Below, in pieces: positions 1 through 64,000 of a DNA stretch of 64,000 nt; within the stretch, counting starts at the first letter, position 1; each line of letters starts with the position of its first letter. The notes beneath the pieces are model-generated. The model had not been told where the DNA came from, did not search any database, and worked only from the letters and a program-made list of their open reading frames with translations. The position numbers and the translations under genes are program-made. Origin of the DNA: Rubrivirga sp. SAORIC476 (GTDB lineage Bacteria > Bacteroidota > Rhodothermia > Rhodothermales > Rubricoccaceae). The stretch covers positions 1,166,798 to 1,230,797 of the forward strand of contig NZ_MVOI01000003.1 in the NCBI RefSeq assembly GCF_002283555.1, read 5' to 3'.

Positions 1-831
1 GCCGCCGCGCTGGCGGAGCGCGTCGAGCAGGCGCTGCCGGATGGGCGCATCGGCGACCACCGAGCGCTCGGTGGAGCAGAGGGTCCCCCAGTCGAACGAG
101 GTGCCTGTCAGGATGTCGGCCGCCGCCTTCTCCACGTTGGCGCTGCGGTCGACGTAGGCCGGCACGTTGCCCGAGCCGACGCCGTAGGCGGGCTTGCCCT
201 TCGAGTAGGCCGCGCGGACCATCGGCCCGCCGCCGGTGGCCAGGATCACGTCGGTCTCCGGGTGCTCCAGGAGCGCGTTCGTCCCGGCAAGCGTGACCCC
301 GCCTTCGCCGCCACCGAGGCAGGCGATCAGGCCCTCGGGTGCGCCCGCGGCGACCGCCGCCTCGGCGACCACGCGGGTCGCCTCGATCGTGCAGCGGACG
401 GCGCTCGGGTGCGGGCTCATCACGATCCCGCAGCGTGCCTTGACCGAGATGATCGCCTTGTAGAAGGCCGTCGCGGTCGGGTTGGTCGACGGCACGAGCG
501 CGGCCACCACGCCCATCGGGCTGGCGACGGTCCAGACGCTGCCGTCGTCGCTCTTGGCGATGACGCCGGCCGTCTTCATGCCCTCCATCCGCGCGGCCAG
601 CGTCCGGGTCGCGAAGAGGTTTTTCTGCTCCTTGCTCTCGGGCTTGCCGAAGCCGGTCTCGTCGTGGGCCATCTGCCCGAGCCGCTTCGCCTCGGCAGCC
701 CCGGCCTCGACCATGGCCGCAACGATGCGGTCCACGGTGGCCTGATCGGCGGTCTTGAACTGCTTGGTCGCGACGTGCGCCGCGTGGACGGCGTCGCGGG
801 CGTCCTGGATGGAGAGGAGGTCGGCGTCCAT
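1..831 (-). CDS. Acylating (CoA-dependent) aldehyde dehydrogenase, 3' end cut by window
   Basis: The minus-strand frame is open from an ATG at 831 to the window edge and gives the first 277 residues of an EutE/AdhE-type acylating aldehyde dehydrogenase. The family converts an aldehyde plus CoA and NAD+ to acyl-CoA. The translation shows the hallmark SPHPSA segment near residue 140, the glycine-rich ILATGGGPMV, GVGSGNVPAYVDR, and the catalytic cysteine in FDWGTLCSTERS near residue 256. The N-terminus begins at the usual enzyme start (MDADLLSIQDARDAV), so there is no obvious N-terminal encapsulation peptide. The substrate (acetaldehyde, propanal, sulfoacetaldehyde or other) cannot be read from this part. 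The gene diverges from the ATPase gene at 1091. It may belong functionally with the rpiB/pduL-like pair at 11511-12841; that link is inference. Confidence 0.88.
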   Translation of the reverse strand, partial: MDADLLSIQDARDAVHAAHVATKQFKTADQATVDRIVAAMVEAGAAEAKRLGQMAHDETGFGKPESKEQKNLFATRTLAARMEGMKTAGVIAKSDDGSVWTVASPMGVVAALVPSTNPTATAFYKAIISVKARCGIVMSPHPSAVRCTIEATRVVAEAAVAAGAPEGLIACLGGGEGGVTLAGTNALLEHPETDVILATGGGPMVRAAYSKGKPAYGVGSGNVPAYVDRSANVEKAAADILTGTSFDWGTLCSTERSVVADAPIRQRLLDALRQRGG

Positions 832-1090
832 GGAGCATCGGGCGGGCGGGCCGAAAGGTACCCCGGCCGATGGGCGCTCCCGGCGTCGCCTCGGCGTGAC
901 GGCTTCCTTCCGTGGACGGCGGGCAGGGCGCGGACGGATCCCAGTCCGTACCGTGGGGTTACGGGACCGCCGGGGACCGCTACGACTCACCCCGCGCGAG
1001 TCACCCGTTCACCGTTCATACGGGGTCGAATGTAAAATCATGGCGGTGGCACGCCGTTTGCCGTCCCCTGTGCGCGACTCTCTCTCGACC
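832..1090. other. Divergent intergenic region
   Basis: This is the 259-base gap between the divergently transcribed aldehyde dehydrogenase and the RecA-like ATPase gene, and presumably holds both promoters. An A/T-richer patch around 1025-1041 (gaatgtaaaatca) stands out against the GC-rich background. I cannot assign a -10/-35 pair with confidence and see no riboswitch or strong hairpin. Confidence 0.35.
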
Positions 1091-2686
1091 ATGACCGCCG
1101 CCACCCCCTCCCCCTCCGGCCTCGCCGCCGTCGACCGCCAGTGGGGCGGGCTGGCGGCCGGGCGCACCTACCTCCTCGTCGGCCGTGCGGGCGCCGGGCG
1201 TTCCGCGCTCGCCTTGCAGACGGTCCGCGCTGCTGCGGATGCGGGCCAGCGCTGCCTCGTCATCTCGCCGCGCTCGCCCGACGAGCTCGTCGAGGTGGGG
1301 CACGAGGTCGGCCTGGACCTGGCCGCGGCCCACACGGCGGGCACGCTCCGTCTGCTTCGCATTCCGAAAGCCGCGGACCTCGCCGCGCGCGGCTCCGAGG
1401 GCCTGGCGAAGTCGTACCGCGACCTCGTCGCCCTGGTCGCCTCCGACGACCCGGCGCGCGTCGTCATCGAGGACTTTACGCCGCTCGTCCAGTTCGACAC
1501 GTTCGAGCGCTTCCACGACGCCTTCGCCGGGCTCGTCGGCGCGCTCCGCGAACAGGGCGTGACGCTCGTCATCGGCCTGGGCGACCCGGCCAACGACGCC
1601 TCCCGCCGCCTCCTCGACGTGGTCGAGGGGCTGGTCGACGGCACCATCCACCTCGGCGCTGGGGGCGACCTCGTGCTGGGCACGCCCGGCCGGGCCGACT
1701 ACCCATCCAACGACGGCGCATCGGTCGATGCCGTGCCGCCGCCCGCTCCGGAACCGCCAGCGGCCGTCGCACTGCCTGCGCCGCCCGCTCCCGCGCCGTC
1801 GCCCCTGCCGGATCCGGTCGCCGCCGAGCCAGAACCGACGGCGTTCGCACCCGCCCCGACCTCGTCGGAGCCGCCCTCGCCGGAGCCCGCCAGCCCGGAT
1901 CACTCGACGACATTCGCGCCCAGCCCGGCTGGCGAGCCGGAATCGTCCTTCGCCCCCCCCTTCGCCCCGGAGACCTCCGCACCGACGGTCCCGCCCGAGC
2001 CTTCGGCGCCCTCTTTTCCCCCCGCGCCGCAGAGCGCGCCGGCTCCCTCTGCCTCGGGCGAACCGCCGTACACCGACGTCGTCGCGCCGCCGCCGCCCGA
2101 CCCGTCGCTGCTGGCCCCCTCGGCCGACGCGTTCGGCAACGACGCCGCGGACGCCCTCTTCGCACAGGGGTACCTCGCCGACTCGCGAGGCAGCGCGCTG
2201 AGCGCGCCTCCGGCCGCACCTGCGATGCCGTCGCTGCCAGCGATGCCGCCCGGCCTGCCAGCATTCGCGCCCCTCGGCGGGAGCGTCCCCACGAGCGCCC
2301 CCGACCCCGGCATCGCCTTTCGGACGGCTCTCGACGCGGCCTTCGCGAGTCGTGGGACGACGCCGTTCGTGGTGATCGCCCTCCGCATGGACCCGGCCGT
2401 CCCCGACGCCACGCACTTCGACACCGTCGAGGCGGGCCTTCGCTCGGGCCTCCGCCCCACCGACCGCCTCCTCGTCGATGCGCCCCGCAAGCGCGCGGCC
2501 GTCGTCCTGCCCGACTCGGGGCCCGACGCCGCCCAGGCGCTCTTCGGGAGCCTTCAGGCCCACCTCCGCACCACACTCGGTGCGGACGCCGAGCGCGTCC
2601 TCCAGTCGGTCGGCGCGGTGACCGTGCCGGACGGGCAGCCGTTCCAGACCTCCGCCGAGTTGGTCAACTACGCCTTTGAGGGGTAG
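1091..2686 (+). CDS. RecA/KaiC-like P-loop ATPase with Pro/Ala-rich linker and GGDEF-like C-terminal domain
   Basis: A 531-residue protein in three parts. Residues 10-210 resemble a RecA/KaiC/GvpD-type ATPase: a P-loop GRAGAGRS at 31-38 and a Walker B-like strand VVIEDFTPL near 123. The P-loop has arginine where the consensus has lysine. Residues about 215-410 are a low-complexity Pro/Ala/Ser linker. Residues about 415-531 (LRPTDRLLVD...AAVVLPDSG) resemble a degenerate nucleotidyl-cyclase (GGDEF) fold without a GGDEF signature. I chose the ATG at 1091 because homology-like sequence starts directly after it; an in-frame ATG at 1040 would add 17 residues. The role is unknown; a regulatory or signalling ATPase is plausible. 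It has no signal peptide, so it is probably cytoplasmic. Confidence 0.7.
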   Translation: MTAATPSPSGLAAVDRQWGGLAAGRTYLLVGRAGAGRSALALQTVRAAADAGQRCLVISPRSPDELVEVGHEVGLDLAAAHTAGTLRLLRIPKAADLAARGSEGLAKSYRDLVALVASDDPARVVIEDFTPLVQFDTFERFHDAFAGLVGALREQGVTLVIGLGDPANDASRRLLDVVEGLVDGTIHLGAGGDLVLGTPGRADYPSNDGASVDAVPPPAPEPPAAVALPAPPAPAPSPLPDPVAAEPEPTAFAPAPTSSEPPSPEPASPDHSTTFAPSPAGEPESSFAPPFAPETSAPTVPPEPSAPSFPPAPQSAPAPSASGEPPYTDVVAPPPPDPSLLAPSADAFGNDAADALFAQGYLADSRGSALSAPPAAPAMPSLPAMPPGLPAFAPLGGSVPTSAPDPGIAFRTALDAAFASRGTTPFVVIALRMDPAVPDATHFDTVEAGLRSGLRPTDRLLVDAPRKRAAVVLPDSGPDAAQALFGSLQAHLRTTLGADAERVLQSVGAVTVPDGQPFQTSAELVNYAFEG

Positions 2687-2731
2687 CCGTCGGCCTCGAT
2701 GCCGAGACGAGGCGGGTCACCTCGCTCCAGA

Positions 2732-3505
2732 CTACCGGAACGGCTTGTCGCGGCTGAGCGTCGCCACCAGGTCGTCCACGCCGACCGGGCCGTGGCGGTA
2801 CACGAACGGCTCGCCGAAGTCGGCCCCGATGCGATAGCCGTAGGTGCGGGCGCGGGCCTCGACCCACTTCAGGAAGCGCGGGTTCGAGATGTAAGTCTCC
2901 GGGCCGTCGTCGCCCTCGGTGCCGGGCTGGTAGAACTGGCTCTCGAAGGCGAGGAGCGCCTTCATCCGCCGCTCCCAGACGCTCGACACGTCGACCACGA
3001 ACGTCGGCTCCACGTCGAGGGCCTGGAGGTAGTGGAGGACGTGGTGCGGGCGCCACGGCTCCTGCGGCGTCCCGTCGTCCTCGAACGACTCGATCTTGGC
3101 GAGGCCGCTGTAGAAGAGGGCGTCGACGGCGAGCGCGGTGGCGTCGCCGTGGTCCGGGTGGCGGACGTGCTCGGCGGTGATCAGCACGATCGGCGGCCGG
3201 TGCCGACGGATGGACCGGATCAGGGCCAGTTGGTTGGCCTTCGTGTTCTGGATGTCGCCGTCGGGCAGGCCGAGGTTCTCGCGGACGCTCAGGCCCAGGA
3301 TCTCGGCGGCGGCGGCGGCCTCCTGCATCCGCCCCTCGGGGGTGCCGCGCGTGCCCAGTTCGCCACGCGTGAAGTCCACGATACCGGTCCGGTACCCCTG
3401 GTCGGCCAGCAGGCACATCGTGCCCCCTGCGCAGAGTTCGACGTCGTCGGGGTGAGCAGCGAGGGCGAGCACGTCCAGCGGACGGTGCGTGTCGGAGTCG
3501 GTCAT
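2732..3505 (-). CDS. bshB1: Bacillithiol biosynthesis deacetylase BshB1
   Basis: A 257-residue PIG-L/LmbE-family zinc-dependent N-deacetylase. It removes acetate from GlcNAc-malate, the second step of bacillithiol synthesis. The metal-binding AHPDDVE motif lies at residues 17-23 and the second HPDH motif at 116-119, both in the usual BshB1 spacing; FTRGELGTRG and SQFY are also typical. The length matches the family. bshA and bshC are not in this window, as is common for dispersed bsh genes. The gene converges on the ATPase gene ending at 2686, with only a weak GCCTCG/CGAGGC stem between them. A paralogue acting on other acetylated sugars is the main alternative, but the motifs favour BshB1. 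Confidence 0.9.
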   Translation of the reverse strand: MTDSDTHRPLDVLALAAHPDDVELCAGGTMCLLADQGYRTGIVDFTRGELGTRGTPEGRMQEAAAAAEILGLSVRENLGLPDGDIQNTKANQLALIRSIRRHRPPIVLITAEHVRHPDHGDATALAVDALFYSGLAKIESFEDDGTPQEPWRPHHVLHYLQALDVEPTFVVDVSSVWERRMKALLAFESQFYQPGTEGDDGPETYISNPRFLKWVEARARTYGYRIGADFGEPFVYRHGPVGVDDLVATLSRDKPFR

Positions 3506-3599
3506 GGCGAGGGAGGGGCGTCGGCTCCCAACGCCCAGCGCGCGGCGACGATTCCACCCCGCCCAGCGCGGCGCCGAGGCGGGCCCGTTCGGCAGGCGC

Positions 3600-4253
3600 C
3601 TACTGCCGCTCGAAGGTCAGCGTGCCGACGGTCGTGCCCGCCAGCGGGCTGTAGGTCGCCTCGGCGATGGGCGCGCGCATGGCGCGGGCCGCGTTCTCGG
3701 CCGTGTAGGTCGCCCCGTCGTCGGTGCCTGCGTCGTAGACCACGAGGTCGACCTCGACGCGGTCGGCCCAGCCGTCGCCCTCGCGGAGGTCCAGCCGGTC
3801 GACGCCGACGAACCAGTCGGGGCTGGGTGCCAGCATGGTCACGACGGAGGCGAGCGGACGCAGCGAGGTCACGGTCAGTTCGGCGGTCGCCGTGCCCGGT
3901 GAGACGCCCACGATGCCGCCCTCGACGAACGTGGCCGTCGAGACGCCCATCGCCTCGACCTCCGCGCGGAGGGTCGCCACGGCGCCGGTCTCGGCCATCG
4001 ACCGGATCCCCTCGGTCGCGGTGCCGCCGACCTCCCAGAGCGTCACGTCGGGCGCGTGGGTGGCGCCGGTGAGCGGCGAGAAGTGGGCGCTACTCCCGGG
4101 AAAGTCATTCGGGTGGGTGTCCGCGCTCCACGTCGCGTCGAACGTCACGGTGTAGGTCGCCGGCGCGCGCACCGGATCCGGGTCTGCCTCGGGAATCACC
4201 TCAGCGGTGTCGCAGCCGACGAGGAGGACGGCGAGGAGGAGGAGCAGGCGCAT
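3600..4253 (-). CDS. Spondin-domain lipoprotein
   Basis: A 217-residue exported protein starting MRLLLLLAVLLVGC, with a lipobox cysteine at residue 14. The frame stays open upstream to 4391, but this ATG gives a clean type II signal peptide. The body (TYTVTFDATWSADTHPNDFPG, AHFSPLTGATH, PSPDWFVGVDRLDL) matches the spondin_N fold found in bacterial surface lipoproteins. The ligand or role in bacteria is not established. It diverges from the photolyase-like gene starting at 4390. Confidence 0.8.
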   Translation of the reverse strand: MRLLLLLAVLLVGCDTAEVIPEADPDPVRAPATYTVTFDATWSADTHPNDFPGSSAHFSPLTGATHAPDVTLWEVGGTATEGIRSMAETGAVATLRAEVEAMGVSTATFVEGGIVGVSPGTATAELTVTSLRPLASVVTMLAPSPDWFVGVDRLDLREGDGWADRVEVDLVVYDAGTDDGATYTAENAARAMRAPIAEATYSPLAGTTVGTLTFERQ

Positions 4254-4389
4254 GGGGAGGGAGGCAAAGCGTGGAGCGTTGACGCACGACGGGCACGATC
4301 TCGTACGCCGACGGGGCACTTCCTGATCGGCGGGGGCTGGGCGAACCCGCCCGGAGCCGCCGGGTTGCCCCGGCCCGGCCTCCCGACCC

Positions 4390-5880
4390 ATGACCGTCGC
4401 CCTCGTCTACCCCAACCAGCTCTTCGCCGACCACCCGGCCCTCGACGGGGCCGACCGCGTGGTGCTCCACGAGGACGACCTGTTCTTCCGCGACGAGCAG
4501 TACCCGGCCCGCAATCACAAGCTGCGGCTCGTGCTCCACCGCGCCTCGATGCAGCGCTACGCCGCGCACCTCCGCGACGCCGGGCACGAGGTCGAGGTCG
4601 TGGCCTGGGCGGACCGCGTCTCGACAGCCGCTCTCCTCGCCCGGCTGGCAGACGACGGGGCCGAGACCGTCCGCCTGTGCGAGCCGGTCGACTTCATCCT
4701 GGAAAAGCGCCTCCACGCAGCCGCCGAGGCGGCCGGGGTGGACCTCGACATCCTCGACACGCCGCTCTTCCTGACGATGCGCGCCGAGAACGCGGCTTTC
4801 TTCGAGGGCCGGAAGCGGTACTTCATGGCCGACTATTACAAGCACCAGCGCCGCCGCCTCGGCATTCTGGTGGACGACGACGGGGAGCCCGCGGGCGGCC
4901 AGTGGAGCTTCGACCACGACAACCGCGAAACACTGACCAAGGCGATACTGGCGGAGGTCCCCCCGCTGCCCGAGGTCGAGCAGGACGCCGTGATCGAGGA
5001 GGCCCAGGCCTACGTCGAGGAGCACTTCCCCGACCACGTCGGCGCGAGCGGGCCGCTCCCCTACCCGACCACCCACGACGGGGCGGCGGAGTGGCTGGCC
5101 GCGTTCGTGGCCCAGCGCTTCGAGCGGTTCGGACCCTACGAGGACGCCATCGAGCCGGGACACTCGGCGCTCTACCACGCCGTCCTGACGCCCGTCCTCA
5201 ACGTCGGGCTGGTGACCCCGCAGCAGGTGTTGGACGCCGTGCTCGGGGCCGACGGCATCCCACTGAACTCCCTGGAGGGATTCGTCCGTCAGGTCATCGG
5301 GTGGCGCGAGTACATGCGGGCGCTCTACGACCTGGAGGGCGTCCCGCTGCGGACGGCCAACGTCTGGGGCTTCGACCGCGACCTCCCCGACGCGTGGTAC
5401 GACGGCACGACCGGCCTGGCACCCGTGGACGACGTGATCCCGCGCGTCCTCCAGACCGGCTATGCCAACCACATCGAGCGGCTGATGGTGCTCGGCGGCG
5501 CGCTCTTCCTGACCCGCATCCACCCTCAGCAGGTGTACCGCTGGTTCATGGAGCTGTTCGTGGATGCCTACGACTGGGTGATGGTGCCCAACGCGTACGG
5601 CATGAGCCAGCACGCCGCCGGTCCGCTCCTGACCACGAAGCCCTACATGTCGGGCTCGAACTACCTCCGCAAGATGAGCCACTACCCGCGCGGCGGCTGG
5701 GAGGCCGAGTGGGACGGCCTCTACTGGACCTTCCTCCGCGACTACCGCGAGCCGATCGAGGGCTACCACCGCATGGCGATGATCACCGGCCACCTCGACC
5801 GGATGGGCGAGGACAAGATGGCCGCCCACGAAGCAGCGGCAGACCGGTACCTGAAGCGAATCGGTATCGACGACGCCTGA
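4390..5880 (+). CDS. PhrB/FeS-BCP-type cryptochrome/photolyase-related protein lacking the cluster cysteines
   Basis: A 496-residue member of the deoxyribodipyrimidine photolyase-related family, whose characterised bacterial members repair (6-4) photoproducts using FAD and carry a [4Fe-4S] cluster. Diagnostic segments are MTVALVYPNQLF at the start, RNHKLRLVLHRASM, YANHIERLMVLGG, YRWFMELFVDAYDWVM and YGMSQHAAGPLLTTKPY near residues 410-425. Only one cysteine is present in the whole protein (in RLCEPVDF near residue 97), so the four cluster-ligating cysteines of PhrB are absent: LGGALFLTRI and GGWEAEWDGLYW replace the usual Cys-bearing stretches. FAD binding may be intact, but repair activity is uncertain. 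A palindromic repeat follows at 5900. Confidence 0.85.
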   Translation: MTVALVYPNQLFADHPALDGADRVVLHEDDLFFRDEQYPARNHKLRLVLHRASMQRYAAHLRDAGHEVEVVAWADRVSTAALLARLADDGAETVRLCEPVDFILEKRLHAAAEAAGVDLDILDTPLFLTMRAENAAFFEGRKRYFMADYYKHQRRRLGILVDDDGEPAGGQWSFDHDNRETLTKAILAEVPPLPEVEQDAVIEEAQAYVEEHFPDHVGASGPLPYPTTHDGAAEWLAAFVAQRFERFGPYEDAIEPGHSALYHAVLTPVLNVGLVTPQQVLDAVLGADGIPLNSLEGFVRQVIGWREYMRALYDLEGVPLRTANVWGFDRDLPDAWYDGTTGLAPVDDVIPRVLQTGYANHIERLMVLGGALFLTRIHPQQVYRWFMELFVDAYDWVMVPNAYGMSQHAAGPLLTTKPYMSGSNYLRKMSHYPRGGWEAEWDGLYWTFLRDYREPIEGYHRMAMITGHLDRMGEDKMAAHEAAADRYLKRIGIDDA

Positions 5881-5899
5881 GATCCAGCCTCGATGATGC

Positions 5900-5929
5900 G
5901 GTAGGGGCGTATCGCAATACGCCCCTACC
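5900..5929. repeat. 30-bp palindrome, copy 1 (REP-like)
   Basis: A perfect 13-bp inverted repeat: arm GGTAGGGGCGTAT at 5900-5912, loop CGCA, complementary arm at 5917-5929. It lies between the converging photolyase-like gene (ends 5880) and guaA (ends 6013), so it can act as a bidirectional terminator. A related copy with 25 of 30 identical bases is at 56227-56256. Confidence 0.75.
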
Positions 5930-6012
5930 CAGCACCGCCGTCACCCCGGGCACGCCACCGGCGTGTCCCGACGGGTGATCCCACCTCGGACGCGCCGCCG
6001 AGGCGGGCGGGG

Positions 6013-7599
6013 TCACTCCCACTCGATGGTCGCGGGCGGCTTGGACGAGATGTCGTACGCGACGCGGTTGATGCCGCGCACCTCGTTGATGATGCGGTTC
6101 GACGCCCGGCCCAAGACCTCGTACGGGAGCCGCGCCCAGTCGGCCGTCATGCCGTCCGTCGACGTGACAGCGCGGAGCGTGACCGCCTGCTCGTAGGTGC
6201 GGTAGTCGCCCATCACGCCGACGCTCTTGATCGGCAGCAGCACTGCGAAGGCCTGCCAGACGTCGTCGTAGGTGCCCGACGTGACGAGTTCGTCGAGCCA
6301 GATCGTGTCGGCCTGGCGGAGCAGGTCGCAGGCCTCGCGCGTGACCGGACCGAGCACGCGGACGGCCAGGCCGGGGCCGGGGAACGGGTGCCGCTTGATG
6401 ATGGCCTCGGGCACACCCAGCTCGCGGCCGACCGCGCGGACCTCGTCCTTGAACAGCTCGCGGAACGGCTCGACGAGTTCGAAGCCCAGCTTCTCGGGCA
6501 GCCCGCCGACGTTGTGGTGCGTCTTGATGGTCGCGCTCGGGCCCTTGAAGCTGACCGACTCGATCACGTCCGGGTAGAGCGTGCCCTGCGCCAGGAAACG
6601 CGGCTTGTGGCCGAGGCGCTCCGTCACCTTCTCGGTCTCCGCCTGGAAGACCTCGATGAACGTCGCCCCGATGATCTTGCGCTTCTGCTCCGGGTCGGCG
6701 ACGTCGGCCAGCCGGTCGAGGAACAGGTCGGACGCATCGACGGCGACCAGGTCGAGGTCGAAGCCCTCGGCGAACGTGTGCTGGACCTGCTCGAACTCGC
6801 CCGCGCGCAGCAGCCCGTTGTCCACGAACACGCACGTCAGCTGGTCGCCGATGGCCTTGTGCAAGAGCGCCGCCGCCACCGACGAGTCGACGCCGCCGCT
6901 CAACCCCAGGATCACGTGGTCGTCGCCGACCTGCTCGCGGATGGCCTCGACCTTCTCGTCGATGAACGAGCCCGTCGTCCAGTCGCCGCGGAGGTCGCAG
7001 ACCTCGGTGACGAAGTTGCCCAGGATGGCCGCGCCGTGCTCGGTGTGGACCACCTCGGGGTGGAACTGGACACCGTAGATCGGGCCGTGGCCCGAGTCCG
7101 GCTCGGCGGCGACGGCGGCGATGGGCGCGTTGTCGGTCGCCGCGACCGCGCGGAAGCCGGCCGGCAGTTTCGTCAGGTGGTCGCCGTGGCTCATCCAGAC
7201 GACCGAGCCCTCGGGGACGCCGCGGAACAGCTCGTTCTCCTCGTGCGACACGATCGGCGACCGCCCGAACTCGCGGTGGTCGCTCGGCTCGACGCTCCCG
7301 CCGAGCGCGTGCGCCAGCGCCTGCAACCCGTAGCAGATGCCGAGCACCGGCACCTTGTCGTCGGTGCCGGGCTTCGTGAGCGCCAGCAGCGCCGGGTCCA
7401 GCTGGGGGCCGGCCTCGTCGTAGACCGACATCGGGCCGCCAGACAGGATCAGCCCGCTCGGCTCCAGCGCCGCGACCTCCGCGGCGGGCAGCGTGCAGGG
7501 GTGGATCTCGCAGTACACGCCCGCCTCGCGGACGCGCCGGGCGATCAACTGGGTCGTCTGGCTGCCGAAGTCCAGGATGACGACGGTTTCGTGGGTCAT
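6013..7599 (-). CDS. guaA: GMP synthase (glutamine-hydrolysing)
   Basis: A 528-residue enzyme that aminates XMP to GMP in purine synthesis using glutamine and ATP. The N-terminal class I amidotransferase domain (1-200) has the nucleophile cysteine in [16 protein letters not shown] and the catalytic His-Glu pair in [14 protein letters not shown]. The ATP-pyrophosphatase domain carries the PP-loop [14 protein letters not shown] near 235, and the C-terminal dimerisation domain ends [18 protein letters not shown]. Length and domain order are canonical. It is the last gene of a minus-strand run with gcvH, accC, accB and efp, but a strong hairpin at 7621-7649 separates it from gcvH, so it probably has its own promoter. 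Confidence 0.98.
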
Positions 7600-7620
7600 G
7601 GCGGGCGGGGGAAACAGCGA

Positions 7621-7649
7621 AGGGTGCCGACGCGGTCCGTCGGCACCCT
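7621..7649 (-). terminator. Hairpin between gcvH and guaA
   Basis: A perfect 11-bp stem (AGGGTGCCGAC at 7621-7631, complementary arm 7639-7649) with a 7-base loop, just downstream of the gcvH stop on the minus strand. It is not followed by an evident U-tract. It probably ends or attenuates the efp-accBC-gcvH transcript. Confidence 0.6.
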
Positions 7650-7671
7650 CGGAAGGTGGAGCGGTCGGCGG

Positions 7672-8055
7672 CTAGGCGCCGATCATCTCTTTGTACTCGT
7701 CGGCCGAGAGGAGGCCGGCCACGTCGTCCGCGTTGGCGGGGCGGACCTTGACCATCCAGCCGTCGCCGTAGGGGTCGCCGTTGACCGACTCGGGCGCGCC
7801 GTCGAGGTCCTCGTTGATCGCCTCGATGGTGCCTGCGATGGGCGCGAACAGCTCGCTGACCGTCTTGACCGCCTCGACGGTCCCGAGCGAGCCCTCGGCG
7901 TCAACCTCGGTGCCCTCGGCCTCCAGTTCCACGAACACGATGTCGCCCAGCTCGCCCTGGGCGTAGTCCGTGATGCCGATGACCGCGAGGCCGTCGTCGT
8001 CGAGGCGGACCCACTCGTGGTCCTTGGTGTAGCGGAGGTCGGAGGGGAAGTCCAT
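7672..8055 (-). CDS. gcvH: Glycine cleavage system H protein
   Basis: A 127-residue lipoyl-carrier protein of the glycine cleavage complex; it shuttles the aminomethyl group between the P and T proteins. The lipoylation site is Lys64 in GTVEAVKTVSELF, and the family start (YTKDHEWVRL) and ITDYAQGELGDIVFVEL are present. Length is normal. No gcvP, gcvT or lipoylation gene is in the window. It follows accC in the same direction, 63 bases downstream, across an inverted repeat (8060-8116). Confidence 0.97.
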   Translation of the reverse strand: MDFPSDLRYTKDHEWVRLDDDGLAVIGITDYAQGELGDIVFVELEAEGTEVDAEGSLGTVEAVKTVSELFAPIAGTIEAINEDLDGAPESVNGDPYGDGWMVKVRPANADDVAGLLSADEYKEMIGA

Positions 8056-8059
8056 GGGT

Positions 8060-8116
8060 GGTTCAGGGTTCGGGGTTCAGGGTTCGCGAGGTGTGGGGCC
8101 TTGAGAACCCTGAACC
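8060..8116. repeat. Iterated GGTTCAGGGTTC inverted repeat
   Basis: The 12-mer GGTTCAGGGTTC occurs twice directly (8060-8071 and 8074-8085) and once inverted (GAACCCTGAACC, 8105-8116), allowing a 12-bp stem. It lies between accC and gcvH, immediately before the gcvH start. It could be a processing or attenuation structure within the operon, or a mobile low-complexity repeat. Confidence 0.65.
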
Positions 8117-8118
8117 GA

Positions 8119-9465
8119 CTACGCCGGAGGCGTGAGCTCGAAGCGCTCCAGGAACTTCGTGTCGAAGTCGCCCGCGACGAAGCGGGGGTCCCGGAGGAGC
8201 TGCTGGTGGAAGGGGACGGTCGTGCGGATGCCCTCGATGATGAACTCGTCGAGCGCGCGGAGCATCTTCGCGATGGCCCGCTCGCGCGTGTCCTCGCGGA
8301 CGATCAGCTTGGCGATCATCGAGTCGTACGTCGGCGGGACGGTGTAGCCCGCGTAGACGTGCGTGTCGCAGCGGACGCCCCGGCCCTTGGGGCTGTGGAA
8401 CGCCGTGATCTTGCCCGGGCTCGGGGAGAAGTTGCGGAACGGGTCCTCGGCGTTGATCCGGCACTCGATGGAGTGGCCCGTGGGCAGGTGGTCGCCCGAG
8501 GTGATCGTCTCGCCGCCCGCGACCCGGAGTTGCCACTCGATCAGGTCGGTGCCCGTGACCTCCTCCGTCACCGGGTGCTCGACCTGGATCCGGGTGTTCA
8601 TCTCCATGAAGTAGAAGTCCCGGTTCTTGTCGACCAGGAACTCGACCGTGCCGGCGCCGCGGTAGTTGACCGCCAGGGCGCCCGCGCGGGCCGCCTCGCC
8701 CATCGCGTCGCGCAGGACGGGGTCGAGGATCGGGCTCGGGGCCTCCTCCAGCAGCTTCTGGTGGCGCCGCTGGATGGAGCACTCGCGCTCGCCGAAGTGG
8801 ACCACCGTCCCCTGTCCGTCGCCCACGAGTTGGATCTCGATGTGGCGTGGCTCCTCGACGAACTTCTCGATGTAGATCCGGCCGTCGCCGAACGCGTTCT
8901 GGGCCTCGTTGGAGGCCGCCACGAACAGCCGCTCGAACTCGTCGGCGTCGTTCGCCATCCGCATGCCCTTGCCGCCGCCGCCCGCAGACGCCTTGATCAT
9001 GACAGGGAAGCCGGCCTCCTTCGCGGCCGCCAGTCCCTCCTTGACGTTCTCGACGGCCCCGTCGGAGCCCGGCACGACGGGCACGCCCGCCGCCTTCATG
9101 GTGTCCTTGGCGACCGACTTGTCGCCCATCGACGAGATCGTTTCTGGGCGCGGCCCGATGAACGTCAGGTCGTGGTCTTGGCAGATCCGCGCGAACTCGG
9201 CGTTCTCGGACAGGAAGCCGTAGCCGGGATGGATCGCATCGGCGCCGGTGACCTCGGCCGCGGCGATGATGGACGGGATCTTGAGGTAGCTCTGCGCGCT
9301 CGGCGCCGGCCCGATGCAGACTGCCTCGTCAGCGAACTTGACCGCCAGTGTGTCGCGATCGGCGGTGGAGTAGACGGCGACCGTCTGGATCCCCATCTCG
9401 CGGCAGGTCCGGATGATGCGGAGCGCGATCTCGCCGCGGTTGGCGATGAGGACTTTCTTGATCAT
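8119..9465 (-). CDS. accC: Acetyl-CoA carboxylase, biotin carboxylase subunit
   Basis: A 448-residue ATP-grasp enzyme that carboxylates the biotin carried by AccB, the first half-reaction of malonyl-CoA formation for fatty-acid synthesis. It begins [21 protein letters not shown], has the glycine-rich ATP-binding loop [12 protein letters not shown] near 160, the [13 protein letters not shown] motif near 230 and [15 protein letters not shown] near 288. Length is canonical. It lies 75 bases downstream of accB with no terminator-like stem, supporting an accBC operon. The carboxyltransferase genes accA and accD are not here. Confidence 0.98.
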
Positions 9466-9474
9466 AGGGAGGGG

Positions 9475-9540
9475 TGCGGGACGGAGGGATGCGGAATGCG
9501 GGCTCTCGGGGAGTCACGCATCACGAACCACACATCACGT
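9475..9540 (-). repeat. Short iterated repeat in the accB-accC spacer
   Basis: Read on the minus strand, the spacer contains two near-direct units CGTGATGTGTG and CGTGATGCGTG, followed by CGCATTCC and CGCATCCC. This is a low-complexity iterated arrangement of the same general style as the repeats at 8060 and 14700. I see no ribosome-binding site in it. Confidence 0.4.
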
Positions 9541-10029
<489 letters not shown>

Positions 10030-10198
10030 GGGACGAGCGGGGCACAGAGGGGAGCCCCAAGCTACGGACGCTCGGGGCGAGGAGAGCGCAGGAGCGTGCG
10101 CGACCCGCAGGTCGGGCAAGGTCCTTCGGGCGTCCCGTCCGCTTTACCCAGCCCGCGCCGCACCCGCGGCGCTCGCTGGGTGCGAGCCGGGCCTGTCC

Positions 10199-10768
10199 CT
10201 ACGCCGCCGTCACGCGCGTCGTGTAGCTGGACGACTCGGTGTCGACGCGGACGATGTCACCTTCGTTGATGAACAGCGGCACGTAGACCGTCGCACCGGA
10301 CTCCAGCACGGCGGGCTTGGTGGCGCCGGTGGCGGTGTCGCCCTTTAGGCCGGGGTCGGTCTGCGTCACGGCGAGGTCCACCTGACGGGGCAGTTCGACG
10401 GTCAGCGGCTCCTCGGTGCCCGCGTCGATCAGCATCTCGACGGTGGAGCCCTCCTTGATGAGGTCCTTCTTGTCCACCATCTCGCTCCGGAGCGAGCGCT
10501 GCTCGTAGGTCTCCGTGTTCATGAAGTGGAGGCCCATCTCGTCCTCGTAGAGGTACTGCATCTCGCGCCGCTCGACGCGCGCCGTCTCGACCTTCTCGCC
10601 GGCCCGGAACGTGTTGTCGACGATCTTGCCGTTGCGCACGTTGCGCAGCTTCGAGCGCACGAACGCGCCGCCCTTGCCGGGCTTGACGTGCTGGAACTCG
10701 ACGATCTGCCAGAGATCGTGCTTCCAGTTGAGGACGAGGCCGTTGCGGAAATCTTGAGTGGACGCCAT
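10199..10768 (-). CDS. efp: Elongation factor P
   Basis: A 189-residue translation factor that relieves ribosome stalling at polyproline stretches, which is relevant here because several neighbours have Pro-rich linkers. It has the three beta-barrel domains of EF-P. The tip of domain I has lysine at position 32 (KPGKGGAF), so it belongs to the lysine-type rather than the rhamnosylated-arginine type; no modifying enzyme gene is visible. Domain III ends VDTESSSYTTRV, as usual. It is the first gene of the efp-accB-accC-gcvH run. Confidence 0.97.
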   Translation of the reverse strand: MASTQDFRNGLVLNWKHDLWQIVEFQHVKPGKGGAFVRSKLRNVRNGKIVDNTFRAGEKVETARVERREMQYLYEDEMGLHFMNTETYEQRSLRSEMVDKKDLIKEGSTVEMLIDAGTEEPLTVELPRQVDLAVTQTDPGLKGDTATGATKPAVLESGATVYVPLFINEGDIVRVDTESSSYTTRVTAA

Positions 10769-10846
10769 GTCGGGTCGGGGTACGATCGGAGGTGCCGCAA
10801 GCTATCGCCGGTGCGACGTGCGTCGGGCGAAGCAGGCGTGGAACCG

Positions 10847-11392
10847 TCAGAACCGGACGCCGACCGTCAGCGGGACGTGGAGCGTCGGAAAGTTGAACGC
10901 GCCGGCCCCGTAGTCTGTCGCCATCGCCACCGCGCCGATCTCCGCCGTGAGGGCGACGCGCTCCAGGGGGACGTCGATGCCGAGGCCGGCGTGAAGCCCT
11001 CCGAACACGTCGCCGTATGGGTTCCGATCGCGCTCGATGGTGAGGACGTAGAGCCCCCCGCCGATGAGTCCGTACGGCACCACCCCGCGCCCCCGCGCTC
11101 GGTACACAGCCGACAGCCGGAGGCCCGCCGAGGTGTAGTCGCCTCGCCTGCTGTTGGTGCCGTTCTCCGAGACGGTCCCGTCGCCGGGGAGATGGGCCAG
11201 CGCCACGTCGAGGCGGGGCGTGAGGCCGGACGCGCGTGGCCCAATGGAGACGGTGGCTGCCACACCGGCCGACCGGTGCTCGCCCAGCGCACCTGTGGGG
11301 ACGGCCACGCCGACATCGACACCCACGCGTGGCTGGGCGTCGGCGGCGGCGGCCCACACGACGAGAAGGACGACCAGGAAGGAGATGCGCAT
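10847..11392 (-). CDS. Outer-membrane beta-barrel (porin-family-like) protein
   Basis: A 181-residue exported protein: signal peptide MRISFLVVLLVVWAAAADA, then alternating hydrophobic/polar strands with glycine-rich turns (GVDVGVAVPTG, YGLIGGGLYVL, GLHAGLGIDVP) and a terminal aromatic (PLTVGVRF), the C-terminal signature of outer-membrane barrels. The length fits an 8-strand barrel. Ligand and function are unknown. The frame is open a further nine codons upstream, but the signal peptide argues for the ATG at 11392. It diverges from the rpiB homologue at 11511. Confidence 0.7.
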   Translation of the reverse strand: MRISFLVVLLVVWAAAADAQPRVGVDVGVAVPTGALGEHRSAGVAATVSIGPRASGLTPRLDVALAHLPGDGTVSENGTNSRRGDYTSAGLRLSAVYRARGRGVVPYGLIGGGLYVLTIERDRNPYGDVFGGLHAGLGIDVPLERVALTAEIGAVAMATDYGAGAFNFPTLHVPLTVGVRF

Positions 11393-11510
11393 GAGCCGGA
11401 GTCTGGGGGGAACGCACACGCTACGCGGTACGGAGCTCGACCACCTGATGAGATCGGACTACACGAGCCCGGCGGGACCGGACCGTGCGGAGGTCGCGTA
11501 GCTTCCTCCT

Positions 11511-12176
11511 ATGCCGCGACTCGTCTCCGAACGCACCGTCCTCGACGCCCTCGCTGCGGGCCAGTCCACGCTGGAGGTGCCCGCGGGCGCCCTCGTGACG
11601 GCCCTCGCCCGCGACACGGCGAAGGCCCAGGGCCTCACCTTCGTCACCGGCTCCGGAGCCTCCGCCCCGACGCCCGCCGATCCGGTCCGCCCGCCGAGCG
11701 CGCCCGTGAAGACCCTCGCCGTCGGCTGCGACCACGGGGGGTTCGACATCAAGGATGCCCTCGTGGCCCACGCCACCAGCCTCGGGTGGACCGTCACCGA
11801 CGTGGGCACGCACTCGACCGACAGCGTCGACTACCCCGACTTCGCGTACGCCGTCGCGCGGCTGGTCCACCTCGGGCGCGTGCAGTACGGCCTGATGATC
11901 GACGGCGTCGGCGTGGGGTCGGCGATGGTGGCCAACAAGGTGCCGGGCGTGCGGGCGGCGCTGTGCCCGGACGTGTTCTCGGCGTACAACGCGAAGGCGC
12001 ACAACGACGCCAACGTGCTCACGCTCGGCAGCCGGACGATGGGCGTGGAGGTCTGCAAGCGCGTCCTGGCCGAGTTTCTGGCCGTCCCGTTCGAGGGCGG
12101 GCGCCACGCGAAGCGCGTCGCCAAGATCCTGGACGTCGAGGCGCGCTTCCTGCCCGGCGCGGAGGGCACAGTCTAG
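11511..12176 (+). CDS. RpiB/LacAB-family sugar-phosphate isomerase with microcompartment-like N-terminal module
   Basis: A 221-residue protein. Residues 67-221 are an RpiB fold: GCDHGGFDIK at 72-81, DYPDFA, ANKVPGVRAALC, AHNDANVLTLGSR (His164) and EGGRHAKRV. The catalytic loop, which in E. coli RpiB holds the base Cys and a Thr in a CGTG sequence, is DGVGVGS at 131-137, so both are replaced (Asp131, Val133). Residues 1-65 are an added module (VLDALAAGQ..LEVPAGALVTALARDTAKAQG) plus a Pro-rich linker. The module resembles the C-terminus of the next gene product and, from memory, terminal segments of microcompartment proteins. The stop overlaps the next start (TAGTG). Isomerase activity on ribose 5-phosphate is doubtful. 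Confidence 0.85.
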   Translation: MPRLVSERTVLDALAAGQSTLEVPAGALVTALARDTAKAQGLTFVTGSGASAPTPADPVRPPSAPVKTLAVGCDHGGFDIKDALVAHATSLGWTVTDVGTHSTDSVDYPDFAYAVARLVHLGRVQYGLMIDGVGVGSAMVANKVPGVRAALCPDVFSAYNAKAHNDANVLTLGSRTMGVEVCKRVLAEFLAVPFEGGRHAKRVAKILDVEARFLPGAEGTV

Positions 12177-12841
12177 TGCGCCCCGACGCTCTCCCGGTGC
12201 GCCCCGACGCTCTCCCGGTGCGCCCGCTCGCCTCGCGGGCCGTGCTTCCGCCCGACGCCGTAGCGGCGCTGTTCGGACCGGGGGCGACGCTGCGGCCATC
12301 GGCGACCGCCGAGGTCGTCCGCCTCGGGGAGGCCGTGGGGCGCGTCGCCGTCGAGACCGGCGCAGCGCTAGCGCTCTGGGTGGACGCGACGGACGCGATC
12401 GCGGGCGCCGCCTCCCTGCGCGGCCCCGTCGGAGCCATCGGGCCGGTGACGGCGAAGTCGGTCCGCTCCCGGCTCGTCCTCCCGGACGGGCTCCGTCGCG
12501 CCTGGGGCATCGGCGACGTGGCGACGGTCGGGCTGGGACCGCTCGCGGTCGGCCTCCCGGTCGAGACCGGACCCGAGGTGAGGATAGAGGCCGAGCGCGC
12601 CCTGTGGCTTGCCGCCGACCGGCCCGAGACGGCGCGCTGGATGCCGGGCGTCAACCTCGCGCCCGCCCCCTCCGAGCCGGATGCCGAGGCGGGCGTGGTC
12701 GTGATCGAGCGCCGCGTGGTCACCGAGACCGACGTGCGGCAGGCACGCCTGAAGCACCGCCGCATCCGGCTGACGCCGGGCCAGATCGTGACGCCCGCCG
12801 CACAGACGCTCGGACGGGAAGCGGGCATTTTTGTGGGGTAG
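12176..12841 (+). CDS. PduL-like (phosphate acyltransferase fold) protein lacking the zinc histidines
   Basis: A 221-residue protein from a GTG that overlaps the rpiB stop, indicating translational coupling. LFGPGATL at 32-39 and the downstream pattern (PDGLRRAWGIGDVATV, then ALWLAADRPETARW near 142-155) align with the two-domain PduL phosphotransacylase family. However, the RHVH and RHIH zinc motifs are replaced by SRAV (20-23) and RSRL, and only one histidine exists in the protein (near 184). Residues 181-221 (VVTETDVRQA...IRLTPGQIVTPAAQTLGREAG) form a module like the RpiB N-terminus. Two perfect 21-base repeats at the start give GTG starts at 12176, 12197 and 12218. It may be a structural or regulatory relative rather than an active enzyme. 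Confidence 0.6.
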   Translation: MRPDALPVRPDALPVRPLASRAVLPPDAVAALFGPGATLRPSATAEVVRLGEAVGRVAVETGAALALWVDATDAIAGAASLRGPVGAIGPVTAKSVRSRLVLPDGLRRAWGIGDVATVGLGPLAVGLPVETGPEVRIEAERALWLAADRPETARWMPGVNLAPAPSEPDAEAGVVVIERRVVTETDVRQARLKHRRIRLTPGQIVTPAAQTLGREAGIFVG

Positions 12842-12963
12842 GCCCACGTCGGCGGGGTGCCCGCCCGGAGCCGCCGACACAGCTTCAGACGATTCCCCAC
12901 GACCGGGCGCCCCCGCAGCCGAGCGGCGCCCGCCTATCTTCTCGCCGCCTCCCCCGCCGTCGC

Positions 12964-14685
12964 ATGCCCGTTCGCGTCTGTCTCGCCGCCCTGGCGGCCC
13001 TGCTCTTCTTCGGCCCCGTCCGCGCCCAGGGTGTCGGCGCCGAGACGCCGCTCCGCCCGGTCACGGGCGCCGCAGCCATTACGAACGCCCGCGTGGTGGT
13101 CGCCCCCGGCCGGGTGCTGGAGCGCGCCACCGTCGTCGTCCGCGACGGGCGGATCGTGGCGGTCGGCCCCGACGTGGCCGTGCCCTTCGACGCCGACGTG
13201 GTCGAGGGCGACTCGCTGACCGTCTATGCAGGCTTCGTCGATGCCTTCAGCATCGCGGGCGTGCCCAAACCCGCCGACCCGGAGGACTACGACGGCGACC
13301 GCGGCGCCCCGCCGCGTGCCCTCGCTGGCCTGACGCCCGAGCGCGACGTGCGCGATGGGTTCGACGCCACCGACGCACGCATCGGGCAACTCCGCGAGGT
13401 CGGGTTCACGGCCGCTCACATCGCCCCGCGCGGTGGCTACTTCGCCGGTCAGGGCGCCGTGGTGCTGCTCCGCGAGGTCGGCCGGATGGAGGCACCCGAA
13501 GCGCTCGTGCTGACCGAGCCGATCAGCTTCGTGGCCCAGATCGCGACCGCGCGAGGCGTCTATCCCGCCACGCCGATGGGGGTGCTCTCGGAGATGCGGG
13601 AGACGGTCGAGAACGCCCGCCGGCGCCAGGCCGGCCGGGCCGCCTACGACCGCGCTGCCGAGGGCGCCGCGCGGCCTCGCTTCGACCCCGTGCTGGACGC
13701 CGTCACGGCCCTGCTCGACGGCGACCGCCAGCTGGTGTTCGTGGCCGACGGCTGGCTCGACGGTTTCCGCGCGCTGCGGGCGTCTGAGGAGATGGGCCTG
13801 ACGCCTGTCCTCGCGGGCATCCCCGACGCCGCGCCCCTCGTCGCCCGCCTCCAGGCCGACGACCTCGCGGTGTTCGCGCCCCTCGCCCTGCCCGACACCG
13901 TCAAGGCCGACAGCACGGCGCTCGCCGCCGCCCTCCCGACCACCTCGCCGGGCGGCGCCTCGTTCGTGTCCAACCGCCGCGTGCGCTCCTACGCCGACGC
14001 CGAGGCCGAGGTCACCGCACTCACGGTCCAGCGCCGCGCTGCGGTCGCGCGGGCCGAGGGCAGCCCGGCCGTGCTCGCCGCCGCCGAGGTCCCGTTCGCC
14101 TTCGGCACCTTCGAGGTCAAGCCCGCCGACGTCCACGGCAACCTGCGCCGGATGATCGCGGCAGGCCTCATGCCGGAGGCCGCGCTGGCCGCGCTCACCA
14201 CCACGCCCGCCGAGATGCTCGGCCTCGGGCGCGAGGTGGGCACGGTCGAGGCCGGCAAGCTGGCCAACCTCGTGCTCACGACCGGCCCTCTCTTCGCGGA
14301 CTCGACGGAGATCCGTCACGTGTTCGTCGAGGGCGTCCGCACCGACATCGATGAGGACGACGGCCCGGCGGGCGCCGACCCCGACGCCGTCGTCCAGGCC
14401 CTCGGCACGTGGGACTTCGAGGTCGCCACGCCGGGCGGCACGCAGTCCGGCACGTTCACGCTCACCGGCACGCCGGATGCACTCACGGGCGAGATCACGA
14501 CCGACGAGACGACCCCGCTCGCGTCGGCCACGCTGGAGGGCAACGCCCTCACGATGACGTTCTCGTCCCCCGACATCGGCCTGGTCACTGTCACCGGCAT
14601 CATCACCGGCGACACCTTCTCCGGCACCGCCGACGTCGGCGCGCTGGGGTCCTTCCCGATGACCGGCACTCGCCAGCCCGAGTAG
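12964..14685 (+). CDS. Secreted amidohydrolase-fold protein without the HxH metal site
   Basis: A 573-residue exported protein with signal peptide MPVRVCLAALAALLFFGPVRA. It has the amidohydrolase superfamily frame: an N-terminal small beta domain (AAITNARVVVAPGRVLERATVVVRDGRIVAVGP) and the C-terminal return (TTTPAEMLGLGREVGTVEAGKLANLVLTTG). Where the family has PGFIDAHTH, this protein has YAGFVDAFSIAG, so the first metal ligands are missing. About 110 extra C-terminal residues form a beta-rich domain (GTWDFEVATPGG.. to MTGTRQPE). It is the first of three tandem amidohydrolase-fold genes and may act as a non-catalytic partner. The upstream frame is open from 12604, but the signal peptide fixes the start. 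Confidence 0.8.
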   Translation: MPVRVCLAALAALLFFGPVRAQGVGAETPLRPVTGAAAITNARVVVAPGRVLERATVVVRDGRIVAVGPDVAVPFDADVVEGDSLTVYAGFVDAFSIAGVPKPADPEDYDGDRGAPPRALAGLTPERDVRDGFDATDARIGQLREVGFTAAHIAPRGGYFAGQGAVVLLREVGRMEAPEALVLTEPISFVAQIATARGVYPATPMGVLSEMRETVENARRRQAGRAAYDRAAEGAARPRFDPVLDAVTALLDGDRQLVFVADGWLDGFRALRASEEMGLTPVLAGIPDAAPLVARLQADDLAVFAPLALPDTVKADSTALAAALPTTSPGGASFVSNRRVRSYADAEAEVTALTVQRRAAVARAEGSPAVLAAAEVPFAFGTFEVKPADVHGNLRRMIAAGLMPEAALAALTTTPAEMLGLGREVGTVEAGKLANLVLTTGPLFADSTEIRHVFVEGVRTDIDEDDGPAGADPDAVVQALGTWDFEVATPGGTQSGTFTLTGTPDALTGEITTDETTPLASATLEGNALTMTFSSPDIGLVTVTGIITGDTFSGTADVGALGSFPMTGTRQPE

Positions 14686-14699
14686 CGCCCTTCGGCCGC

Positions 14700-14766
14700 A
14701 GTACGGGGTACAGGGTACCCGGTACGCGAGGCCCGCTCTGCCTGCCCGTACCCTGTACCTCGTACT
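14700..14766. repeat. Imperfect inverted repeat between amidohydrolase genes
   Basis: The 19-mer at 14700-14718 (AGTACGGGGTACAGGGTAC) pairs with 14748-14766 at 18 of 19 positions, around a 29-base loop. The arms are themselves built from iterated GTAC-containing units. It fills most of the gap between two co-directional genes and could be an intra-operon terminator or a mobile repeat. Confidence 0.65.
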
Positions 14767-14776
14767 GAGTACCCCT

Positions 14777-16138
14777 ATGATCCGCACCCTCCTCTTCACG
14801 CTCCTCGCCGTCGCCGCGACGGCACAGACGCCGCTCGACCTGCCCCCGGCGGATGCCCGTGGCAGCGTACTGCTGCGCGGCGGCACCGTCCACACGGTCA
14901 CCGGCGGGACGCTGGAGGCCATCGACATCCTGGTCACGGACGGGCGGATCGCCCGGATCGGGCAGGGCCTGGAGGCTCCGCGCGGCGTGACAGTGGTCGA
15001 CGTGACCGGCCGCCACGTCACGCCCGGCATCATCGACGCGCACAGCCACATCGCGCTGTCGTCGGTGAACGAGGCCAGCAACCCGATCGTGGCCGAGGTC
15101 CAGATGCGCGACGCGCTCGACCCGGCGGACGTCGGCATCTACCGCGCGCTGGCGGGCGGCGTGACGACGATCCACACCATGCACGGCTCGGCGAACCCCG
15201 TCGGCGGCGAGAACGAGACCATCAAGCTCCGCTGGGGCACGCTGGACCCGGACGGGCTCCTGTTCGAGGGCGCCCCGCGCACCATCAAGTTCGCCCTCGG
15301 CGAGAACCCGACGCGCGTCCACGGCCGGGGCCGCGGCATCCGCCCGGCGACGCGGATGGGCATCGAGCAGGTCTACCGCGAGGCGTTCACCGAGGCCCGC
15401 GCCTACCGCGCCGCGCAGGACGCCGCCCGCGAAGCCCGCCAGCCGCTGCCGCCCATCGACCGTCGCCTGGAGACCCTCGCCGACATCCTCTCTGGCGACG
15501 TGCTCGTCCACTGCCACAGCTACCGCGCCGACGAGATCCTGATGCTGATGCGCGTCTTCGAGGACTTCGGCATCGAGCGGCTCACGTTCCAGCACGCCAA
15601 CGAGGCGTTCAAGGTGGCCCCCGAGCTGGCCGCCTTCGGCGCGGGCGCGAGCGTGTTCTCGGACTGGGCGAGCTACAAGTTCGAGGTCTACTACTCGTCC
15701 GCCTACAACGCGACGGTCCTCACACGGAACGACGTCCGCACCTCCATCAACTCGGACGACGCCGGGCTGCTCCGCTACCTGACCCACGAGGCGGCCAAGA
15801 CGCAGCGCTACGGCGGCCTGAGCGATGACGAGGCGCTGGCGCTCGTCACCCTCAACCCGGCTTGGCAGCTCGGCATCGACGACCGCGTCGGGAGCATCGA
15901 GGTGGGCAAGGACGCCGACCTCGCCGTGTTCACCGACCACCCGCTCTCGATCTACGCCCGCGTGGACCTGACGTACGTCGACGGCGTCGCGCGCTTCGAC
16001 CGCGCCCGCGACGGCGACGACCAGCGCCTGTTCGTCGACCCCGAGGAGGAAGTGATGGCGCTGCCGTCGCGCTCCGACGCCCACTCGGCCTCGTGCATGC
16101 TCGGCACCGACCTGTACGAACTCGCCGCCGGTGAGTGA
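14777..16138 (+). CDS. Secreted amidohydrolase (intact metal site)
   Basis: A 453-residue exported amidohydrolase with signal peptide MIRTLLFTLLAVAATAQ. The metal-binding HSH of TPGIIDAHSH lies near residues 91-93. Further probable ligands are in VHCHSYRADE and TFQHANE, and the late Asp in SINSDDAGLL. The imidazolonepropionase/dihydroorotase-like C-terminal return is present (LNPAWQLGIDDRVGSIEVGKDADLAVF). The substrate is unknown; peptides or cyclic amides are typical for secreted Bacteroidota members. It is flanked by two paralogues lacking HxH, suggesting the three work together. Its stop at 16138 precedes the next start by 67 bases. Confidence 0.88.
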   Translation: MIRTLLFTLLAVAATAQTPLDLPPADARGSVLLRGGTVHTVTGGTLEAIDILVTDGRIARIGQGLEAPRGVTVVDVTGRHVTPGIIDAHSHIALSSVNEASNPIVAEVQMRDALDPADVGIYRALAGGVTTIHTMHGSANPVGGENETIKLRWGTLDPDGLLFEGAPRTIKFALGENPTRVHGRGRGIRPATRMGIEQVYREAFTEARAYRAAQDAAREARQPLPPIDRRLETLADILSGDVLVHCHSYRADEILMLMRVFEDFGIERLTFQHANEAFKVAPELAAFGAGASVFSDWASYKFEVYYSSAYNATVLTRNDVRTSINSDDAGLLRYLTHEAAKTQRYGGLSDDEALALVTLNPAWQLGIDDRVGSIEVGKDADLAVFTDHPLSIYARVDLTYVDGVARFDRARDGDDQRLFVDPEEEVMALPSRSDAHSASCMLGTDLYELAAGE

Positions 16139-16205
16139 TCGGCGCCCCACGTCCACCCCTCGTGTCCCCTCTGGAGGGGGACTCCTCGACTCTCTCTCGC
16201 GCCCG

Positions 16206-17525
16206 ATGCTGATGCGCTCTCTCCTCCTCACCCTCGCCGTTCTGGTCGCCCTGCCCGCCTCGGCGCAGGGCGCGCAGTACCGCGCGCAGACGGGCACGTT
16301 CGCGCTCACCGGCTGCCGCATCGAGACGGTCACCAACGGCGTGATCGAACGCGGGACAGTCGTCATCGAAGGCGGACAGATCACGGCCGTCGGCACGGCC
16401 AGCGCCCCGGCAGGAGCCATCGCGGTGCCCTGTGCTGGCGGCACCGTTTACCCTGGGATGATCGATGCTGGGACGCGGCTCGGACTGGTCGAGGTCGGCT
16501 CCGTGGAGGAGACGCAGGACGTGGACGAGGTCGGTGACGTGACGCCCCAGATGCGGGCGCTGACCGCCGTCAACCCCTCCACCATCCACGTGCCGATCAC
16601 GCGCGTCTCCGGCGTCACGACCACGCTGTCGGTGCCCGAGGGCGCCATGATGCCGGGCACGGCGGCGCTCGTCAACCTGCACGGCTACACGCCGGAGCAG
16701 ATGGCAGCGGGCTTCGAGGGCGTCGTGCTCAACTTCCCGCTCTCCGGCCGCCGCGGACGGTTCGACCGCCGCGAGCAGTCGGCCATCGACGAGGCGACCA
16801 AGAAGGCCATGGAGGCGCTGGACGAGGTCTGGGAGCAGGCTCTGCTGTACGCGCGCATCGACTCGGCGCGGGCGGGCCGCGGCGCGATGCCGTACCAGCC
16901 CGAGATGGCGGCGCTGCTGCCGGTCGTCCGGGGCGAGCAGGCGCTTCTGGTGGAGGCCAACGCGGCGGCTGACATCGTGAAGGCCATCGAGTGGCTCGAC
17001 GGCAAGGGCGTCCGCGCGATCCTGACGGGCGCCGCCGAGGGCTGGCGCGTGGCCGACCGCATCGCCGAGGCGGGGCTCTCCGTCATCACCGGCCCTGTCA
17101 CCGGCCTGCCGACGCGCGCCAGCGACCGCTACGACCGGACCTATCAGAACGCGGCCCTCATGGCGCAGGCGGGCATCCGCGTCGCCCTTCGCACCGACGA
17201 CCGGATGCAGAACTACCGCAACCTGCCCTTCCACGCGGGCTTTGCGGTGGCCTACGGGCAGGAGGTCGGCTTCGACCGTCAGGCGGCGCTGGAGGCCATC
17301 ACCATCAACCCCGCCCGCATCCTCGGCGTGGACGACCGGCTCGGCAGCATCGAGGTCGGCAAGAGCGCGACGCTGTTCATCGCCGACGGCGACCCGTTCG
17401 AGCCCGCCACATCGATCACGGCGGTGTTCATCGACGGCTACCAGATCCCGCTCGTGAGCCGCCAGACGGAGCTGTTCGACGAGTACCTCCGTCGGGACCC
17501 GGGCCTGTCGATGGACGGCGAGTAG
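16206..17525 (+). CDS. Secreted amidohydrolase-fold protein without the HxH metal site
   Basis: A 439-residue exported protein, signal peptide MLMRSLLLTLAVLVALPASA (a second Met two codons later is an alternative start). It keeps the amidohydrolase frame: TNGVIERGTVVIEGGQITAVG at the start and TINPARILGVDDRLGSIEVGKSATLFIADGDP at the end. The metal motif reads YPGMIDAGTRLGL instead of PGxIDxHxH, so HxH is lost. In Bacteroidota such proteins are frequently encoded beside an intact paralogue, as here (14777-16138). A catalytic role is unlikely without the metal pair; a complex partner or binding protein is my inference. Confidence 0.82.
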   Translation: MLMRSLLLTLAVLVALPASAQGAQYRAQTGTFALTGCRIETVTNGVIERGTVVIEGGQITAVGTASAPAGAIAVPCAGGTVYPGMIDAGTRLGLVEVGSVEETQDVDEVGDVTPQMRALTAVNPSTIHVPITRVSGVTTTLSVPEGAMMPGTAALVNLHGYTPEQMAAGFEGVVLNFPLSGRRGRFDRREQSAIDEATKKAMEALDEVWEQALLYARIDSARAGRGAMPYQPEMAALLPVVRGEQALLVEANAAADIVKAIEWLDGKGVRAILTGAAEGWRVADRIAEAGLSVITGPVTGLPTRASDRYDRTYQNAALMAQAGIRVALRTDDRMQNYRNLPFHAGFAVAYGQEVGFDRQAALEAITINPARILGVDDRLGSIEVGKSATLFIADGDPFEPATSITAVFIDGYQIPLVSRQTELFDEYLRRDPGLSMDGE

Positions 17526-17528
17526 CGC

Positions 17529-17999
17529 GTGACGGGGCGGGAGGTCGTGACGCCTGCGAGCCCCGTCCGCCTCGGCGCGGTCGTGGTCGCGTTCGCCGAC
17601 GGCCTTCGGCGGCGCGGTCCGCTGGGCGGCCCGCTCGCGCTGACGGACGTCCAGACAGCGGTGGAGACGGAGGGCACCGAGGTCCGCTTCCGATCGACGT
17701 ACGGCCTCACGTCGGGCACGGCGAGGCTGTCAGAGAGCAGCGGCGTCGTCACGGTGGCCTACACCATCGGCCTGCCCGGCTGGGGCGCCCTGCTCGGTGG
17801 GCTGCTGGCCATGGAGGTCGCCCTCTGGGCCGCCTGGACGCTACGCGGGCTGCCGTTCCCGGGCGGACTGGGAGTCGGGCTCGTGTGGGTCCTCGGCGGC
17901 ATGGGCGTCTCGGCGCGTCTCGGCACGCAGTTCCGACTGCGCGACCTGCTGGTGGAGGCCGTGCGGACAGCCCAGAACGCACCTGCGCCCACGGACTGA
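17529..17999 (+). CDS. Small membrane protein of unknown function
   Basis: A 156-residue protein from a GTG three bases after the upstream stop, so probably cotranscribed with the amidohydrolase genes. The N-terminal half is soluble and beta-like (FADGLRRRGPLGGPLALTDVQTAVETEGTEVRF). Two hydrophobic segments follow (LPGWGALLGGLLAMEVALWAAWTL and GGLGVGLVWVLGGMGVSA), then a short polar tail. I recognise no family. Confidence 0.6.
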   Translation: MTGREVVTPASPVRLGAVVVAFADGLRRRGPLGGPLALTDVQTAVETEGTEVRFRSTYGLTSGTARLSESSGVVTVAYTIGLPGWGALLGGLLAMEVALWAAWTLRGLPFPGGLGVGLVWVLGGMGVSARLGTQFRLRDLLVEAVRTAQNAPAPTD

Positions 18000-18040
18000 G
18001 CGAAGCGGACCCTCCCCGCCTCGGGCGCCGTTCGAGGCGC

Positions 18041-18712
18041 ATGGCCGACCCCGTCCTCCTGTTCCACGGCCTCGGCCGAACCGGCCTGTCGATGCTGCCG
18101 ATGGCCCGCGCGCTGCGCCGGGCGGGCTTCGACCCGCACGTGGTGGACTATCCGTCCCGGAAGCACGCCATCGGCGCCCTCGTCGAGACCATCGTCTCGC
18201 CAACGGTCGACGCCGCGCTGGCCGACGCCGATCGGGTCCACTTCGTGACGCACTCGCTGGGCGGCGTGCTCGTCCGCGCCTTCGCCGCAGGCCGTGCCGA
18301 CGCCGGGACGCCCCTCCCGGACGGCTCGCGGGCCGTCATGCTGGCGCCCCCCCACGGCGGCTCCGAGGTCGCCGACGCGCTCGGCGACCGGCTGCCCTTC
18401 CGCGCCACCCTCGGCCCGGCACTGGGTGAACTGGGCACCGGGGACGCCAGCGTGCCCATCGGCCTCGGCCCCCTCCGCGGCGTCGAGGCGGGCGTGATCG
18501 CGGGCACCCGGACCTTCTTCCCGTTCGGCCGTCTCTTCTCTGGCCCCTACGACGGCCTCGTCTCGGTCGAGAGCGCCCACGCGCCCGACGGGCTGGCAGA
18601 CCGCGCGGTGGTCCCGAAGACCCACGCGATGATGATGATGTCGCCGCTGGTGATCGGGCTTACGATTCGCTTCCTGCGGACGGGCCAGTTCGCGGAGTCG
18701 GGGGATGCCTGA
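18041..18712 (+). CDS. Alpha/beta-hydrolase, lipase-like
   Basis: A 223-residue alpha/beta-hydrolase. It starts MADPVLLFHGLGRTGLSM, giving the oxyanion-type HGLG, then the nucleophile elbow THSLGG near residues 70-75. DGLVSVESAH and the late KTHAMMMMSP supply plausible Asp/His partners. It resembles esterase/lipase-like proteins (PGAP1/LipB-type short hydrolases) and has no signal peptide. The coding frame is open far upstream, but those codons overlap other genes. fabH follows 52 bases later, so a lipid-metabolism link is possible. Confidence 0.75.
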   Translation: MADPVLLFHGLGRTGLSMLPMARALRRAGFDPHVVDYPSRKHAIGALVETIVSPTVDAALADADRVHFVTHSLGGVLVRAFAAGRADAGTPLPDGSRAVMLAPPHGGSEVADALGDRLPFRATLGPALGELGTGDASVPIGLGPLRGVEAGVIAGTRTFFPFGRLFSGPYDGLVSVESAHAPDGLADRAVVPKTHAMMMMSPLVIGLTIRFLRTGQFAESGDA

Positions 18713-18764
18713 AACCGCTTCCGCGTCGGGCCCGTTTGCCCGCTCTGTACCCACGCGCCACGCC

Positions 18765-19868
18765 ATGACCCGGAAGCACGCCTCCTTGATCGGATGGGGC
18801 CACTACGCCCCCGAAAACGTCGTCACCAACGCCGACCTGGAGAAGATCGTCGACACCTCGGACGAGTGGATCAAGTCCCGGTCGGGCATCGAGCGGCGAC
18901 ACTTCGTGAGTGAGGATCAGGCCACGAGCGACCTCAGCATCGAGGCCGGGCGGCGGGCGCTGGAGATGTCGGGCGTCGCGCCCGAAGACGTGGACCTCGT
19001 CATCGTGGCCACCTCCAGCCCGGATTACCTCACGCCGCCGGTGTCGAGCCAGGTCCAGCACGGGCTCGGCTGCGTCAACGCGGGCGCGTTCGCGATGATG
19101 GTCGGCTGCACGGGCTTCGTGTACGGCCTCGTCACGGCTGATCAGTTCATCCAGACGGGCGCCTACAAGACGATCCTGGTCGTCGGCGCGGAGGTGATCT
19201 CGAAGAACCTCGACATGACCGACCGGACGACGTGCGTGCTGTTCGGCGACGGCGCGGGCGCCGTCGTGCTGCAGGCCACCGACGCCCCGTGCGGCGTCCG
19301 CTCGTTCGAACTCGGCTCGGACGGCTCGCAGGCCGAGGCACTCATCGCGCCCTGCCCCGGCACGCGGAATCCCGTCTCGCAGTACGCCGTCGACAACCGG
19401 ACGCACTACCTCCGCATGGACGGCCGCGCGGTGTTCAAGTTCGCGACGCGGACCATGACGGAGTCGCTGCAGCGCGTGATGGGCAAGGCGGGCGTCGGTG
19501 TGGACGACGTGGACCTGTTCATCCCGCACCAGGCCAACGCGCGCATCATCGAGTACGCCGCCAAGACGCTCGCGCTGCCGCCGGAGAAGGTGGTGATGAA
19601 CGTGGCCGACTACGGCAACACGTCGGCGGCGACCATCCCGATCGCGCTGAGCGAGGCGCTGACGGCGGGCCGCGCCGAGGCGGGCGACACGCTGGCGCTG
19701 GTCGGCTTCGGCGCCGGGCTGACGTGGGCCGCCTGTCTCTTCGACCTCGGCCCGCTCGTGGGGACGGCCCGCGCGTCCCATGAGGCCACCGAGGCGACCT
19801 CGGGCGACGGCGCGACCGTCGACTCGGTGATCGACGACCGGGGTGTGGTGGACGGCCTGATCGCCTGA
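18765..19868 (+). CDS. fabH: 3-oxoacyl-[ACP] synthase III (KAS III)
   Basis: A 367-residue condensing enzyme that starts fatty-acid synthesis by joining acyl-CoA to malonyl-ACP. The catalytic triad is visible: Cys115 in MVGCTGFVYG, His255 in IPHQANARI and Asn285 in DYGNTSAATIP. The start MTRKHASLIGWGHYAPENVVTN is typical; an in-frame codon at 18705 would overlap the upstream gene. Residues after about 330 (FDLGPLVGTARASHEATEATSGDG...) are a C-terminal extension of roughly 35 residues beyond the usual end. It stands apart from other fab genes. Confidence 0.95.
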   Translation: MTRKHASLIGWGHYAPENVVTNADLEKIVDTSDEWIKSRSGIERRHFVSEDQATSDLSIEAGRRALEMSGVAPEDVDLVIVATSSPDYLTPPVSSQVQHGLGCVNAGAFAMMVGCTGFVYGLVTADQFIQTGAYKTILVVGAEVISKNLDMTDRTTCVLFGDGAGAVVLQATDAPCGVRSFELGSDGSQAEALIAPCPGTRNPVSQYAVDNRTHYLRMDGRAVFKFATRTMTESLQRVMGKAGVGVDDVDLFIPHQANARIIEYAAKTLALPPEKVVMNVADYGNTSAATIPIALSEALTAGRAEAGDTLALVGFGAGLTWAACLFDLGPLVGTARASHEATEATSGDGATVDSVIDDRGVVDGLIA

Positions 19869-19948
19869 GTCGCGGGGTTCGGTAGCGAGCGGCCAGGTGA
19901 ACCGCGGGGGAGCCGGAGCGTTTCTCGGCTCCCACCACTCCTCGTCCC

Positions 19949-20203
19949 ATGCGCGCCCTCGGCCTCCTCGTCCTCACCACCCTGCTCGCGGCAGGCTGCA
20001 CCTCCTCGAACCGGGCCTACCCGGCGTCCGCACGCGTCGACGCCCAGGGTGGGCAGGATCGGTACCGGCTCTGCCATCGCGGCAACACCCTGACACTCCC
20101 GGAGCCGGCAGTCCGGGCGCACCTCCGTCACGGCGATCGCTTCGGGGCCTGCCGGAGCCGCAACGGGAGCCGAGGGAACGGACAGGGGCGGGGACGGAAC
20201 TAG
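19949..20203 (+). CDS. Mini-lipoprotein with CHxGNT motif (paralogue 1)
   Basis: An 84-residue lipoprotein: signal peptide ending LLAAGC with Cys17, then a short domain YRLCHRGNTLTLPEPAVRAHLRHGDRFGAC and a basic, glycine-rich tail. The pattern CH.GNT...P...VR.H.RHGD..GAC is shared with the next gene and, from memory, with small secreted proteins of Bacteroidota. The His/Cys content suggests metal or heme binding, which is unproven. Confidence 0.7.
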   Translation: MRALGLLVLTTLLAAGCTSSNRAYPASARVDAQGGQDRYRLCHRGNTLTLPEPAVRAHLRHGDRFGACRSRNGSRGNGQGRGRN

Positions 20204-20213
20204 CTCATCGCCT

Positions 20214-20244
20214 GATTCGGCGGACGCGGCTGTCCGGCCGAGTC
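20214..20244 (+). terminator. Hairpin after mini-lipoprotein 1
   Basis: GATTCGG-CGGAC (20214-20225) pairs with GTCCGGCCGAGTC (20232-20244) with one G-U pair and one bulge, around a small loop, 10 bases after the stop at 20203. There is no clear T-tract. Confidence 0.45.
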
Positions 20245-20356
20245 GACACCGAGGCGGAGGAAATCGGCTCTGAGCGCACGCAAGGGAGGCTTGGGTGCCC
20301 GGCACGGTGTGTGGGAGGGACCGAGGTATCCCACCACACCCTTGCCTCCCACCACG

Positions 20357-20677
20357 ATGCGCGCACTGTTTCTCCTGACCCTCTCGGCTGGCCTCATGGT
20401 CGGCTGCTCGTCGACCAACCGATACGACCGGGCGCACCCCGGCTCGGCCCGCGTCGACACCCGGAACGCCCGGCCGGGCAGCGCCGCCCGACCGTACGTC
20501 TGCCACAACGGCAACACGATCGCGGTCCCGCGCAACACCGTCCGCAGCCACCGGCGCCACGGCGACGAACTCGGTGCCTGCTCGCGGCGCGACCGGCGTG
20601 AGGCCCGGCGCGACCAGCGCGACCGCCGGAACGATCGTCGCGGCGACCGTCGGAACGACCGCCGCGGGCGCAACTAG
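20357..20677 (+). CDS. Mini-lipoprotein with CHxGNT motif (paralogue 2)
   Basis: A 106-residue paralogue of the gene at 19949. The signal peptide MRALFLLTLSAGLMVGC (Cys17) is followed by the domain VCHNGNTIAVPRNTVRSHRRHGDELGAC and a strongly basic Arg/Asp-repeat tail (RRDRREARRDQRDRRNDRRG...). Gene start, lipobox position and motif spacing match paralogue 1, so this is a tandem duplication with a diverged tail. The highly charged tail may sit in the periplasm or at the surface. Confidence 0.7.
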   Translation: MRALFLLTLSAGLMVGCSSTNRYDRAHPGSARVDTRNARPGSAARPYVCHNGNTIAVPRNTVRSHRRHGDELGACSRRDRREARRDQRDRRNDRRGDRRNDRRGRN

Positions 20678-20772
20678 CCACAGGACGGACGCGCCGCTCA
20701 CGGGCCTCGGCCTCGTGAGCGGCGGTCGGGGCGGGAACGCCTAGATTGGGGCTCGCCCCACCCTCCCCGACC

Positions 20773-21894
20773 ATGCGTTTCCTCGTCGCCGCGGCCCTCG
20801 CCGCCCTCCTCGTCGCGCCCGCCAGCGCGCAGCAGCTCGACCTCATCGGCGTCGTCGAGCTTCCGACCATCCCCCGCCCCGGCGCCGACGAGCCCCGCCC
20901 CGAGGGCGCGATGGGCATCCCGGACGTGGTCGGCGGCTCCGACGTGTGGGCCTACACGGCCAACGACGGCTCGGAGTATGCCATCATGGGCAACGTCGAG
21001 GGCATCGCCATCGTGGCCGTGCCGAGCCTGGAGGTCGTCGCCCAGATCCCGGGCCCGACCCTGAACGCGCCCTTCTACTGGCGCGACATCAAGACCTACG
21101 GCTCCTTCGCCTACATCTCGACCGAGGCCTACGGCCAGAGCGAGGGCCTTCAGGTGATCGACCTGCGCGGGCTGCCGCACCACGCCGAAGAGATCGCGGT
21201 CGTCCGCGGCCAGAATGATCGGCTCGTGTCCTCGCACAACCTCTCGATCGACACGGCGACGGGCTACGCGTACATGCTCAACTCGGACGGCAACCAGATC
21301 ATCATGATCGACCTGTCCGACCCGATCCGCCCGGTCGACATCGGCGCGGTGCCCGTGCCGGACTCCCACGACGTGTTCGCGCGCAACGACACGCTCTTCG
21401 TCGCCGAGGGCCGCGCGCCCACCTTCTCGATGTGGGACGTGAGCAACAAGACCACCCCGACGCTCATCTCGCGCGTCAGCGTGCCGTCGCCGGGCTACGT
21501 CCACAACATCTGGCCGACGGACGATGGGATGTACGCCCTCACCACCGAGGAGACGGTCGACAAGACGGTCAAGGTGTGGGACCTCTCCGACTCCGAGAAC
21601 CCGACGCTGGTCGGCGACTGGCTCGGCTCCAGCCGGATCGCGCACAACGTCCAGGTTGACGGCGACTACGCGTTCGTGTCGCACTACGCGTCCGGGATGT
21701 ACATCCTCGACATCACCGACATCGAGAACCCGGTCGAGGTGGCACGCTACGACACGCACCCCGACAACGACGACGCAGCGTTTTACGGCAACTGGGGCGT
21801 CTCGCTGCCGTCGCCGGGCGGCTACCTGTACACGAGCGACCTGGAAGGCACGCTGACGGTCCTGAAGTGGGACCCGTCCGCCCCCAACATGTAG
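20773..21894 (+). CDS. Secreted LVIVD-repeat beta-propeller protein (choice-of-anchor-B type)
   Basis: A 373-residue exported protein, signal peptide MRFLVAAALAALLVAPASA. It is built from repeated LVIVD-like blades: GIAIVAVPSLEVVAQIPG, GLQVIDLRGLPHHAEEI, QIIMIDLSDPIRPVDIG, TFSMWDVSNKTTPTLIS, TVKVWDLSDSENPTLVG and GMYILDITDIENPVEVA, each about 45-55 residues. It starts with the YTANDGSEYAIMGNVEGIAIV block characteristic of choice-of-anchor-B proteins, but ends without a recognisable sorting domain. Likely surface or periplasmic; function unknown. A strong hairpin follows at 21913. Confidence 0.85.
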   Translation: MRFLVAAALAALLVAPASAQQLDLIGVVELPTIPRPGADEPRPEGAMGIPDVVGGSDVWAYTANDGSEYAIMGNVEGIAIVAVPSLEVVAQIPGPTLNAPFYWRDIKTYGSFAYISTEAYGQSEGLQVIDLRGLPHHAEEIAVVRGQNDRLVSSHNLSIDTATGYAYMLNSDGNQIIMIDLSDPIRPVDIGAVPVPDSHDVFARNDTLFVAEGRAPTFSMWDVSNKTTPTLISRVSVPSPGYVHNIWPTDDGMYALTTEETVDKTVKVWDLSDSENPTLVGDWLGSSRIAHNVQVDGDYAFVSHYASGMYILDITDIENPVEVARYDTHPDNDDAAFYGNWGVSLPSPGGYLYTSDLEGTLTVLKWDPSAPNM

Positions 21895-21912
21895 CCTCTC
21901 GTCTGCCAGCCG

Positions 21913-21949
21913 ACCGGCCCGCCTCGGTGTGACGCCGAGGCAGGCCGGT
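21913..21949 (+). terminator. Strong hairpin after the LVIVD-repeat gene
   Basis: ACCGGCCCGCCTCGG (21913-21927) pairs with 21935-21949 at 14 of 15 positions around a 7-base loop, 18 bases after the stop. The stem contains the GCCTCGG core seen at other gene ends in this window. Confidence 0.65.
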
Positions 21950-22029
21950 TCGGTGTCGGTACGACCGGCGGTGACGGCTGGCACGCCGAAAGCACGTACT
22001 GTGAAGTACCCCCACCCCCTGTTGCTGTC

Positions 22030-22677
22030 ATGACCGCTCACACCGCTTTCGCGCTCCTGTTCGCCCTCGCCCTGCCCCTCTCCGCCTGCGGCGGCGACGG
22101 CGATGATTTCGATGGCGAGGTCGAAGAGACCGGCGAGCCTGGCATGATGGGCCGGCTGCAGGAGATGCAAAACGCGGTCGAGACGATGCAGGAGTCGGCC
22201 GAGCGTGCTCCTGCCGACCCGGTCAACTTCCGCGTCCTGCGCGACCTCCTGCCCGCATCCGTCTCCGGGATGGACCAGGGCGAGGTCGAGGGCGCGACCG
22301 ACGGCGCGATGGGCTTCTCCATCTCGCGCGTCGAGGCCGTCTACCCCGGCGCCGACGGCGCCCAGATCGACATCGGGATCATGGACTACGGCGCGATCCC
22401 GTCGATGGCCATGATGGGCCTCGGCTGGACGATCACCGACATCGACCGCGAGTCCGGCTCGGAGTACCAGCGGACGGTCACCTTCGGCGGCGAGCGCGGC
22501 TACCGGTCGTACGACTCGGAGGCGCAGTCCGGCGAGTTCAGCATCGTCGTCGCGGACCGCTTCCACGTGGAGGTGACCGGCACGCAGGTCTCCGACGACG
22601 ACCTGGAGGCGGCGCTCCGCGGCATCGACCTGTCTGGCCTCGCGGCCCTTCGCGACGAGGGGCGGCCGAGCGAGTGA
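22030..22677 (+). CDS. Lipoprotein of unknown function
   Basis: A 215-residue lipoprotein: signal peptide ending LPLSAC (Cys20), an acidic stretch, a short predicted helix (MMGRLQEMQNAVETMQESAER, about 39-59), then a domain (FRVLRDLLPASVSGMDQGEVEGATDGAMGFSISRVEAVY...) of about 140 residues. The domain resembles periplasmic proteins annotated only as hypothetical in marine Bacteroidota. I cannot name a function. It stands between the LVIVD protein and a co-directional small gene at 22772. Confidence 0.65.
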   Translation: MTAHTAFALLFALALPLSACGGDGDDFDGEVEETGEPGMMGRLQEMQNAVETMQESAERAPADPVNFRVLRDLLPASVSGMDQGEVEGATDGAMGFSISRVEAVYPGADGAQIDIGIMDYGAIPSMAMMGLGWTITDIDRESGSEYQRTVTFGGERGYRSYDSEAQSGEFSIVVADRFHVEVTGTQVSDDDLEAALRGIDLSGLAALRDEGRPSE

Positions 22678-22771
22678 CGGATGAAGAGTAGAGGGTGACG
22701 GGAGGCGCGGACGCCCGACCGGGAGTCCGCGACGGACGGGAGGCGTATCCTCCCAAACGGCCCTCCCTCCC

Positions 22772-23275
22772 ATGCTCGACTCGCTCTCCGACGCCGCCCG
22801 CCTCTGGCTCGTCCCCCTGGACCGGACCCTCGACGACGCCGAGGCGGACGCCCTCCGCCAGTCCGTCGCCGACTGGCTCCCCTCGTGGCAGAGCCACGGG
22901 CGCCCGGTCCGTGCCGAGGCCGCCGTGCTGGCCGGGCGGGCACTCGCCGTGGGCGCCGTGATCTCGGAGGCGGATCTGAACGCGGGCGTCTCCGGCTGTG
23001 GCATCGACGCGATGGAGCACGCCGTCGCGGCGGCGCTGGAGGCACACAGCGTCGAGCGGGCCCCTGCGCTCAGCGTCCTCTACCGCGACGCCGCGGGGGC
23101 GTGGCAGAGCCTCCCCCGACCGGCCTTCCGCCGCCTTGTGCGGAGCGGCGACGCCGGCCCCGAGACGGTCCTCCTCGATGTGACCGCGGCGACCGTCGGC
23201 GACCTGCGCGACGGAGGCGTCGAGCGCCACGCGCGCGACACGTGGGCCGCACGCGCCTTCGCGCTCGCCGCGTGA
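22772..23275 (+). CDS. Conserved Bacteroidota-type small protein (SGCxID family)
   Basis: A 167-residue soluble protein. The early LWLVPLDRTLDDAEADALRQSVADWLPSWQSHGRPV and central VSGCGIDAMEHAVAAAL match a small family common in Bacteroidota, often mislabelled as an ABC transporter ATPase although no P-loop is present. The conserved SGCxID cysteine near residue 77 is retained. Its stop overlaps the start of the potassium-channel gene (GTGA), so the two are translationally coupled. Confidence 0.65.
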   Translation: MLDSLSDAARLWLVPLDRTLDDAEADALRQSVADWLPSWQSHGRPVRAEAAVLAGRALAVGAVISEADLNAGVSGCGIDAMEHAVAAALEAHSVERAPALSVLYRDAAGAWQSLPRPAFRRLVRSGDAGPETVLLDVTAATVGDLRDGGVERHARDTWAARAFALAA

Positions 23276-24309
23276 TCCGCCCCGGCGACTGGGTCCGCGC
23301 TCGGTCCGGGGCGACCCGCGAGATCGCCATCGGGACGCTCGCCGTCGGGGCGCTGTTGGGCCTCGGGACGGCCGGCTACATGCTCATCGAGGGCTGGTCC
23401 CCGATGGACGCCTTCTACATGACGGCCATCACGCTGACCACCATCGGGTTCGGCGAGGTGCAGCCCCTCTCCGACGCCGGGCGCGTGTTCACGGCCGCGC
23501 TCGCCTTCATCGGCATCGGTACGTTTGCCACCATCGCCTCGCGCGTCGTTCAGATCCTCGTCACCAGCGACGCCATTCGTCAGCGGACCATGCAGCGCCG
23601 GATCGCCCGCCTCTCGGGCCACTACGTCATCGCCGGGTACGGCCGCCTCGGGCAGCGCATCGCACGCGACCTGGCCGCCGCCGGGCGCGACTTCGTGGTG
23701 ATCGACCGCCGCGACGACCGGGCCGTGCAACTCGACGAGGCGGGCTACGCCTACGTACAGGAGGACGCCGCCGAGGAGGACGCGCTCCGCGCCGCCGGGC
23801 TGGAGCGCGCCGCCGGGCTCGTGCTTGTGCTCCCCGAGGACGCCGCCAACGTGTTCGTCGCGCTGACGGCCCGCGAGATCCGTGACGACGAGGGCCTGTT
23901 CATCGTCGCCCGGACCAACGAGCAGACGTCGCTCAACAAGCTCCTCCGCGCGGGCGCCGACAAGGTGATCTCGCCGCTGGAGATTGGCGCCGACCGCATC
24001 GCGCAGACCATCCTCCGGCCCCGCGTGGATCGCTTCATGGAGCAGGTCCTCGGCGTCGAGGCGCTCGACTTCGACCTGGAGGAGGTCACCGTCGAGGCGG
24101 GCAGCCTCCTCGACGGGCGCTCCCTCTCCGAGGTCGACTTCCGGCGCCGCTTCGACGCCGTCGTGGTGGGCGTCCTGCGCGCGGCCACCGGCGAGTGGCG
24201 CTTCAACCCGGACGCCCAGCTCCCGCTCGCATCCGGCGACGCGCTCATCGTGCTCGCGACCGCCGAGCAGATCCGCAAGATCCGCACCGAGGGCGCGCAG
24301 GCGAGGTAG
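23272..24309 (+). CDS. Potassium channel subunit with RCK (TrkA-N/TrkA-C) domain
   Basis: A 345-residue two-TM ion channel. A first TM segment at about 19-39, the pore helix and selectivity filter TTIGFGEV at 56-63, and a second TM at about 72-95 are followed by a TrkA-N Rossmann domain (HYVIAGYGRLGQRIARDL near 118) and a C-terminal TrkA-C domain (LDFDLEEVTVEAGSLLDGRSLSEVDFRRRFDAVVVGVLR). The filter reads GFGE rather than the canonical GYGD, a variation known in prokaryotic RCK channels. The GTG start overlaps the previous stop in GTGA. Probably ligand-gated K+ conductance at the inner membrane. Confidence 0.9.
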   Translation: MIRPGDWVRARSGATREIAIGTLAVGALLGLGTAGYMLIEGWSPMDAFYMTAITLTTIGFGEVQPLSDAGRVFTAALAFIGIGTFATIASRVVQILVTSDAIRQRTMQRRIARLSGHYVIAGYGRLGQRIARDLAAAGRDFVVIDRRDDRAVQLDEAGYAYVQEDAAEEDALRAAGLERAAGLVLVLPEDAANVFVALTAREIRDDEGLFIVARTNEQTSLNKLLRAGADKVISPLEIGADRIAQTILRPRVDRFMEQVLGVEALDFDLEEVTVEAGSLLDGRSLSEVDFRRRFDAVVVGVLRAATGEWRFNPDAQLPLASGDALIVLATAEQIRKIRTEGAQAR

Positions 24310-24324
24310 CCTCCGCGGCCGTCC

Positions 24325-24340
24325 GCCTCGGTGCCGAGGC
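24325..24340 (+). terminator. GCCTCGGTGCCGAGGC palindrome
   Basis: A 7-bp stem around a 2-base loop, 15 bases after the potassium-channel stop, with GTCC on its left and AGGCGGTCC on its right. It is the same core as at 34554. It is tight for a canonical terminator, but its recurrence at gene ends supports a termination role. Confidence 0.45.
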
Positions 24341-24506
24341 AGGCGGTCCCGCTCGCGCGCACTTCCCGCGCAATCGTAGACGGTGCCGTGCGTTTCGCGC
24401 TCGTGAAGGCGTCGGATCGCCCCCGGCACGCTCCTGGCAGCCATCGCCCCGGACCCCGACGCCGACCCACGGGGTATACTCGACACACTCCCAGCATTCG
24501 ACTCTC

Positions 24507-25523
24507 ATGCGTGCCCTCGCCGCCGCCTTCTTCCTCGCCGCGCTCGCGTCCGCTCCGGCCGTCGCCCAGAGCAGCGCCGACCTCGCCGCTGACGCCGCCA
24601 TCTCGGCCGACTTCGCGCAGGACGGCAACGTGACCTACTTCAGCCAGTCCTGGCTCGTCGACACGATGAACCGGCGTACGTCGGAGTCCATCCGCGACGT
24701 GCCGCGCGTGTACTACGACTACTACGTCGTGCCGCAGGGCCAGAACCGGCTGGAGGCGCGGCTGTCGCTGTACCGCCGCTACGGCGGCGACCGCGACGTG
24801 ATCAAGCCGCTGCTGTGGCTCCTCAACCGCAACGACCTCGAGAACCTCAGCCCCGGCGACACGCTCGTGGTGCCGACCCACTTCGGACTCGACTTCCGGG
24901 CCTACGCGCCGTTCCCGCGCTACTACCCCGGCGCGCGAGACATCGGCAAGGTGGTCATCCTCGACAAGAACGTCCAGGCCTGGGGCGCCTACGAGAACGG
25001 CGAGCTCGCCCGCTGGGGCATCATCAACACCGGCGTCGAGAGCGCGCGGACGCCGAGCGGGCGCTTCAACGTCAACTGGCAGCAGGAGTACCGCGTGAGC
25101 ACGCTCAGCCCAGGCTATGGCTCCTCGGCCCCTGACGCCGAGCTGTGGGAGATGTACTGGGTGATGAACCTCCACGAGCAGCGCGGCATCCACATGCACC
25201 AGTACGCCCTGCCCACCTCGGGCCCGGCGTCGCACGGCTGCATCCGGATGCTGGAGCCGGACGCGCAGTGGCTCTACAACTGGGTCGACACGTGGGAGGT
25301 CGAGAACCAGCGCGACCCGATCTCGTCGGTCGGCGCCCGCATCAAGGAGCAGGGCACGATGGTGCTCATCATCGGCGAGGACATCTCGGAGCCGCCGCAG
25401 CCGTTCCTGCACCGCGAGCAGTACCCGGTCATCCGCATGGTGAACCTGCCGCCAGACCCCTACCAGGTCCCGCCGGGCACCGACCAGCAGCGCGCCTTCG
25501 ACCGCCTCGCCGGCCGCCGCTAG
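24507..25523 (+). CDS. Secreted L,D-transpeptidase (YkuD domain)
   Basis: A 338-residue exported protein with signal peptide MRALAAAFFLAALASAPAVA. A LysM-like central region (GGDRDVIKPLLWLLNRNDLENLSPGDTLVVP) precedes the YkuD catalytic domain (GKVVILDKNVQAWGAYENGELARW...). The catalytic signature is HMHQYALPTSGPASHGCIRM, with Cys near residue 243. The family forms 3-3 peptidoglycan cross-links or attaches proteins to peptidoglycan. It stands alone and is followed by a very strong bidirectional hairpin. The frame is open upstream from 24195, but the signal peptide sets the start. Confidence 0.9.
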   Translation: MRALAAAFFLAALASAPAVAQSSADLAADAAISADFAQDGNVTYFSQSWLVDTMNRRTSESIRDVPRVYYDYYVVPQGQNRLEARLSLYRRYGGDRDVIKPLLWLLNRNDLENLSPGDTLVVPTHFGLDFRAYAPFPRYYPGARDIGKVVILDKNVQAWGAYENGELARWGIINTGVESARTPSGRFNVNWQQEYRVSTLSPGYGSSAPDAELWEMYWVMNLHEQRGIHMHQYALPTSGPASHGCIRMLEPDAQWLYNWVDTWEVENQRDPISSVGARIKEQGTMVLIIGEDISEPPQPFLHREQYPVIRMVNLPPDPYQVPPGTDQQRAFDRLAGRR

Positions 25524-25546
25524 CGCCCGAGAGGCCGCACCGAACG

Positions 25547-25583
25547 ACAGCGCCCCTTCGCCGATGTGGCGAAGGGGCGCTGT
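25547..25583. terminator. 16-bp perfect hairpin between converging genes
   Basis: ACAGCGCCCCTTCGCC (25547-25562) pairs perfectly with 25568-25583 around the loop GATGT. It sits centrally between the L,D-transpeptidase stop (25523) and the minus-strand stop at 25604, so it can serve both genes. Confidence 0.8.
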
Positions 25584-25603
25584 GCGTTCCGGCAGATCCG
25601 CAG

Positions 25604-27016
25604 CTACTCGGTCTCGGCGGGGACAAAGTCCACCACCACGCCCAGCTGCGGGCGGATGCGGATGCGCAGCACCTCGCGCGTCTCCGCGTCGATGGCGAAC
25701 GTCTGGACGCCGCCGCCGCCCGCCACCACGTCGACGAGCCAGGCCGTGCGGCCGTTGACCTCCTCCTGCTCGCCGACCACCATGTCGATCGAGATCGCAC
25801 CCTCTCGCGGGTCGACCGTCTGGAAGGCGCCGCGGAAGCCCGCCTCCAGCGGGATCAAGCGCACCGCCTCGGCGGCGAACGACGGGTCGTAGGCCGCCTC
25901 CTCCAGCGTCTGCTCGATGTCGGTGGTCTCACCGTCGGCCGTGCGCGTGCCCGTCACGGAGAGGCCGTCGAAGGCGAGGTCGAGAACCGTCTCGCCCGCC
26001 TCGACGCGCATCGAGATCGGCGAGAGGGACGGGTAGGCGACCACCGACTGCTCGACCGTCCGCTGCCCGGCCATCGCGATTACCGTCTCCGCGTTGATGG
26101 TGGCCGTGCCCGCATCGCGGTCCACCACGACCGACCGCGTGAGCGTGCCGATGTCCTGCTGCTGCGGCTCGACCAGCTTGACCACCCACGACTTGTCGTA
26201 GTCCACGAGCGCGTCGGCCGCGAGGCGGTCGAGGCCGGGGCGCAGGTCGACGGCGGGCGTCTCGGCGGACGCCATCGCGGCCAACGACGCCTCGGTAACG
26301 GGCTCGCTCACGATCTGCGTGCCACCGCGGGCCGTGGAGGTGGTCGCGACCAGTGCCCGCGTGCTCGCCTCGACGAAGTGGCGACGTGCGGAGCTGCCGC
26401 GACCGCTGCTGGTCTCCTCCACGACCCAGGCCTCAGCCGTCGTCCCGTCGGCGCGGGTGAACGACTCCTCGCCGACGACGGTCAGCGTGTAGTCGCGCAC
26501 GCGGCGGTCGGCGGTGAAGGTGGGCACTGTCGCCGTGTACCCGGCGCGGAACGGGAGCGCCCGGGCAAGGAGCGGGATCGCCTCCGGCTGGAACACCGGC
26601 GCCGCAAGCGTGATGTCGAACGGCAGCGGGTCGAAGTCGCCTCGGCCGTAGCTCCCCGTCATGTGGGTGCCGTCGTAGGTGGTGGTGCCGGTGCTGTTGC
26701 CCGCCGTCCGCGTGCGCGAGATCGGGGCGAGCGACGGCCAGGACAGCATCACGGTGGACTCGTAGGCCTGCCCCGCCTGCGGCGCGTCCGCCTCGGTAAC
26801 GATGGTGACGACGTCGCCGTCGCGGCTGACCGTCGACGCGACCGTGCCGAGGTCCTGCGGAGCGGGCTCGACGACGCGGATGCCGATGGTCTCGGAGTCG
26901 AGGGTGAGCCCGGCCGTCATCAGGTCGGGGTGGCCCGGCCGGAGGACGACCGCGTCCTGGGCGAGCACGGGAGCCGCCACGAAGGCGAGCAGAGAGGCGA
27001 GAAGAGAAATGCGCAT
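25604..27016 (-). CDS. Exported protein with two DUF3108-like repeats (paralogue A)
   Basis: A 470-residue exported protein (signal peptide MRISLLASLLAFVAAPVLA) made of two related domains of about 220 residues. Shared landmarks in each half are V..VEP..QD.GT (45-60; 285-305), a PSL.PIS segment, an LPF..G or LEAGF segment, a VVGEE/VVGEQ.E strand and a closing region (RALVATTS; REVLRIRIRPQLGVVVDFVP). These match the DUF3108/LolA-like incomplete barrel used by periplasmic lipid-handling proteins. Two further paralogues follow upstream at 27159 and 28648. Function is unknown; the repeats may bind lipids or reporters of envelope state (inference). Confidence 0.7.
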   Translation of the reverse strand: MRISLLASLLAFVAAPVLAQDAVVLRPGHPDLMTAGLTLDSETIGIRVVEPAPQDLGTVASTVSRDGDVVTIVTEADAPQAGQAYESTVMLSWPSLAPISRTRTAGNSTGTTTYDGTHMTGSYGRGDFDPLPFDITLAAPVFQPEAIPLLARALPFRAGYTATVPTFTADRRVRDYTLTVVGEESFTRADGTTAEAWVVEETSSGRGSSARRHFVEASTRALVATTSTARGGTQIVSEPVTEASLAAMASAETPAVDLRPGLDRLAADALVDYDKSWVVKLVEPQQQDIGTLTRSVVVDRDAGTATINAETVIAMAGQRTVEQSVVAYPSLSPISMRVEAGETVLDLAFDGLSVTGTRTADGETTDIEQTLEEAAYDPSFAAEAVRLIPLEAGFRGAFQTVDPREGAISIDMVVGEQEEVNGRTAWLVDVVAGGGGVQTFAIDAETREVLRIRIRPQLGVVVDFVPAETE

Positions 27017-27102
27017 GGGGTGGGATTGGGGGGAAGGCGTGGATCGTCGAACACAGGGTACGATTTCGGGCAGGCCGAGGTCCAGGCGACTGCCCAGACG
27101 CG

Positions 27103-27139
27103 CCGCTGCCCACCCCGAGCGGGTCGGAGTGGGCAGCGG
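27103..27139 (-). terminator. Hairpin after DUF3108-like paralogue B
   Basis: CCGCTGCCCAC (27103-27113) pairs perfectly with 27129-27139 around a 15-base loop. On the minus strand it lies just downstream of the stop at 27159, separating paralogue B from paralogue A. Confidence 0.6.
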
Positions 27140-27158
27140 AAGGAGCCGAGACGCGCGG

Positions 27159-28577
27159 TCAGTCGGCGACGAACTCGATGATCACGCCCGGCTGCGGGGT
27201 GAGGCCGTAGCTGAGAAGCGCCCGCGTCTCCGCGTCGATCCGGATCGTGAGCGTCCGGCCGTCCCGGGTGGCCTCCACGACCCACGCCGTCCGCTCGCCC
27301 GCCGACGTCTGAACCGGCTCCTGGCCGGTGACCGTCAGCAACGTCTCCACGACGCCGTCGCCGGCCGAGTAGCCGTGGAAGACGGCCGAGTAGCCCTCGG
27401 CGAACGGCAGCGTCCGCACGATGACCGGCATCCACGCGTTGGCGAAGACCGGAGCGTCGAGCGTCAGGTCGGTCGGCTCCCCCTCCTCGGTGCCCGTCAC
27501 GCGCGCGCCGTCGAACGTCAGCTCGGTCTGGTCCGAGCCGTCGTCCTGGGCCATCGAGATCGGCGCGAACGACGGGTAGGCGGCGACGAGGGTGCTCTGC
27601 AGTCGCTGGCCGGCCAGCGTGATGTTGGTGTCCGTGGTCAGGGTGACGGTGCCCGCCTCCTCGTCCACGACGACGGTCCGCGTCTCCGCTCCGGCTTCCA
27701 TCTGCTGGGGCTGGACGAGGCGGATAGTGAGACGCACGTCCTCGCTCTGGATGGCATCGAGGGCGAGCGTCGCGTCGCCGGGGCGCAGCGCGGGCGCGGC
27801 CGCACGGACCGCCTGCTCGGCCGCCTCCGCATCGGCGACGGCCCGGTCACGGGCCACCAGGTCCGCCTCGGTCATCGGGACGGCGACGATCATCATGCCG
27901 GGCGCGGCGATCTCCGTCTTCAGGATCGCGCGCGTCTGGGGGTCGACGTAGTGGGTCTGGGGAAACCGGCCCGCGGCGCCGCCCCCTCCGCGCTGCTCGA
28001 CGACCCACGCGGAGACCCTCGCCCCATCGCGCCCCTCGACCTCCTCACGGCCCGACACGGTCAGCGTGGACTCCTGGAAGCGCTCCTTCGCCGAGAACGT
28101 CGGCAGGGTGACGGTGAAGCCCTCCTCGAACGGGATCGCCTGGACCAGCGGCGTGAGAGCGGCCGGGGCGAGGCGAGGCGCATCGAGGTCGAACCCGAAC
28201 GGCAACGCGCGCCCCTCGGCGCCGAACGAGCCCGAAACCCCGCCGTCGGTGTAGGTCGTCGACCCGACCTCGCCGCCCGCGGCGAACGCGTCGCTGAGCG
28301 GCACCAGGCCTGGCCACGTCATGCGCGTGGAGTCGAGGCGCACGCCGCCCGCCTGCGGCAGGTTGGCGACGGACACGTAGGTCAGGACGCCCCCCTCGAG
28401 GGTCACCGTCTCGGTGACGCTCCCGAAGGACTGCCCCGGCTCGCCGTCGACCAGCAGCTCGACCGTGCGGCTGCTGGGGGTGAGAGCGTCGAGCGCGAAG
28501 GCGTCCAGGTCGGCCGTCTGCGCGAAGGCGGGAGCGGCCAGGAGGGCGAGAGAGGAGGCGAGAAGTCGTCGGGTCAT
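27159..28577 (-). CDS. Exported protein with two DUF3108-like repeats (paralogue B)
   Basis: A 472-residue exported protein with signal peptide MTRRLLASSLALLAAPAFA. The two-domain plan is the same as its neighbour: each half has a QSFGSVTETVTLEGG or QMEAGAETRTVVVDEE strand pair, a TW.GL.PLSD or YPSFAPISM segment, an IPFEEGF/LPFAEGY segment, LTVSGREEV or LTVTGQEPV, then a return strand (RAILKTEI; RALLSYGLTPQPGVIIEFVAD). The close C-terminal match to paralogue A (TPQPGVIIEF versus RPQLGVVVDF) supports gene duplication. A separate hairpin follows it, so the three genes need not form one transcript. Confidence 0.7.
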   Translation of the reverse strand: MTRRLLASSLALLAAPAFAQTADLDAFALDALTPSSRTVELLVDGEPGQSFGSVTETVTLEGGVLTYVSVANLPQAGGVRLDSTRMTWPGLVPLSDAFAAGGEVGSTTYTDGGVSGSFGAEGRALPFGFDLDAPRLAPAALTPLVQAIPFEEGFTVTLPTFSAKERFQESTLTVSGREEVEGRDGARVSAWVVEQRGGGGAAGRFPQTHYVDPQTRAILKTEIAAPGMMIVAVPMTEADLVARDRAVADAEAAEQAVRAAAPALRPGDATLALDAIQSEDVRLTIRLVQPQQMEAGAETRTVVVDEEAGTVTLTTDTNITLAGQRLQSTLVAAYPSFAPISMAQDDGSDQTELTFDGARVTGTEEGEPTDLTLDAPVFANAWMPVIVRTLPFAEGYSAVFHGYSAGDGVVETLLTVTGQEPVQTSAGERTAWVVEATRDGRTLTIRIDAETRALLSYGLTPQPGVIIEFVAD

Positions 28578-28647
28578 GGAAAGGCGTAGGGAGAGAAACC
28601 CACCCCATCTCAGGGCAGGAAGGCATGGAGGGGGGAGCGGACTGCGG

Positions 28648-29361
28648 TCAGTCGGCGGGTAGGATCTCGACGCGGACGCCAGGCTGCGGCGAGAATCGGG
28701 TCGTGAGCAACTCCCGCGTCTCGGGGTCGACGAGGTAGGTCACCGCCAGGGGCCCCATCTGGGCATCGACGGCCCACGCCGTTCGCTCGCCGAGCGTTTC
28801 CTGGCCGGAGACCGTCAGGATGGCCTCGATGGCCTCCTCCGGCGACTGGTTGGTGAACGCCGGCACGCGGACGACGGCGCCCTCGACGAGCGGCAGGCTC
28901 TGGGCGATCTCGCCCATCCAGGCCGAGTCGAACACAGGGTCGTAGGTCTCCAGCAGCACGGTCGTCGCCTCGCCCTGTCGCGGCGTCAGCATCCCGACGA
29001 CGCCTTCGGCCATGAACTCCAGCGAGGCCTCCATCTGGCCGCCGGTGGAGTGGTGCGTGAGCGGCATCAGCGTGGCCGCGTCGGCGACCAGCGAGTCGGT
29101 CTGGGTCATCCCCTGCATGGGAATCGAGAGCGTCAAGACGCGCGTGACGGTCCCGCCCTCGACGGTCGTCGTCTCCGAGGCCGTGCCGATGTCCATCGCC
29201 TGCGGCTGCACCAGGCGGACAGTGTAGGCCTGCGTGCCAGACGCCATCCAGTCGGTCGTGAGGTGGCCGTCGCCGGGAGCGAGGGTGAGGGTGTCGGCCG
29301 GAGCCTGGGCGACCACGGCAGGCGCCCAGAGAACGGCGACGGCGAGGAGGAGGGAGCGCAT
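28648..29361 (-). CDS. Exported protein with a single DUF3108-like domain (paralogue C)
   Basis: A 237-residue exported protein, signal peptide MRSLLLAVAVLWAPAVVA. It carries one copy of the domain found twice in each of the two following paralogues: VRLVQPQAMDIGTASETTTVEGG, LMPLTHHS, SLPLVEGAVVRVPAF, LTVSGQETLGERTAWAVD and the end RELLTTRFSPQPGVRVEILPAD. It is the plausible single-domain ancestor. The frame runs upstream to 29448, but the signal peptide begins at 29361. It is divergent from the large secreted protein at 29534, with a relatively A/T-rich gap between them. Confidence 0.7.
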   Translation of the reverse strand: MRSLLLAVAVLWAPAVVAQAPADTLTLAPGDGHLTTDWMASGTQAYTVRLVQPQAMDIGTASETTTVEGGTVTRVLTLSIPMQGMTQTDSLVADAATLMPLTHHSTGGQMEASLEFMAEGVVGMLTPRQGEATTVLLETYDPVFDSAWMGEIAQSLPLVEGAVVRVPAFTNQSPEEAIEAILTVSGQETLGERTAWAVDAQMGPLAVTYLVDPETRELLTTRFSPQPGVRVEILPAD

Positions 29362-29454
29362 TGGGGGGGTGGGGTGGGTGTCGGGCCAGCTACGGCCCTC
29401 ACCGAGCCGTGTTGCGCGGGCCCCTCGGCACACTGTCCGCTCGCCCATTCCACT

Positions 29455-29533
29455 CCGCGCAGAAATAAAGGGTCGCCTCGTGAGCCAGTCTCGCAGGGTT
29501 TCTCGATATAGAGGGAGTACCTACACTGCTCCC
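29455..29533 (+). promoter_or_regulatory. Probable promoter region of the large secreted protein gene
   Basis: The stretch before the ATG at 29534 is clearly richer in A/T than its surroundings (GCAGAAATAAAGGG at about 29460, TTTCTCGATATAGAGGG at about 29499). That fits a promoter between divergent genes. I cannot fix -10/-35 positions, and the spacing does not fit a clean Bacteroidota TTTG...TAnnTTTG promoter. Confidence 0.3.
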
Positions 29534-32500
29534 ATGCGCCTCGTGCCCCTCGCGCTCGCCGCGCTCGTCCTCGCGCCGGCCGTCCACGCCCAGCAGGCCG
29601 TCCGCGACTCGCTGCTCCTGACGAGGACGATCCAGACCGCCTCGGTCGAGGGAGCGGACGCGCCGGGCTGCCGCTACACCTTAATCGCCTCCCATCCCGA
29701 TGTGCTCGCAGGGACCGAGGCCGGGGCCTACGACTACGTCGGCACCAACCTCCGCGTCGCCTCGGCAGCCATGGACCTGCCCGAGGGACGGGTGGGCTTC
29801 GCCTCGTGGCAGGTCGAGGGCGTCGGCGACGAGTGCGGACCGCGCCTGGCCGCCTTCCGGGAGACCGTCGAGGCGCTCGACCCGTGGTATGCCCTCTACG
29901 ACGCCCCGGCCGACACGACGGACTGGACCGACCTCATGGCCGACCTGCACGTGCCCCGCGTGCGGTCGTCGTCGTCGCCGAAGAACCGCGCGGGCGCGAT
30001 CGGGCGGAACGAGTATGAGCTGCGGCGGCTGCAGGACCCGCGCACCGGCCGCATCCCCGAGAACATCCGCATGCGTGAGTTGGCGTTCGCAGAGCGGGTC
30101 CCATCGCGCGAGGAGGTCGACGGCCTCGCCGAGTCCCTGTTCGCCGAGACCTGGGCCCAGCGCGGCCCTCTCAACGTCGGCGGGCGGACGCGGGCGCTCG
30201 CGATCGACCTCAACTTCAACGGGGCCTCCAACCAGCGCGTCCTGGCGGGAGGCATCTCGGGTGGCATGTACCTCTCCGAGAACAACGGGACCAGCTGGCG
30301 CCTCACCTCGGACCTGTCCCAGTTCGCCAGCGTGACGGCACTGGCGCAGGACCCCAGCAACCGCTCGGTGTGGTACTACGGCACCGGAGAGTTGGAGGGC
30401 AACTCTGCGAGTGGGTCGGGCGCCTTCTTCGTCGGCGAGGGGATCTTCAAGTCCACCGACGGCGGGGAGACGTGGGCCCAGCTCCCGAGCACGGCCCAGG
30501 GCAGCCGCACGACCTTCGACCAGTTCTTCGACGTCGTCTGGAACGTCGCCGTCCACCCGACGAACGGGACAGTGCTGGCCGCGACCTACGGCGCCATCAT
30601 GCGCTCGACCGACGGAGGCGCCTCCTGGCAGCAGGTCCTCGGCCGGTCCGCATCCCCGTTCAGCCGCGCCACCGACGTCACCTTCGCCTCCAACGGCACG
30701 GCCTACGCGGTGCTGAGCCGGAGTGGCGGCGGCTTCCCCGAGTACGGCGTCTACCGCTCCACCGATGGCGGGGCGACCTGGACCTCGATCAACCCGCCCA
30801 CACTGACCGCCGACCCCTACCGGATGGTGGTCGCCGCGGCCCCCTCGGACCCGAACACGGCCTACGTCTTCGTCCAGAAGAACCAGGCAGGCAACGCCCC
30901 CGGCGACCACCAGCTCTTCCGCTACAACGCGGCGAGCAACACCTGGACGGAACGCTCGGCCGGTTTCCCGCACAGCCCCAGCATCTTCGGGGGCGAGTTC
31001 ACGACCCAGGGCGGCTACGACATGGTCGTGGCCGTGAAGCCCGACGACCCGAACACGGTCTGGATCGGCGGCACCAACCTGTACCGCTCCACGGACGGAG
31101 GGGCGAGCTTCACCTGGGTGGCGGGCTACCACGCCGACGCGATGCAGCAGGGGCAGTGGCCCAACCACCACCCCGACCAGCACCGCGTCGTGTTCTACCC
31201 GAACAACCCGAACGCGATGATCTCGGGACACGACGGCGGCCTCTCGGTCACGACGAACGTGATGCAGCAGCCGCAGACCTGGACGCGGATCGTCGACGGG
31301 TACCTCACCACCCAGTTCTACGCGCTGGCCGTGGACCCGACGGCGGGCAGCGAGTTGCTGGTCGGCGGCCTGCAGGACAATGGCACCTGGCTCACCGAGA
31401 GCACCAGCAGCAGCCAGGACTGGATCGAGATCCTCACCGGCGACGGCGCCTTCGCAGCCGTCGCCCCGGGCGGCTTCCCGGTCTACGCCTCCTCCCAGAA
31501 TGGCAACGTGATTCGGATCACGCAGACGGCGTACAGCTCCGTGGCGCCCGCTGGCGAGAGCAACTTCCTGTTCATCACGCCCTACCTGCTCGACCCCAAC
31601 GACGCGCGCGTGATGTACCTCGCCGGGGGCAACGCCGTCTGGCGCAACAGCAACCTCGACGCCATCCCGGTCGGCAACCAGCCGACGTCGGTCAACTGGA
31701 CCCGGCTGACGGCCTCGGCGGTCGGCACGCCGAGCACCCACCAGGTGACGGCGCTCGCAGTCTCCACGGCGCCCGCCAACCGCCTCTACTTCGGGGCGAC
31801 GGACTACCAGACGCAGACTGTCCTCAAGCGCGTCGACAATGCAGCCTCGAACCCGGCGGGGACCGTCATCACGCCGGGGGGCCTGACGCAGGGCGCCTAC
31901 CCGTCCTCGATCGCGGTCCACCCGTCCAACGCGGACGAGATCCTCGCCACGTTCTCGAACTATGGCATCGAGAGCGTCTGGCACTCGACTAACGGCGGGA
32001 CGAGTTGGTCATCGGTGGAGGGCAACCTGGGCGGCGCCGACGGCCCGTCGGTGCGGTGGGCGACCATCGCGCCGTCGTCCAGCGGCACGGTCTACTTCCT
32101 GGCGACCAGCACCGGCGTGTATTCGACCCGCACGCTCAGCGGAGCCACCACGACGTGGGCGCAGGAAGGGACCTCAACCATCGGCAACGTGGTGACCAAC
32201 ATGATCGTCCACCGTCCCTCGGACGGGCTCGTGGTGGCCGGCACGCACGGCCGCGGCGCCTACAGCGCTACGCTCGGTCAGGCGGGGTCGGCCGCCGCCA
32301 GCGTCGACATCTCCCGCCTGGACATCGCTGCTCAGCCGGGCGCGACGGGGACGACCAGCTTCACGCTCCGAAACACCGGCTCCGCGGACCTGTCGTACTC
32401 CTTCTCCGCCACGCAGTCGGCGTTCGCGGCTCCGTCCGCCTCGGGGGCACGCCCGGCCCGGACGCTCGCCGAGGCCCGGGCGGCTCTCACCGAGGTGGGC

Positions 32501-34090
32501 CCGCCCCTCGCGCTGGGCCAGCGCGCCGTCACCCTCGGCCCCGGCGGCATCGAGCTGACCAGCCTCCCCGACGCCACCCTGATCCTCGACGACGGCAACA
32601 ACACCGCCGACGACTTCGTGGGCTTCGGCGACGGCTCCTTCGTCGAGGTCGCCAACCAGTTCGACGTCACGGAAACCTTCCAGATCGAGCGCGTCCGGTT
32701 CTACATGCGGACCGAGAGCTACACCAGCAACACGGTCCTGATCTCGATCCTCGATGGCAGCGGCGTGAGCCTGCAGGAGAAGACGGTGGAGTTGGACCTC
32801 TCCCCCCAGGGCCGGTGGTACGTCGTCGCGCTCGACACCCCGCTCACCTTCAACCCCGGCGACACGTTCTACGTGGACGTGTTCATGCTCGGCCTGTACG
32901 CCTTCCCGGCGGGCGCCGACACCGACGCGCAGGTGCCGAACAAGAGCTTCTACTACGACCCCGACGTGGGGGGCTACGTCAACATCAACACCATCCCGGG
33001 CTTCCAGAACGGGGCGTTCCTGGTCCGGGCCATCGGGACCACCGGCGGCGCCAACCAGCCGCCCCTCGCGAACGGGACGATTTCGACCAACCAGCCCCAG
33101 GTAGGCCAGACGGTGACCTTCGACGCCTCGGCCTCGTCGGACCCCGACGGGACGATCACCGGCTACCTCTGGTCCTTCGGCGACGGCGCCACCAGCACCC
33201 AGGCCGTCGCGACCCATGCGTACGCGGCGGCGGGCACCTACACCGTGTCGCTCCAGGTCACGGACGACGACGGCGACACCGGACAGGTCTCGGCCCAGCT
33301 CACCGTAACAGGCGGCGGCGGCGGCAACCAGCCGCCGGTGGCCCGCGCGCAGGTCTCGACCAACTCGGCCCCCGTCGGGCAGTCGATCTCGTTCAACGCC
33401 TCCACCTCGTCGGACCCCGACGGCTCGGTCGTCGGCTACCTCTGGTCCTTCGGCGACGGCGCCACCAGCACCCAGGCCGTCGCGACCCACGCGTACGCGG
33501 CGGCGGGCACCTACACGCTCACGCTCACGGTGACCGACAACCTCGGCGCCACCGGGCAGGTCTCGGGGACGATCACCATCACGGGCGGGACCGGGCCGTC
33601 CCGGTTCACCGTGGCGCCCGCGCAAGGGACCGTGGCGCCGGGTGGCGCGCGCACCATCACGGTGTCGTTCGACTCGCAGGGACTCGCCGAGGGCACCTAC
33701 CAGGGCACCGTCCAGATGGCCAGCAACGGCGGCAGCCTGTCGATCCCTGTCGACGTGCTCATCAATGGGTCGGTCGCCGTCGAGGAGACGCCCTCCGGGC
33801 GAGCGCGGCTTGCGCAGAACTATCCCAACCCGTTCCGCGACGGGACCACGATCCGCTACGAGTTGGACACCCAGGCCGAGGTCACGCTGGAGGTCTTCGA
33901 CGTGACGGGCCGGCGCGTCCGGGTGCTCGACGCCGGGCAGCGGCCGGCCGGGGTCCACACGGTTGACTGGGACGGCCGCGACGTGGAAGGCTTGAGCGTC
34001 GCGAGCGGCCTCTACCTGTACCGTCTGGACGTGTCGACGCCTGGCGGCGCCCCGACGCGGCTCCAGAAAACGTTCGTCCTGGTCCGGTAA
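29534..34090 (+). CDS. Large secreted BNR-repeat/PKD protein with type IX secretion sorting domain
   Basis: A 1518-residue exported protein with signal peptide MRLVPLALAALVLAPAVHA. Residues about 215-880 are a sialidase/VPS10-like BNR propeller with at least five Asp-box motifs (STDGGETW, STDGGASW, STDGGATW, STDGGASF, STNGGTSW). A beta-sandwich follows at about 920-960, then two PKD domains (about 1174-1262 and 1265-1353, each with DPDG and WSFGDGATS), another sandwich to about 1420, and a C-terminal sorting domain (LAQNYPNPFRDGTTIRYEL...SGLYLYRL...KTFVLVR). The sorting domain implies export by the type IX system and surface attachment or release. It may be an adhesin or glycan-binding protein; sialidase activity cannot be assumed. 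A lipoprotein gene follows 4 bases later. Confidence 0.88.
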   Translation: MRLVPLALAALVLAPAVHAQQAVRDSLLLTRTIQTASVEGADAPGCRYTLIASHPDVLAGTEAGAYDYVGTNLRVASAAMDLPEGRVGFASWQVEGVGDECGPRLAAFRETVEALDPWYALYDAPADTTDWTDLMADLHVPRVRSSSSPKNRAGAIGRNEYELRRLQDPRTGRIPENIRMRELAFAERVPSREEVDGLAESLFAETWAQRGPLNVGGRTRALAIDLNFNGASNQRVLAGGISGGMYLSENNGTSWRLTSDLSQFASVTALAQDPSNRSVWYYGTGELEGNSASGSGAFFVGEGIFKSTDGGETWAQLPSTAQGSRTTFDQFFDVVWNVAVHPTNGTVLAATYGAIMRSTDGGASWQQVLGRSASPFSRATDVTFASNGTAYAVLSRSGGGFPEYGVYRSTDGGATWTSINPPTLTADPYRMVVAAAPSDPNTAYVFVQKNQAGNAPGDHQLFRYNAASNTWTERSAGFPHSPSIFGGEFTTQGGYDMVVAVKPDDPNTVWIGGTNLYRSTDGGASFTWVAGYHADAMQQGQWPNHHPDQHRVVFYPNNPNAMISGHDGGLSVTTNVMQQPQTWTRIVDGYLTTQFYALAVDPTAGSELLVGGLQDNGTWLTESTSSSQDWIEILTGDGAFAAVAPGGFPVYASSQNGNVIRITQTAYSSVAPAGESNFLFITPYLLDPNDARVMYLAGGNAVWRNSNLDAIPVGNQPTSVNWTRLTASAVGTPSTHQVTALAVSTAPANRLYFGATDYQTQTVLKRVDNAASNPAGTVITPGGLTQGAYPSSIAVHPSNADEILATFSNYGIESVWHSTNGGTSWSSVEGNLGGADGPSVRWATIAPSSSGTVYFLATSTGVYSTRTLSGATTTWAQEGTSTIGNVVTNMIVHRPSDGLVVAGTHGRGAYSATLGQAGSAAASVDISRLDIAAQPGATGTTSFTLRNTGSADLSYSFSATQSAFAAPSASGARPARTLAEARAALTEVGPPLALGQRAVTLGPGGIELTSLPDATLILDDGNNTADDFVGFGDGSFVEVANQFDVTETFQIERVRFYMRTESYTSNTVLISILDGSGVSLQEKTVELDLSPQGRWYVVALDTPLTFNPGDTFYVDVFMLGLYAFPAGADTDAQVPNKSFYYDPDVGGYVNINTIPGFQNGAFLVRAIGTTGGANQPPLANGTISTNQPQVGQTVTFDASASSDPDGTITGYLWSFGDGATSTQAVATHAYAAAGTYTVSLQVTDDDGDTGQVSAQLTVTGGGGGNQPPVARAQVSTNSAPVGQSISFNASTSSDPDGSVVGYLWSFGDGATSTQAVATHAYAAAGTYTLTLTVTDNLGATGQVSGTITITGGTGPSRFTVAPAQGTVAPGGARTITVSFDSQGLAEGTYQGTVQMASNGGSLSIPVDVLINGSVAVEETPSGRARLAQNYPNPFRDGTTIRYELDTQAEVTLEVFDVTGRRVRVLDAGQRPAGVHTVDWDGRDVEGLSVASGLYLYRLDVSTPGGAPTRLQKTFVLVR
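33161..33516 (+). repeat. Direct 83-bp repeat inside the PKD domains
   Basis: Bases 33161-33243 and 33434-33516 are identical except for one synonymous change, in register 273 bases (91 codons) apart. They encode the WSFGDGATSTQAVATHAYAA core of the two PKD domains. Flanking sequence is far more diverged, which suggests recent duplication or gene conversion. Confidence 0.85.
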
Positions 34091-34094
34091 CCCC

Positions 34095-34550
34095 ATGCTC
34101 CGCGCTCTCCTCGCCCTCGCCCTGCTGCTCATCGCCGCCTGCTCGCCATCGCGCCAGGCGGGATCGGACGCGGGGGCGCCCCCTCCCGACTTCGTCGTCC
34201 TGTTCGGCCGGACCGGCGGGATGGCCGGGCAGATGCAGGGCCACACGATCCGCGCCGACGGGACGGTGCTGCGCTGGAACGGCCGGTCCCCCGAAGAGCA
34301 CGTCCAGGCCGAGGGCCACCTCGACCCGGCCCAGATCGCGGCGCTCTGGGCGCGCGTCCAGGCTGCCGAGCTGTTCTCGATGCAGCGGCAGGACATGGAC
34401 CCGACGGTCACCTTCGTCACCGTGACGGCCGACGGCGACAGCCGCCGCGTCGCGTGGCACACGCCGCTGAGCGAGACGCCGCCCGACACGCCGGTCCAGG
34501 CGCTCTACGACGACCTCATGGCGACGGCCCAGGCGGCGCTCGACGCGTAG
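34095..34550 (+). CDS. Small lipoprotein of unknown function
   Basis: A 151-residue lipoprotein: MLRALLALALLLIAAC gives Cys16. The mature part has FVVLFGRTGGMAGQMQGHTIRADGTVLRWNGR and a helix-strand end (DPAQIAALWARVQAAELF), a pattern seen in small Bacteroidota lipoproteins of unknown role. It starts 4 bases after the T9SS-substrate gene and ends at a strong hairpin, so it is probably cotranscribed with it. Confidence 0.65.
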   Translation: MLRALLALALLLIAACSPSRQAGSDAGAPPPDFVVLFGRTGGMAGQMQGHTIRADGTVLRWNGRSPEEHVQAEGHLDPAQIAALWARVQAAELFSMQRQDMDPTVTFVTVTADGDSRRVAWHTPLSETPPDTPVQALYDDLMATAQAALDA

Positions 34551-34553
34551 CCC

Positions 34554-34579
34554 GCCCCGCCTCGGTGCCGAGGCGGGGC
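34554..34579. terminator. 12-bp GCCCCGCCTCGG hairpin between converging genes
   Basis: GCCCCGCCTCGG (34554-34565), loop TG, and the exact complement at 34568-34579. It lies between the lipoprotein stop (34550) and the ccmF stop (34586), and so can terminate both. Confidence 0.75.
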
Positions 34580-34585
34580 GACTCG

Positions 34586-37081
34586 CTACCGCCGCGCCTC
34601 GCCGAGCCGCCGCCGGAACGAGATGCCGAAGCCGATGCCCAGCAGGCCCGTCCCGAGCCACAGCAGCGAGATGAACGGCTTCTCGTAGGCCTGCACCACC
34701 ACCCACTCCTCGGAGGCCACCGTGGCGCCCTCGAACACGAGCCGGATGGCGCCCTCGTCCACCACCATCCCGGCGAAGGCGGTCCCCAGGCCCCACTCCA
34801 GGTCGCGGTTCTGGACGTACTGCTGGCGGCGGTCCTGCGTGATGACGTACACCGGCCGCAGCAGGCGCGTCTCGCCGGTGGTCTCGTTGCGGACCTCCAG
34901 GCGCGCGGCCACCGCGAGGTCGACCGAGTCGCGCTCCAGGCCGACGGCGTCGAGGTCGACCTCCAGCTCGTAGTCCTGGAACGTGACCGTGAAGGCGTGG
35001 TCGTGAGCGGGCGTCGCCAGCTTGATCGAGTCGCCACGGGCAAGCGTCACCTCGGCGCGGCCCTCGGCCGGGTTCTCGCTCATGGCCGATGGGAAGACGG
35101 CCACGTAGAGATCCTTCGTGACGCCCTCCCGGACGTCCGGCTGCTGGATCCACTGGTCGCGGCCGTCCTTGTAGACCACGTTGCGCGTCTGGAACTGGCG
35201 CCCGTCGCGGTCCACCACGTCCATGACGTAGACCGGCCGGCCGTCCTCGTTGACCTCCTGGCCGGTGTAGGTCCAGCGGTAGCCATCCGCGGCGACGGTC
35301 CGCCCCAGCGGCACGACCACGTTCTCGCGGCTGCCCTGGATGTCCGTCCCGCCGCCGTCCGAGATCGGGTCGTTGAAGACGGAGGAGGCGAAGATGCCGA
35401 GCAGCATCAACCCGAAGCCGACGTGCGTCAGGCTCCCGCCGACCATCTTGAGGTTGCCGCGGCCGACCCGCCACATCACGCTCAGGTTGCCCCAGAGCAT
35501 GAAGAAGGACGCGAAGAGCAGCAGCAGCAGCAGCAGGCTCGTGCCGTGCGTCTGGAAGAAGCCGACCCCCAGCACGCTCGCCCCGGCCACCGCAGGCGAG
35601 GCCGCCTCGGCGGAGGCAGGCAGCACTGTCTCCTGCACGAAGGGCGTCATCAGGACGACGGCCGCCGTGCTCACGACGGTCGCCAGGACCGGCCGGAAGA
35701 GCACCCGGTTGGCGTCCTCGACGGTCATCTTGCGCCACCAGAAGAGCTGCCCCATGCCCGCCAGGAACGCGATGCCGACGGCCAGCGGCAGCGTCCACGT
35801 GTTGTAGAACTCGATCGGGACCGCGCTCGGGTTGTCGCGAAACAGCTTGCCGAAGATGGGCGCCGACGTGCCCAGGGCGATCACGCCACCGGTCACGGCC
35901 AGCAGCAGCGCCCCCGTGAACACGAGCGACTCGCGGCTCAGGAGAGCCGGCGGCGTCGGGGGCGCCGGCAGGGAGCGCCAGCGCCACGCCAGCCCGCCGA
36001 AGCCGAGCAGGCCGATGGCCGTGATCCAGACCAGCAGTTGGTTGTACAGCCCGAGGTCGACGAAGCTGTGCACCGACACGTCGCCCAGGATACCCGAGCG
36101 CGTCAGGAACGTCGAGTAGATGACGAGTTGGAAGGCGAGCACGCTCAGCCAGAGCGCGGCCTTGTGGCCCGCGGCCGTCTTCTTCTGGACTACCATCGCG
36201 TGGAGCGCGGCCACGGCGAAGATCCACGGCACCAGCGACGAGTTCTCGACCGGGTCCCAGGCCCACCAGCCGCCGAAGCTGAGGGTCTCGTAGGCCCACC
36301 AGCCGCCCATCATGATGCCCACCCCCAGCACGCCGCAGCCGATCAGCGACCACGGCAGCGCGGGCTTCACCCACTGCGTGTAGCGGCCCCGGTACAGCCC
36401 CGCCACGGCGAACGCGAACGGCACCATCAGCAGCGTGAACCCGACGAACAGCGTCGGCGGGTGGATGGTCATCCAGGGGTTCTGCAGGAGGTCGTTGAGG
36501 CCCTGGCCGTCGGCCGGGACGTAGCCCGCCACCTGGAGCATGGGCGCGTCCGGGAACTTGTCGGCCAGCTTGACGAACGGGCTCGCGCCGATGGGCACCC
36601 CGCCCAGCTTGAGGCCCACGATCATCGACAGCAGGAACGCCTGGCAGAGCGACACGACGGCCAGCACCGGACCGGCGAAGGCGCGCCGCGCCTCTCGCGC
36701 CGCCTCGCTGCCATCGGTCCGCACCGACCACCGGATCAGCACCGCGCCCACGACGGCGGTCATAATGCCCCAGAGCAGCAACGAGCCTTCCTGGCCGGCC
36801 CAGAACGCCGAGAACTGGTACCGGAACGGCATCGCCTCGGAGGTCTGCTGGTAGACGTACGCCAGGTCGTAGTGGCCACCGAACAGGGCCGTCCACAGCA
36901 TCGCCGAGGCGACCACGATGCCGGCGCCCATCACGGCCCAACTCCAGCGGCCGATCCGGGACCACGCCGCTTCGGAGTCCGCGTCGACGCGTGGGCGGGA
37001 GGCGAGCACGTAGGCGACGAGCGCCACCAGCGATGCCACGAAGGCGACGACGAGCGAGAAGTGACCGACGGGTCCGATCAT
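34586..37081 (-). CDS. ccmF: Cytochrome c biogenesis heme lyase CcmF
   Basis: An 831-residue polytopic membrane protein of the CcmF/CcsA superfamily that handles heme for attachment to apocytochrome c. The WWAWDPVENSSLVPWIFA tryptophan-rich motif is at about 263-280, together with NDLLQNPWMTIHPPTLF, FLTRSGILGDVSVHSFVD, many predicted TM segments, and a C-terminal periplasmic region of about 240 residues. The length is above that of E. coli CcmF (about 650 residues) and typical of Bacteroidota forms with a long C-terminal domain. Other ccm genes (ccmE, ccmC, ccmB) are not in the window. It is divergent from gnd. Confidence 0.93.
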   Translation of the reverse strand: MIGPVGHFSLVVAFVASLVALVAYVLASRPRVDADSEAAWSRIGRWSWAVMGAGIVVASAMLWTALFGGHYDLAYVYQQTSEAMPFRYQFSAFWAGQEGSLLLWGIMTAVVGAVLIRWSVRTDGSEAAREARRAFAGPVLAVVSLCQAFLLSMIVGLKLGGVPIGASPFVKLADKFPDAPMLQVAGYVPADGQGLNDLLQNPWMTIHPPTLFVGFTLLMVPFAFAVAGLYRGRYTQWVKPALPWSLIGCGVLGVGIMMGGWWAYETLSFGGWWAWDPVENSSLVPWIFAVAALHAMVVQKKTAAGHKAALWLSVLAFQLVIYSTFLTRSGILGDVSVHSFVDLGLYNQLLVWITAIGLLGFGGLAWRWRSLPAPPTPPALLSRESLVFTGALLLAVTGGVIALGTSAPIFGKLFRDNPSAVPIEFYNTWTLPLAVGIAFLAGMGQLFWWRKMTVEDANRVLFRPVLATVVSTAAVVLMTPFVQETVLPASAEAASPAVAGASVLGVGFFQTHGTSLLLLLLLFASFFMLWGNLSVMWRVGRGNLKMVGGSLTHVGFGLMLLGIFASSVFNDPISDGGGTDIQGSRENVVVPLGRTVAADGYRWTYTGQEVNEDGRPVYVMDVVDRDGRQFQTRNVVYKDGRDQWIQQPDVREGVTKDLYVAVFPSAMSENPAEGRAEVTLARGDSIKLATPAHDHAFTVTFQDYELEVDLDAVGLERDSVDLAVAARLEVRNETTGETRLLRPVYVITQDRRQQYVQNRDLEWGLGTAFAGMVVDEGAIRLVFEGATVASEEWVVVQAYEKPFISLLWLGTGLLGIGFGISFRRRLGEARR

Positions 37082-37345
37082 CGAAAGGGGGTTTCAGCCT
37101 GGAATGAAACCTACGTGCGAGGGCCACGCGGTCGTGCGGACGGGGCGTGGATTCGGCGCACACACGCGGCCTCGGCAGGCGCACCGAGCGCCGGCACAGG
37201 CAACGTACGCCATCGCTGGACGCGGCCCCGCTCCGCAACGCGCTCTGCCTCGCGCGGCGAGACACGATCCGCGCGCACAGCGGTTTGCGCGGGGCACCGC
37301 GACGCGCGGGCTGCGTACGGCCCTCCCTCACCCCCTGCCTGCTCC
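37082..37345. other. Divergent intergenic region ccmF/gnd
   Basis: A 264-base gap, the largest in the window. It holds a small hairpin GTTTCA...TGAAAC (37091-37110) close to the ccmF start, and otherwise GC-rich sequence with no recognisable gene or riboswitch. Both promoters presumably lie here. Confidence 0.4.
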
Positions 37346-38806
37346 ATGTCCACCCCCCATCTCGGCGTCGTCGGCCTCGGCATCATGGGTCGCAACCTGG
37401 CCCTCAACGCGCTCGACAGCGGCACCACGGTCGTCGGCACCGATCTCGGCGAGGACGCCGTCCGCGGCTTCGAGGCCGAGGCGGCATCCGATGTGGTCGC
37501 CACCACCGACCTCGACGCCTTCCTCGACGCCCTCCCGACGCCCCGCAACATCCTTGTGATGGTGCCCGCCGGGAAGCCCGTCGACGCCGTGCTCGGCAGC
37601 CTCGCGCCCAAGCTCGCCGAGGGCGACCTCGTGATCGACGGCGGCAACTCGCACTTTCCGGACACGAGTCGCCGCCACGACGAGATGGCGGCGCAGGGCC
37701 TCCACTTCTTCGGCATGGGCGTCTCCGGCGGCGAGGACGGCGCGCGCCACGGGCCGAGCATGATGCCTGGCGGACCAAAGGAGCCGTACGCCCGCGTCGC
37801 CCCCATCCTCGAAGGCATGGCGGCGTCCGTCGACGGCGAGCCCTGCGTGGCCCACCTCGGCGCCGGGGCGTCTGGCCACTACGTCAAGATGGTCCACAAC
37901 GGCATCGAGTACGGCCTGATGCAGCTCCTCGCCGAGGCCTACGACCTGATGAAGCGCGGCGCCGGGCTCGGCAACGACCGGATGGGCGACCTCTTCGCGG
38001 AGTGGAACACGGGCCCGCTCCGCTCCTACCTCGTCGAGATCACCGCCGACATCCTCCACCAGCCCGACACCGTCGAGGTCCAGCCCGACGAGATGCCGGG
38101 CCACGAGGGGCCGCCTGCGGGCATGACGGGCCGCTACCTGCTCGACTTCATCGCGGACACGGCCAACCAGAAGGGCACCGGCAAGTGGACTTCCCAGGAT
38201 GCCCTCGACCTCGGCGTGCCGACACCGACCATCGACGTGGCCGTCACGGCGCGCTACCTCTCGGCGCTCAAGGACGAGCGCGTCGCCGCATCGGGGTTGC
38301 TCGGCACGCCCGCCGGACGGGCCGAGCGGCCCGACGACCTCGTCGCGGGCCTGGAGCGGGCGCTCCGCGCCGTCTTCCTGGTGACCTACGCGCAGGGCTT
38401 CGCCCTTCTCAAGCGCGCCTCGGACGCGTACGAGTACGGTCTCGACCCCGGCACCGTGGCCCGCATCTGGCGCGGCGGCTGCATCATCCGCGCCGACATG
38501 CTGGAGACCTTCCGCGAGGCCTTCCGCGCCGACCCGGACCTCCCGAACCTGCTCGTGGCGCCCGCCTTCACCGAGATCCTCACCGACTGCCGACACGCGC
38601 TCCGCGAGGTGGTCGCCCTCGGCGTCGGTGCAGGCATCCCGGTACCCGCCTTCTCGGCGTCGCTCGCCTACCTGGACGCCTACCGCTCCGAGTGGCTCCC
38701 CGCCAACCTCGTCGCCGCCCAGCGCGACTACTTCGGCGCCCACACCTTCGCGCGGATCGACAAGGACGGCATGTTCCACTCTCAGTGGGATCCGGCGGGC
38801 CTGTAG
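37346..38806 (+). CDS. gnd: 6-phosphogluconate dehydrogenase, decarboxylating
   Basis: A 486-residue enzyme that oxidises 6-phosphogluconate to ribulose 5-phosphate and CO2 with NADP+, the third step of the oxidative pentose-phosphate pathway. GLGIMGRNLALNALDSG (Rossmann) is at about 10-26, GGNSHFPDTSRR near 100, MGVSGGEDGARHGPSMMPGG near 130 and KMVHNGIEYGLMQLLAEAYD near 180 with the catalytic Lys/Asn pair, followed by GTGKWTSQDALDLGVPTPTI near 275. zwf follows 97 bases downstream, so both steps are encoded together; the lactonase pgl is not between them. The upstream open frame is a shadow of ccmF. Confidence 0.98.
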   Translation: MSTPHLGVVGLGIMGRNLALNALDSGTTVVGTDLGEDAVRGFEAEAASDVVATTDLDAFLDALPTPRNILVMVPAGKPVDAVLGSLAPKLAEGDLVIDGGNSHFPDTSRRHDEMAAQGLHFFGMGVSGGEDGARHGPSMMPGGPKEPYARVAPILEGMAASVDGEPCVAHLGAGASGHYVKMVHNGIEYGLMQLLAEAYDLMKRGAGLGNDRMGDLFAEWNTGPLRSYLVEITADILHQPDTVEVQPDEMPGHEGPPAGMTGRYLLDFIADTANQKGTGKWTSQDALDLGVPTPTIDVAVTARYLSALKDERVAASGLLGTPAGRAERPDDLVAGLERALRAVFLVTYAQGFALLKRASDAYEYGLDPGTVARIWRGGCIIRADMLETFREAFRADPDLPNLLVAPAFTEILTDCRHALREVVALGVGAGIPVPAFSASLAYLDAYRSEWLPANLVAAQRDYFGAHTFARIDKDGMFHSQWDPAGL

Positions 38807-38903
38807 GGACGGGGCCGCCGTGGGGACGTCAGAGTGCGGTGTCCGCCTGCGCCCCCCGGCGGTTCCCCCGACTCGACCCTTGTCCCCCGAACCCTGATCT
38901 CGA

Positions 38904-40442
38904 ATGACCTCCGTCCAGCTCGTCCTCTTCGGCGCCGCCGGCGACCTCGCCCACCGGAAGCTCCTCCCGGCCCTCTACGACCTCTACCGGGAGGGCCGCC
39001 TGCCCGCCGAGGTGGACATCATCGGCGTCGACCTCGCCGAGATGGACTCGGACTCGTTCACGGCCTTCGCCTGCGACGCCGCCGACACGCTCGGCCGGTT
39101 CTTCCCCAAAGACGTCGATGCGGACAGCTGGACGGCCTTCGCGCAGGGCCTCAGCTACGTCCAGGGCGACGCGACGAAGCCGGAGACGTTCGAGCGGCTG
39201 GCCGCCCACCTCGACGAGACCGCGCCCGAAGGCGAGCGACCCGAGCGCGTCTACTACCTGTCCGTCGCGCCTTTCCTCGTCGACCCGATCGTGACCGGCC
39301 TCAGCACGGCGGGCCTGCTGGCCGACGTGGACCGCGACCGGTTCGTGGTCGAGAAGCCGTTCGGGCGCGACATCGAGAGCGCGCGCGCGCTCGACAAGGT
39401 GCTCCTCCAGACGGCCGACGAGCGGCAGGTCTACCGCATCGACCACTACCTGGGCAAGGAGACGGTCCAGAACCTGCTCGCCTTCCGCTTCGCGAACGCC
39501 CTCTTCGAGCCCATCTGGGACGCCCGCTACGTGGACCACGTCCAGATCACGGTCTCCGAGACGGTCGGCGTGGAGCATCGCGGCGGGTACTACGAGAAGG
39601 CGGGCGCGCTGCGCGACATGGTCCAGAACCACCTCCTCCAACTCCTCTGCCTCGTGGCGATGGAGCCCCCGGTCGCGTTCCAGGCCGACGAGGTCCGCAA
39701 CAAAAAGGTCGACGTGCTGAAGGCGGTCCGCCCGATCACGACCGACCGGATCCACGAGGTCGCGGTCCGCGGCCAGTATGGCGAGGGCTACCTCGCCGGG
39801 GAGCGCGTGGCCGGGTACCGGCAAGAGCCTAAGGTGGCGCCGCACTCGACGACCGAGACGTACGCGGCGCTCAAGCTGGAGGTCGACAACTGGCGCTGGC
39901 ACGGGGTCCCGTTCTACCTCCGCACAGGCAAGCGGATGCCGCGGCGCGTGTCCGAGATCTCGGTCCAGTTCCGGCCCGTCCCGCACCGCGCGTTCCCGTC
40001 CGGCGCCGACGAGGCGTGGCAGCCCAACCGGCTCGTGCTGCGGATCCAGCCCGACGAGGGCATCGTGCTCCGCTTCCAGGCCAAGCGCCCCGGCCCGTCG
40101 ATGCTGCTCCGCCCGGTGTCGATGCGGTTCGACTACGAGGACGCCTTCGAGACGCCGCCGGACGCCTACGAGACGCTCCTGCTGGACGCCATCCGCGGCG
40201 ACGCGACGCTCTTCATGCGCGCCGACCAGGTGGAGCAGGCCTGGAAGGTGGTCGACCCCGTGCTCCAGGCCTGGGCGGACTCGCCGCCCGCGGAGTTCCC
40301 CAACTACGCCTCCGGCACCTGGGGCCCCGCCGCCGCCGACCGTCTGCTCGCCCGCGACGGCCGCGCGTGGTTCGAGCCTCTCCCGCCGGACGCCACGCCC
40401 CCCGGCATCGCCCCCGAGGCGGTCGCGGACGCCGGCAAGTGA
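38904..40442 (+). CDS. zwf: Glucose-6-phosphate 1-dehydrogenase
   Basis: A 512-residue enzyme that oxidises glucose 6-phosphate to 6-phosphogluconolactone with NADP+. The Rossmann start VLFGAAGDLAHRKLLPALYDL shows the family GAxGDLxxRK pattern. The substrate-binding signature is RIDHYLGKETVQN near 177-189, and EKPFGRDIESA is also present. Length and order are canonical. It sits directly downstream of gnd in the same direction, so the two NADPH-generating dehydrogenases are probably co-regulated. The upstream bases show no Shine-Dalgarno sequence. Confidence 0.98.
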   Translation: MTSVQLVLFGAAGDLAHRKLLPALYDLYREGRLPAEVDIIGVDLAEMDSDSFTAFACDAADTLGRFFPKDVDADSWTAFAQGLSYVQGDATKPETFERLAAHLDETAPEGERPERVYYLSVAPFLVDPIVTGLSTAGLLADVDRDRFVVEKPFGRDIESARALDKVLLQTADERQVYRIDHYLGKETVQNLLAFRFANALFEPIWDARYVDHVQITVSETVGVEHRGGYYEKAGALRDMVQNHLLQLLCLVAMEPPVAFQADEVRNKKVDVLKAVRPITTDRIHEVAVRGQYGEGYLAGERVAGYRQEPKVAPHSTTETYAALKLEVDNWRWHGVPFYLRTGKRMPRRVSEISVQFRPVPHRAFPSGADEAWQPNRLVLRIQPDEGIVLRFQAKRPGPSMLLRPVSMRFDYEDAFETPPDAYETLLLDAIRGDATLFMRADQVEQAWKVVDPVLQAWADSPPAEFPNYASGTWGPAAADRLLARDGRAWFEPLPPDATPPGIAPEAVADAGK

Positions 40443-40523
40443 GCCCGCCTCGGGCAGCGGCCCGGGCGCCCGACGCTGTGAGGACTCGGGCAAGCACCAC
40501 CGCCGGGTTGTGTGCAGTGATAT

Positions 40524-42599
40524 ATGAGTGGTAGCCTTCTTGGCCCAGGCTTTCACCCCATCGTCGTGCACCGACTCCTCCTGGCCTTCCTGGTCGCTCT
40601 CGTCGCCCTCACCCCGCTGGTCGCCGAGGCCCAGGACCCGCCCATCCGGTGGGGACGCCTCTCCGACACGGAGAAGACCATCGACAGCTGGCCCGACGAC
40701 CCGGACGCGTCGGCCATCGTCCTGGGCGACGTCGGGTTCTCAGAGGTCCGCATCGACGGCGGGCGCGGGGTCACCTTCCGCCTGCGCCATCACAAGCGCG
40801 TCAAGGTGCTCGACGCCGACGGCTACGGGCTCGGCGAGTTCAGCCTCCGGTTCCGCGCCGACCGCGGCACCGACGTGCGGCGGATCCGCGCGCAGACGTT
40901 CGTGCCCGACGGCGAGGGCGACTTCCGGCGGGTGGAGCTCTCCGGCCGCGACATCTTCGACGACGAGGTGGAGGACGGCATCCGCGAGGTCCGCTTCTCG
41001 ATGCCCGCGCTCGCGCCCGGCGCCATCTTCGAGTACGAGTACACCTACGAGACCGAGTCCATCACGGTGCTCCCGACGTGGACCTTCCAGTCCGAGGAGC
41101 CGACACTGGTGAGCGAGCTCCGCTTCGAGACGCCGCAGTTCTTCGACTACGTGTCCATCCTCCAGGGCGACCACATCGAGACGATGCCCCAGGAGCAGGT
41201 CAACGGGATGGACTTCAACGCCGTCAAGTCGCGCTGGGTGGCCCGCGACGTGCCCGCCCTCCGCGACGAGCCCTACACGACCACCGAGGCGGACTACATC
41301 GAGCGGATCGGCTTCCAGCTCAGCCGCGTCAACCGCCTCGACGGCTTCGTGGACCAGGTGCTGACGACCTGGGAGACGGTCGCCCAGGAACTCCGCGACA
41401 ACGCGTCGTTCGGGCGCCGCATGGAGCGCAACCCGCGCGTTCGGGAGATCGCGGAGAGCGTCGAGGGCACGCCGGCCGAGAAGGCGCGGGCGCTCTACGA
41501 CATCGTCCGGCGGGACTACGTGTGGACCGGCCGCGGCGGCATCTTCGCCGAGCGCGACCTGGACGACGTGGTGCAGACGAAGTCGGGCTCGGAGGCCGAG
41601 CTGACGTTTCTGCTGCTGGAGATGTTCGAGGAGGCGGGCATCCCGGCCCAGCCGGTCATCCTCTCGGGCCGCTCGAACGGGCGGGCCATCCGGCAGTACC
41701 CCATCGTCAGCCAGTTCGACACCATCCTGGCACTCGTCCAGATCCCGGGCGAGGCGCCGGAGCTGCTCTCGCCGCTCAACCGCCACCGCCCCTACGGCCA
41801 GATCCCGGAGGACGCGCTCAACGAGAACGCCTGGATCGCCGACGCCGACGGTCCGGCCTGGATCGCGTTCGACGCCCCTGGCGGCACGGCCACGACCACG
41901 TTCATCAGCGGGACGCTGACCGAGGACGGCGGGCTCACCGGCGACCTCCAGCTCCGCCTCACCGGCTACGACGCCTTCGACGCGCGCGTCCGCCTCTCGG
42001 AGGCCGAGTCCGGGTCGCCCTCCGACGCCGCCGAGGCGGTCGAGGAGACGGCCGATGCCGAGGAGGATGTCGAGATCGATGTCGTTGAGGTCATCGGCGT
42101 CGACACGCCCGAGGAGCCGCTCAGCGTCAAGGCGACGTTCGTGGCGCCCTCCGCCGAGGTCGTCGGCGACGAGATGTACGTCTCGCCCTTCGTGGCGATG
42201 CAGCTCGACGAGAACCCCTTCGAGCGCGAGACGCGCACCTTCCCCGTCGACTTCGCCTACCCCTTCACACGCACCTACGTCGCCGACATCACGGTGCCCG
42301 AGGGCTGGGAGCCGATCGACCTGCCGGACCCGGTCCAGATGACCATTCCCAGCCGCGTGGTCACCTACACCCGCACCATGGCGCCGCGACCGGGCGGCCT
42401 CCAGGTCCGCGCCGTGCTGACGGTGGCGGCCTCGAAGGTCCAGCCCGTCGAGTACCCGGCCCTCCGGGACCTCTACGACGAGATCGTGGCCGCCGAGACC
42501 GAGGCCGTCGTGATCGCACGGGTGGCGGAGGCCGCCGCCGAGGCGCCGGTGGACGAGGTGACCGACGAGGCCCCCGAGGCGGTGGAGGACGGACAGTGA
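40524..42599 (+). CDS. DUF3857/transglutaminase-like exported protein without catalytic Cys (pair member 1)
   Basis: A 691-residue exported protein. The hydrophobic signal segment RLLLAFLVALVALTPLVAEA starts at residue 17 of the ATG form at 40524; a GTG at 40566 would give a shorter, more usual signal peptide and is a fair alternative. A DUF3857 beta domain (about 60-260) is followed by a transglutaminase-like domain in which the family GDCK position reads SGSEAELTFLLLEMFEEAG, so the nucleophile cysteine is absent. Such non-catalytic versions are typical for one member of Bacteroidota DUF3857 pairs. A long acidic linker lies near 500-525. Its stop overlaps the next start (GTGA). Confidence 0.82.
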   Translation: MSGSLLGPGFHPIVVHRLLLAFLVALVALTPLVAEAQDPPIRWGRLSDTEKTIDSWPDDPDASAIVLGDVGFSEVRIDGGRGVTFRLRHHKRVKVLDADGYGLGEFSLRFRADRGTDVRRIRAQTFVPDGEGDFRRVELSGRDIFDDEVEDGIREVRFSMPALAPGAIFEYEYTYETESITVLPTWTFQSEEPTLVSELRFETPQFFDYVSILQGDHIETMPQEQVNGMDFNAVKSRWVARDVPALRDEPYTTTEADYIERIGFQLSRVNRLDGFVDQVLTTWETVAQELRDNASFGRRMERNPRVREIAESVEGTPAEKARALYDIVRRDYVWTGRGGIFAERDLDDVVQTKSGSEAELTFLLLEMFEEAGIPAQPVILSGRSNGRAIRQYPIVSQFDTILALVQIPGEAPELLSPLNRHRPYGQIPEDALNENAWIADADGPAWIAFDAPGGTATTTFISGTLTEDGGLTGDLQLRLTGYDAFDARVRLSEAESGSPSDAAEAVEETADAEEDVEIDVVEVIGVDTPEEPLSVKATFVAPSAEVVGDEMYVSPFVAMQLDENPFERETRTFPVDFAYPFTRTYVADITVPEGWEPIDLPDPVQMTIPSRVVTYTRTMAPRPGGLQVRAVLTVAASKVQPVEYPALRDLYDEIVAAETEAVVIARVAEAAAEAPVDEVTDEAPEAVEDGQ

Positions 42600-44524
42600 G
42601 CCTGCGCCCTCTCCTCCTCGCTCTGATCGGGCTGCTCCTCGCCGCGCCCACCGAGGCCCAGTCGTGGCCGGTCGGCGTGGACGTGCTGATGGCGTCCGGT
42701 GGCGCCCCCGTCGTGGTGCGCCGTTACCACACCGTCTACGAGGTGTCGGCGCCGGACCGCGCGCGGACGCGGGTCCGCCTGGTGATGACGGCCATGAACG
42801 CGGCCGGGCGCGAGGCCGTCGGCGAGTTGCGCGTGGTGCACGGCGGCTTCCGGCGGCTGCGCTCCTTCGAGGGGACGCTCTATGACGCCGCCGGCAACGA
42901 GATCCGTCGGCTCGGGCGCCGCGAGGACGAGGACCGCGTGCTGGACACCCTCTACGACGACCTCCGCCTGCGCGAGGGCTCGCTCTACGCCGACCAGTAC
43001 CCGTTCACGGTCGAGTGGGAGTACGAGATCGAACACCGCGGCGTGCTCGGCTGGCCGACGTGGCGCCCGCAGAACCGCGGCTGGCCCGTCCAGGACGCGT
43101 CGTTCCGGCTGGAGGTCCCCGCCGGGACCACCGTCCGCCAGCAGGCGCGCGACCTCGCCGACGCCGCGACGATCCTGAACGAGGGCCGCCGCGACACCTA
43201 CGTCTGGCACGTCGCCGACGCCGCGGTGCGCGAGCCGGAACCCTTCGGGCCGCCGTGGTGGGAGCAGGTGCCCGAGCTGCGCCTGGGCACCGACCGCTTC
43301 GAGATCGGCGACGCGCCGGGCCGCCTCGACTCGTGGGCCACGTTCGGCACCTGGTACGGCGACCTCGGCGAGGGGCGCCGCAGCCTCCCCCCCGCCGCCG
43401 TCGCCGATGTGTATCGGGTGGTCGAGGGCGCGCAGACCGACGCCGAGAAGGTGCGCCGCCTGTACCGCCATCTCCAGCAGACGACCCGCTACGTGTCGGT
43501 CCAGCTCGGCCTGGGCGGCTGGCAGCCGTTCGACGCGGCCTACGTCTTCGAGCGCCGCTACGGCGACTGCAAGGCGCTCACGAACTACATGCAGGCGATG
43601 CTCGATGCCGTCGGCATCGAGGCCCACCCCGTGCTCATCGAGGCGGGCGAGGACGGCTCGGACCTCCGGGAGGACTTCCCCGACAACGCCTTCAACCACG
43701 TCATCCTGCGGGTGCCGCTCGCCGAGCCCGCCATGCGGATCCCGGCGCTGGTGGACGGCGCGGTGTGGCTGGAGTGCACGAGCCCGTACGCCGCCTTCGG
43801 TCACCTCGGCGCGTTCACCGAGGGCCGCCCCGGCCTGCTGGTGGATGGCGCCGCGAGCCGCATCATCCAGACGCCCGTCTCGGGGCCCGAGACCAACTGG
43901 ACGCGCCGCGAGGCCACCGTCACGCTCGACGCCCGGGGCCGCGCCGAGGCGGACGTCCGCTGGCTGCTCCACGGCGAGGAGCGGACCGACGCCATCGTCG
44001 CGCTCGACCGCGCCACCGAGGCCGAGCGGGGCATCGTGCTACGCCGCGTGACGGGGCTGCCCAGTCTCGACGTGCTGGACCTCGACCTGGGCCGCCTCGC
44101 CGAGCGGCCGGACACGCTCGCGCTGGCGGCACGCCTCGACGTGGCCCACGCTGCGCGCCGCGCCGGGAGCCGCCTTCTGCTCAACCTCGTCCCCCTCTCA
44201 CCCGCGGTCGCGGTGCCGACCGCGATGGACGAGCCGCGCACCCAGCCGGTCCGCCTCGGCACCGCCACCGCCGAGCGCGACTCGGTCCGCTTCCTCCTTC
44301 CCGAAGGGTACGCGGCCGACAACCTGCCCGAACCCGTCGAGTTGGAGAGCCCCGTCGGGCGCTACCGCCTCACGGCCTCCCCCGACGGCGACGCGCTGGT
44401 GGTCGTCCGCGAACTGGTGGTCGACGCGCCCAACCAGCCCGCCGAGGCCTACGATGCCATCCGCGACTTCTTCCAGTCGGTCGCCGAGGCGGACGGGGCG
44501 CGGGCGGTGGTGCGACGGAAGTAG
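42596..44524 (+). CDS. DUF3857/transglutaminase exported protein with catalytic Cys (pair member 2)
   Basis: A 642-residue exported protein, signal peptide MSLRPLLLALIGLLLAAPTEA, starting from a GTG inside the GTGA overlap with the upstream gene. DUF3857 occupies about 40-230. The transglutaminase-like core has RYGDCKALTNYMQAMLDAVG, with catalytic Cys near residue 325, and a later His in FNHVILRVP. C-terminal domains of about 200 residues follow. It resembles periplasmic cysteine-protease/transglutaminase proteins of Bacteroidota. Coupled expression with a Cys-less partner suggests a heteromeric pair. It converges on proC. Confidence 0.85.
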   Translation: MSLRPLLLALIGLLLAAPTEAQSWPVGVDVLMASGGAPVVVRRYHTVYEVSAPDRARTRVRLVMTAMNAAGREAVGELRVVHGGFRRLRSFEGTLYDAAGNEIRRLGRREDEDRVLDTLYDDLRLREGSLYADQYPFTVEWEYEIEHRGVLGWPTWRPQNRGWPVQDASFRLEVPAGTTVRQQARDLADAATILNEGRRDTYVWHVADAAVREPEPFGPPWWEQVPELRLGTDRFEIGDAPGRLDSWATFGTWYGDLGEGRRSLPPAAVADVYRVVEGAQTDAEKVRRLYRHLQQTTRYVSVQLGLGGWQPFDAAYVFERRYGDCKALTNYMQAMLDAVGIEAHPVLIEAGEDGSDLREDFPDNAFNHVILRVPLAEPAMRIPALVDGAVWLECTSPYAAFGHLGAFTEGRPGLLVDGAASRIIQTPVSGPETNWTRREATVTLDARGRAEADVRWLLHGEERTDAIVALDRATEAERGIVLRRVTGLPSLDVLDLDLGRLAERPDTLALAARLDVAHAARRAGSRLLLNLVPLSPAVAVPTAMDEPRTQPVRLGTATAERDSVRFLLPEGYAADNLPEPVELESPVGRYRLTASPDGDALVVVRELVVDAPNQPAEAYDAIRDFFQSVAEADGARAVVRRK

Positions 44525-44546
44525 GTCTAGACCGCGCGCGCTCTCG

Positions 44547-45368
44547 TCAGCCCTCTCCCAACTGACGGCTGCGCTCGGTGGCCATGGCGACGGTGTCGAT
44601 GAACATCGACCGGAGGCCCTGCTTCTCCAGCTCGGCGACGGCCGTGATGGTGGTCCCGCCGGGCGTGGTCACCTGATCGCGCAGGATGGCCGGGTGCTCG
44701 CCGGTCTCGATGGCGAGGCGCGCGGCGCCGAGGACGGTCTGCATCGAGAGCCGCCGGGAGGTGGTCCGCGGGAGGCCCTGCTTGACGCCCGCGTCCGTGA
44801 GCGCCTCGATGACCATGAACACGTAGGCCGGGCCACTGCCCGAGAGACCCGTCACGGCGTCCATCAGGTGCTCGGGGACGACCTCCACCACGCGGCCGAC
44901 GGCCAGGAAGATCTCCCGCGCCAGCGCCACGTGCGCCTCGGTAGCGTGCGCGCCCGGCGCGATGGCCGTCGCCCCCTCGTCCACCAGCGCGGGCGTGTTG
45001 GGCATCGCGCGGACCACCGGCAGGTCCTGCCCGAGCGCCTCCGCCAGCGAGGCCGTCGTGACGCCCGCGAGCGTCGAGAGCACCAGCGTACCGGGGGCGA
45101 CGTGGTCGCGGATCTCGGCGAACAGGTCGGCGGCGTTCTGCGGCTTCACCGCCACCAGCACGACGGTCGCGCCGGTGACCGCGGCCGGGTTGTCGGTCGT
45201 GACGTGGATGCCGGGGGCCTTCTCGGCGAGCGCGGCGAGGGCGTCCTCCGAGCGGCGCGTCGCGCGGATGCGGTCGGCCGAGAGGTCGCCGCCGCGCAGG
45301 AGGCCGCCGATGAGGGCCCGGCCGATGTTGCCGGCCCCGAGGACGGCGAGGGTCTGGTCGAGAAGCAT
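44547..45368 (-). CDS. proC: Pyrroline-5-carboxylate reductase
   Basis: A 273-residue NAD(P)H-dependent enzyme that makes L-proline from pyrroline-5-carboxylate, the last step of proline synthesis. The Rossmann start is LAVLGAGNIGRALIGGLLRGG. VVRAMPNTPALVDEGATAI near 137-155 is the family signature, and the C-terminal dimer segment LSGSGPAYVFMVIEALTDAGVKQGL and DQVTTPGGTT are present. Length is normal. It converges on the DUF3857 gene (22 bases) and diverges from manC. Confidence 0.97.
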   Translation of the reverse strand: MLLDQTLAVLGAGNIGRALIGGLLRGGDLSADRIRATRRSEDALAALAEKAPGIHVTTDNPAAVTGATVVLVAVKPQNAADLFAEIRDHVAPGTLVLSTLAGVTTASLAEALGQDLPVVRAMPNTPALVDEGATAIAPGAHATEAHVALAREIFLAVGRVVEVVPEHLMDAVTGLSGSGPAYVFMVIEALTDAGVKQGLPRTTSRRLSMQTVLGAARLAIETGEHPAILRDQVTTPGGTTITAVAELEKQGLRSMFIDTVAMATERSRQLGEG

Positions 45369-45526
45369 GGGAGTCGGTCTGGAGGACGCGCCAGACTAAC
45401 CGGAACGGCCGCGGCGAAAGCCCTCCGGCGCGCTCTTCACCGAACCCACAGGGCACCGGCGGCGGGGCGCCCGGTGCGACCCGCCGCCGTGTCGCATCTT
45501 GTCGGTCCCTCCCGACCCCTGCACTC

Positions 45527-46642
45527 ATGGCCCTCCACGCCGTCATCATGGCCGGTGGCATCGGCAGCCGGTTCTGGCCGCGCAGCCGCCGCTCGCACCC
45601 GAAGCAGTTCCTCGACGTGTTCGGCGACACGTCGCTGATCCAGAACACGTTCGCCCGGCTGCAACCGCTGGTCGCGTCCGAGAACGTGCTCGTGGTCACG
45701 AATGCGGACTACGTCGAGAAGACGCAGCAGCACCTCCCGGCCGTGCCGGCGGCGAACATCCTCGGCGAGCCCGTCGCCCGCAACACGGCGCCCTGCATCG
45801 CGCTCGCGGCGGCCAAGCTGCTCGCCGAGGACCCGGACGCGACCATGCTCGTGCTCCCGGCCGACCACCTGATCGCCAACGTCCAGCGCTTCCACACCGT
45901 CCTCCGCGTCGCCGTCGAGGCGGCACAGGGCGACGGCGACGGGCCGGCGCCGCTCGTCACCATCGGCATCCGCCCGACGCACCCGGAGACGGGCTACGGC
46001 TACATCCAGTTCGACGCCGACGGCGACCTCGACGGCGTCGCCGACGACGGCCCGGCGGACGCGCCGCGCGCCCACGAGGTGCTCACGTTCGCCGAGAAGC
46101 CGGACCTCCAGACCGCCGAACGCTTCCTCGACGCGGGCGACTTCCTCTGGAACTCGGGCATGTTCATCTGGCGAGCCGACGCCATCCTGGCCGCCTTCGA
46201 GCGCTACCTCCCGAAGGTCCACCGCCTCTTTGCCCCGCTCGCCGACGCCTTCGGCACCGACCGCGAGGCGGAGGCCATCGCGGAGGCCTACGAGCAGAGC
46301 CCCAAGATCTCGATCGACTACGGCATCATGGAGCAGTCCGACCGCGTGCTCGTCGTGCCGGGCTCGTTCGGCTGGAGCGACGTCGGCGACTGGCGCGCGG
46401 TCCACGAACTCTCGGCTCAGGACGACGCAGGCAACCGCTCCGAGGGCAACGTGATCCTCAAGGACACGTCCCGCAGCTTCGCCCGCAGCTCGGACGGCCG
46501 CCTGCTCGTGCTCGTCGGGATGCAGGACGCGCTGGTGGTCGACACCGGCGACGCGGTCCTCGTCTGCCACCGCGAGGAGGCGCAGAAGGTCAAGGACGTC
46601 GTCGACTTCCTCGACCTCCACGGTATGGCGGACTACCTGTGA
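45527..46642 (+). CDS. manC: Mannose-1-phosphate guanylyltransferase
   Basis: A 371-residue nucleotidyltransferase forming GDP-mannose from mannose 1-phosphate and GTP, feeding glycan and lipid decoration. The start VIMAGGIGSRFWPRSRRSHPKQFLDVFG is the signature-bearing nucleotide-binding loop. EPVARNTAPCIALAA, LVLPADHLI, TFAEKPDLQTAERF, WNSGMFIWRAD, DYGIMEQSD and FGWSDVGDWRA follow in family order. It is the single-function short form without a C-terminal phosphomannose isomerase domain. Its neighbours do not form a glycan locus. A strong bidirectional hairpin follows. Confidence 0.95.
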   Translation: MALHAVIMAGGIGSRFWPRSRRSHPKQFLDVFGDTSLIQNTFARLQPLVASENVLVVTNADYVEKTQQHLPAVPAANILGEPVARNTAPCIALAAAKLLAEDPDATMLVLPADHLIANVQRFHTVLRVAVEAAQGDGDGPAPLVTIGIRPTHPETGYGYIQFDADGDLDGVADDGPADAPRAHEVLTFAEKPDLQTAERFLDAGDFLWNSGMFIWRADAILAAFERYLPKVHRLFAPLADAFGTDREAEAIAEAYEQSPKISIDYGIMEQSDRVLVVPGSFGWSDVGDWRAVHELSAQDDAGNRSEGNVILKDTSRSFARSSDGRLLVLVGMQDALVVDTGDAVLVCHREEAQKVKDVVDFLDLHGMADYL

Positions 46643-46652
46643 CGTGAGGAGC

Positions 46653-46688
46653 CCCGCCTCGGGGTCGCCGTCGGCCACCCGAGGCGGG
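46653..46688. terminator. CCCGCCTCGGG hairpin between converging genes
   Basis: A perfect 11-bp stem, 46653-46663 with 46678-46688, around a 14-base loop, between the manC stop (46642) and the metalloprotease stop (46690). It shares the GCCTCGG core. Confidence 0.7.
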
Positions 46689-46689
46689 T

Positions 46690-49125
46690 CTACTGGCCGA
46701 TGGGCGAGCCCGGCGGAGGCGTCGGCGGGGTCACGTCGGCAGCCTCGTCGTGGTCGCGGTCCAGGAAGCGGGTGATGCGGCGCCCCAGCCAGCGCTCGAA
46801 GACGGCGTCCTCCCGCGGACCGTCGGGGTCGGCGCCTGCCATCTCGGTCAGCGCCGCCTCGGACGCGGCACGGACGGTCGGGGCGGCGTCGGCGTCGGCC
46901 GCGAGGGCCATCAGCGCGTCGACCCAGGCCGTGAGGACGGTCCGGCGGATCTCCTCGTGGTAGGCATCGGGGGCGGGCGTCATCCAGAGCATCCCGCCGG
47001 TCCGGTCGATGAGGTCCACGAAGCTTGGGAGCGTCGAGTCGAGGTCGTGCTGGTAGGCGAGGCGCGCGGCGCGGTCGGCGTCGAAGAGGTAGCCGAACGT
47101 GAGCCGGGCGGCCGTCTCGGCTGGTGCGACCGGGTCGAAGGTCAGGCCCGTCCGCCCGTCGAACAGCTCGCGCGTGGCGCCGAAGCCCGGCGGGCGCGGC
47201 GGGATCGCACGGGCGGCGGACGGGAGCGCCAGCGCCTCGGGCGTGACGGTCGCGAGCAGCGCGTCGATGGCCGCCAGTTGGGTCTCCCCATCGACAGGCG
47301 TCGGGGGCGCCTCGCCGTCACCGCGCGCCGTGTACCCGTAGGCCACGCCGCCGACGAGGTGCGCGGTCGCATCCACCTGGTAGCGGTGGCGGAGGTAGAG
47401 GGGAACGAGGACCTCCTCGGCCGTCGCGAGCGGCCGGCCGGTGCGGATCACGTCGTCGCCGAAGCGGTCGAGCGCGGCGCGGCGGACGGCCATCTCGTCG
47501 CGGAGCGCCCGCACGGCGTCGGCGCCGTTGTCCCAGAGGGCGCCCGTGGGCGAGGCCGCGCCGGTGGGCCGCGCGTCGGCGTCGGTGATGTAGCGCAGGC
47601 CGCGGTCGCGGTTCTCCGCCAGCACCCGGTCCGCCTCGGCGTCGTCGCGGACGTAGCCGTAGCGCACCGCCTGGATGTCCCACTCGCCCATGCCGACCGC
47701 ATACGCGTCCGACACGTCGATGCGGCCGTCCGTCAGCGTCGCCAGCGGGGCCGGGTAGTCCATCACCGACGTGCGGCCCTGGGTGCTCCCGGCGAAGTTG
47801 TGCGCCAGCCCGATCGTGTGGCCGACCTCGTGGGCCGAGAGCTGCCGGAGGCGGGCCAGCGCGAGCGCCAGCATCGGGTCGTCCTCGGGCGCGAACCCGG
47901 CCGCGTCCGCGCCGACGTACGGCGCGAGCAGGCCCTCCGCGATCAGGTAGTCCTGGCGGACGCGGAGCGAGCCCAGCGACACGTGGCCCTTCAGGATCTC
48001 GCCCGTCCGCGGGTCGGTCACCGACGCGCCGTAGCTCCACCCGCGTGTCGCCCGGTGGACCCACTGGATCACGTTGACGCGCACGTCGAGGGGGTCGAGC
48101 GAGTCGGGCATCACCTCGACCCGGTAGGCGTCGCGCCAACCGGCCGCCTCGAACGCCTCGGCCCACCAGCGGGCGCCGTCCAGCAACGCGCTGCGGACGG
48201 GCTCCGGCGTCCCGGGATCGAGGTAGTAGACGATGGGCTCGACCGGGTCGCACATCCCGCTCGCGTCGGGCGGCGCCGCGCAGGTCAGGCGGTGGCGCGT
48301 GACCACGCGCTGCACCACGTCCTCGCCGATGGGCACGGCGTAGTCGGCGTAGGTGAACGGGAAGTAGCCCGAGGCGGGCGCGAAGGCGCGCGGCACGTAC
48401 CCATCGTCGGGAAGCTGGACGAACGAGTGCCGCACGCGGACGGTCACGGCCTGCGGGTCGGCCGCCACGTCGCGGACGTAGCGGCCGGGCTGGCTGCTCG
48501 CGAACGTCAGCCGGGCCTCCAGCTCGGTGTTCTCCGGGAAGCCCTTCAGCATCTCCGGGACAGGGGCGCTGCGGCTCTTGTCGAGCGCGAACGTCCCCTG
48601 GCCGGTCTGCCGGAGTTGGTCCGCGACCCCATGCGCGTCGCGGACGACGAAGTCGGTGGCGTCGATCAGCACGCGCCCGTCACTGGCCGCGGCGACGTCG
48701 AAGCCCCAGACGACCGACGGCGCGAAGGCGTCGGCGACGGCGGTGCGCTCCGCCGCGTTGTCGGTCCCGGCGCGGAAGCGCAGGTTGGGCTGCACGAGCA
48801 GCACCTTCCGCCCGACCCGCTCGAACCGGACGACCCGCTCACCTCCTAACTGCCCACGGTCCAGCCCCACATCGTTCGACCCCAGCCCGGCCGCCAGCGC
48901 GACGCTGTAGAGCAGGTCGGTGTCGAGGGGAACGGAGAGCCAGATCGTGCCCTGGTCGGCGTCCCACCAGACCGGCACGAAGCCGCCTTGCCGCTCCAGC
49001 CCGGCCGTCTTGGCGTCGATGGCCGGCAGCCCCGACCTCGGCGAGTCACTCGGGGGGGCCACCGAGGCAGGCGCGGCGCACCCGGCGGCGACGAGGACGA
49101 GGGCGGCAGCGAGAAGGCGAGACAT
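46690..49125 (-). CDS. Zinc-dependent metalloprotease lipoprotein (DUF5117/DUF4953-type)
   Basis: An 811-residue exported lipoprotein: MSRLLAAALVLVAAGC gives Cys16. The zinc motif HEVGHTIGLAHNFAGS lies near residue 430 and fits the HExGHxxGxxH metzincin pattern with Glu as base. Upstream segments (PVWWDADQGTIWLSVPLDTDLLYSVALAAGLGSNDVGLDRGQLG, VRFERVGRKVLLV) match the DUF5117 N-terminal domain, and the 800-residue length matches this Bacteroidota/Rhodothermota family. Substrate unknown; probably outer-membrane- or periplasm-anchored. A small tyrosine phosphatase is encoded just upstream on the same strand. Confidence 0.88.
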   Translation of the reverse strand: MSRLLAAALVLVAAGCAAPASVAPPSDSPRSGLPAIDAKTAGLERQGGFVPVWWDADQGTIWLSVPLDTDLLYSVALAAGLGSNDVGLDRGQLGGERVVRFERVGRKVLLVQPNLRFRAGTDNAAERTAVADAFAPSVVWGFDVAAASDGRVLIDATDFVVRDAHGVADQLRQTGQGTFALDKSRSAPVPEMLKGFPENTELEARLTFASSQPGRYVRDVAADPQAVTVRVRHSFVQLPDDGYVPRAFAPASGYFPFTYADYAVPIGEDVVQRVVTRHRLTCAAPPDASGMCDPVEPIVYYLDPGTPEPVRSALLDGARWWAEAFEAAGWRDAYRVEVMPDSLDPLDVRVNVIQWVHRATRGWSYGASVTDPRTGEILKGHVSLGSLRVRQDYLIAEGLLAPYVGADAAGFAPEDDPMLALALARLRQLSAHEVGHTIGLAHNFAGSTQGRTSVMDYPAPLATLTDGRIDVSDAYAVGMGEWDIQAVRYGYVRDDAEADRVLAENRDRGLRYITDADARPTGAASPTGALWDNGADAVRALRDEMAVRRAALDRFGDDVIRTGRPLATAEEVLVPLYLRHRYQVDATAHLVGGVAYGYTARGDGEAPPTPVDGETQLAAIDALLATVTPEALALPSAARAIPPRPPGFGATRELFDGRTGLTFDPVAPAETAARLTFGYLFDADRAARLAYQHDLDSTLPSFVDLIDRTGGMLWMTPAPDAYHEEIRRTVLTAWVDALMALAADADAAPTVRAASEAALTEMAGADPDGPREDAVFERWLGRRITRFLDRDHDEAADVTPPTPPPGSPIGQ

Positions 49126-49152
49126 GGCGGGCGGCGGTGCGGTCCGCCCAAT

Positions 49153-49500
49153 CTAGGCGGGCGGGTCCAGGCCGAGCACCGGGGGAAGCCGGTCCCGCAG
49201 CAGGCGGACGAGGGCCGGGTCCATGACCGCATAGTCGTCCGGAATGCCGAGCACGACGACCCGCGTGTCGGCCAGGAGCGGACCGAAAGCCCGTAGGAGA
49301 CGGCGGCGATGCGAGGCCTCGAACGCGACCACCACGTCGGCCCACTCCACGAGGTCGGCGGAGACGCGCGCCTCGGCGTCGGGCGCGGTCCCGGCGGAGA
49401 CGGCCTCCACGTCCGGCCAGTCCGCGACGACGGACTCGGCGGTGGGGCTGCGGAGCCGGTTGCGGCTGCAGACGAACAGGACGCGGAGCGGAGACGCCAA
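49153..49500 (-). CDS. Low-molecular-weight protein tyrosine phosphatase family protein
   Basis: A small phosphatase of about 115 residues if started at the TTG at 49500. The catalytic P-loop is CSRNRLRS, fitting CX5R(S/T), and the general-acid region IPDDYAVMDP matches the short form of this family. The frame is open upstream to an ATG at 49629, but that start would overlap the divergent glsA gene and add residues without homology. TTG codons at 49530 and 49500 are better candidates, and the true start is uncertain. Substrate unknown. It probably shares a transcript with the metalloprotease gene 27 bases downstream. Confidence 0.72.
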   Translation of the reverse strand: MASPLRVLFVCSRNRLRSPTAESVVADWPDVEAVSAGTAPDAEARVSADLVEWADVVVAFEASHRRRLLRAFGPLLADTRVVVLGIPDDYAVMDPALVRLLRDRLPPVLGLDPPA

Positions 49501-49600
49501 GGACTCGGAGAGCGGCAGGGGGACGCCCAACCTAGTCCGGCGCCCGCCCCTCGCGGGCCGCTCGGATCGGGTACGTTCCGGGCGCACCCTTCCCCCACCT

Positions 49601-50512
49601 GTGGACACCGGCTCCGTTCTCTCTACCATCGCCGCTGAGGTCCAGCCGCTCGTCGGGCAGGGCGCGGTGGCGAGCTACATCCCGCCCCTCGCCGCCATCG
49701 ACCCGGCCCGGTTCGGGCTGGCCGTCCGCGCCACGGACGGCGCCGAGCACGCCGTCGGCGACGCGACGGAGCGGTTCTCGATCCAGAGCATCGCCAAGGT
49801 GCTGTCGCTGGCCGTGGCGATGGACCTCGAAGGCGACACCCTGTGGGCGCGCGTCGGGCGGGAGCCCTCCGGCACGGCGTTCAACTCGCTCGTCCAGCTG
49901 GAGGCGGACGGCGGCGTCCCCCGCAACCCGATGATCAACGCGGGCGCGCTGGTCGTGATGGACGCCGTGCTGGCGCACACCGGGCCGGACGCGACGCCGG
50001 TCCTCGACCTCGTCCGCGCAGCGACCGACGACGCGACGCTGACCGTGGACGGTGCGGTGGCGGAGGCGGAGATCGCGACGGCCCATCGCACGCGCGCCCT
50101 GGCGCACTACCTGAAGGCCTTCGGCACGCTCCGCGGCGACCCCGACACGGTCGTGGAGGCGTACTGCCGCCTGTGCGCGCTGTCGATGAGCTGCGTCGAG
50201 CTGTGCCGGGCATTCACCTTCCTGGCGACCGGCGGGCACGCGCCCTCCGGCCAGCAGGTCATCTCGACGCGTCAGGCGAAGCGGCTCAACGCCATCATGC
50301 TCACATGCGGCGTCTACGACGAGGCGGGCGACTTCGCGTACCGCGTCGGGCTACCCGCCAAGAGCGGGGTCGGCGGAGGGATCGTGGCCGTGATGCCCGG
50401 CGAGTTCGTCGCCGCGACGTGGTCGCCCGGCCTCGGCCCACGCGGCAACTCGGTCGCGGGCACGATGGCGCTGGAACTGCTCACGACCTACACCGGCCGT
50501 TCCGTCTTCTGA
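49601..50512 (+). CDS. glsA: Glutaminase A
   Basis: A 303-residue serine-dependent glutaminase hydrolysing glutamine to glutamate and ammonia. The active-site SIQSIAKVLSLAVAM (SxxK type) is near residues 62-76. PRNPMINAGALVV near 107, CVELCRAFTFLATGGHAPSG near 200, AYRVGLPAKSGVGGGIVAVMPGEF and WSPGLGPRGNSVAG near the end are all typical. The GTG at 49601 gives the canonical N-terminus; the longer upstream frame is unlikely. It converges on the CIA30 gene with only 9 bases between stops. Confidence 0.95.
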   Translation: MDTGSVLSTIAAEVQPLVGQGAVASYIPPLAAIDPARFGLAVRATDGAEHAVGDATERFSIQSIAKVLSLAVAMDLEGDTLWARVGREPSGTAFNSLVQLEADGGVPRNPMINAGALVVMDAVLAHTGPDATPVLDLVRAATDDATLTVDGAVAEAEIATAHRTRALAHYLKAFGTLRGDPDTVVEAYCRLCALSMSCVELCRAFTFLATGGHAPSGQQVISTRQAKRLNAIMLTCGVYDEAGDFAYRVGLPAKSGVGGGIVAVMPGEFVAATWSPGLGPRGNSVAGTMALELLTTYTGRSVF

Positions 50513-50521
50513 GCGCCGCGG

Positions 50522-51097
50522 TCAAGCGTCGGCGTACGCGCGGATCCAGTCGACCTCCAGCTGGAACGGTCCGTCGATGCCGTCGGCGATGTAGATGCCC
50601 AGCGTCTGGATGCCCGATCGGTCGAGCGGGTCGACGGACACCGGCTCGCCGTGCGCGGTCGTCTCCAGGTCGGCGAACGGGACCCGGACGGTGGCCCAGT
50701 CTTCGGTCGTCGGGAACGACGCCTGCCGGTTGACCTCGCGGCCTCGGTGCCGCGTCCCATCGTCGACGTCGAGGTCGAACGTGCGCCCTCCGCCGCGGAC
50801 GCGGAGCTCGATCCCGTCGTACGCCGACAGGTCGGCCGCGCGCTCACCTCGGACCGACGTGAAGCCGCCCCCCTGCGTGACCACCTCGCCGGTGAACACC
50901 ATCGTCCCCTCCTCGATCTGGACGAACCCCTGGGAGCGTCCGCCCATCACGCCGTCGTTCTCGATCTGCCAGCCCGGGGCGTCCGGGTCGTCGAAGTCGA
51001 AGAGGGTCAGGGAGGAGTCGGCAGACATGACAGGAGGGGACGGGGTGGGGGTCGTGCTGCAGGCCGCGAGGGCGAGCAGGAGAAGGAAGAGGGGCAT
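50522..51097 (-). CDS. CIA30-family lipoprotein
   Basis: A 191-residue exported lipoprotein: MPLFLLLLALAAC gives Cys13. The mature part is a CIA30 (complex I intermediate-associated protein 30) fold: LTLFDFDDPDAPGWQIENDGVMGGRSQGFV, FTGEVVTQGGGFTSVR, YDGIELRVRGGGRTFDLDV and IYIADGIDGPFQLEVDWIRAY. Many bacteria encode such domains in exported proteins with no link to complex I; it is a galactose-binding-like sandwich and may bind carbohydrate. The open frame reaches 51121, but the lipoprotein signal sets the start. Confidence 0.85.
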   Translation of the reverse strand: MPLFLLLLALAACSTTPTPSPPVMSADSSLTLFDFDDPDAPGWQIENDGVMGGRSQGFVQIEEGTMVFTGEVVTQGGGFTSVRGERAADLSAYDGIELRVRGGGRTFDLDVDDGTRHRGREVNRQASFPTTEDWATVRVPFADLETTAHGEPVSVDPLDRSGIQTLGIYIADGIDGPFQLEVDWIRAYADA

Positions 51098-51249
51098 GGG
51101 TTCTGAAACGGAGCCATTCACCCCGGAGGTCCGCGAGACCGTCAGGCACGCCCCGACGCGCGGGGCAGGCGGCCCCTCGTTTTCGAGCGGCGTTCGCGCC
51201 CGGCAGACCGCGCAGCGCCGATCTTGGCCGACTCCCTTCCGACCGCCCC

Positions 51250-52698
51250 ATGGCCGACCTCGACACGATCGTCTCCCTCTCGAAGCGCCGCGGCTTCCTC
51301 TTTCCGTCGTCCGAGATCTACGGCGGGCTGGGCGCCGTCTACGACTACGGCCCGCTGGGCGTCGAGCTGAAGCGCAACGTGCGCGAGCGGTGGTGGAACG
51401 CGATGGTCCGCGACCACGAGAACGTGGTCGGCCTGGACGCGGCCATCCTGATGCACCCGACTGTCTGGAAGGCCTCCGGCCACGTGGACGCGTTCTCGGA
51501 CCCGCTCATCGACGACCGCGCCTCGGGCCGCCGCTACCGCGCCGACCAGCTGATCGAGGGCGCCATCGCGAAGCTGGAGAAGAAGGGCCGCACCGACAAC
51601 GCCGCCGAGCTGCAGGCCCGCTTCGTGGAGGCGCTCAACGCCGACAACGCCGCCGCCGCGCTCGGCCAGATCATCCAGGACGAGGAGATTAAGGCGCCCG
51701 ACTCGGGCGCGTTCGACTGGACGGAGGTCCGCCAGTTCAACCTGATGTTCGAGACGGCCACGGGCGCCCTCGCCGAGGAGGCGTCCAAGCTGTACCTCCG
51801 CCCGGAGACGGCGCAGGGCATCTTCGTCCACTTCAAGGACGTCGCCGAGACGGCCCGACAGAGTGTCCCGTTCGGCATCGCCCAGATCGGCAAGGCGTTC
51901 CGCAACGAGATCGTCGCGCGCCAGTTCATCTTCCGGATGCGCGAGTTCGAGCAGATGGAGATGCAGTACTTCGTCGAGCCCGGCACCCAGATCGAGGCCT
52001 ACGAGGCGTGGGCCGAGAAGCGGATGGCGTGGCACGTCGGCAACGGCATCCGCCCCGAGAAGCTGCGCTGGCACGACCACGAGAAGCTGGCCCACTACGC
52101 CGACGCGGCCAAGGACGTGCAGTACGAGTTCGGCTTCGGCTGGAACGAGATCGAGGGCATCCACTCCCGGACCGACTTCGACCTGCGCCGCCACCAGGAG
52201 TTCAGCGGCAAGAAGCTCGAGTACTTCGACCAGCCCTCCAACTCGCGCTACATCCCGTTCGTCGTCGAGACCTCGGTCGGCCTCGACCGCACGATCCTGA
52301 TGGTCCTGTCCGACGCGTACCGCGACGAGGAGGTCACCAACGGCGACAAGACCGAGACGCGGACGGTCCTCAAGTTCCACCCGGCGCTGGCGCCGTTCAC
52401 GGCGGCCGTCTTCCCGCTCGTCAAGAAGGACGGGATGCCGGAGGTGGCCCACGCCGTCGAGGCCGACCTGCGCAAGCAGTTCAACGTGACCTACGACGAG
52501 AAGGGGGCCGTCGGCCGCCGCTACCGCCGCCAGGACGAGATCGGGACGCCGTTCTGCGTCACCGTCGACGGCGACTCGGTGAGCGAGGGCACGGTAACGA
52601 TCCGCGACCGCGACTCGATGGAGCAGGACCGCATCCCGGCCGAGAACGTGCGGCGCTACATCGAGGACAAGATCGAGGCCTGGACGCCGGGCGCGTAG
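51250..52698 (+). CDS. glyS: Glycyl-tRNA synthetase (alpha2, class II)
   Basis: A 482-residue single-chain glycyl-tRNA synthetase of the eukaryote/archaeal-like dimeric type, as used by Bacteroidota and many Gram-positives. It starts MADLDTIVSLSKRRGFLFPSSEIYGGLGAVYDYGPLGVELKRN. Class II motif 2 is visible at FGIAQIGKAFRNEI and FRMREFEQMEMQYFV, and motif 3 at VETSVGLDRTIL. The C-terminal anticodon-binding domain (KFHPALAPFTAAVFPLVKK...) ends EDKIEAWTPGA. The alpha/beta-type glyQS genes are not needed. It stands alone, divergent from the CIA30 gene. Confidence 0.97.
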   Translation: MADLDTIVSLSKRRGFLFPSSEIYGGLGAVYDYGPLGVELKRNVRERWWNAMVRDHENVVGLDAAILMHPTVWKASGHVDAFSDPLIDDRASGRRYRADQLIEGAIAKLEKKGRTDNAAELQARFVEALNADNAAAALGQIIQDEEIKAPDSGAFDWTEVRQFNLMFETATGALAEEASKLYLRPETAQGIFVHFKDVAETARQSVPFGIAQIGKAFRNEIVARQFIFRMREFEQMEMQYFVEPGTQIEAYEAWAEKRMAWHVGNGIRPEKLRWHDHEKLAHYADAAKDVQYEFGFGWNEIEGIHSRTDFDLRRHQEFSGKKLEYFDQPSNSRYIPFVVETSVGLDRTILMVLSDAYRDEEVTNGDKTETRTVLKFHPALAPFTAAVFPLVKKDGMPEVAHAVEADLRKQFNVTYDEKGAVGRRYRRQDEIGTPFCVTVDGDSVSEGTVTIRDRDSMEQDRIPAENVRRYIEDKIEAWTPGA

Positions 52699-52796
52699 CG
52701 GCCTCGGTGCGTCCGGAGGCGGACCGAGGGGGGGAGGGTGACACGACGCATGTCGTGCGTTTGCCTGACCTTGGGGACACACCCACCCCGCCTGCC

Positions 52797-53174
52797 ATGC
52801 TCTGGTCCATCCTCTCCGTCGTCGCTGGCTACGTCACCTGGACGGTCGTCTTCCTGGGCGGCAGCGCCGGGCTCCGCGCCGCGTTCGGCCTCGACGCCGA
52901 CGGCGCCACCTCGGACGTGGGCATCCTGCTGGCCTACCTCCTGCTGAGCGTCGTCGCCTCGCTGGCTGCCGGCGTGGCCACGGCGAAGCTCGCCCCCCGC
53001 CTCCCGATGCGGCACGTCTGGATCCTCGCCGCGCTGCTCCTCGCGACGGGCATCCCGGTCCAGATGACCTCCTGGGAACTCCTCCCGGCGTGGTACCACC
53101 TCATGTTTCTCGCCGCGCTCGTCCCGGTGACGGTGCTCGGCGGTCGCTGGCAGGCCGCACGCTCACGCGCGTGA
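52797..53174 (+). CDS. Small four-TM membrane protein of unknown function
   Basis: A 125-residue protein with four predicted membrane segments (about 4-29, 41-65, 74-92 and 97-118). The start is at the ATG after a C-rich leader; the upstream open frame overlaps glyS. I recognise no family. Its last 12 bases overlap the converging SGNH hydrolase gene. Confidence 0.65.
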   Translation: MLWSILSVVAGYVTWTVVFLGGSAGLRAAFGLDADGATSDVGILLAYLLLSVVASLAAGVATAKLAPRLPMRHVWILAALLLATGIPVQMTSWELLPAWYHLMFLAALVPVTVLGGRWQAARSRA

Positions 53175-53897
53175 GTCGGCGTCCCACGCCGCGACGGCCC
53201 GCCGCGCCCACTCGGCGTAGACGCGCGGGCCGGGGTGGAAGCCATCGGGGGCCATGACCTCGGCGACGGTGACCGCGCCCTCACGGAGCGGCCCGTCGTC
53301 GGACGCGCCCGTGGGGACGTACACGACGCCGGGCGCTGCGTCCGCCCAGGCCTTCAGGGCGGCGTCGAAGCGGTCGCGCTGGCGGGCGATGACGAACCGC
53401 ATCGGCTGGGGGAGCGCCGGGAAACCGCCGACGGGCGCGAGACCGGACACGACGACGGTGGTCGCCGCGAAGCGCGTCTGGAGATCGGCCACGAGCGACC
53501 GGTAGCCGTCGAGCCACGCGCCGAGGTCGGCGCCCGCGATCACGTCATTGAGGCCGACCGACACGACCGCGAGGTCGACCGCCGTGGGCGGCTGCTTCGC
53601 GACGAAGGCGGCCGTCTTCGGGACCGTCGAGCCGAAACGTGCGAAGTGCGTCCACGTGACCGTGCGCGACGCCGCGAGGCGCGCGACGAGTTGGCCGAGG
53701 AGTGCGTCCTCCTGCCGGTCGGCGCCATACCCGGCCGCGGACGAGTCGCCGACGACGAGCAGGTGGAGCGGGGGGCCCTCGCCGCGCGGCCCGGGCGCGA
53801 GGGCGGCTGGAGCGTCCAGCCGCGGCATTCGGGCGAACATCCGCCTCCCCTGGACGAGGAGCATGGGAGCGAGGAGCGTGCGGAGGAGATCGGGCAT
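53163..53897 (-). CDS. SGNH/GDSL-family hydrolase
   Basis: A 244-residue esterase-like protein. Block I is GDSSAAGYG at 50-58 (nucleophile Ser52), the oxyanion Asn is in VSVGLNDV near 117, and block V DGFHP near 218 supplies the Asp/His pair. An N-terminal amphipathic or membrane-associating stretch precedes it (MPDLLRTLLAPMLLVQGRRM), not a clear signal peptide. The substrate is unknown; short-chain esters or acylated sugars are typical. Confidence 0.85.
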   Translation of the reverse strand: MPDLLRTLLAPMLLVQGRRMFARMPRLDAPAALAPGPRGEGPPLHLLVVGDSSAAGYGADRQEDALLGQLVARLAASRTVTWTHFARFGSTVPKTAAFVAKQPPTAVDLAVVSVGLNDVIAGADLGAWLDGYRSLVADLQTRFAATTVVVSGLAPVGGFPALPQPMRFVIARQRDRFDAALKAWADAAPGVVYVPTGASDDGPLREGAVTVAEVMAPDGFHPGPRVYAEWARRAVAAWDADSRA

Positions 53898-53935
53898 GGC
53901 GCCTCTACTCCGCGCGGCCGCCCCGGCTCCATCCG

Positions 53936-53949
53936 CCTCGGCGCCGAGG
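53936..53949. terminator. CCTCGGCGCCGAGG palindrome
   Basis: A 14-base palindrome just downstream of the minus-strand stop at 53959. It carries the same CCTCGG core found at other gene ends. Hairpin formation would need a small loop at its centre. Confidence 0.4.
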
Positions 53950-53958
53950 TGGGTGAGG

Positions 53959-55029
53959 TCAGTCGGCGGGCAGCACGTACTCGGCCGGGACGAGGTCGGC
54001 CAGCCGCTCGAAGGCGAGGTGGCCCGAGACCGAGACGGCGAACGGGTCCTCGGGCGTGCCCTGCGGGTCGATCCGCGCCCGGCTCCCGTCCACGAACACC
54101 GACGACCGCTGGACCGGGTCCGGGCGGCGCCGGGGCTCGCGGAACCAGTCCGACCGGAGGTAGGCCGCCTCCTCGGGCTCGCCGGAGTACGTCACGTCCA
54201 GCCGTCCGCGGACGTGGAGCGTGGCCCAGCCGTCTGCGTCCACCTCGATCAGCCAGTCCGGGTTGGCGCGGACGACAGGCCACGCGCCGTACGTGTCCTC
54301 GCGGGCCAGGTCGAGCCCGAAGCCGTCGGCCTCGGTGGCGCCCGCCATGAGCGACTGGAGGAGGTGACGGAGCGAGCCCCGGAAGGCGCGGGCGCGGGCG
54401 GCGGCCCACCGCTCGGCCTCGGCGTCGGAGGCGGGCACGAGGGCCTCGAACCGCTCGTCGCCGTCGTAGCGGACGCTCGTCGCGCTGGCCTCGAAGGCGT
54501 GGAGGTCGTACGTCAGCCGGTACCCCAGCGCCCGGTTCTCGATGACGAGCGGCGCGCGGGCCTCCGCCATCAGCGAGCCCCAGCTCGTCCGGAAGTCGAG
54601 CACCTCGGGGTTGAGGATGCGCGTGGAGTCGGCGTTCTCGGACTCACCGATGAGGGTCCGGCGGAATCGCTCCAGGCGCTCGGCCCATCGGCCGTCACGA
54701 CGCGCCTCGACGGCGACGGCGCCGAGGGCCTGTGTCGTCGGTGCCAGCGTGAGGACCACCGTGAGCGTATCGCCCGGACCCAGCCGAAGCTCGTGGACCT
54801 CGGGTGTGAAGCCCACCATCGACCCGACGAGGCGGACCGCGCCCGGCGGAATACCGGTGAGCCGGTACGCGCCGTCGGGCTGCGACGAGGTGCCCCGAGC
54901 GGTGCCGGAGAGGTAGACGCTCGCCCCTGGCAGCGGCGCCCCGTCGGCATCGCGGACCGTCCCCAGGAGGACGGCAGGTTGGGCGAGGGCCGGAACGGCC
55001 AGAAGGGCGAAGAGGACGAGCGCGCGCAC
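53959..55029 (-). CDS. Exported carboxypeptidase-like regulatory-domain protein
   Basis: A 356-residue exported protein from a GTG at 55029 (signal peptide MRALVLFALLAVPALAQ). A TTG at 55065, overlapping the upstream stop, is an alternative that adds 12 residues. An N-terminal CarboxypepD_reg-like domain (VLLGTVRDADGAPLPGASVYLSGTARGTSSQPDGAYRLTGIPPG) comes first, then a 240-residue domain seen in Bacteroidota proteins that resemble TonB-dependent-receptor N-termini but lack a barrel. Role unknown. It follows the CoA-transferase gene with no gap. Confidence 0.75.
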   Translation of the reverse strand: MRALVLFALLAVPALAQPAVLLGTVRDADGAPLPGASVYLSGTARGTSSQPDGAYRLTGIPPGAVRLVGSMVGFTPEVHELRLGPGDTLTVVLTLAPTTQALGAVAVEARRDGRWAERLERFRRTLIGESENADSTRILNPEVLDFRTSWGSLMAEARAPLVIENRALGYRLTYDLHAFEASATSVRYDGDERFEALVPASDAEAERWAAARARAFRGSLRHLLQSLMAGATEADGFGLDLAREDTYGAWPVVRANPDWLIEVDADGWATLHVRGRLDVTYSGEPEEAAYLRSDWFREPRRRPDPVQRSSVFVDGSRARIDPQGTPEDPFAVSVSGHLAFERLADLVPAEYVLPAD

Positions 55030-55061
55030 GCGAGACAGTCTGCGACCGGAGCCCCGCGGCG

Positions 55062-56219
55062 TCAAGGCCCTCCGCCGGGTCCTGCGAGCGGGTCGACCTC
55101 GGCACTGGAGAGACCGAGGGCGGCGAGGACCGCCTGTGTGTCGGCCCCCAGGCGCGGGGGCGGCGTCAGGGCCCGCCCCTCCTCCGTCGCGACCGTGCGG
55201 ACGGCCGCGTGGCCCGCGCCGTCGTCCACCACGAGACGGGCGGCTTCGGGCTGCACGAACACCTCCGGAACGGAACGGACGGCTCCCGCGGGGACGCCCC
55301 GCTCGGCCAGCGTCGCCAGGAGCGCGTCCCGCTCCTGTCCGGCGAGGGCCTCGGTGAGCACGGCGTCGAGTGCAGCCCGGTGGCGGACCCGGCCCGCGTT
55401 GGTGACGAACCGCGCGTCGGTAGCGAGGTCCTCCCGGCCGACGGCCTCGACCAGCGCCGCGAACTGGCGGTCCGTGCCGACGGCCAGCACGATGGCACCG
55501 GTCGCGGTCGGGTACGGGGTGCCGTAGGGCGCGATGTTCGGGTGCGCCGAGCCCATCCGCTGCGGCGCCACGCCCGCCGTCAGCCAGTTGGCAGCCTGGT
55601 TGGCGAGCGACGACACCGCCGCGCCGAGCAGCGACACGCGGACGGTCGCGCCCTCGCCGGTCCGCTCGCGTGCCAGCAACGCCACGAGCGCGGCCTCCTT
55701 GAGTTGGTGCGCCGCCAGCACGTCCACGAGGGCGACGGGCATCTTCGTGGGCGGGCCGTCCGCGGCGCCGTTGAGCGCCATGAACCCGGCCTCGGCCTGG
55801 ATCACGGCGTCGTAGCCGGTGCGGAGGTCATCGGCGCCGTAGCCATCCACCTCGACCACGACGAGGCGCGGGTTGACCGCGCGGAGCGTGTCCGCATCGG
55901 CCCCGAGGCGGGCCGAGGCACCGGGGCGAAACGACGACACGACGAGGTCGGCCGTCGCCACCAACCGGTGCAGCGCGTCCCGGCCCGCCTCGGTGGTCAG
56001 GTCGAGGGTGACGGACTGCTTGCCCCAGTTGACGGCGCAGAAGTAGGCGGGCCGATCGTCTGCCGAGTCCTCGGTCGCGAGGTGCCAGCGCCGCGTCACG
56101 TCGCCCTGCGGCGCCTCCACCTTGACGACGCGCGCGCCGTGCTCAGCGAAGAACATCCCGACGCTCGGCCCCGCGAGGACGCTCGCCAGTTCGACGACGA
56201 GGAGATCAGAGAGAGGCAT
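55062..56219 (-). CDS. CaiB/BaiF-family CoA-transferase
   Basis: A 385-residue family III CoA-transferase. The start MPLSDLLVVELASVLAGPSVGMFFAEHGARVVKVEAPQGD is diagnostic. VNPRLVVVEVDGYGADD and GYDAVIQAEAGFMALNG follow, with the catalytic Asp expected in the segment around VALVDVLAAHQLKEAALVALL near residue 168. The family moves CoA between acids such as formate/oxalate, carnitine or bile acids; the substrate cannot be told here. The next gene downstream begins at or just after its stop, so cotranscription is likely. Confidence 0.88.
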   Translation of the reverse strand: MPLSDLLVVELASVLAGPSVGMFFAEHGARVVKVEAPQGDVTRRWHLATEDSADDRPAYFCAVNWGKQSVTLDLTTEAGRDALHRLVATADLVVSSFRPGASARLGADADTLRAVNPRLVVVEVDGYGADDLRTGYDAVIQAEAGFMALNGAADGPPTKMPVALVDVLAAHQLKEAALVALLARERTGEGATVRVSLLGAAVSSLANQAANWLTAGVAPQRMGSAHPNIAPYGTPYPTATGAIVLAVGTDRQFAALVEAVGREDLATDARFVTNAGRVRHRAALDAVLTEALAGQERDALLATLAERGVPAGAVRSVPEVFVQPEAARLVVDDGAGHAAVRTVATEEGRALTPPPRLGADTQAVLAALGLSSAEVDPLAGPGGGP

Positions 56220-56226
56220 CAGAGTC

Positions 56227-56256
56227 GGTAGAGGCGTCGTGCGATACGCCCCTACC
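56227..56256. repeat. 30-bp palindrome, copy 2 (REP-like)
   Basis: A related copy of the element at 5900-5929 with 25 of 30 identical bases. The right arm ATACGCCCCTACC is identical; the left arm is GGTAGAGGCGTCG. It lies between the AKR stop (56314) and the CoA-transferase start (56219). The left-arm changes weaken the stem. Confidence 0.7.
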
Positions 56257-56282
56257 GATCCCCCGGGATCCGTGCCACCCTC

Positions 56283-56308
56283 GATCGGGACACTCTGGCG
56301 TCCCGGTC
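56283..56308 (-). terminator. Hairpin after the aldo/keto reductase gene
   Basis: GATCGGGAC (56283-56291) pairs with 56300-56308 at 8 of 9 positions around an 8-base loop, just downstream of the minus-strand stop at 56314. Confidence 0.5.
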
Positions 56309-56313
56309 GGAGG

Positions 56314-57198
56314 TCACGCCGCTTGCCCGGCAGCCTCGTCCAACGCCTCGAACAGTTCGTCCGACAGCTCCAGTTCGGCGGCGGCCGTGTTTTCCTCCAG
56401 GTGCGCCACGCTGGACGTGCCCGGGATGGGCAGCATCACCGGCGACCGCTTGAGGAGCCACGCCAGCGCAACCTGGCTGTGCGACGCGCCGAGCTGCTGG
56501 GCAGCCTCCTCCAGGATGTCGCTGTCGGACAGCTTCCCGGCGTTGAGCGGGTACCACGGGATGAAGCCGATGCCCTCGGCCTCGCAGAAGTCGAGCACGT
56601 CCTCGGACTTGCGCGTCCCGAGGTTGTACTCGTTCTGGACCGTGGCGACCGTCAGCCCGGCGTCCTGCGCGGCCTTGATCTCGTCCACGGAGACCTCGGA
56701 GAGGCCGACGAGGCGAACCCAGCCCTCGTCCTGGAACTCCTTGAGGACCGCGAACTGGTCGGCCCGGTCCACCTCGGGGTCGATGCGGTGAAGCTGATAC
56801 AGGTCGATCGTGTCGACGCCCAGACGGCGCATCGACATCTGGACGGCCTGGCGGAGGTAGTCGGGCTTGCCGAGAAGGCGCCAATCGCCGGGGCCCGTGC
56901 GGAGCAGGCCGCCCTTGGTCGCGATCACGGTGTCGCCGTACGGGTGCAGCGCCTCGCGGATCAGGTCCTCCGACACGAACGGCCCGTAGCTGTCGGCCGT
57001 GTCGATGAAGTCGATGCCCAGCTCGACGGCGCGCTGGAGGACGCGGATCGACGCGTCGTGACTCTCGGGCGGGCCCCAGATGCCGTCGCCGGTGATGCGC
57101 ATGGCCCCGTAGCCGAGGCGGCGGACGGTGAGCCCGTCGCCGAGGTCGAAGGTGCCGGAGGCGTGGGCGGGCGTGTCGGAGGTGGCGATGTACGGCAT
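56314..57198 (-). CDS. Aldo/keto reductase
   Basis: A 294-residue NADPH-type aldo/keto reductase. Tetrad residues are visible: Asp and Tyr in [21 protein letters not shown] near 54-62, Lys in VIATKGGLL near 85 and His in YQLHRIDPE near 122. [24 protein letters not shown] and the late [15 protein letters not shown] are family features. It belongs to the bacterial AKR13-like oxidoreductases with unknown carbonyl substrate. A metal-receptor gene lies 79 bases upstream on the same strand. Confidence 0.92.
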
Positions 57199-57277
57199 GG
57201 ATCGGAGAGGAAAAGAGAGAGGGACCGATTGGATCGACGCCCGGTGGCTCCCGTTCCGCGAAAATGCCGCCCAGCGC

Positions 57278-58075
57278 TCAGCCCACCAGGTGCCCGCGGA
57301 GCGACGCGAGGACGCCCGGCGTGTGGCGGAGCCGGCTCCCGTACCACGAGAACGCCTCGCCGTCGGCCAGCACGATGCGGGCCCCGGGGGCGAGCGCCTG
57401 CACCTCGGCGATGTGCGCGGCGGAGAACGGGTATGGCTCGGAGGAGAGCAACACCACGTCCGGAGCGAGGGCGCGGATCTCGTCGTCGGAGAGCGCCGGG
57501 TAGCGGGCGCGGTCGGCGGCGACGTTGGCGAGCCCGGCGCGGTCCATCACGTCCGACACGAACGAGTCGCCGCCGACGGTCATCCAGGGGTCGCGCCAGA
57601 TGAGGTAGAGCGTGCGGAGGGGCTCCGCCTCGGCGCCGAGGTGGGCGAACCCGCCCGCGATCTCGGTCGCCAACGCCTCCGCCTCGGGCACCCGGCCGAC
57701 CAGCCGACCGACGCCCCGGATCATGGCGAGGGCGCCGTCCACGTCGGCCACGTCGGTGACGTAGACCGGCACGCCTTCGGCGGCGACGGCCTCGATCTCC
57801 TCGCGCGGGTTCTCCTCCTTGTTGGCGATCACGAGGTCCGGCGCCAGCCCCACCAGCCGCGGCACGTTGACCGTCTTCGTCCCCCCGACGATCGTCTTGG
57901 CCGCCTTCCAGCCGTCGGGATGGACGCAGAAGCGCGTCAGGCCGACCACCTCGGCGTCGAGCCCGAGGTCGGCGAGGAGTTCGGTCTGGGAGGGCACGAG
58001 GGAGACGATCCGCCGGGGCGGCGCGTCCAGGCGGACGGAGCGCCCGAGGGCATCCGGGGCGTCGAAGAACGGCAT
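57278..58075 (-). CDS. BtuF-like helical-backbone metal-receptor protein without signal peptide
   Basis: A 265-residue protein of the BtuF/FhuD periplasmic-binding fold: [31 protein letters not shown] at 23-53, [24 protein letters not shown] near 64-87, the backbone-helix region, and [12 protein letters not shown] near 209. Relatives bind cobalamin or iron-siderophore for ABC importers. This start ([16 protein letters not shown]) has no export signal; the longer frame to 58153 also lacks a hydrophobic segment. No permease or ATPase gene is near. It may be a cytoplasmic cobalamin-binding relative or use a distant transporter. Confidence 0.8.
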
Positions 58076-58159
58076 GGGCGTGGTGGTGGGGCCTCCCTGC
58101 CACTCCGCGCCTCGGCCTCGGGTTGCGCCTTCGCCCGATTCACAAGCGATCACCGCGGC

Positions 58160-59644
58160 TCACGCGCCCAGTGCGGCGGTCAGCTTGCCCACCAGGCCAT
58201 CGAAGGAACCGTTCGACATCACGAGGGCGAGATCGTCGTCGCGGAGGTCCGCCAGCAGGTCCGGCAGCAGCGCCTCCGCCGACGGGTAGGCCGAGGCCGG
58301 GGTGCCCGCCTCGGTGATGGACCGGGCGACCCGGTCGGCGTCCAGGAAGTCGGCCGGGTCGTCGTTGTGGCGGAGGGGCGGCGTGGACAGGAAGACGGCA
58401 TCGGCGGCGGTGAGCGCCTCGGCGTAGGGCGCCTCGAAGGCCGCGCGGCGACTGGAGTTGGAGCGCGGCTCGAAGACGGCCACCACGCGACGCCCCGGCC
58501 AGCGCTCCCGCACACCCCGGATGGTGGCGTCCACGGCCGTCGGGTGGTGCGCGAAGTCATCCACGACCAGCACACGGCCGTCGTGAACGACCTCCTGGCG
58601 CCGCTTCATCCCGCGGAACGTAGCCAGTCCGGAGGCGACCTGGGCGGGCGTGGCCCCGGCATCGAGCGCGACGGCGGCGACGGCCAGCGCGTTGAGCGCG
58701 TTGTAGCGCCCGCCCATCGGCAGCCGCACGTCGGCGACGGCCTCGCCGTGGACGACCAGCGCGAACGTCTGCCCGCCTGGCACCGGCGTCAGGTCACGCG
58801 CGGCGACGTCGAACGAGAGGCCGTCCGGCTCCTTCCCCTCCTGGCCGTAGAGGCGGACGCGCGCCCACGTCCGCTTCGCCAGCTTGCGGACCTCCGCGTC
58901 CTCGCCGTTGAGGACCAGCAGGCCGTCCGGCGGGGGCAGCGCGGCGAAGGCGTGGAAGGCGCGCTTGTACTCCGCCCAGTCAGCGTAGATGTCGGCGTGG
59001 TCGAACTCCAGGCTGGTCACGATCGCCCGATGCGGGCGATACAGGATCATCTTGGGCCGCTTGTCGAAGTAGGCCGCGTCGTACTCGTCGCCCTCGACGC
59101 AGAACACCGGCCCGGTACCCGTCCCCGCGGTCCGCTCCTCGCCCACGATCACGCCGCCGACGAGGAAGCCGGGGTCGAGGTCGGCCTCGCGGAGGACGTG
59201 CGTGAGCAGTCCCGTGGTCGTCGTCTTGCCGTGCGTGCCCGCGACGACGGCAGGCTGGCGGCGGCTCAGGAACAGGTGCGCGAGGGCCTCCGGCAGCGAC
59301 GCCTGCGTCAGCCCGCGCTCGCGCGCCACGGCGGCCTCCGGGTGGGTCGGGACGCACGCGTTGCCCACGACGACCAGGTCGGGCGCGGGGTCGAGGTGGG
59401 CGGGGTCGTAGCCCTCGTGGATCGGGATGCCGGCCGCCGCGAGTCGGGTCGACATGGGCGGGTAGGCCGCCTCGTCGCTGCCGCGGACGGTGTAGCCCGC
59501 CTCGGCGAGCAGTTCGGCGAGAGCGCCCATGCCCTTGCCGCAGATCCCGATCAGGTACACGTCCCGGATGGCCTCCGGCGGAGGCAGCGGAGGACGGTCG
59601 AACACGCGGAGGTCCGCGTCGGCGAAGTCTTCGAGTCGGCGCAT
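58160..59644 (-). CDS. mpl: UDP-N-acetylmuramate:L-alanyl-gamma-D-glutamyl-meso-diaminopimelate ligase
   Basis: A 494-residue Mur-family ligase that attaches recycled tripeptide to UDP-MurNAc during peptidoglycan recycling. The N-terminal Rossmann part (VYLIGICGKGMGALAELLAEAGYTVRGSD near 28-56) reads GxCGxGMG as in Mpl rather than MurC. GTHGKTTTTGLL near 137-148 is the ATP loop; EGDEYDAAYFDKRPK and DFAHHPTAV are diagnostic. The longer upstream frame has no homology, so the start is the ATG at 59644. MurC is the main alternative, but the CFVEGDEYD-type and N-terminal features favour Mpl. Confidence 0.9.
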   Translation of the reverse strand: MRRLEDFADADLRVFDRPPLPPPEAIRDVYLIGICGKGMGALAELLAEAGYTVRGSDEAAYPPMSTRLAAAGIPIHEGYDPAHLDPAPDLVVVGNACVPTHPEAAVARERGLTQASLPEALAHLFLSRRQPAVVAGTHGKTTTTGLLTHVLREADLDPGFLVGGVIVGEERTAGTGTGPVFCVEGDEYDAAYFDKRPKMILYRPHRAIVTSLEFDHADIYADWAEYKRAFHAFAALPPPDGLLVLNGEDAEVRKLAKRTWARVRLYGQEGKEPDGLSFDVAARDLTPVPGGQTFALVVHGEAVADVRLPMGGRYNALNALAVAAVALDAGATPAQVASGLATFRGMKRRQEVVHDGRVLVVDDFAHHPTAVDATIRGVRERWPGRRVVAVFEPRSNSSRRAAFEAPYAEALTAADAVFLSTPPLRHNDDPADFLDADRVARSITEAGTPASAYPSAEALLPDLLADLRDDDLALVMSNGSFDGLVGKLTAALGA

Positions 59645-59703
59645 GGCGGATGCTACCGCCGTTGTCCCCGCAGCGTCCACGCGGAAACGATGGACGCGGC
59701 GCG

Positions 59704-60588
59704 CTACCGCGCGTGGAGCCGAGCCACGCGCCGCTCCCGATAGGACGATATCGTCCGCAGCATCTCGTTCGCCTTCGCCAGCCGCTGCCGGTCGGCGAAC
59801 ATGTACACCGACACGCCCTCCCGTATCACCGTCACCAACCCGGACTTCACCAGGCGGTAGTAGAAGCGCGGGATCAGGAGACCCGGAACGAGCAGGACTG
59901 CGAACACGAACATCGCGAACAGCGGCTCGAACACGAAGAAGGGCGAGGCGACAGAGAGCGCGAGCAGCACGTACAGTCCGAACACGACGTAGAGCATCCA
60001 GATCGCCGGCTGGTGGACGACCGTGCTGTTGATCTCGTCCAGGTACCCGTCCTGGTAGAGCAACTCGCCGAAGGAACCGGACCGGATGGTCGCGACGCGC
60101 CGGTCGGTGACGCACCCGAAGCTGTCTGTGGCGAACAGGAAGCCCATCTTCCCCAGGTAGGCCGCCGTGAGAACCTGCTCGTCCTCGTCGACGAACTGAC
60201 GGAACATGGTTTCGAGCGCCGCCTCCTCACCCCGACGGGCACGGCTCAGGAGCGACCCGGAGACCGACGGGCCACTGCTGGCGCCGGGCACGGCCGGACG
60301 CGGAGACTCATAGGACGGCGACGGACCGGGGGACGGGCCAGGCCGCGGCGGCGGGACGACGGGCGGCGGGGTCGCATCGGCCGCCTCAGGCCGCGACCGG
60401 AGCACCGTGTCGTCGGTGTCGGCCGGAGCCCATCGCTCGGGCGGCGGCGGAGCTGCTCCTGGAGACGTCCAGAGGGCGTCCGCGGCACGCGACGCGCTGG
60501 ACGGCACGGCGGGAGCCTGCTTCTGTCCGCAGTGAGGGCAGAACGCGGCGTCCGGCCGGAGGGCCCCGTGGCAGGTCGTACAAGTCAT
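59704..60588 (-). CDS. Zinc-ribbon membrane protein with bacterial PH-like domain
   Basis: A 294-residue protein. Residues 3-20 form a CxxC-x10-CxxC zinc ribbon (MTCTTCHGALRPDAAFCPHC). A Pro-rich linker runs to about 110. A PH-like domain follows (AAYLGKMGFLFATDSFGCVTDRRVATIRSGSFGELLYQDGYLDEINSTVV), then two adjacent hydrophobic segments (IWMLYVVFGLYVLLALSVA and LFAMFVFAVLLVPGLLIP) and the bPH-like end SGLVTVIREGVSVYMFADRQRLAKANEMLRTI. A membrane-associated protein with a cytoplasmic zinc ribbon; function unknown. It sits in a cluster with the SH3 and TIR genes. Confidence 0.75.
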   Translation of the reverse strand: MTCTTCHGALRPDAAFCPHCGQKQAPAVPSSASRAADALWTSPGAAPPPPERWAPADTDDTVLRSRPEAADATPPPVVPPPRPGPSPGPSPSYESPRPAVPGASSGPSVSGSLLSRARRGEEAALETMFRQFVDEDEQVLTAAYLGKMGFLFATDSFGCVTDRRVATIRSGSFGELLYQDGYLDEINSTVVHQPAIWMLYVVFGLYVLLALSVASPFFVFEPLFAMFVFAVLLVPGLLIPRFYYRLVKSGLVTVIREGVSVYMFADRQRLAKANEMLRTISSYRERRVARLHAR

Positions 60589-60607
60589 GGATGCGTGGGA
60601 CTCAGGG

Positions 60608-61549
60608 TTACCAGCGGAGCGCCCCGTCGGACGCCCAGCCCGAGATGGTCCGCCCGCTGGTCTGCGCGTTGACGAAGCACCAGCGCCCCGTGATGGTGCG
60701 CCCGCCGAGGCTCCAGCCGTACGGGAGGCAGCGCAACACCATCAGCGACGTGCCGGGCGTCAGGCGGGTCAGCAGTTCCCCACCCACGTAAGGCCGCGCG
60801 CGGAGGTTGATCGAGGTCACCTCCGACCCGTCGATGTAGGCGGGGCGGCCGACCACATCGGCGGCCGCGAAGGCATCCTCCAGCCCGCTCGACGTGTCCT
60901 GCGAGACGCCCCCGACGTCGAGGAACTCGTCGAGCGCCCAGCCCTGGATGCCGCCGTACTCCACCTGGCACCAGCGCCGACCGGGCGTGCCGCTCTCGCA
61001 CCGCTGGGTCATGACCACGTCGTTGGGCAGCATCTTGCCGAGCACGTCGTACTGCCGGCCCGGTCCGGCCCGCAGCAGCAGCCCGTCGCCGCTGGTGACG
61101 ACGCGCGTGGGGCCGTACGAGGCGGCGCTGGGACGCGGCGGCGGGGGCGGCGCGGTGCCCACCACCTGCAGATCCCGGCCGGGAATCGAGGGCACCTCCA
61201 CCTCGGTCGGCGGAGAGTCAACGACGTCGCCGTCTCCCATCACACCGCCAGCGCCTCCCTGTGTCTCGCGGTAGGCCTCTGGCGGGTCGCCGAAGGCCTC
61301 GCCCGCCGGATCCACTGTCACCACCACCGGTGCCCGCTCGGACCGGAGGTAGAGCATCACGACGGCCGCGGCCAGCACCACCACCACGCCACCCAACACA
61401 CCGAGCACGAGGCCCATCGAGAGCGAGGCCGCAGCACGCGACGGGGCAACGGCAGGGGCAGGATCCCGCACGAGGCGCGTCCCGTCGCGGATGCAGTACG
61501 TGGTCTCGGCGTCGTAGGTCGCGTGACAGGTGGGACAGCGGGCAGACAT
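60608..61549 (-). CDS. Zinc-ribbon, single-TM protein with two SH3b domains
   Basis: A 313-residue protein. An N-terminal zinc ribbon, CPTC...CIRDGT (CxxC...CxxD type), is at residues 5-23. One TM segment at about 45-67 (GLVLGVLGGVVVVLAAAVVMLYL) is followed by a Pro-rich stretch. Two SH3b-like domains lie at about 145-210 (GDGLLLRAGPGRQYDVLGKM...WCQVEYGGIQGW) and about 245-313 (INLRARPYVGGELLTRLTPG...WCFVNAQ). The topology suggests a cytoplasmic ribbon and exported SH3 domains that may touch peptidoglycan. The neighbours are the PH-like and TIR genes. Confidence 0.78.
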   Translation of the reverse strand: MSARCPTCHATYDAETTYCIRDGTRLVRDPAPAVAPSRAAASLSMGLVLGVLGGVVVVLAAAVVMLYLRSERAPVVVTVDPAGEAFGDPPEAYRETQGGAGGVMGDGDVVDSPPTEVEVPSIPGRDLQVVGTAPPPPPRPSAASYGPTRVVTSGDGLLLRAGPGRQYDVLGKMLPNDVVMTQRCESGTPGRRWCQVEYGGIQGWALDEFLDVGGVSQDTSSGLEDAFAAADVVGRPAYIDGSEVTSINLRARPYVGGELLTRLTPGTSLMVLRCLPYGWSLGGRTITGRWCFVNAQTSGRTISGWASDGALRW

Positions 61550-61646
61550 GGCGATTTCGTGAACGAAGCCTCAACATAGGCCGTCACCTCCAAACACGCG
61601 CACACCCGTAGGCAAAAACACGTCTCCGCAGACCGTGTCCGATTCG

Positions 61647-62177
61647 CTACCCGTCCGGTGGGTCGAAGAACGACCGGATGCGGCCCAGAAGGCCCGGCCG
61701 CCGGTCGAACGTGTGGGGCGGCACTTCGACGAAGCGCCTCGGCACAACGGGCAAAGGGGACGCCTCGGCGACCGGCTCCCCCAGCAGGCGGCGGACCGTC
61801 GTGACGAGCACGTCGATGTGGGCTTCGAGCGGCGGCGTGAGCGCGTCCAGCCAGTGCGGCGCCGAGAGGAACAGCTCCATTCCCGCCGTCGGACGCACGT
61901 CCTCGATGCGGAAAGGCAGCACGACGAGCCCGTTGTGGACCGCGCGCTCGACCTCCTGCATGACCTGCCGGGAGCGGTCGGCGTGGGACGAGAACACGAC
62001 CACCATCACGCGACACCCTCGGATGGCTTCGACGATCGACGCCGCCCAGTGGGCGCCCCCGAGCGCATCGCGCGGCGCGATCCAGCAGCGGACCCCGGCC
62101 TTCTCCAGGTGCCCGCACACCGCGTCCGCCGTCGGCTTGTCGACGGAGGAGTAGGAGATGAACACGTCGTGCGCCAT
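61647..62177 (-). CDS. TIR-domain protein
   Basis: A 176-residue protein. Residues 1-135 are a TIR domain: MAHDVFISYSSVDKPTADAVCGHLEKAGVRCWIAPRD, then a core strand CRVMVVVFSSHADRSRQVMQEVERAV with the glutamate (EVERA) that is catalytic in NAD+-cleaving TIR proteins, and VVLPFRIEDVRPTAGMELFLSAPHWLDA. About 40 residues of Pro/Arg tail follow. No second effector or sensor domain is fused, and no classical Thoeris or CBASS partner gene is adjacent. The nearby zinc-ribbon membrane genes raise a local signalling link that is unproven. Confidence 0.85.
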   Translation of the reverse strand: MAHDVFISYSSVDKPTADAVCGHLEKAGVRCWIAPRDALGGAHWAASIVEAIRGCRVMVVVFSSHADRSRQVMQEVERAVHNGLVVLPFRIEDVRPTAGMELFLSAPHWLDALTPPLEAHIDVLVTTVRRLLGEPVAEASPLPVVPRRFVEVPPHTFDRRPGLLGRIRSFFDPPDG

Positions 62178-62216
62178 GCCGGACTGAAGCGGACGTGACG
62201 CAAGGTAGGACCGGGG

Positions 62217-63443
62217 CTACCCGACCGGCGGCGGCTCCCCTCCGGTGATCCCGCTCCGGACGACGGCCTCCTTCTCGCGGACGGCCTGCTCCACCTCGGC
62301 GAGCGTCGCGTCCGGGTCGCCCGGGGCGACGAGCCCGAGGCGGGTCGCGCGCTCCGCCCAGCGCTCGCGGGCGGCCACCTGCATGTCGTGCTCGTGGTCC
62401 ACCTCGTCGACGATCTCCAGCCCGAGGAGCGTTTCCACGACGTCCTCCACCGAGACCACGCCCGCCGTCCCGCCGTACTCGCCGACGACCAGCGCGAGAT
62501 GCTCGCGGCGGTCGAGGAGGCGCTCGAAGAGGGTCGGCAGCGCGAGCGAGTCGGGGACGGTCAGGATCTCGCGGGCGACGCTCGACGCCGGCTTCTCCTC
62601 TCCCCCCTCGGCCACCGCCGCCAGCACGTCGTCGCGGAGGACGTAGCCCGTGATGTGGTCGCGGTCGCCGTGGTAGACCGGCAGGCGCGAGAACGGCGTC
62701 CCGTCGCGGGCGATGGTGCCGAGCGGCGTCTCCTCGGAGTACGCCACGACGACCGTCCGCGGCGTCATCACGTCCTTGGCGGCCAGCTGTCGGAAGCGGA
62801 AGAGGCTCTGGAGGATGCGGCCCTCGGCCTCGTCGAAGACCCCCTCCTCGGTGCCGATCTGGGCGAGCGCGGCCAGCTCCTCGCGGCTCACGGCGCCCTC
62901 CTTCTCACCATGGGAGAGGCCCTTCGCGATCACCTGCGAGAGCCAGATCAGGCCGGTCAGCTGGAGCGCGGTGATGATGGGCGGCAGGACGCGGGCCACG
63001 ACCGGCGCCAGCCCGCGCCAGTAGACGGCGCCGAGCGTCTTAGGGATGATCTCGGACAGGATCAGAATGCCGAGCGTGAGGACGGCCGAGAAGACGGTCA
63101 CGGCCGACACGATCCACAGGTCCTGGCCCGCCCAGATGGCGGCAGCCTGCGCGCCCGCGCCCGTCGCGCCGACGGTGTGGGCGATGGTGTTGAGCGTCAG
63201 GATGGCCGCGAGCGGCTTGTCGATGTCGGCCTTGAGAGCCTTGAGGCGGGCCGCCGTCGCAGGCGCCTCGGCCTCCTTGACGCCGATGTAGGCGGGCGAG
63301 ACGCTCAGGAGCACGGCCTCCATCACGGAGCACAGGAAGCTGACGCCGATCGCCAGCACGACGAACACGATGAGCAGCGTGAGGGAGCCGGAGCCCGCAG
63401 CGGCGGTGCCGCCGGGGACGAGAAGGAGCAGGGAGAGGGGCAT
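62217..63443 (-). CDS. CNNM/CorC-type hemolysin-family transporter (DUF21 + CBS pair)
   Basis: A 408-residue membrane protein. An N-terminal DUF21/CNNM transmembrane domain (SVMEAVLLSVSPAYIGVKE... to GLIWLSQVI) with at least three membrane segments is followed by an acidic helical linker (EELAALAQIGTEEGVFDEAEGRILQSLFRF), a CBS pair (KDVMTPRTVVVAYSEETPLGTIARDGTPFSRLPVYHGDRDHITGYVLRDDVL and LALVVGEYGGTAGVVSVEDVVETLLG) and a short tail. The EYGGTAGVVT/SVEDV signature is diagnostic. The family acts in Mg2+/divalent-cation transport; it lacks the CorC_HlyC C-terminal domain. The start is chosen at MPLSLLLL, not the longer frame to 63521. Confidence 0.9.
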   Translation of the reverse strand: MPLSLLLLVPGGTAAAGSGSLTLLIVFVVLAIGVSFLCSVMEAVLLSVSPAYIGVKEAEAPATAARLKALKADIDKPLAAILTLNTIAHTVGATGAGAQAAAIWAGQDLWIVSAVTVFSAVLTLGILILSEIIPKTLGAVYWRGLAPVVARVLPPIITALQLTGLIWLSQVIAKGLSHGEKEGAVSREELAALAQIGTEEGVFDEAEGRILQSLFRFRQLAAKDVMTPRTVVVAYSEETPLGTIARDGTPFSRLPVYHGDRDHITGYVLRDDVLAAVAEGGEEKPASSVAREILTVPDSLALPTLFERLLDRREHLALVVGEYGGTAGVVSVEDVVETLLGLEIVDEVDHEHDMQVAARERWAERATRLGLVAPGDPDATLAEVEQAVREKEAVVRSGITGGEPPPVG

Positions 63444-63583
63444 GGGGGGTGGGAAACCTCCTCCCTGTACTCCGCCCGCCGCCCGCCGGGTCCGCCCGCC
63501 TCGGACGCCCCGCGGAGACACCGGCGACAGGCCACCCTGGCGAACGGCTCGTCGGCCCCGTCCACTTCGGCGCCGAGGCGGGG

Positions 63584-64000
63584 CTACCCGATCCGGGCGC
63601 GGAGCGTCTCCGCGTCCGCGGCGAGCGCCTGGAGGCGGTCGTTGGCCGGGTCGCCGTCGGCGAGGGCGCGGAAGATCCGGGCCGCCTCGGCGGCATGGCG
63701 GCGGGCCTCGGCAGGGCGCCCGGCGTCTGGCCCGTCCGGGTCGCCGTAGAGGCGGGCCAGGTTGAGGTGCCCGAAGGCGAGCGTCTGCTGGGCGTTTACG
63801 CTCTCCACGTCGGCATCGGCGAGGCGCCGGTAGACCGCGAAGGCCGTCTGGAGCGACCGCTCGGCCTCTGCGAACCGGCCACGCTCGATGGCGAGCAACC
63901 CGAGCGCCTCGTGGCCGACGCCCTCGTCGCGGATCGCGTCCGCGTTGGCGTCCGGGCGCGCAGCGATCTGCTGGCGGAGGGCGAGCGAGCGCGTCAGCGG
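63584..64000 (-). CDS. TPR-repeat protein, C-terminal part (cut by window)
   Basis: The minus-strand frame is open from the window edge to a stop at 63584, giving 138 residues. Helix-turn-helix units of TPR type are visible: RDEGVGHEALGLLAIERGRFAEAERSLQTAFAVYRRLADAD and TLAFGHLNLARLYG...ARRHAAEAARIFRALADGD. This looks like the C-terminal TPR tail of a signalling protein such as a Ser/Thr kinase, common in this lineage, but no kinase part is visible here. A palindrome of the CCTCGG type lies at about 63563-63577 just past the stop. Confidence 0.7.
   Translation of the reverse strand, partial: PLTRSLALRQQIAARPDANADAIRDEGVGHEALGLLAIERGRFAEAERSLQTAFAVYRRLADADVESVNAQQTLAFGHLNLARLYGDPDGPDAGRPAEARRHAAEAARIFRALADGDPANDRLQALAADAETLRARIG

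Follow-up and report, generated by a model that had tools for sequence, protein, structure and literature searches.

Two genes, each encoding a protein of 221 amino acids, lie end to end on the forward strand of the window (the whole stretch of 64,000 nucleotides of Rubrivirga sp. SAORIC476 DNA that was analyzed). The first, rpiB (11511 to 12176), encodes a homologue of ribose-5-phosphate isomerase B recognized by both PF02502 and TIGR01120, and the second (12176 to 12841) encodes a protein of predicted PduL fold with a putative docking module at its C terminus. The two share a single base, position 12176, in the sequence TAGTG, with the rpiB stop codon TAG at 12174 to 12176 and the GTG start of the PduL-like gene at 12176 to 12178; the first-pass annotation had placed the genes and their overlap exactly. 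Stop and start overlap in eight of nine other couplets as well, as judged from inferred starts in the relatives, the ninth (L019) having a gap of about 60 nt, and the two genes are probably translationally coupled. At its 5' end the PduL-like gene carries a 21-bp tandem duplication of 2.4 copies on the same strand (12176 to 12225), which adds seven residues without counterpart in nine aligned relatives; a further GTG, at 12197, could also serve as the start and matches that of the relatives. Cut by the window edge is the 5' part of a gene for an acylating acetaldehyde dehydrogenase (AldDH; 1 to 831, reverse strand, TIGR02518), which continues to C3:1165955.

The RpiB protein belongs to its family by TIGR01120 (148.6 bits against a cut-off of 138.65). 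Its PF02502 match (E 2.7e-49) spans residues 70 to 206, so that about 68 N-terminal residues fall outside the enzyme domain, and the catalytic domain as we delimit it covers residues 69 to 210 (11715 to 12140, forward strand). Asp131 (codon 11901 to 11903) occupies the position of Cys66 in E. coli RpiB, which we take to be the catalytic residue. Asp is found there in all 12 aligned RpiBs of the module-bearing type, and Cys in the E. coli enzyme and in all five aligned RpiBs lacking the module, which come from three shell-less genomes and from shell-positive G015 and G017.

Neither Pfam nor NCBIfam recognizes the PduL-like protein at E <= 1, and the initial label of this protein was a guess that profile and predicted fold now bear out. 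The family profile, A2, matches PduL (5cuo) with E 7.6e-5. With an AF2 model of mean pLDDT 88.2 (13 sequences), Foldseek returned 5cuo as the only match at E <= 0.001 (1.8e-6, two chains; TM 0.58/0.66), and VIA aligned 147 residues to it with a Z of 14.4 and an rmsd of 2.3, the next Z being 6.8. Beneath 5cuo in VIA stand p97 N-domains (Z 6 to 7), a likeness that we read as a common double-psi barrel arrangement. As modelled, the protein would have the two-domain PduL fold.

The two proteins have in common a module of about 45 residues, placed at one end in the first and at the other end in the second: N-terminal in RpiB (residues 2 to 47, 11514 to 11651, forward strand; profiles A3 and A7, hhalign, NCBIfam) and C-terminal in the PduL-like protein (residues 179 to 221, 12710 to 12838, forward strand). 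The recurrence had been read from the window pair, which by itself is not significant: the two modules have 14 identical columns, are not aligned by BLASTP, and their pairwise score is equaled in 236 of 5000 shuffles. An HMM-HMM comparison does align them, however, and makes the recurrence real, with hhalign giving 96% probability and E 4.6e-9 for RpiB N-terminal modules against PduL-like C-terminal modules, ten homologues each. When 20 module sequences were compared with the 18,950 NCBIfam models at E <= 1, four models were matched, all of bacterial microcompartment (BMC) families: TIGR02536 by 18 of the 20 (best 5.3e-8, at the model's C terminus in the one member shown), the EutQ model PRK15457 by 8, and two PduM models by 6 and 5. 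The module HMM also matched residues 2 to 46 of E. coli EutQ (E 2.3e-6, for 19 E. coli proteins with the search space set to 4300). Together with the PRK15457 matches, this indicates that the module is homologous, at the level of sequence, to the EutQ N terminus.

What this homology may mean is suggested by Salmonella EutQ, for which sections of PMC12487888 describe residues 1 to 99 as directing sfGFP to the Eut compartment, the first two helices touching the shell and the next two binding cargo. In the AF2 models of both window proteins the module appears not as a single amphipathic helix but as a small folded unit of two short helices and several short strands. On these models the module is a docking domain of the EutQ N-terminal type and not a classic encapsulation peptide, that is, a single amphipathic helix of about 15 to 20 residues on a linker.

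Several other relatives of the module were considered and dropped. EutT looks alike by eye, but its match has E 0.06 with a wider profile and 6.2 with A3, and no relationship is claimed. No convincing structure came from searching the PDB with a profile of the module, the best match having E 0.02. A circularly permuted E3-binding (PSBD) fold, suggested by weak matches to PDH E2 in swapped order, was rejected: among five modules that were permuted, two gave E3_binding scores of 22.2 versus 21.9 and 18.2 versus 18.1 bits, and the other three had no match.

A microcompartment requires a shell, and the genes were expected either to lie outside the window or to be missing, leaving a shell-less remnant. 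Searching the genome settles this in favor of the first, with two adjacent PF00936 (BMC-H) genes at C6:509845-510388 and three PF03319 (BMC-P) genes, a pair at C6:455372-455919 and a single gene at C4:120702-120974. Its five shell genes, two BMC-H and three BMC-P, thus occupy three places, and a shell-less remnant is excluded for this genome. The couplet is not adjacent to the shell genes in this genome. Of the two outcomes that would have spoken against the idea, neither was seen: the genome does encode shell proteins, and related genomes tie the module to BMCs.

Evidence for the association of module and shell is apparent across the order. Among its 114 genomes, PF03319 is present in 52, with exactly three matches in 45 of these, and PF00936 in 49, with exactly two matches in 46. 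A strong module match (E < 1e-9, a threshold set post hoc within a gap in the table from 8.7e-10 to 1.4e-4) occurs in 45 genomes, all of them among the 52 shell-positive ones and none among the 62 that are shell-less. Fisher's test gives p 1e-24 for this co-occurrence, a value that ignores shared ancestry; the pattern tracks family lines, and the genomes are therefore not independent. Weak matches in G049, G062 and G070 (E 1.4e-4 to 0.008), and second weak matches in G032 and G092, were left uncounted. A high-scoring RpiB (PF02502 E <= 2e-44) is encoded in just these 45 genomes and in no others. Where a shell-less genome has a PF02502 gene, as 18 do, its RpiB scores lower (E 1e-29 to 1e-35) and the module search finds nothing.

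Seven shell-positive genomes have no strong module match. Five of them (G043, G049, G090, G094 and G096) are 70 to 88% complete; four of these five have no PF02502 match at all, and in G094 the PF02502 gene is cut at a contig end. G013 has only a partial BMC-P. G015, a single contig with two BMC-H and three BMC-P genes and no module match, is a real exception.

The module also extends beyond the order. Scanning genome contigs with the PduL-like alignment, whose search patterns fell within the module, yielded 14 loci: five were contigs already found, from the window genome's family (f1) and a second family (f9), eight encode a PduL with a C-terminal module, and one, in a Gemmatimonadota genome, an RpiB with the module at its N terminus. 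The eight PduLs come from eight genomes outside the order, six of which are labelled KSB1, and BMC-P is present in all nine of the outside-order genomes with module proteins that were fetched. PF06130 recognizes both outside PduLs that were scanned with it (L120, E 7.8e-68; L124, E 1.2e-20). Directly upstream of five of the eight is a gene for an acylating-type aldehyde dehydrogenase, as judged by motif and reading, with one of the five also checked against Pfam and NCBIfam; the L127 contig begins at the PduL gene. The aldehyde dehydrogenase of L121 has a 50%-identical protein in the window genome (C3:1166267-1167631), namely the AldDH whose gene is cut by the left edge of the window.

These distributions support the proposal that RpiB and the PduL-like protein are cargo or accessory proteins of a microcompartment, and it is from them that we infer encapsulation. 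To explore what such a compartment might do, we considered three further enzymes of the genome. The closest model to AldDH is TIGR02518, acetaldehyde dehydrogenase (acetylating), at E 9.1e-160 and 532.7 bits, short of the cut-off of 620.1. At its C terminus a linker leads into a short tail, which is similar in the seven f1 sequences read, and a match at E <= 2e-136 is present in all nine genomes of f1, the family that the search covered. DeoC, for which a genome search had been advised, is present at C3:2037580 (TIGR00126, E 5.5e-86), with 61 residues preceding the family domain from the assumed start; a second DeoC-family match, on C4, was set aside as it looks by eye like an FbaB-type aldolase. 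The deoB gene (TIGR01696, over cut-off) precedes the BMC-P pair of this genome by 4.4 kb.

The position of deoB relative to the shell genes was read in 28 loci drawn from the 52 shell-positive genomes and hand-picked across families. In 22 of them it precedes the BMC-P pair in the same orientation, at a distance of no more than 60 nt in 8, and at L169 it overlaps the first BMC-P gene. In the six loci without it, the sequence available upstream is shorter than 3 kb in two and 5.9 to 7.8 kb long in four. Acting together, DeoB, DeoC and AldDH would convert deoxyribose-1-phosphate to acetyl-CoA and glyceraldehyde-3-phosphate. Alternatively, the compartment may serve another pathway, with DeoC, DeoB and AldDH as ordinary cytosolic enzymes. 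Such a pathway would fit with the distance between DeoC and the other candidate genes on C3, with the absence of an assigned signature enzyme for FRAG compartments in PMC8217296, and with the position of deoB in f1, where six of eight loci have it 0.5 to 6.7 kb away from the BMC-P pair and it was not found in the other two, one of which has only 3 kb of upstream sequence. We nonetheless regard it as unlikely, given the same-strand deoB ahead of the BMC-P pair in 22 of 28 loci (within 60 nt in 8), the acetylating acetaldehyde type and C-terminal tail of AldDH, and the N-terminal extension of DeoC.

Returning to the reading of the couplet as cargo, its neighborhood raises the question of whether the module binds something other than a shell. 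A homologue search found the PduL-like protein in 10 of the 114 genomes, the window genome included, and in all 10 its gene directly follows that of a module-bearing RpiB, with both modules present in every couplet. The loci of f1 and f9 (for example L119, in f1, labelled Rubricoccaceae, and L117, in f9, labelled Rhodothermales) have an amidohydrolase gene after the couplet, in the window and, by motif, in eight of nine relatives, and lpd, for dihydrolipoamide dehydrogenase, after the third BMC-P gene in 7/7 loci. Outside f1 and f9 the arrangement is reversed: the lpd motif is found in the roughly 3-kb module-rpiB locus in 17 of 20 cases (L095 to L114), and by reading, amidohydrolase genes adjoin the third BMC-P gene in four of seven loci. 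As rpiB and the shell gene have thus swapped identical partners, the neighbors lend mild extra support to a link between the two.

The same lpd genes can be viewed differently. RpiB, as the sole PF02502 match in the window genome, could be a housekeeping ribose-5-phosphate isomerase, and the module a general protein-protein docking element, for instance for dihydrolipoamide dehydrogenase, with no encapsulation involved; the frequent lpd motif beside module-rpiB and a weak resemblance of part of the module to the E3-binding domain (E 2e-4 to 3e-3, below cut-off) would agree with this. We find the explanation improbable, as strong module matches are confined to shell-bearing genomes both within the order (45/45) and outside it (9/9), the RpiBs of shell-less relatives have no module match, and the E3-binding likeness spans only about 15 residues and is not improved by permuting the module. 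Docking to a shell remains the reading that we prefer.

The PduL-like partner appears to have lost the chemistry of its family. The zinc ligands of PduL, His48, His50, Glu109, His157, His159 and His204, are called absolutely conserved in PMC4784909. We located the corresponding columns through the alignment of profile A2 with 5cuo, aligning 8 of the 10 window-type homologues with seven PduLs from outside the order. None of the six ligands is present in six of the eight, the window protein among them, and L118 and L119 keep only His48, whereas the motifs are kept in six of the seven outside-order PduLs, L124 being degenerate. PF06130 has no match over cut-off in the window protein or the window genome, matches one of the ten PduL-like homologues at E 0.23, and is absent from all 114 genomes at E <= 0.01. 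With most or all of the zinc ligands missing, the protein is probably a pseudoenzyme, and to judge from these alignments it most likely persists as a relic with a structural or adaptor function and does not act as a phosphotransacylase. That it is cargo with activity as a phosphotransacylase, or as a CoA-binding enzyme using another active site, seems to us quite improbable in the face of this ligand loss, even though both PduL domains are retained in a confident model, the first ligand persists in two of eight homologues and some activity would be useful where a PF06130 protein is missing. The absence of a PF06130 phosphotransacylase from the 114 genomes also leaves a gap in the core pathway after AldDH, unless the step that usually follows there falls to another enzyme.

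How does this set of genes relate to known microcompartments? SPU (sugar-phosphate utilization) systems are described in PMC4207490 and PMC8217296 by an enzyme set with a proposed role in handling DNA degradation products. The window genome is alike in having DeoC (PF01791), RpiB (PF02502) and an acetaldehyde-type dehydrogenase in one genome with BMC-H and BMC-P, but unlike in that its genes, including DeoC, RpiB and the shell genes, are at five or more separate places, the PF06130 PduL is missing and the docking domain is not the usual encapsulation peptide. FRAG compartments, according to PMC8217296, have shell genes scattered over the genome, with a BMC-P triplet among them, and lack a signature enzyme; that 2021 catalogue called them enigmatic because their shell genes are mostly apart from known enzymes. 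Dispersed shell genes, three of them BMC-P, and the lack of an enzyme cluster are found here too, a likeness that comes from gene layout and not from the catalogue's shell-type HMMs; the difference is that a candidate cargo and pathway can now be proposed.

The individual proteins have precedents of their own. The shell-docking region at the EutQ N terminus, TIGR02536 and PduM share the apparently homologous module of about 45 residues, but here it is fused to the N terminus of RpiB and to the C terminus of a PduL-fold protein. With PduL phosphotransacylase (PF06130; 5cuo) the window protein shares the predicted two-domain fold, and PduLs of other phyla share the C-terminal module, but its dizinc ligands are lost and PF06130 is blind to it. 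Cargo of microcompartments is a known kind of protein; what sets this case apart is how its genes are arranged, together with a docking domain carried by RpiB and a PduL that has lost its metal site. Among the matches listed in the open-access literature, no paper deals with microcompartments of Rhodothermales or with a docking module on RpiB, and the string 'Rhodotherm' is not in the main text of PMC8217296.

Considering these lines together, we think it likely that the window holds some of the genes of a sugar-phosphate compartment whose genes are dispersed, with RpiB and the dead PduL as docked cargo or adaptor. The docking domain would bind shell tiles and recruit both proteins, RpiB, in which Asp replaces the usual Cys, would handle a pentose phosphate, and the PduL-like protein without its dizinc site would have a structural or adaptor role. 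A broader scenario is plausible but more tentative: a transferable docking domain of the EutQ type may mark the cargo of FRAG-like compartments in Rhodothermales, which would catabolize deoxyribose-phosphate from unlinked genes, the phosphotransacylase having lost its active site in two families and been kept as a docking scaffold, and RpiB having gained a compartment-specific active site (Cys to Asp). The docking domain can be searched for across genomes and so offers a route to unlinked FRAG cargo, flagging RpiB here. Use of deoxyribose-phosphate is suggested by AldDH, by DeoC and by the linkage of deoB to shell genes, which makes the function of the compartment directly testable, and the PduL-like protein would provide a natural PduL pseudoenzyme for study.

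Further features of these loci deserve mention. At L124 the PduL (9359-10135), beside an aldehyde dehydrogenase gene, has lost most zinc-ligand motifs yet is recognized by PF06130. The second BMC-H of the window genome (L007 10114-10605, on C6) has a C-terminal extension of about 70 residues, and apart from BMC neither Pfam nor NCBIfam identifies a domain in this protein; the second BMC-H of relatives likewise lies within longer open frames. Finally, a gene for an AAA ATPase (PF00004; L008 11293-13239) adjoins the third BMC-P gene of the window genome, and the AAA ATPase motif is found beside the third BMC-P in 9 of 14 loci, this one included.
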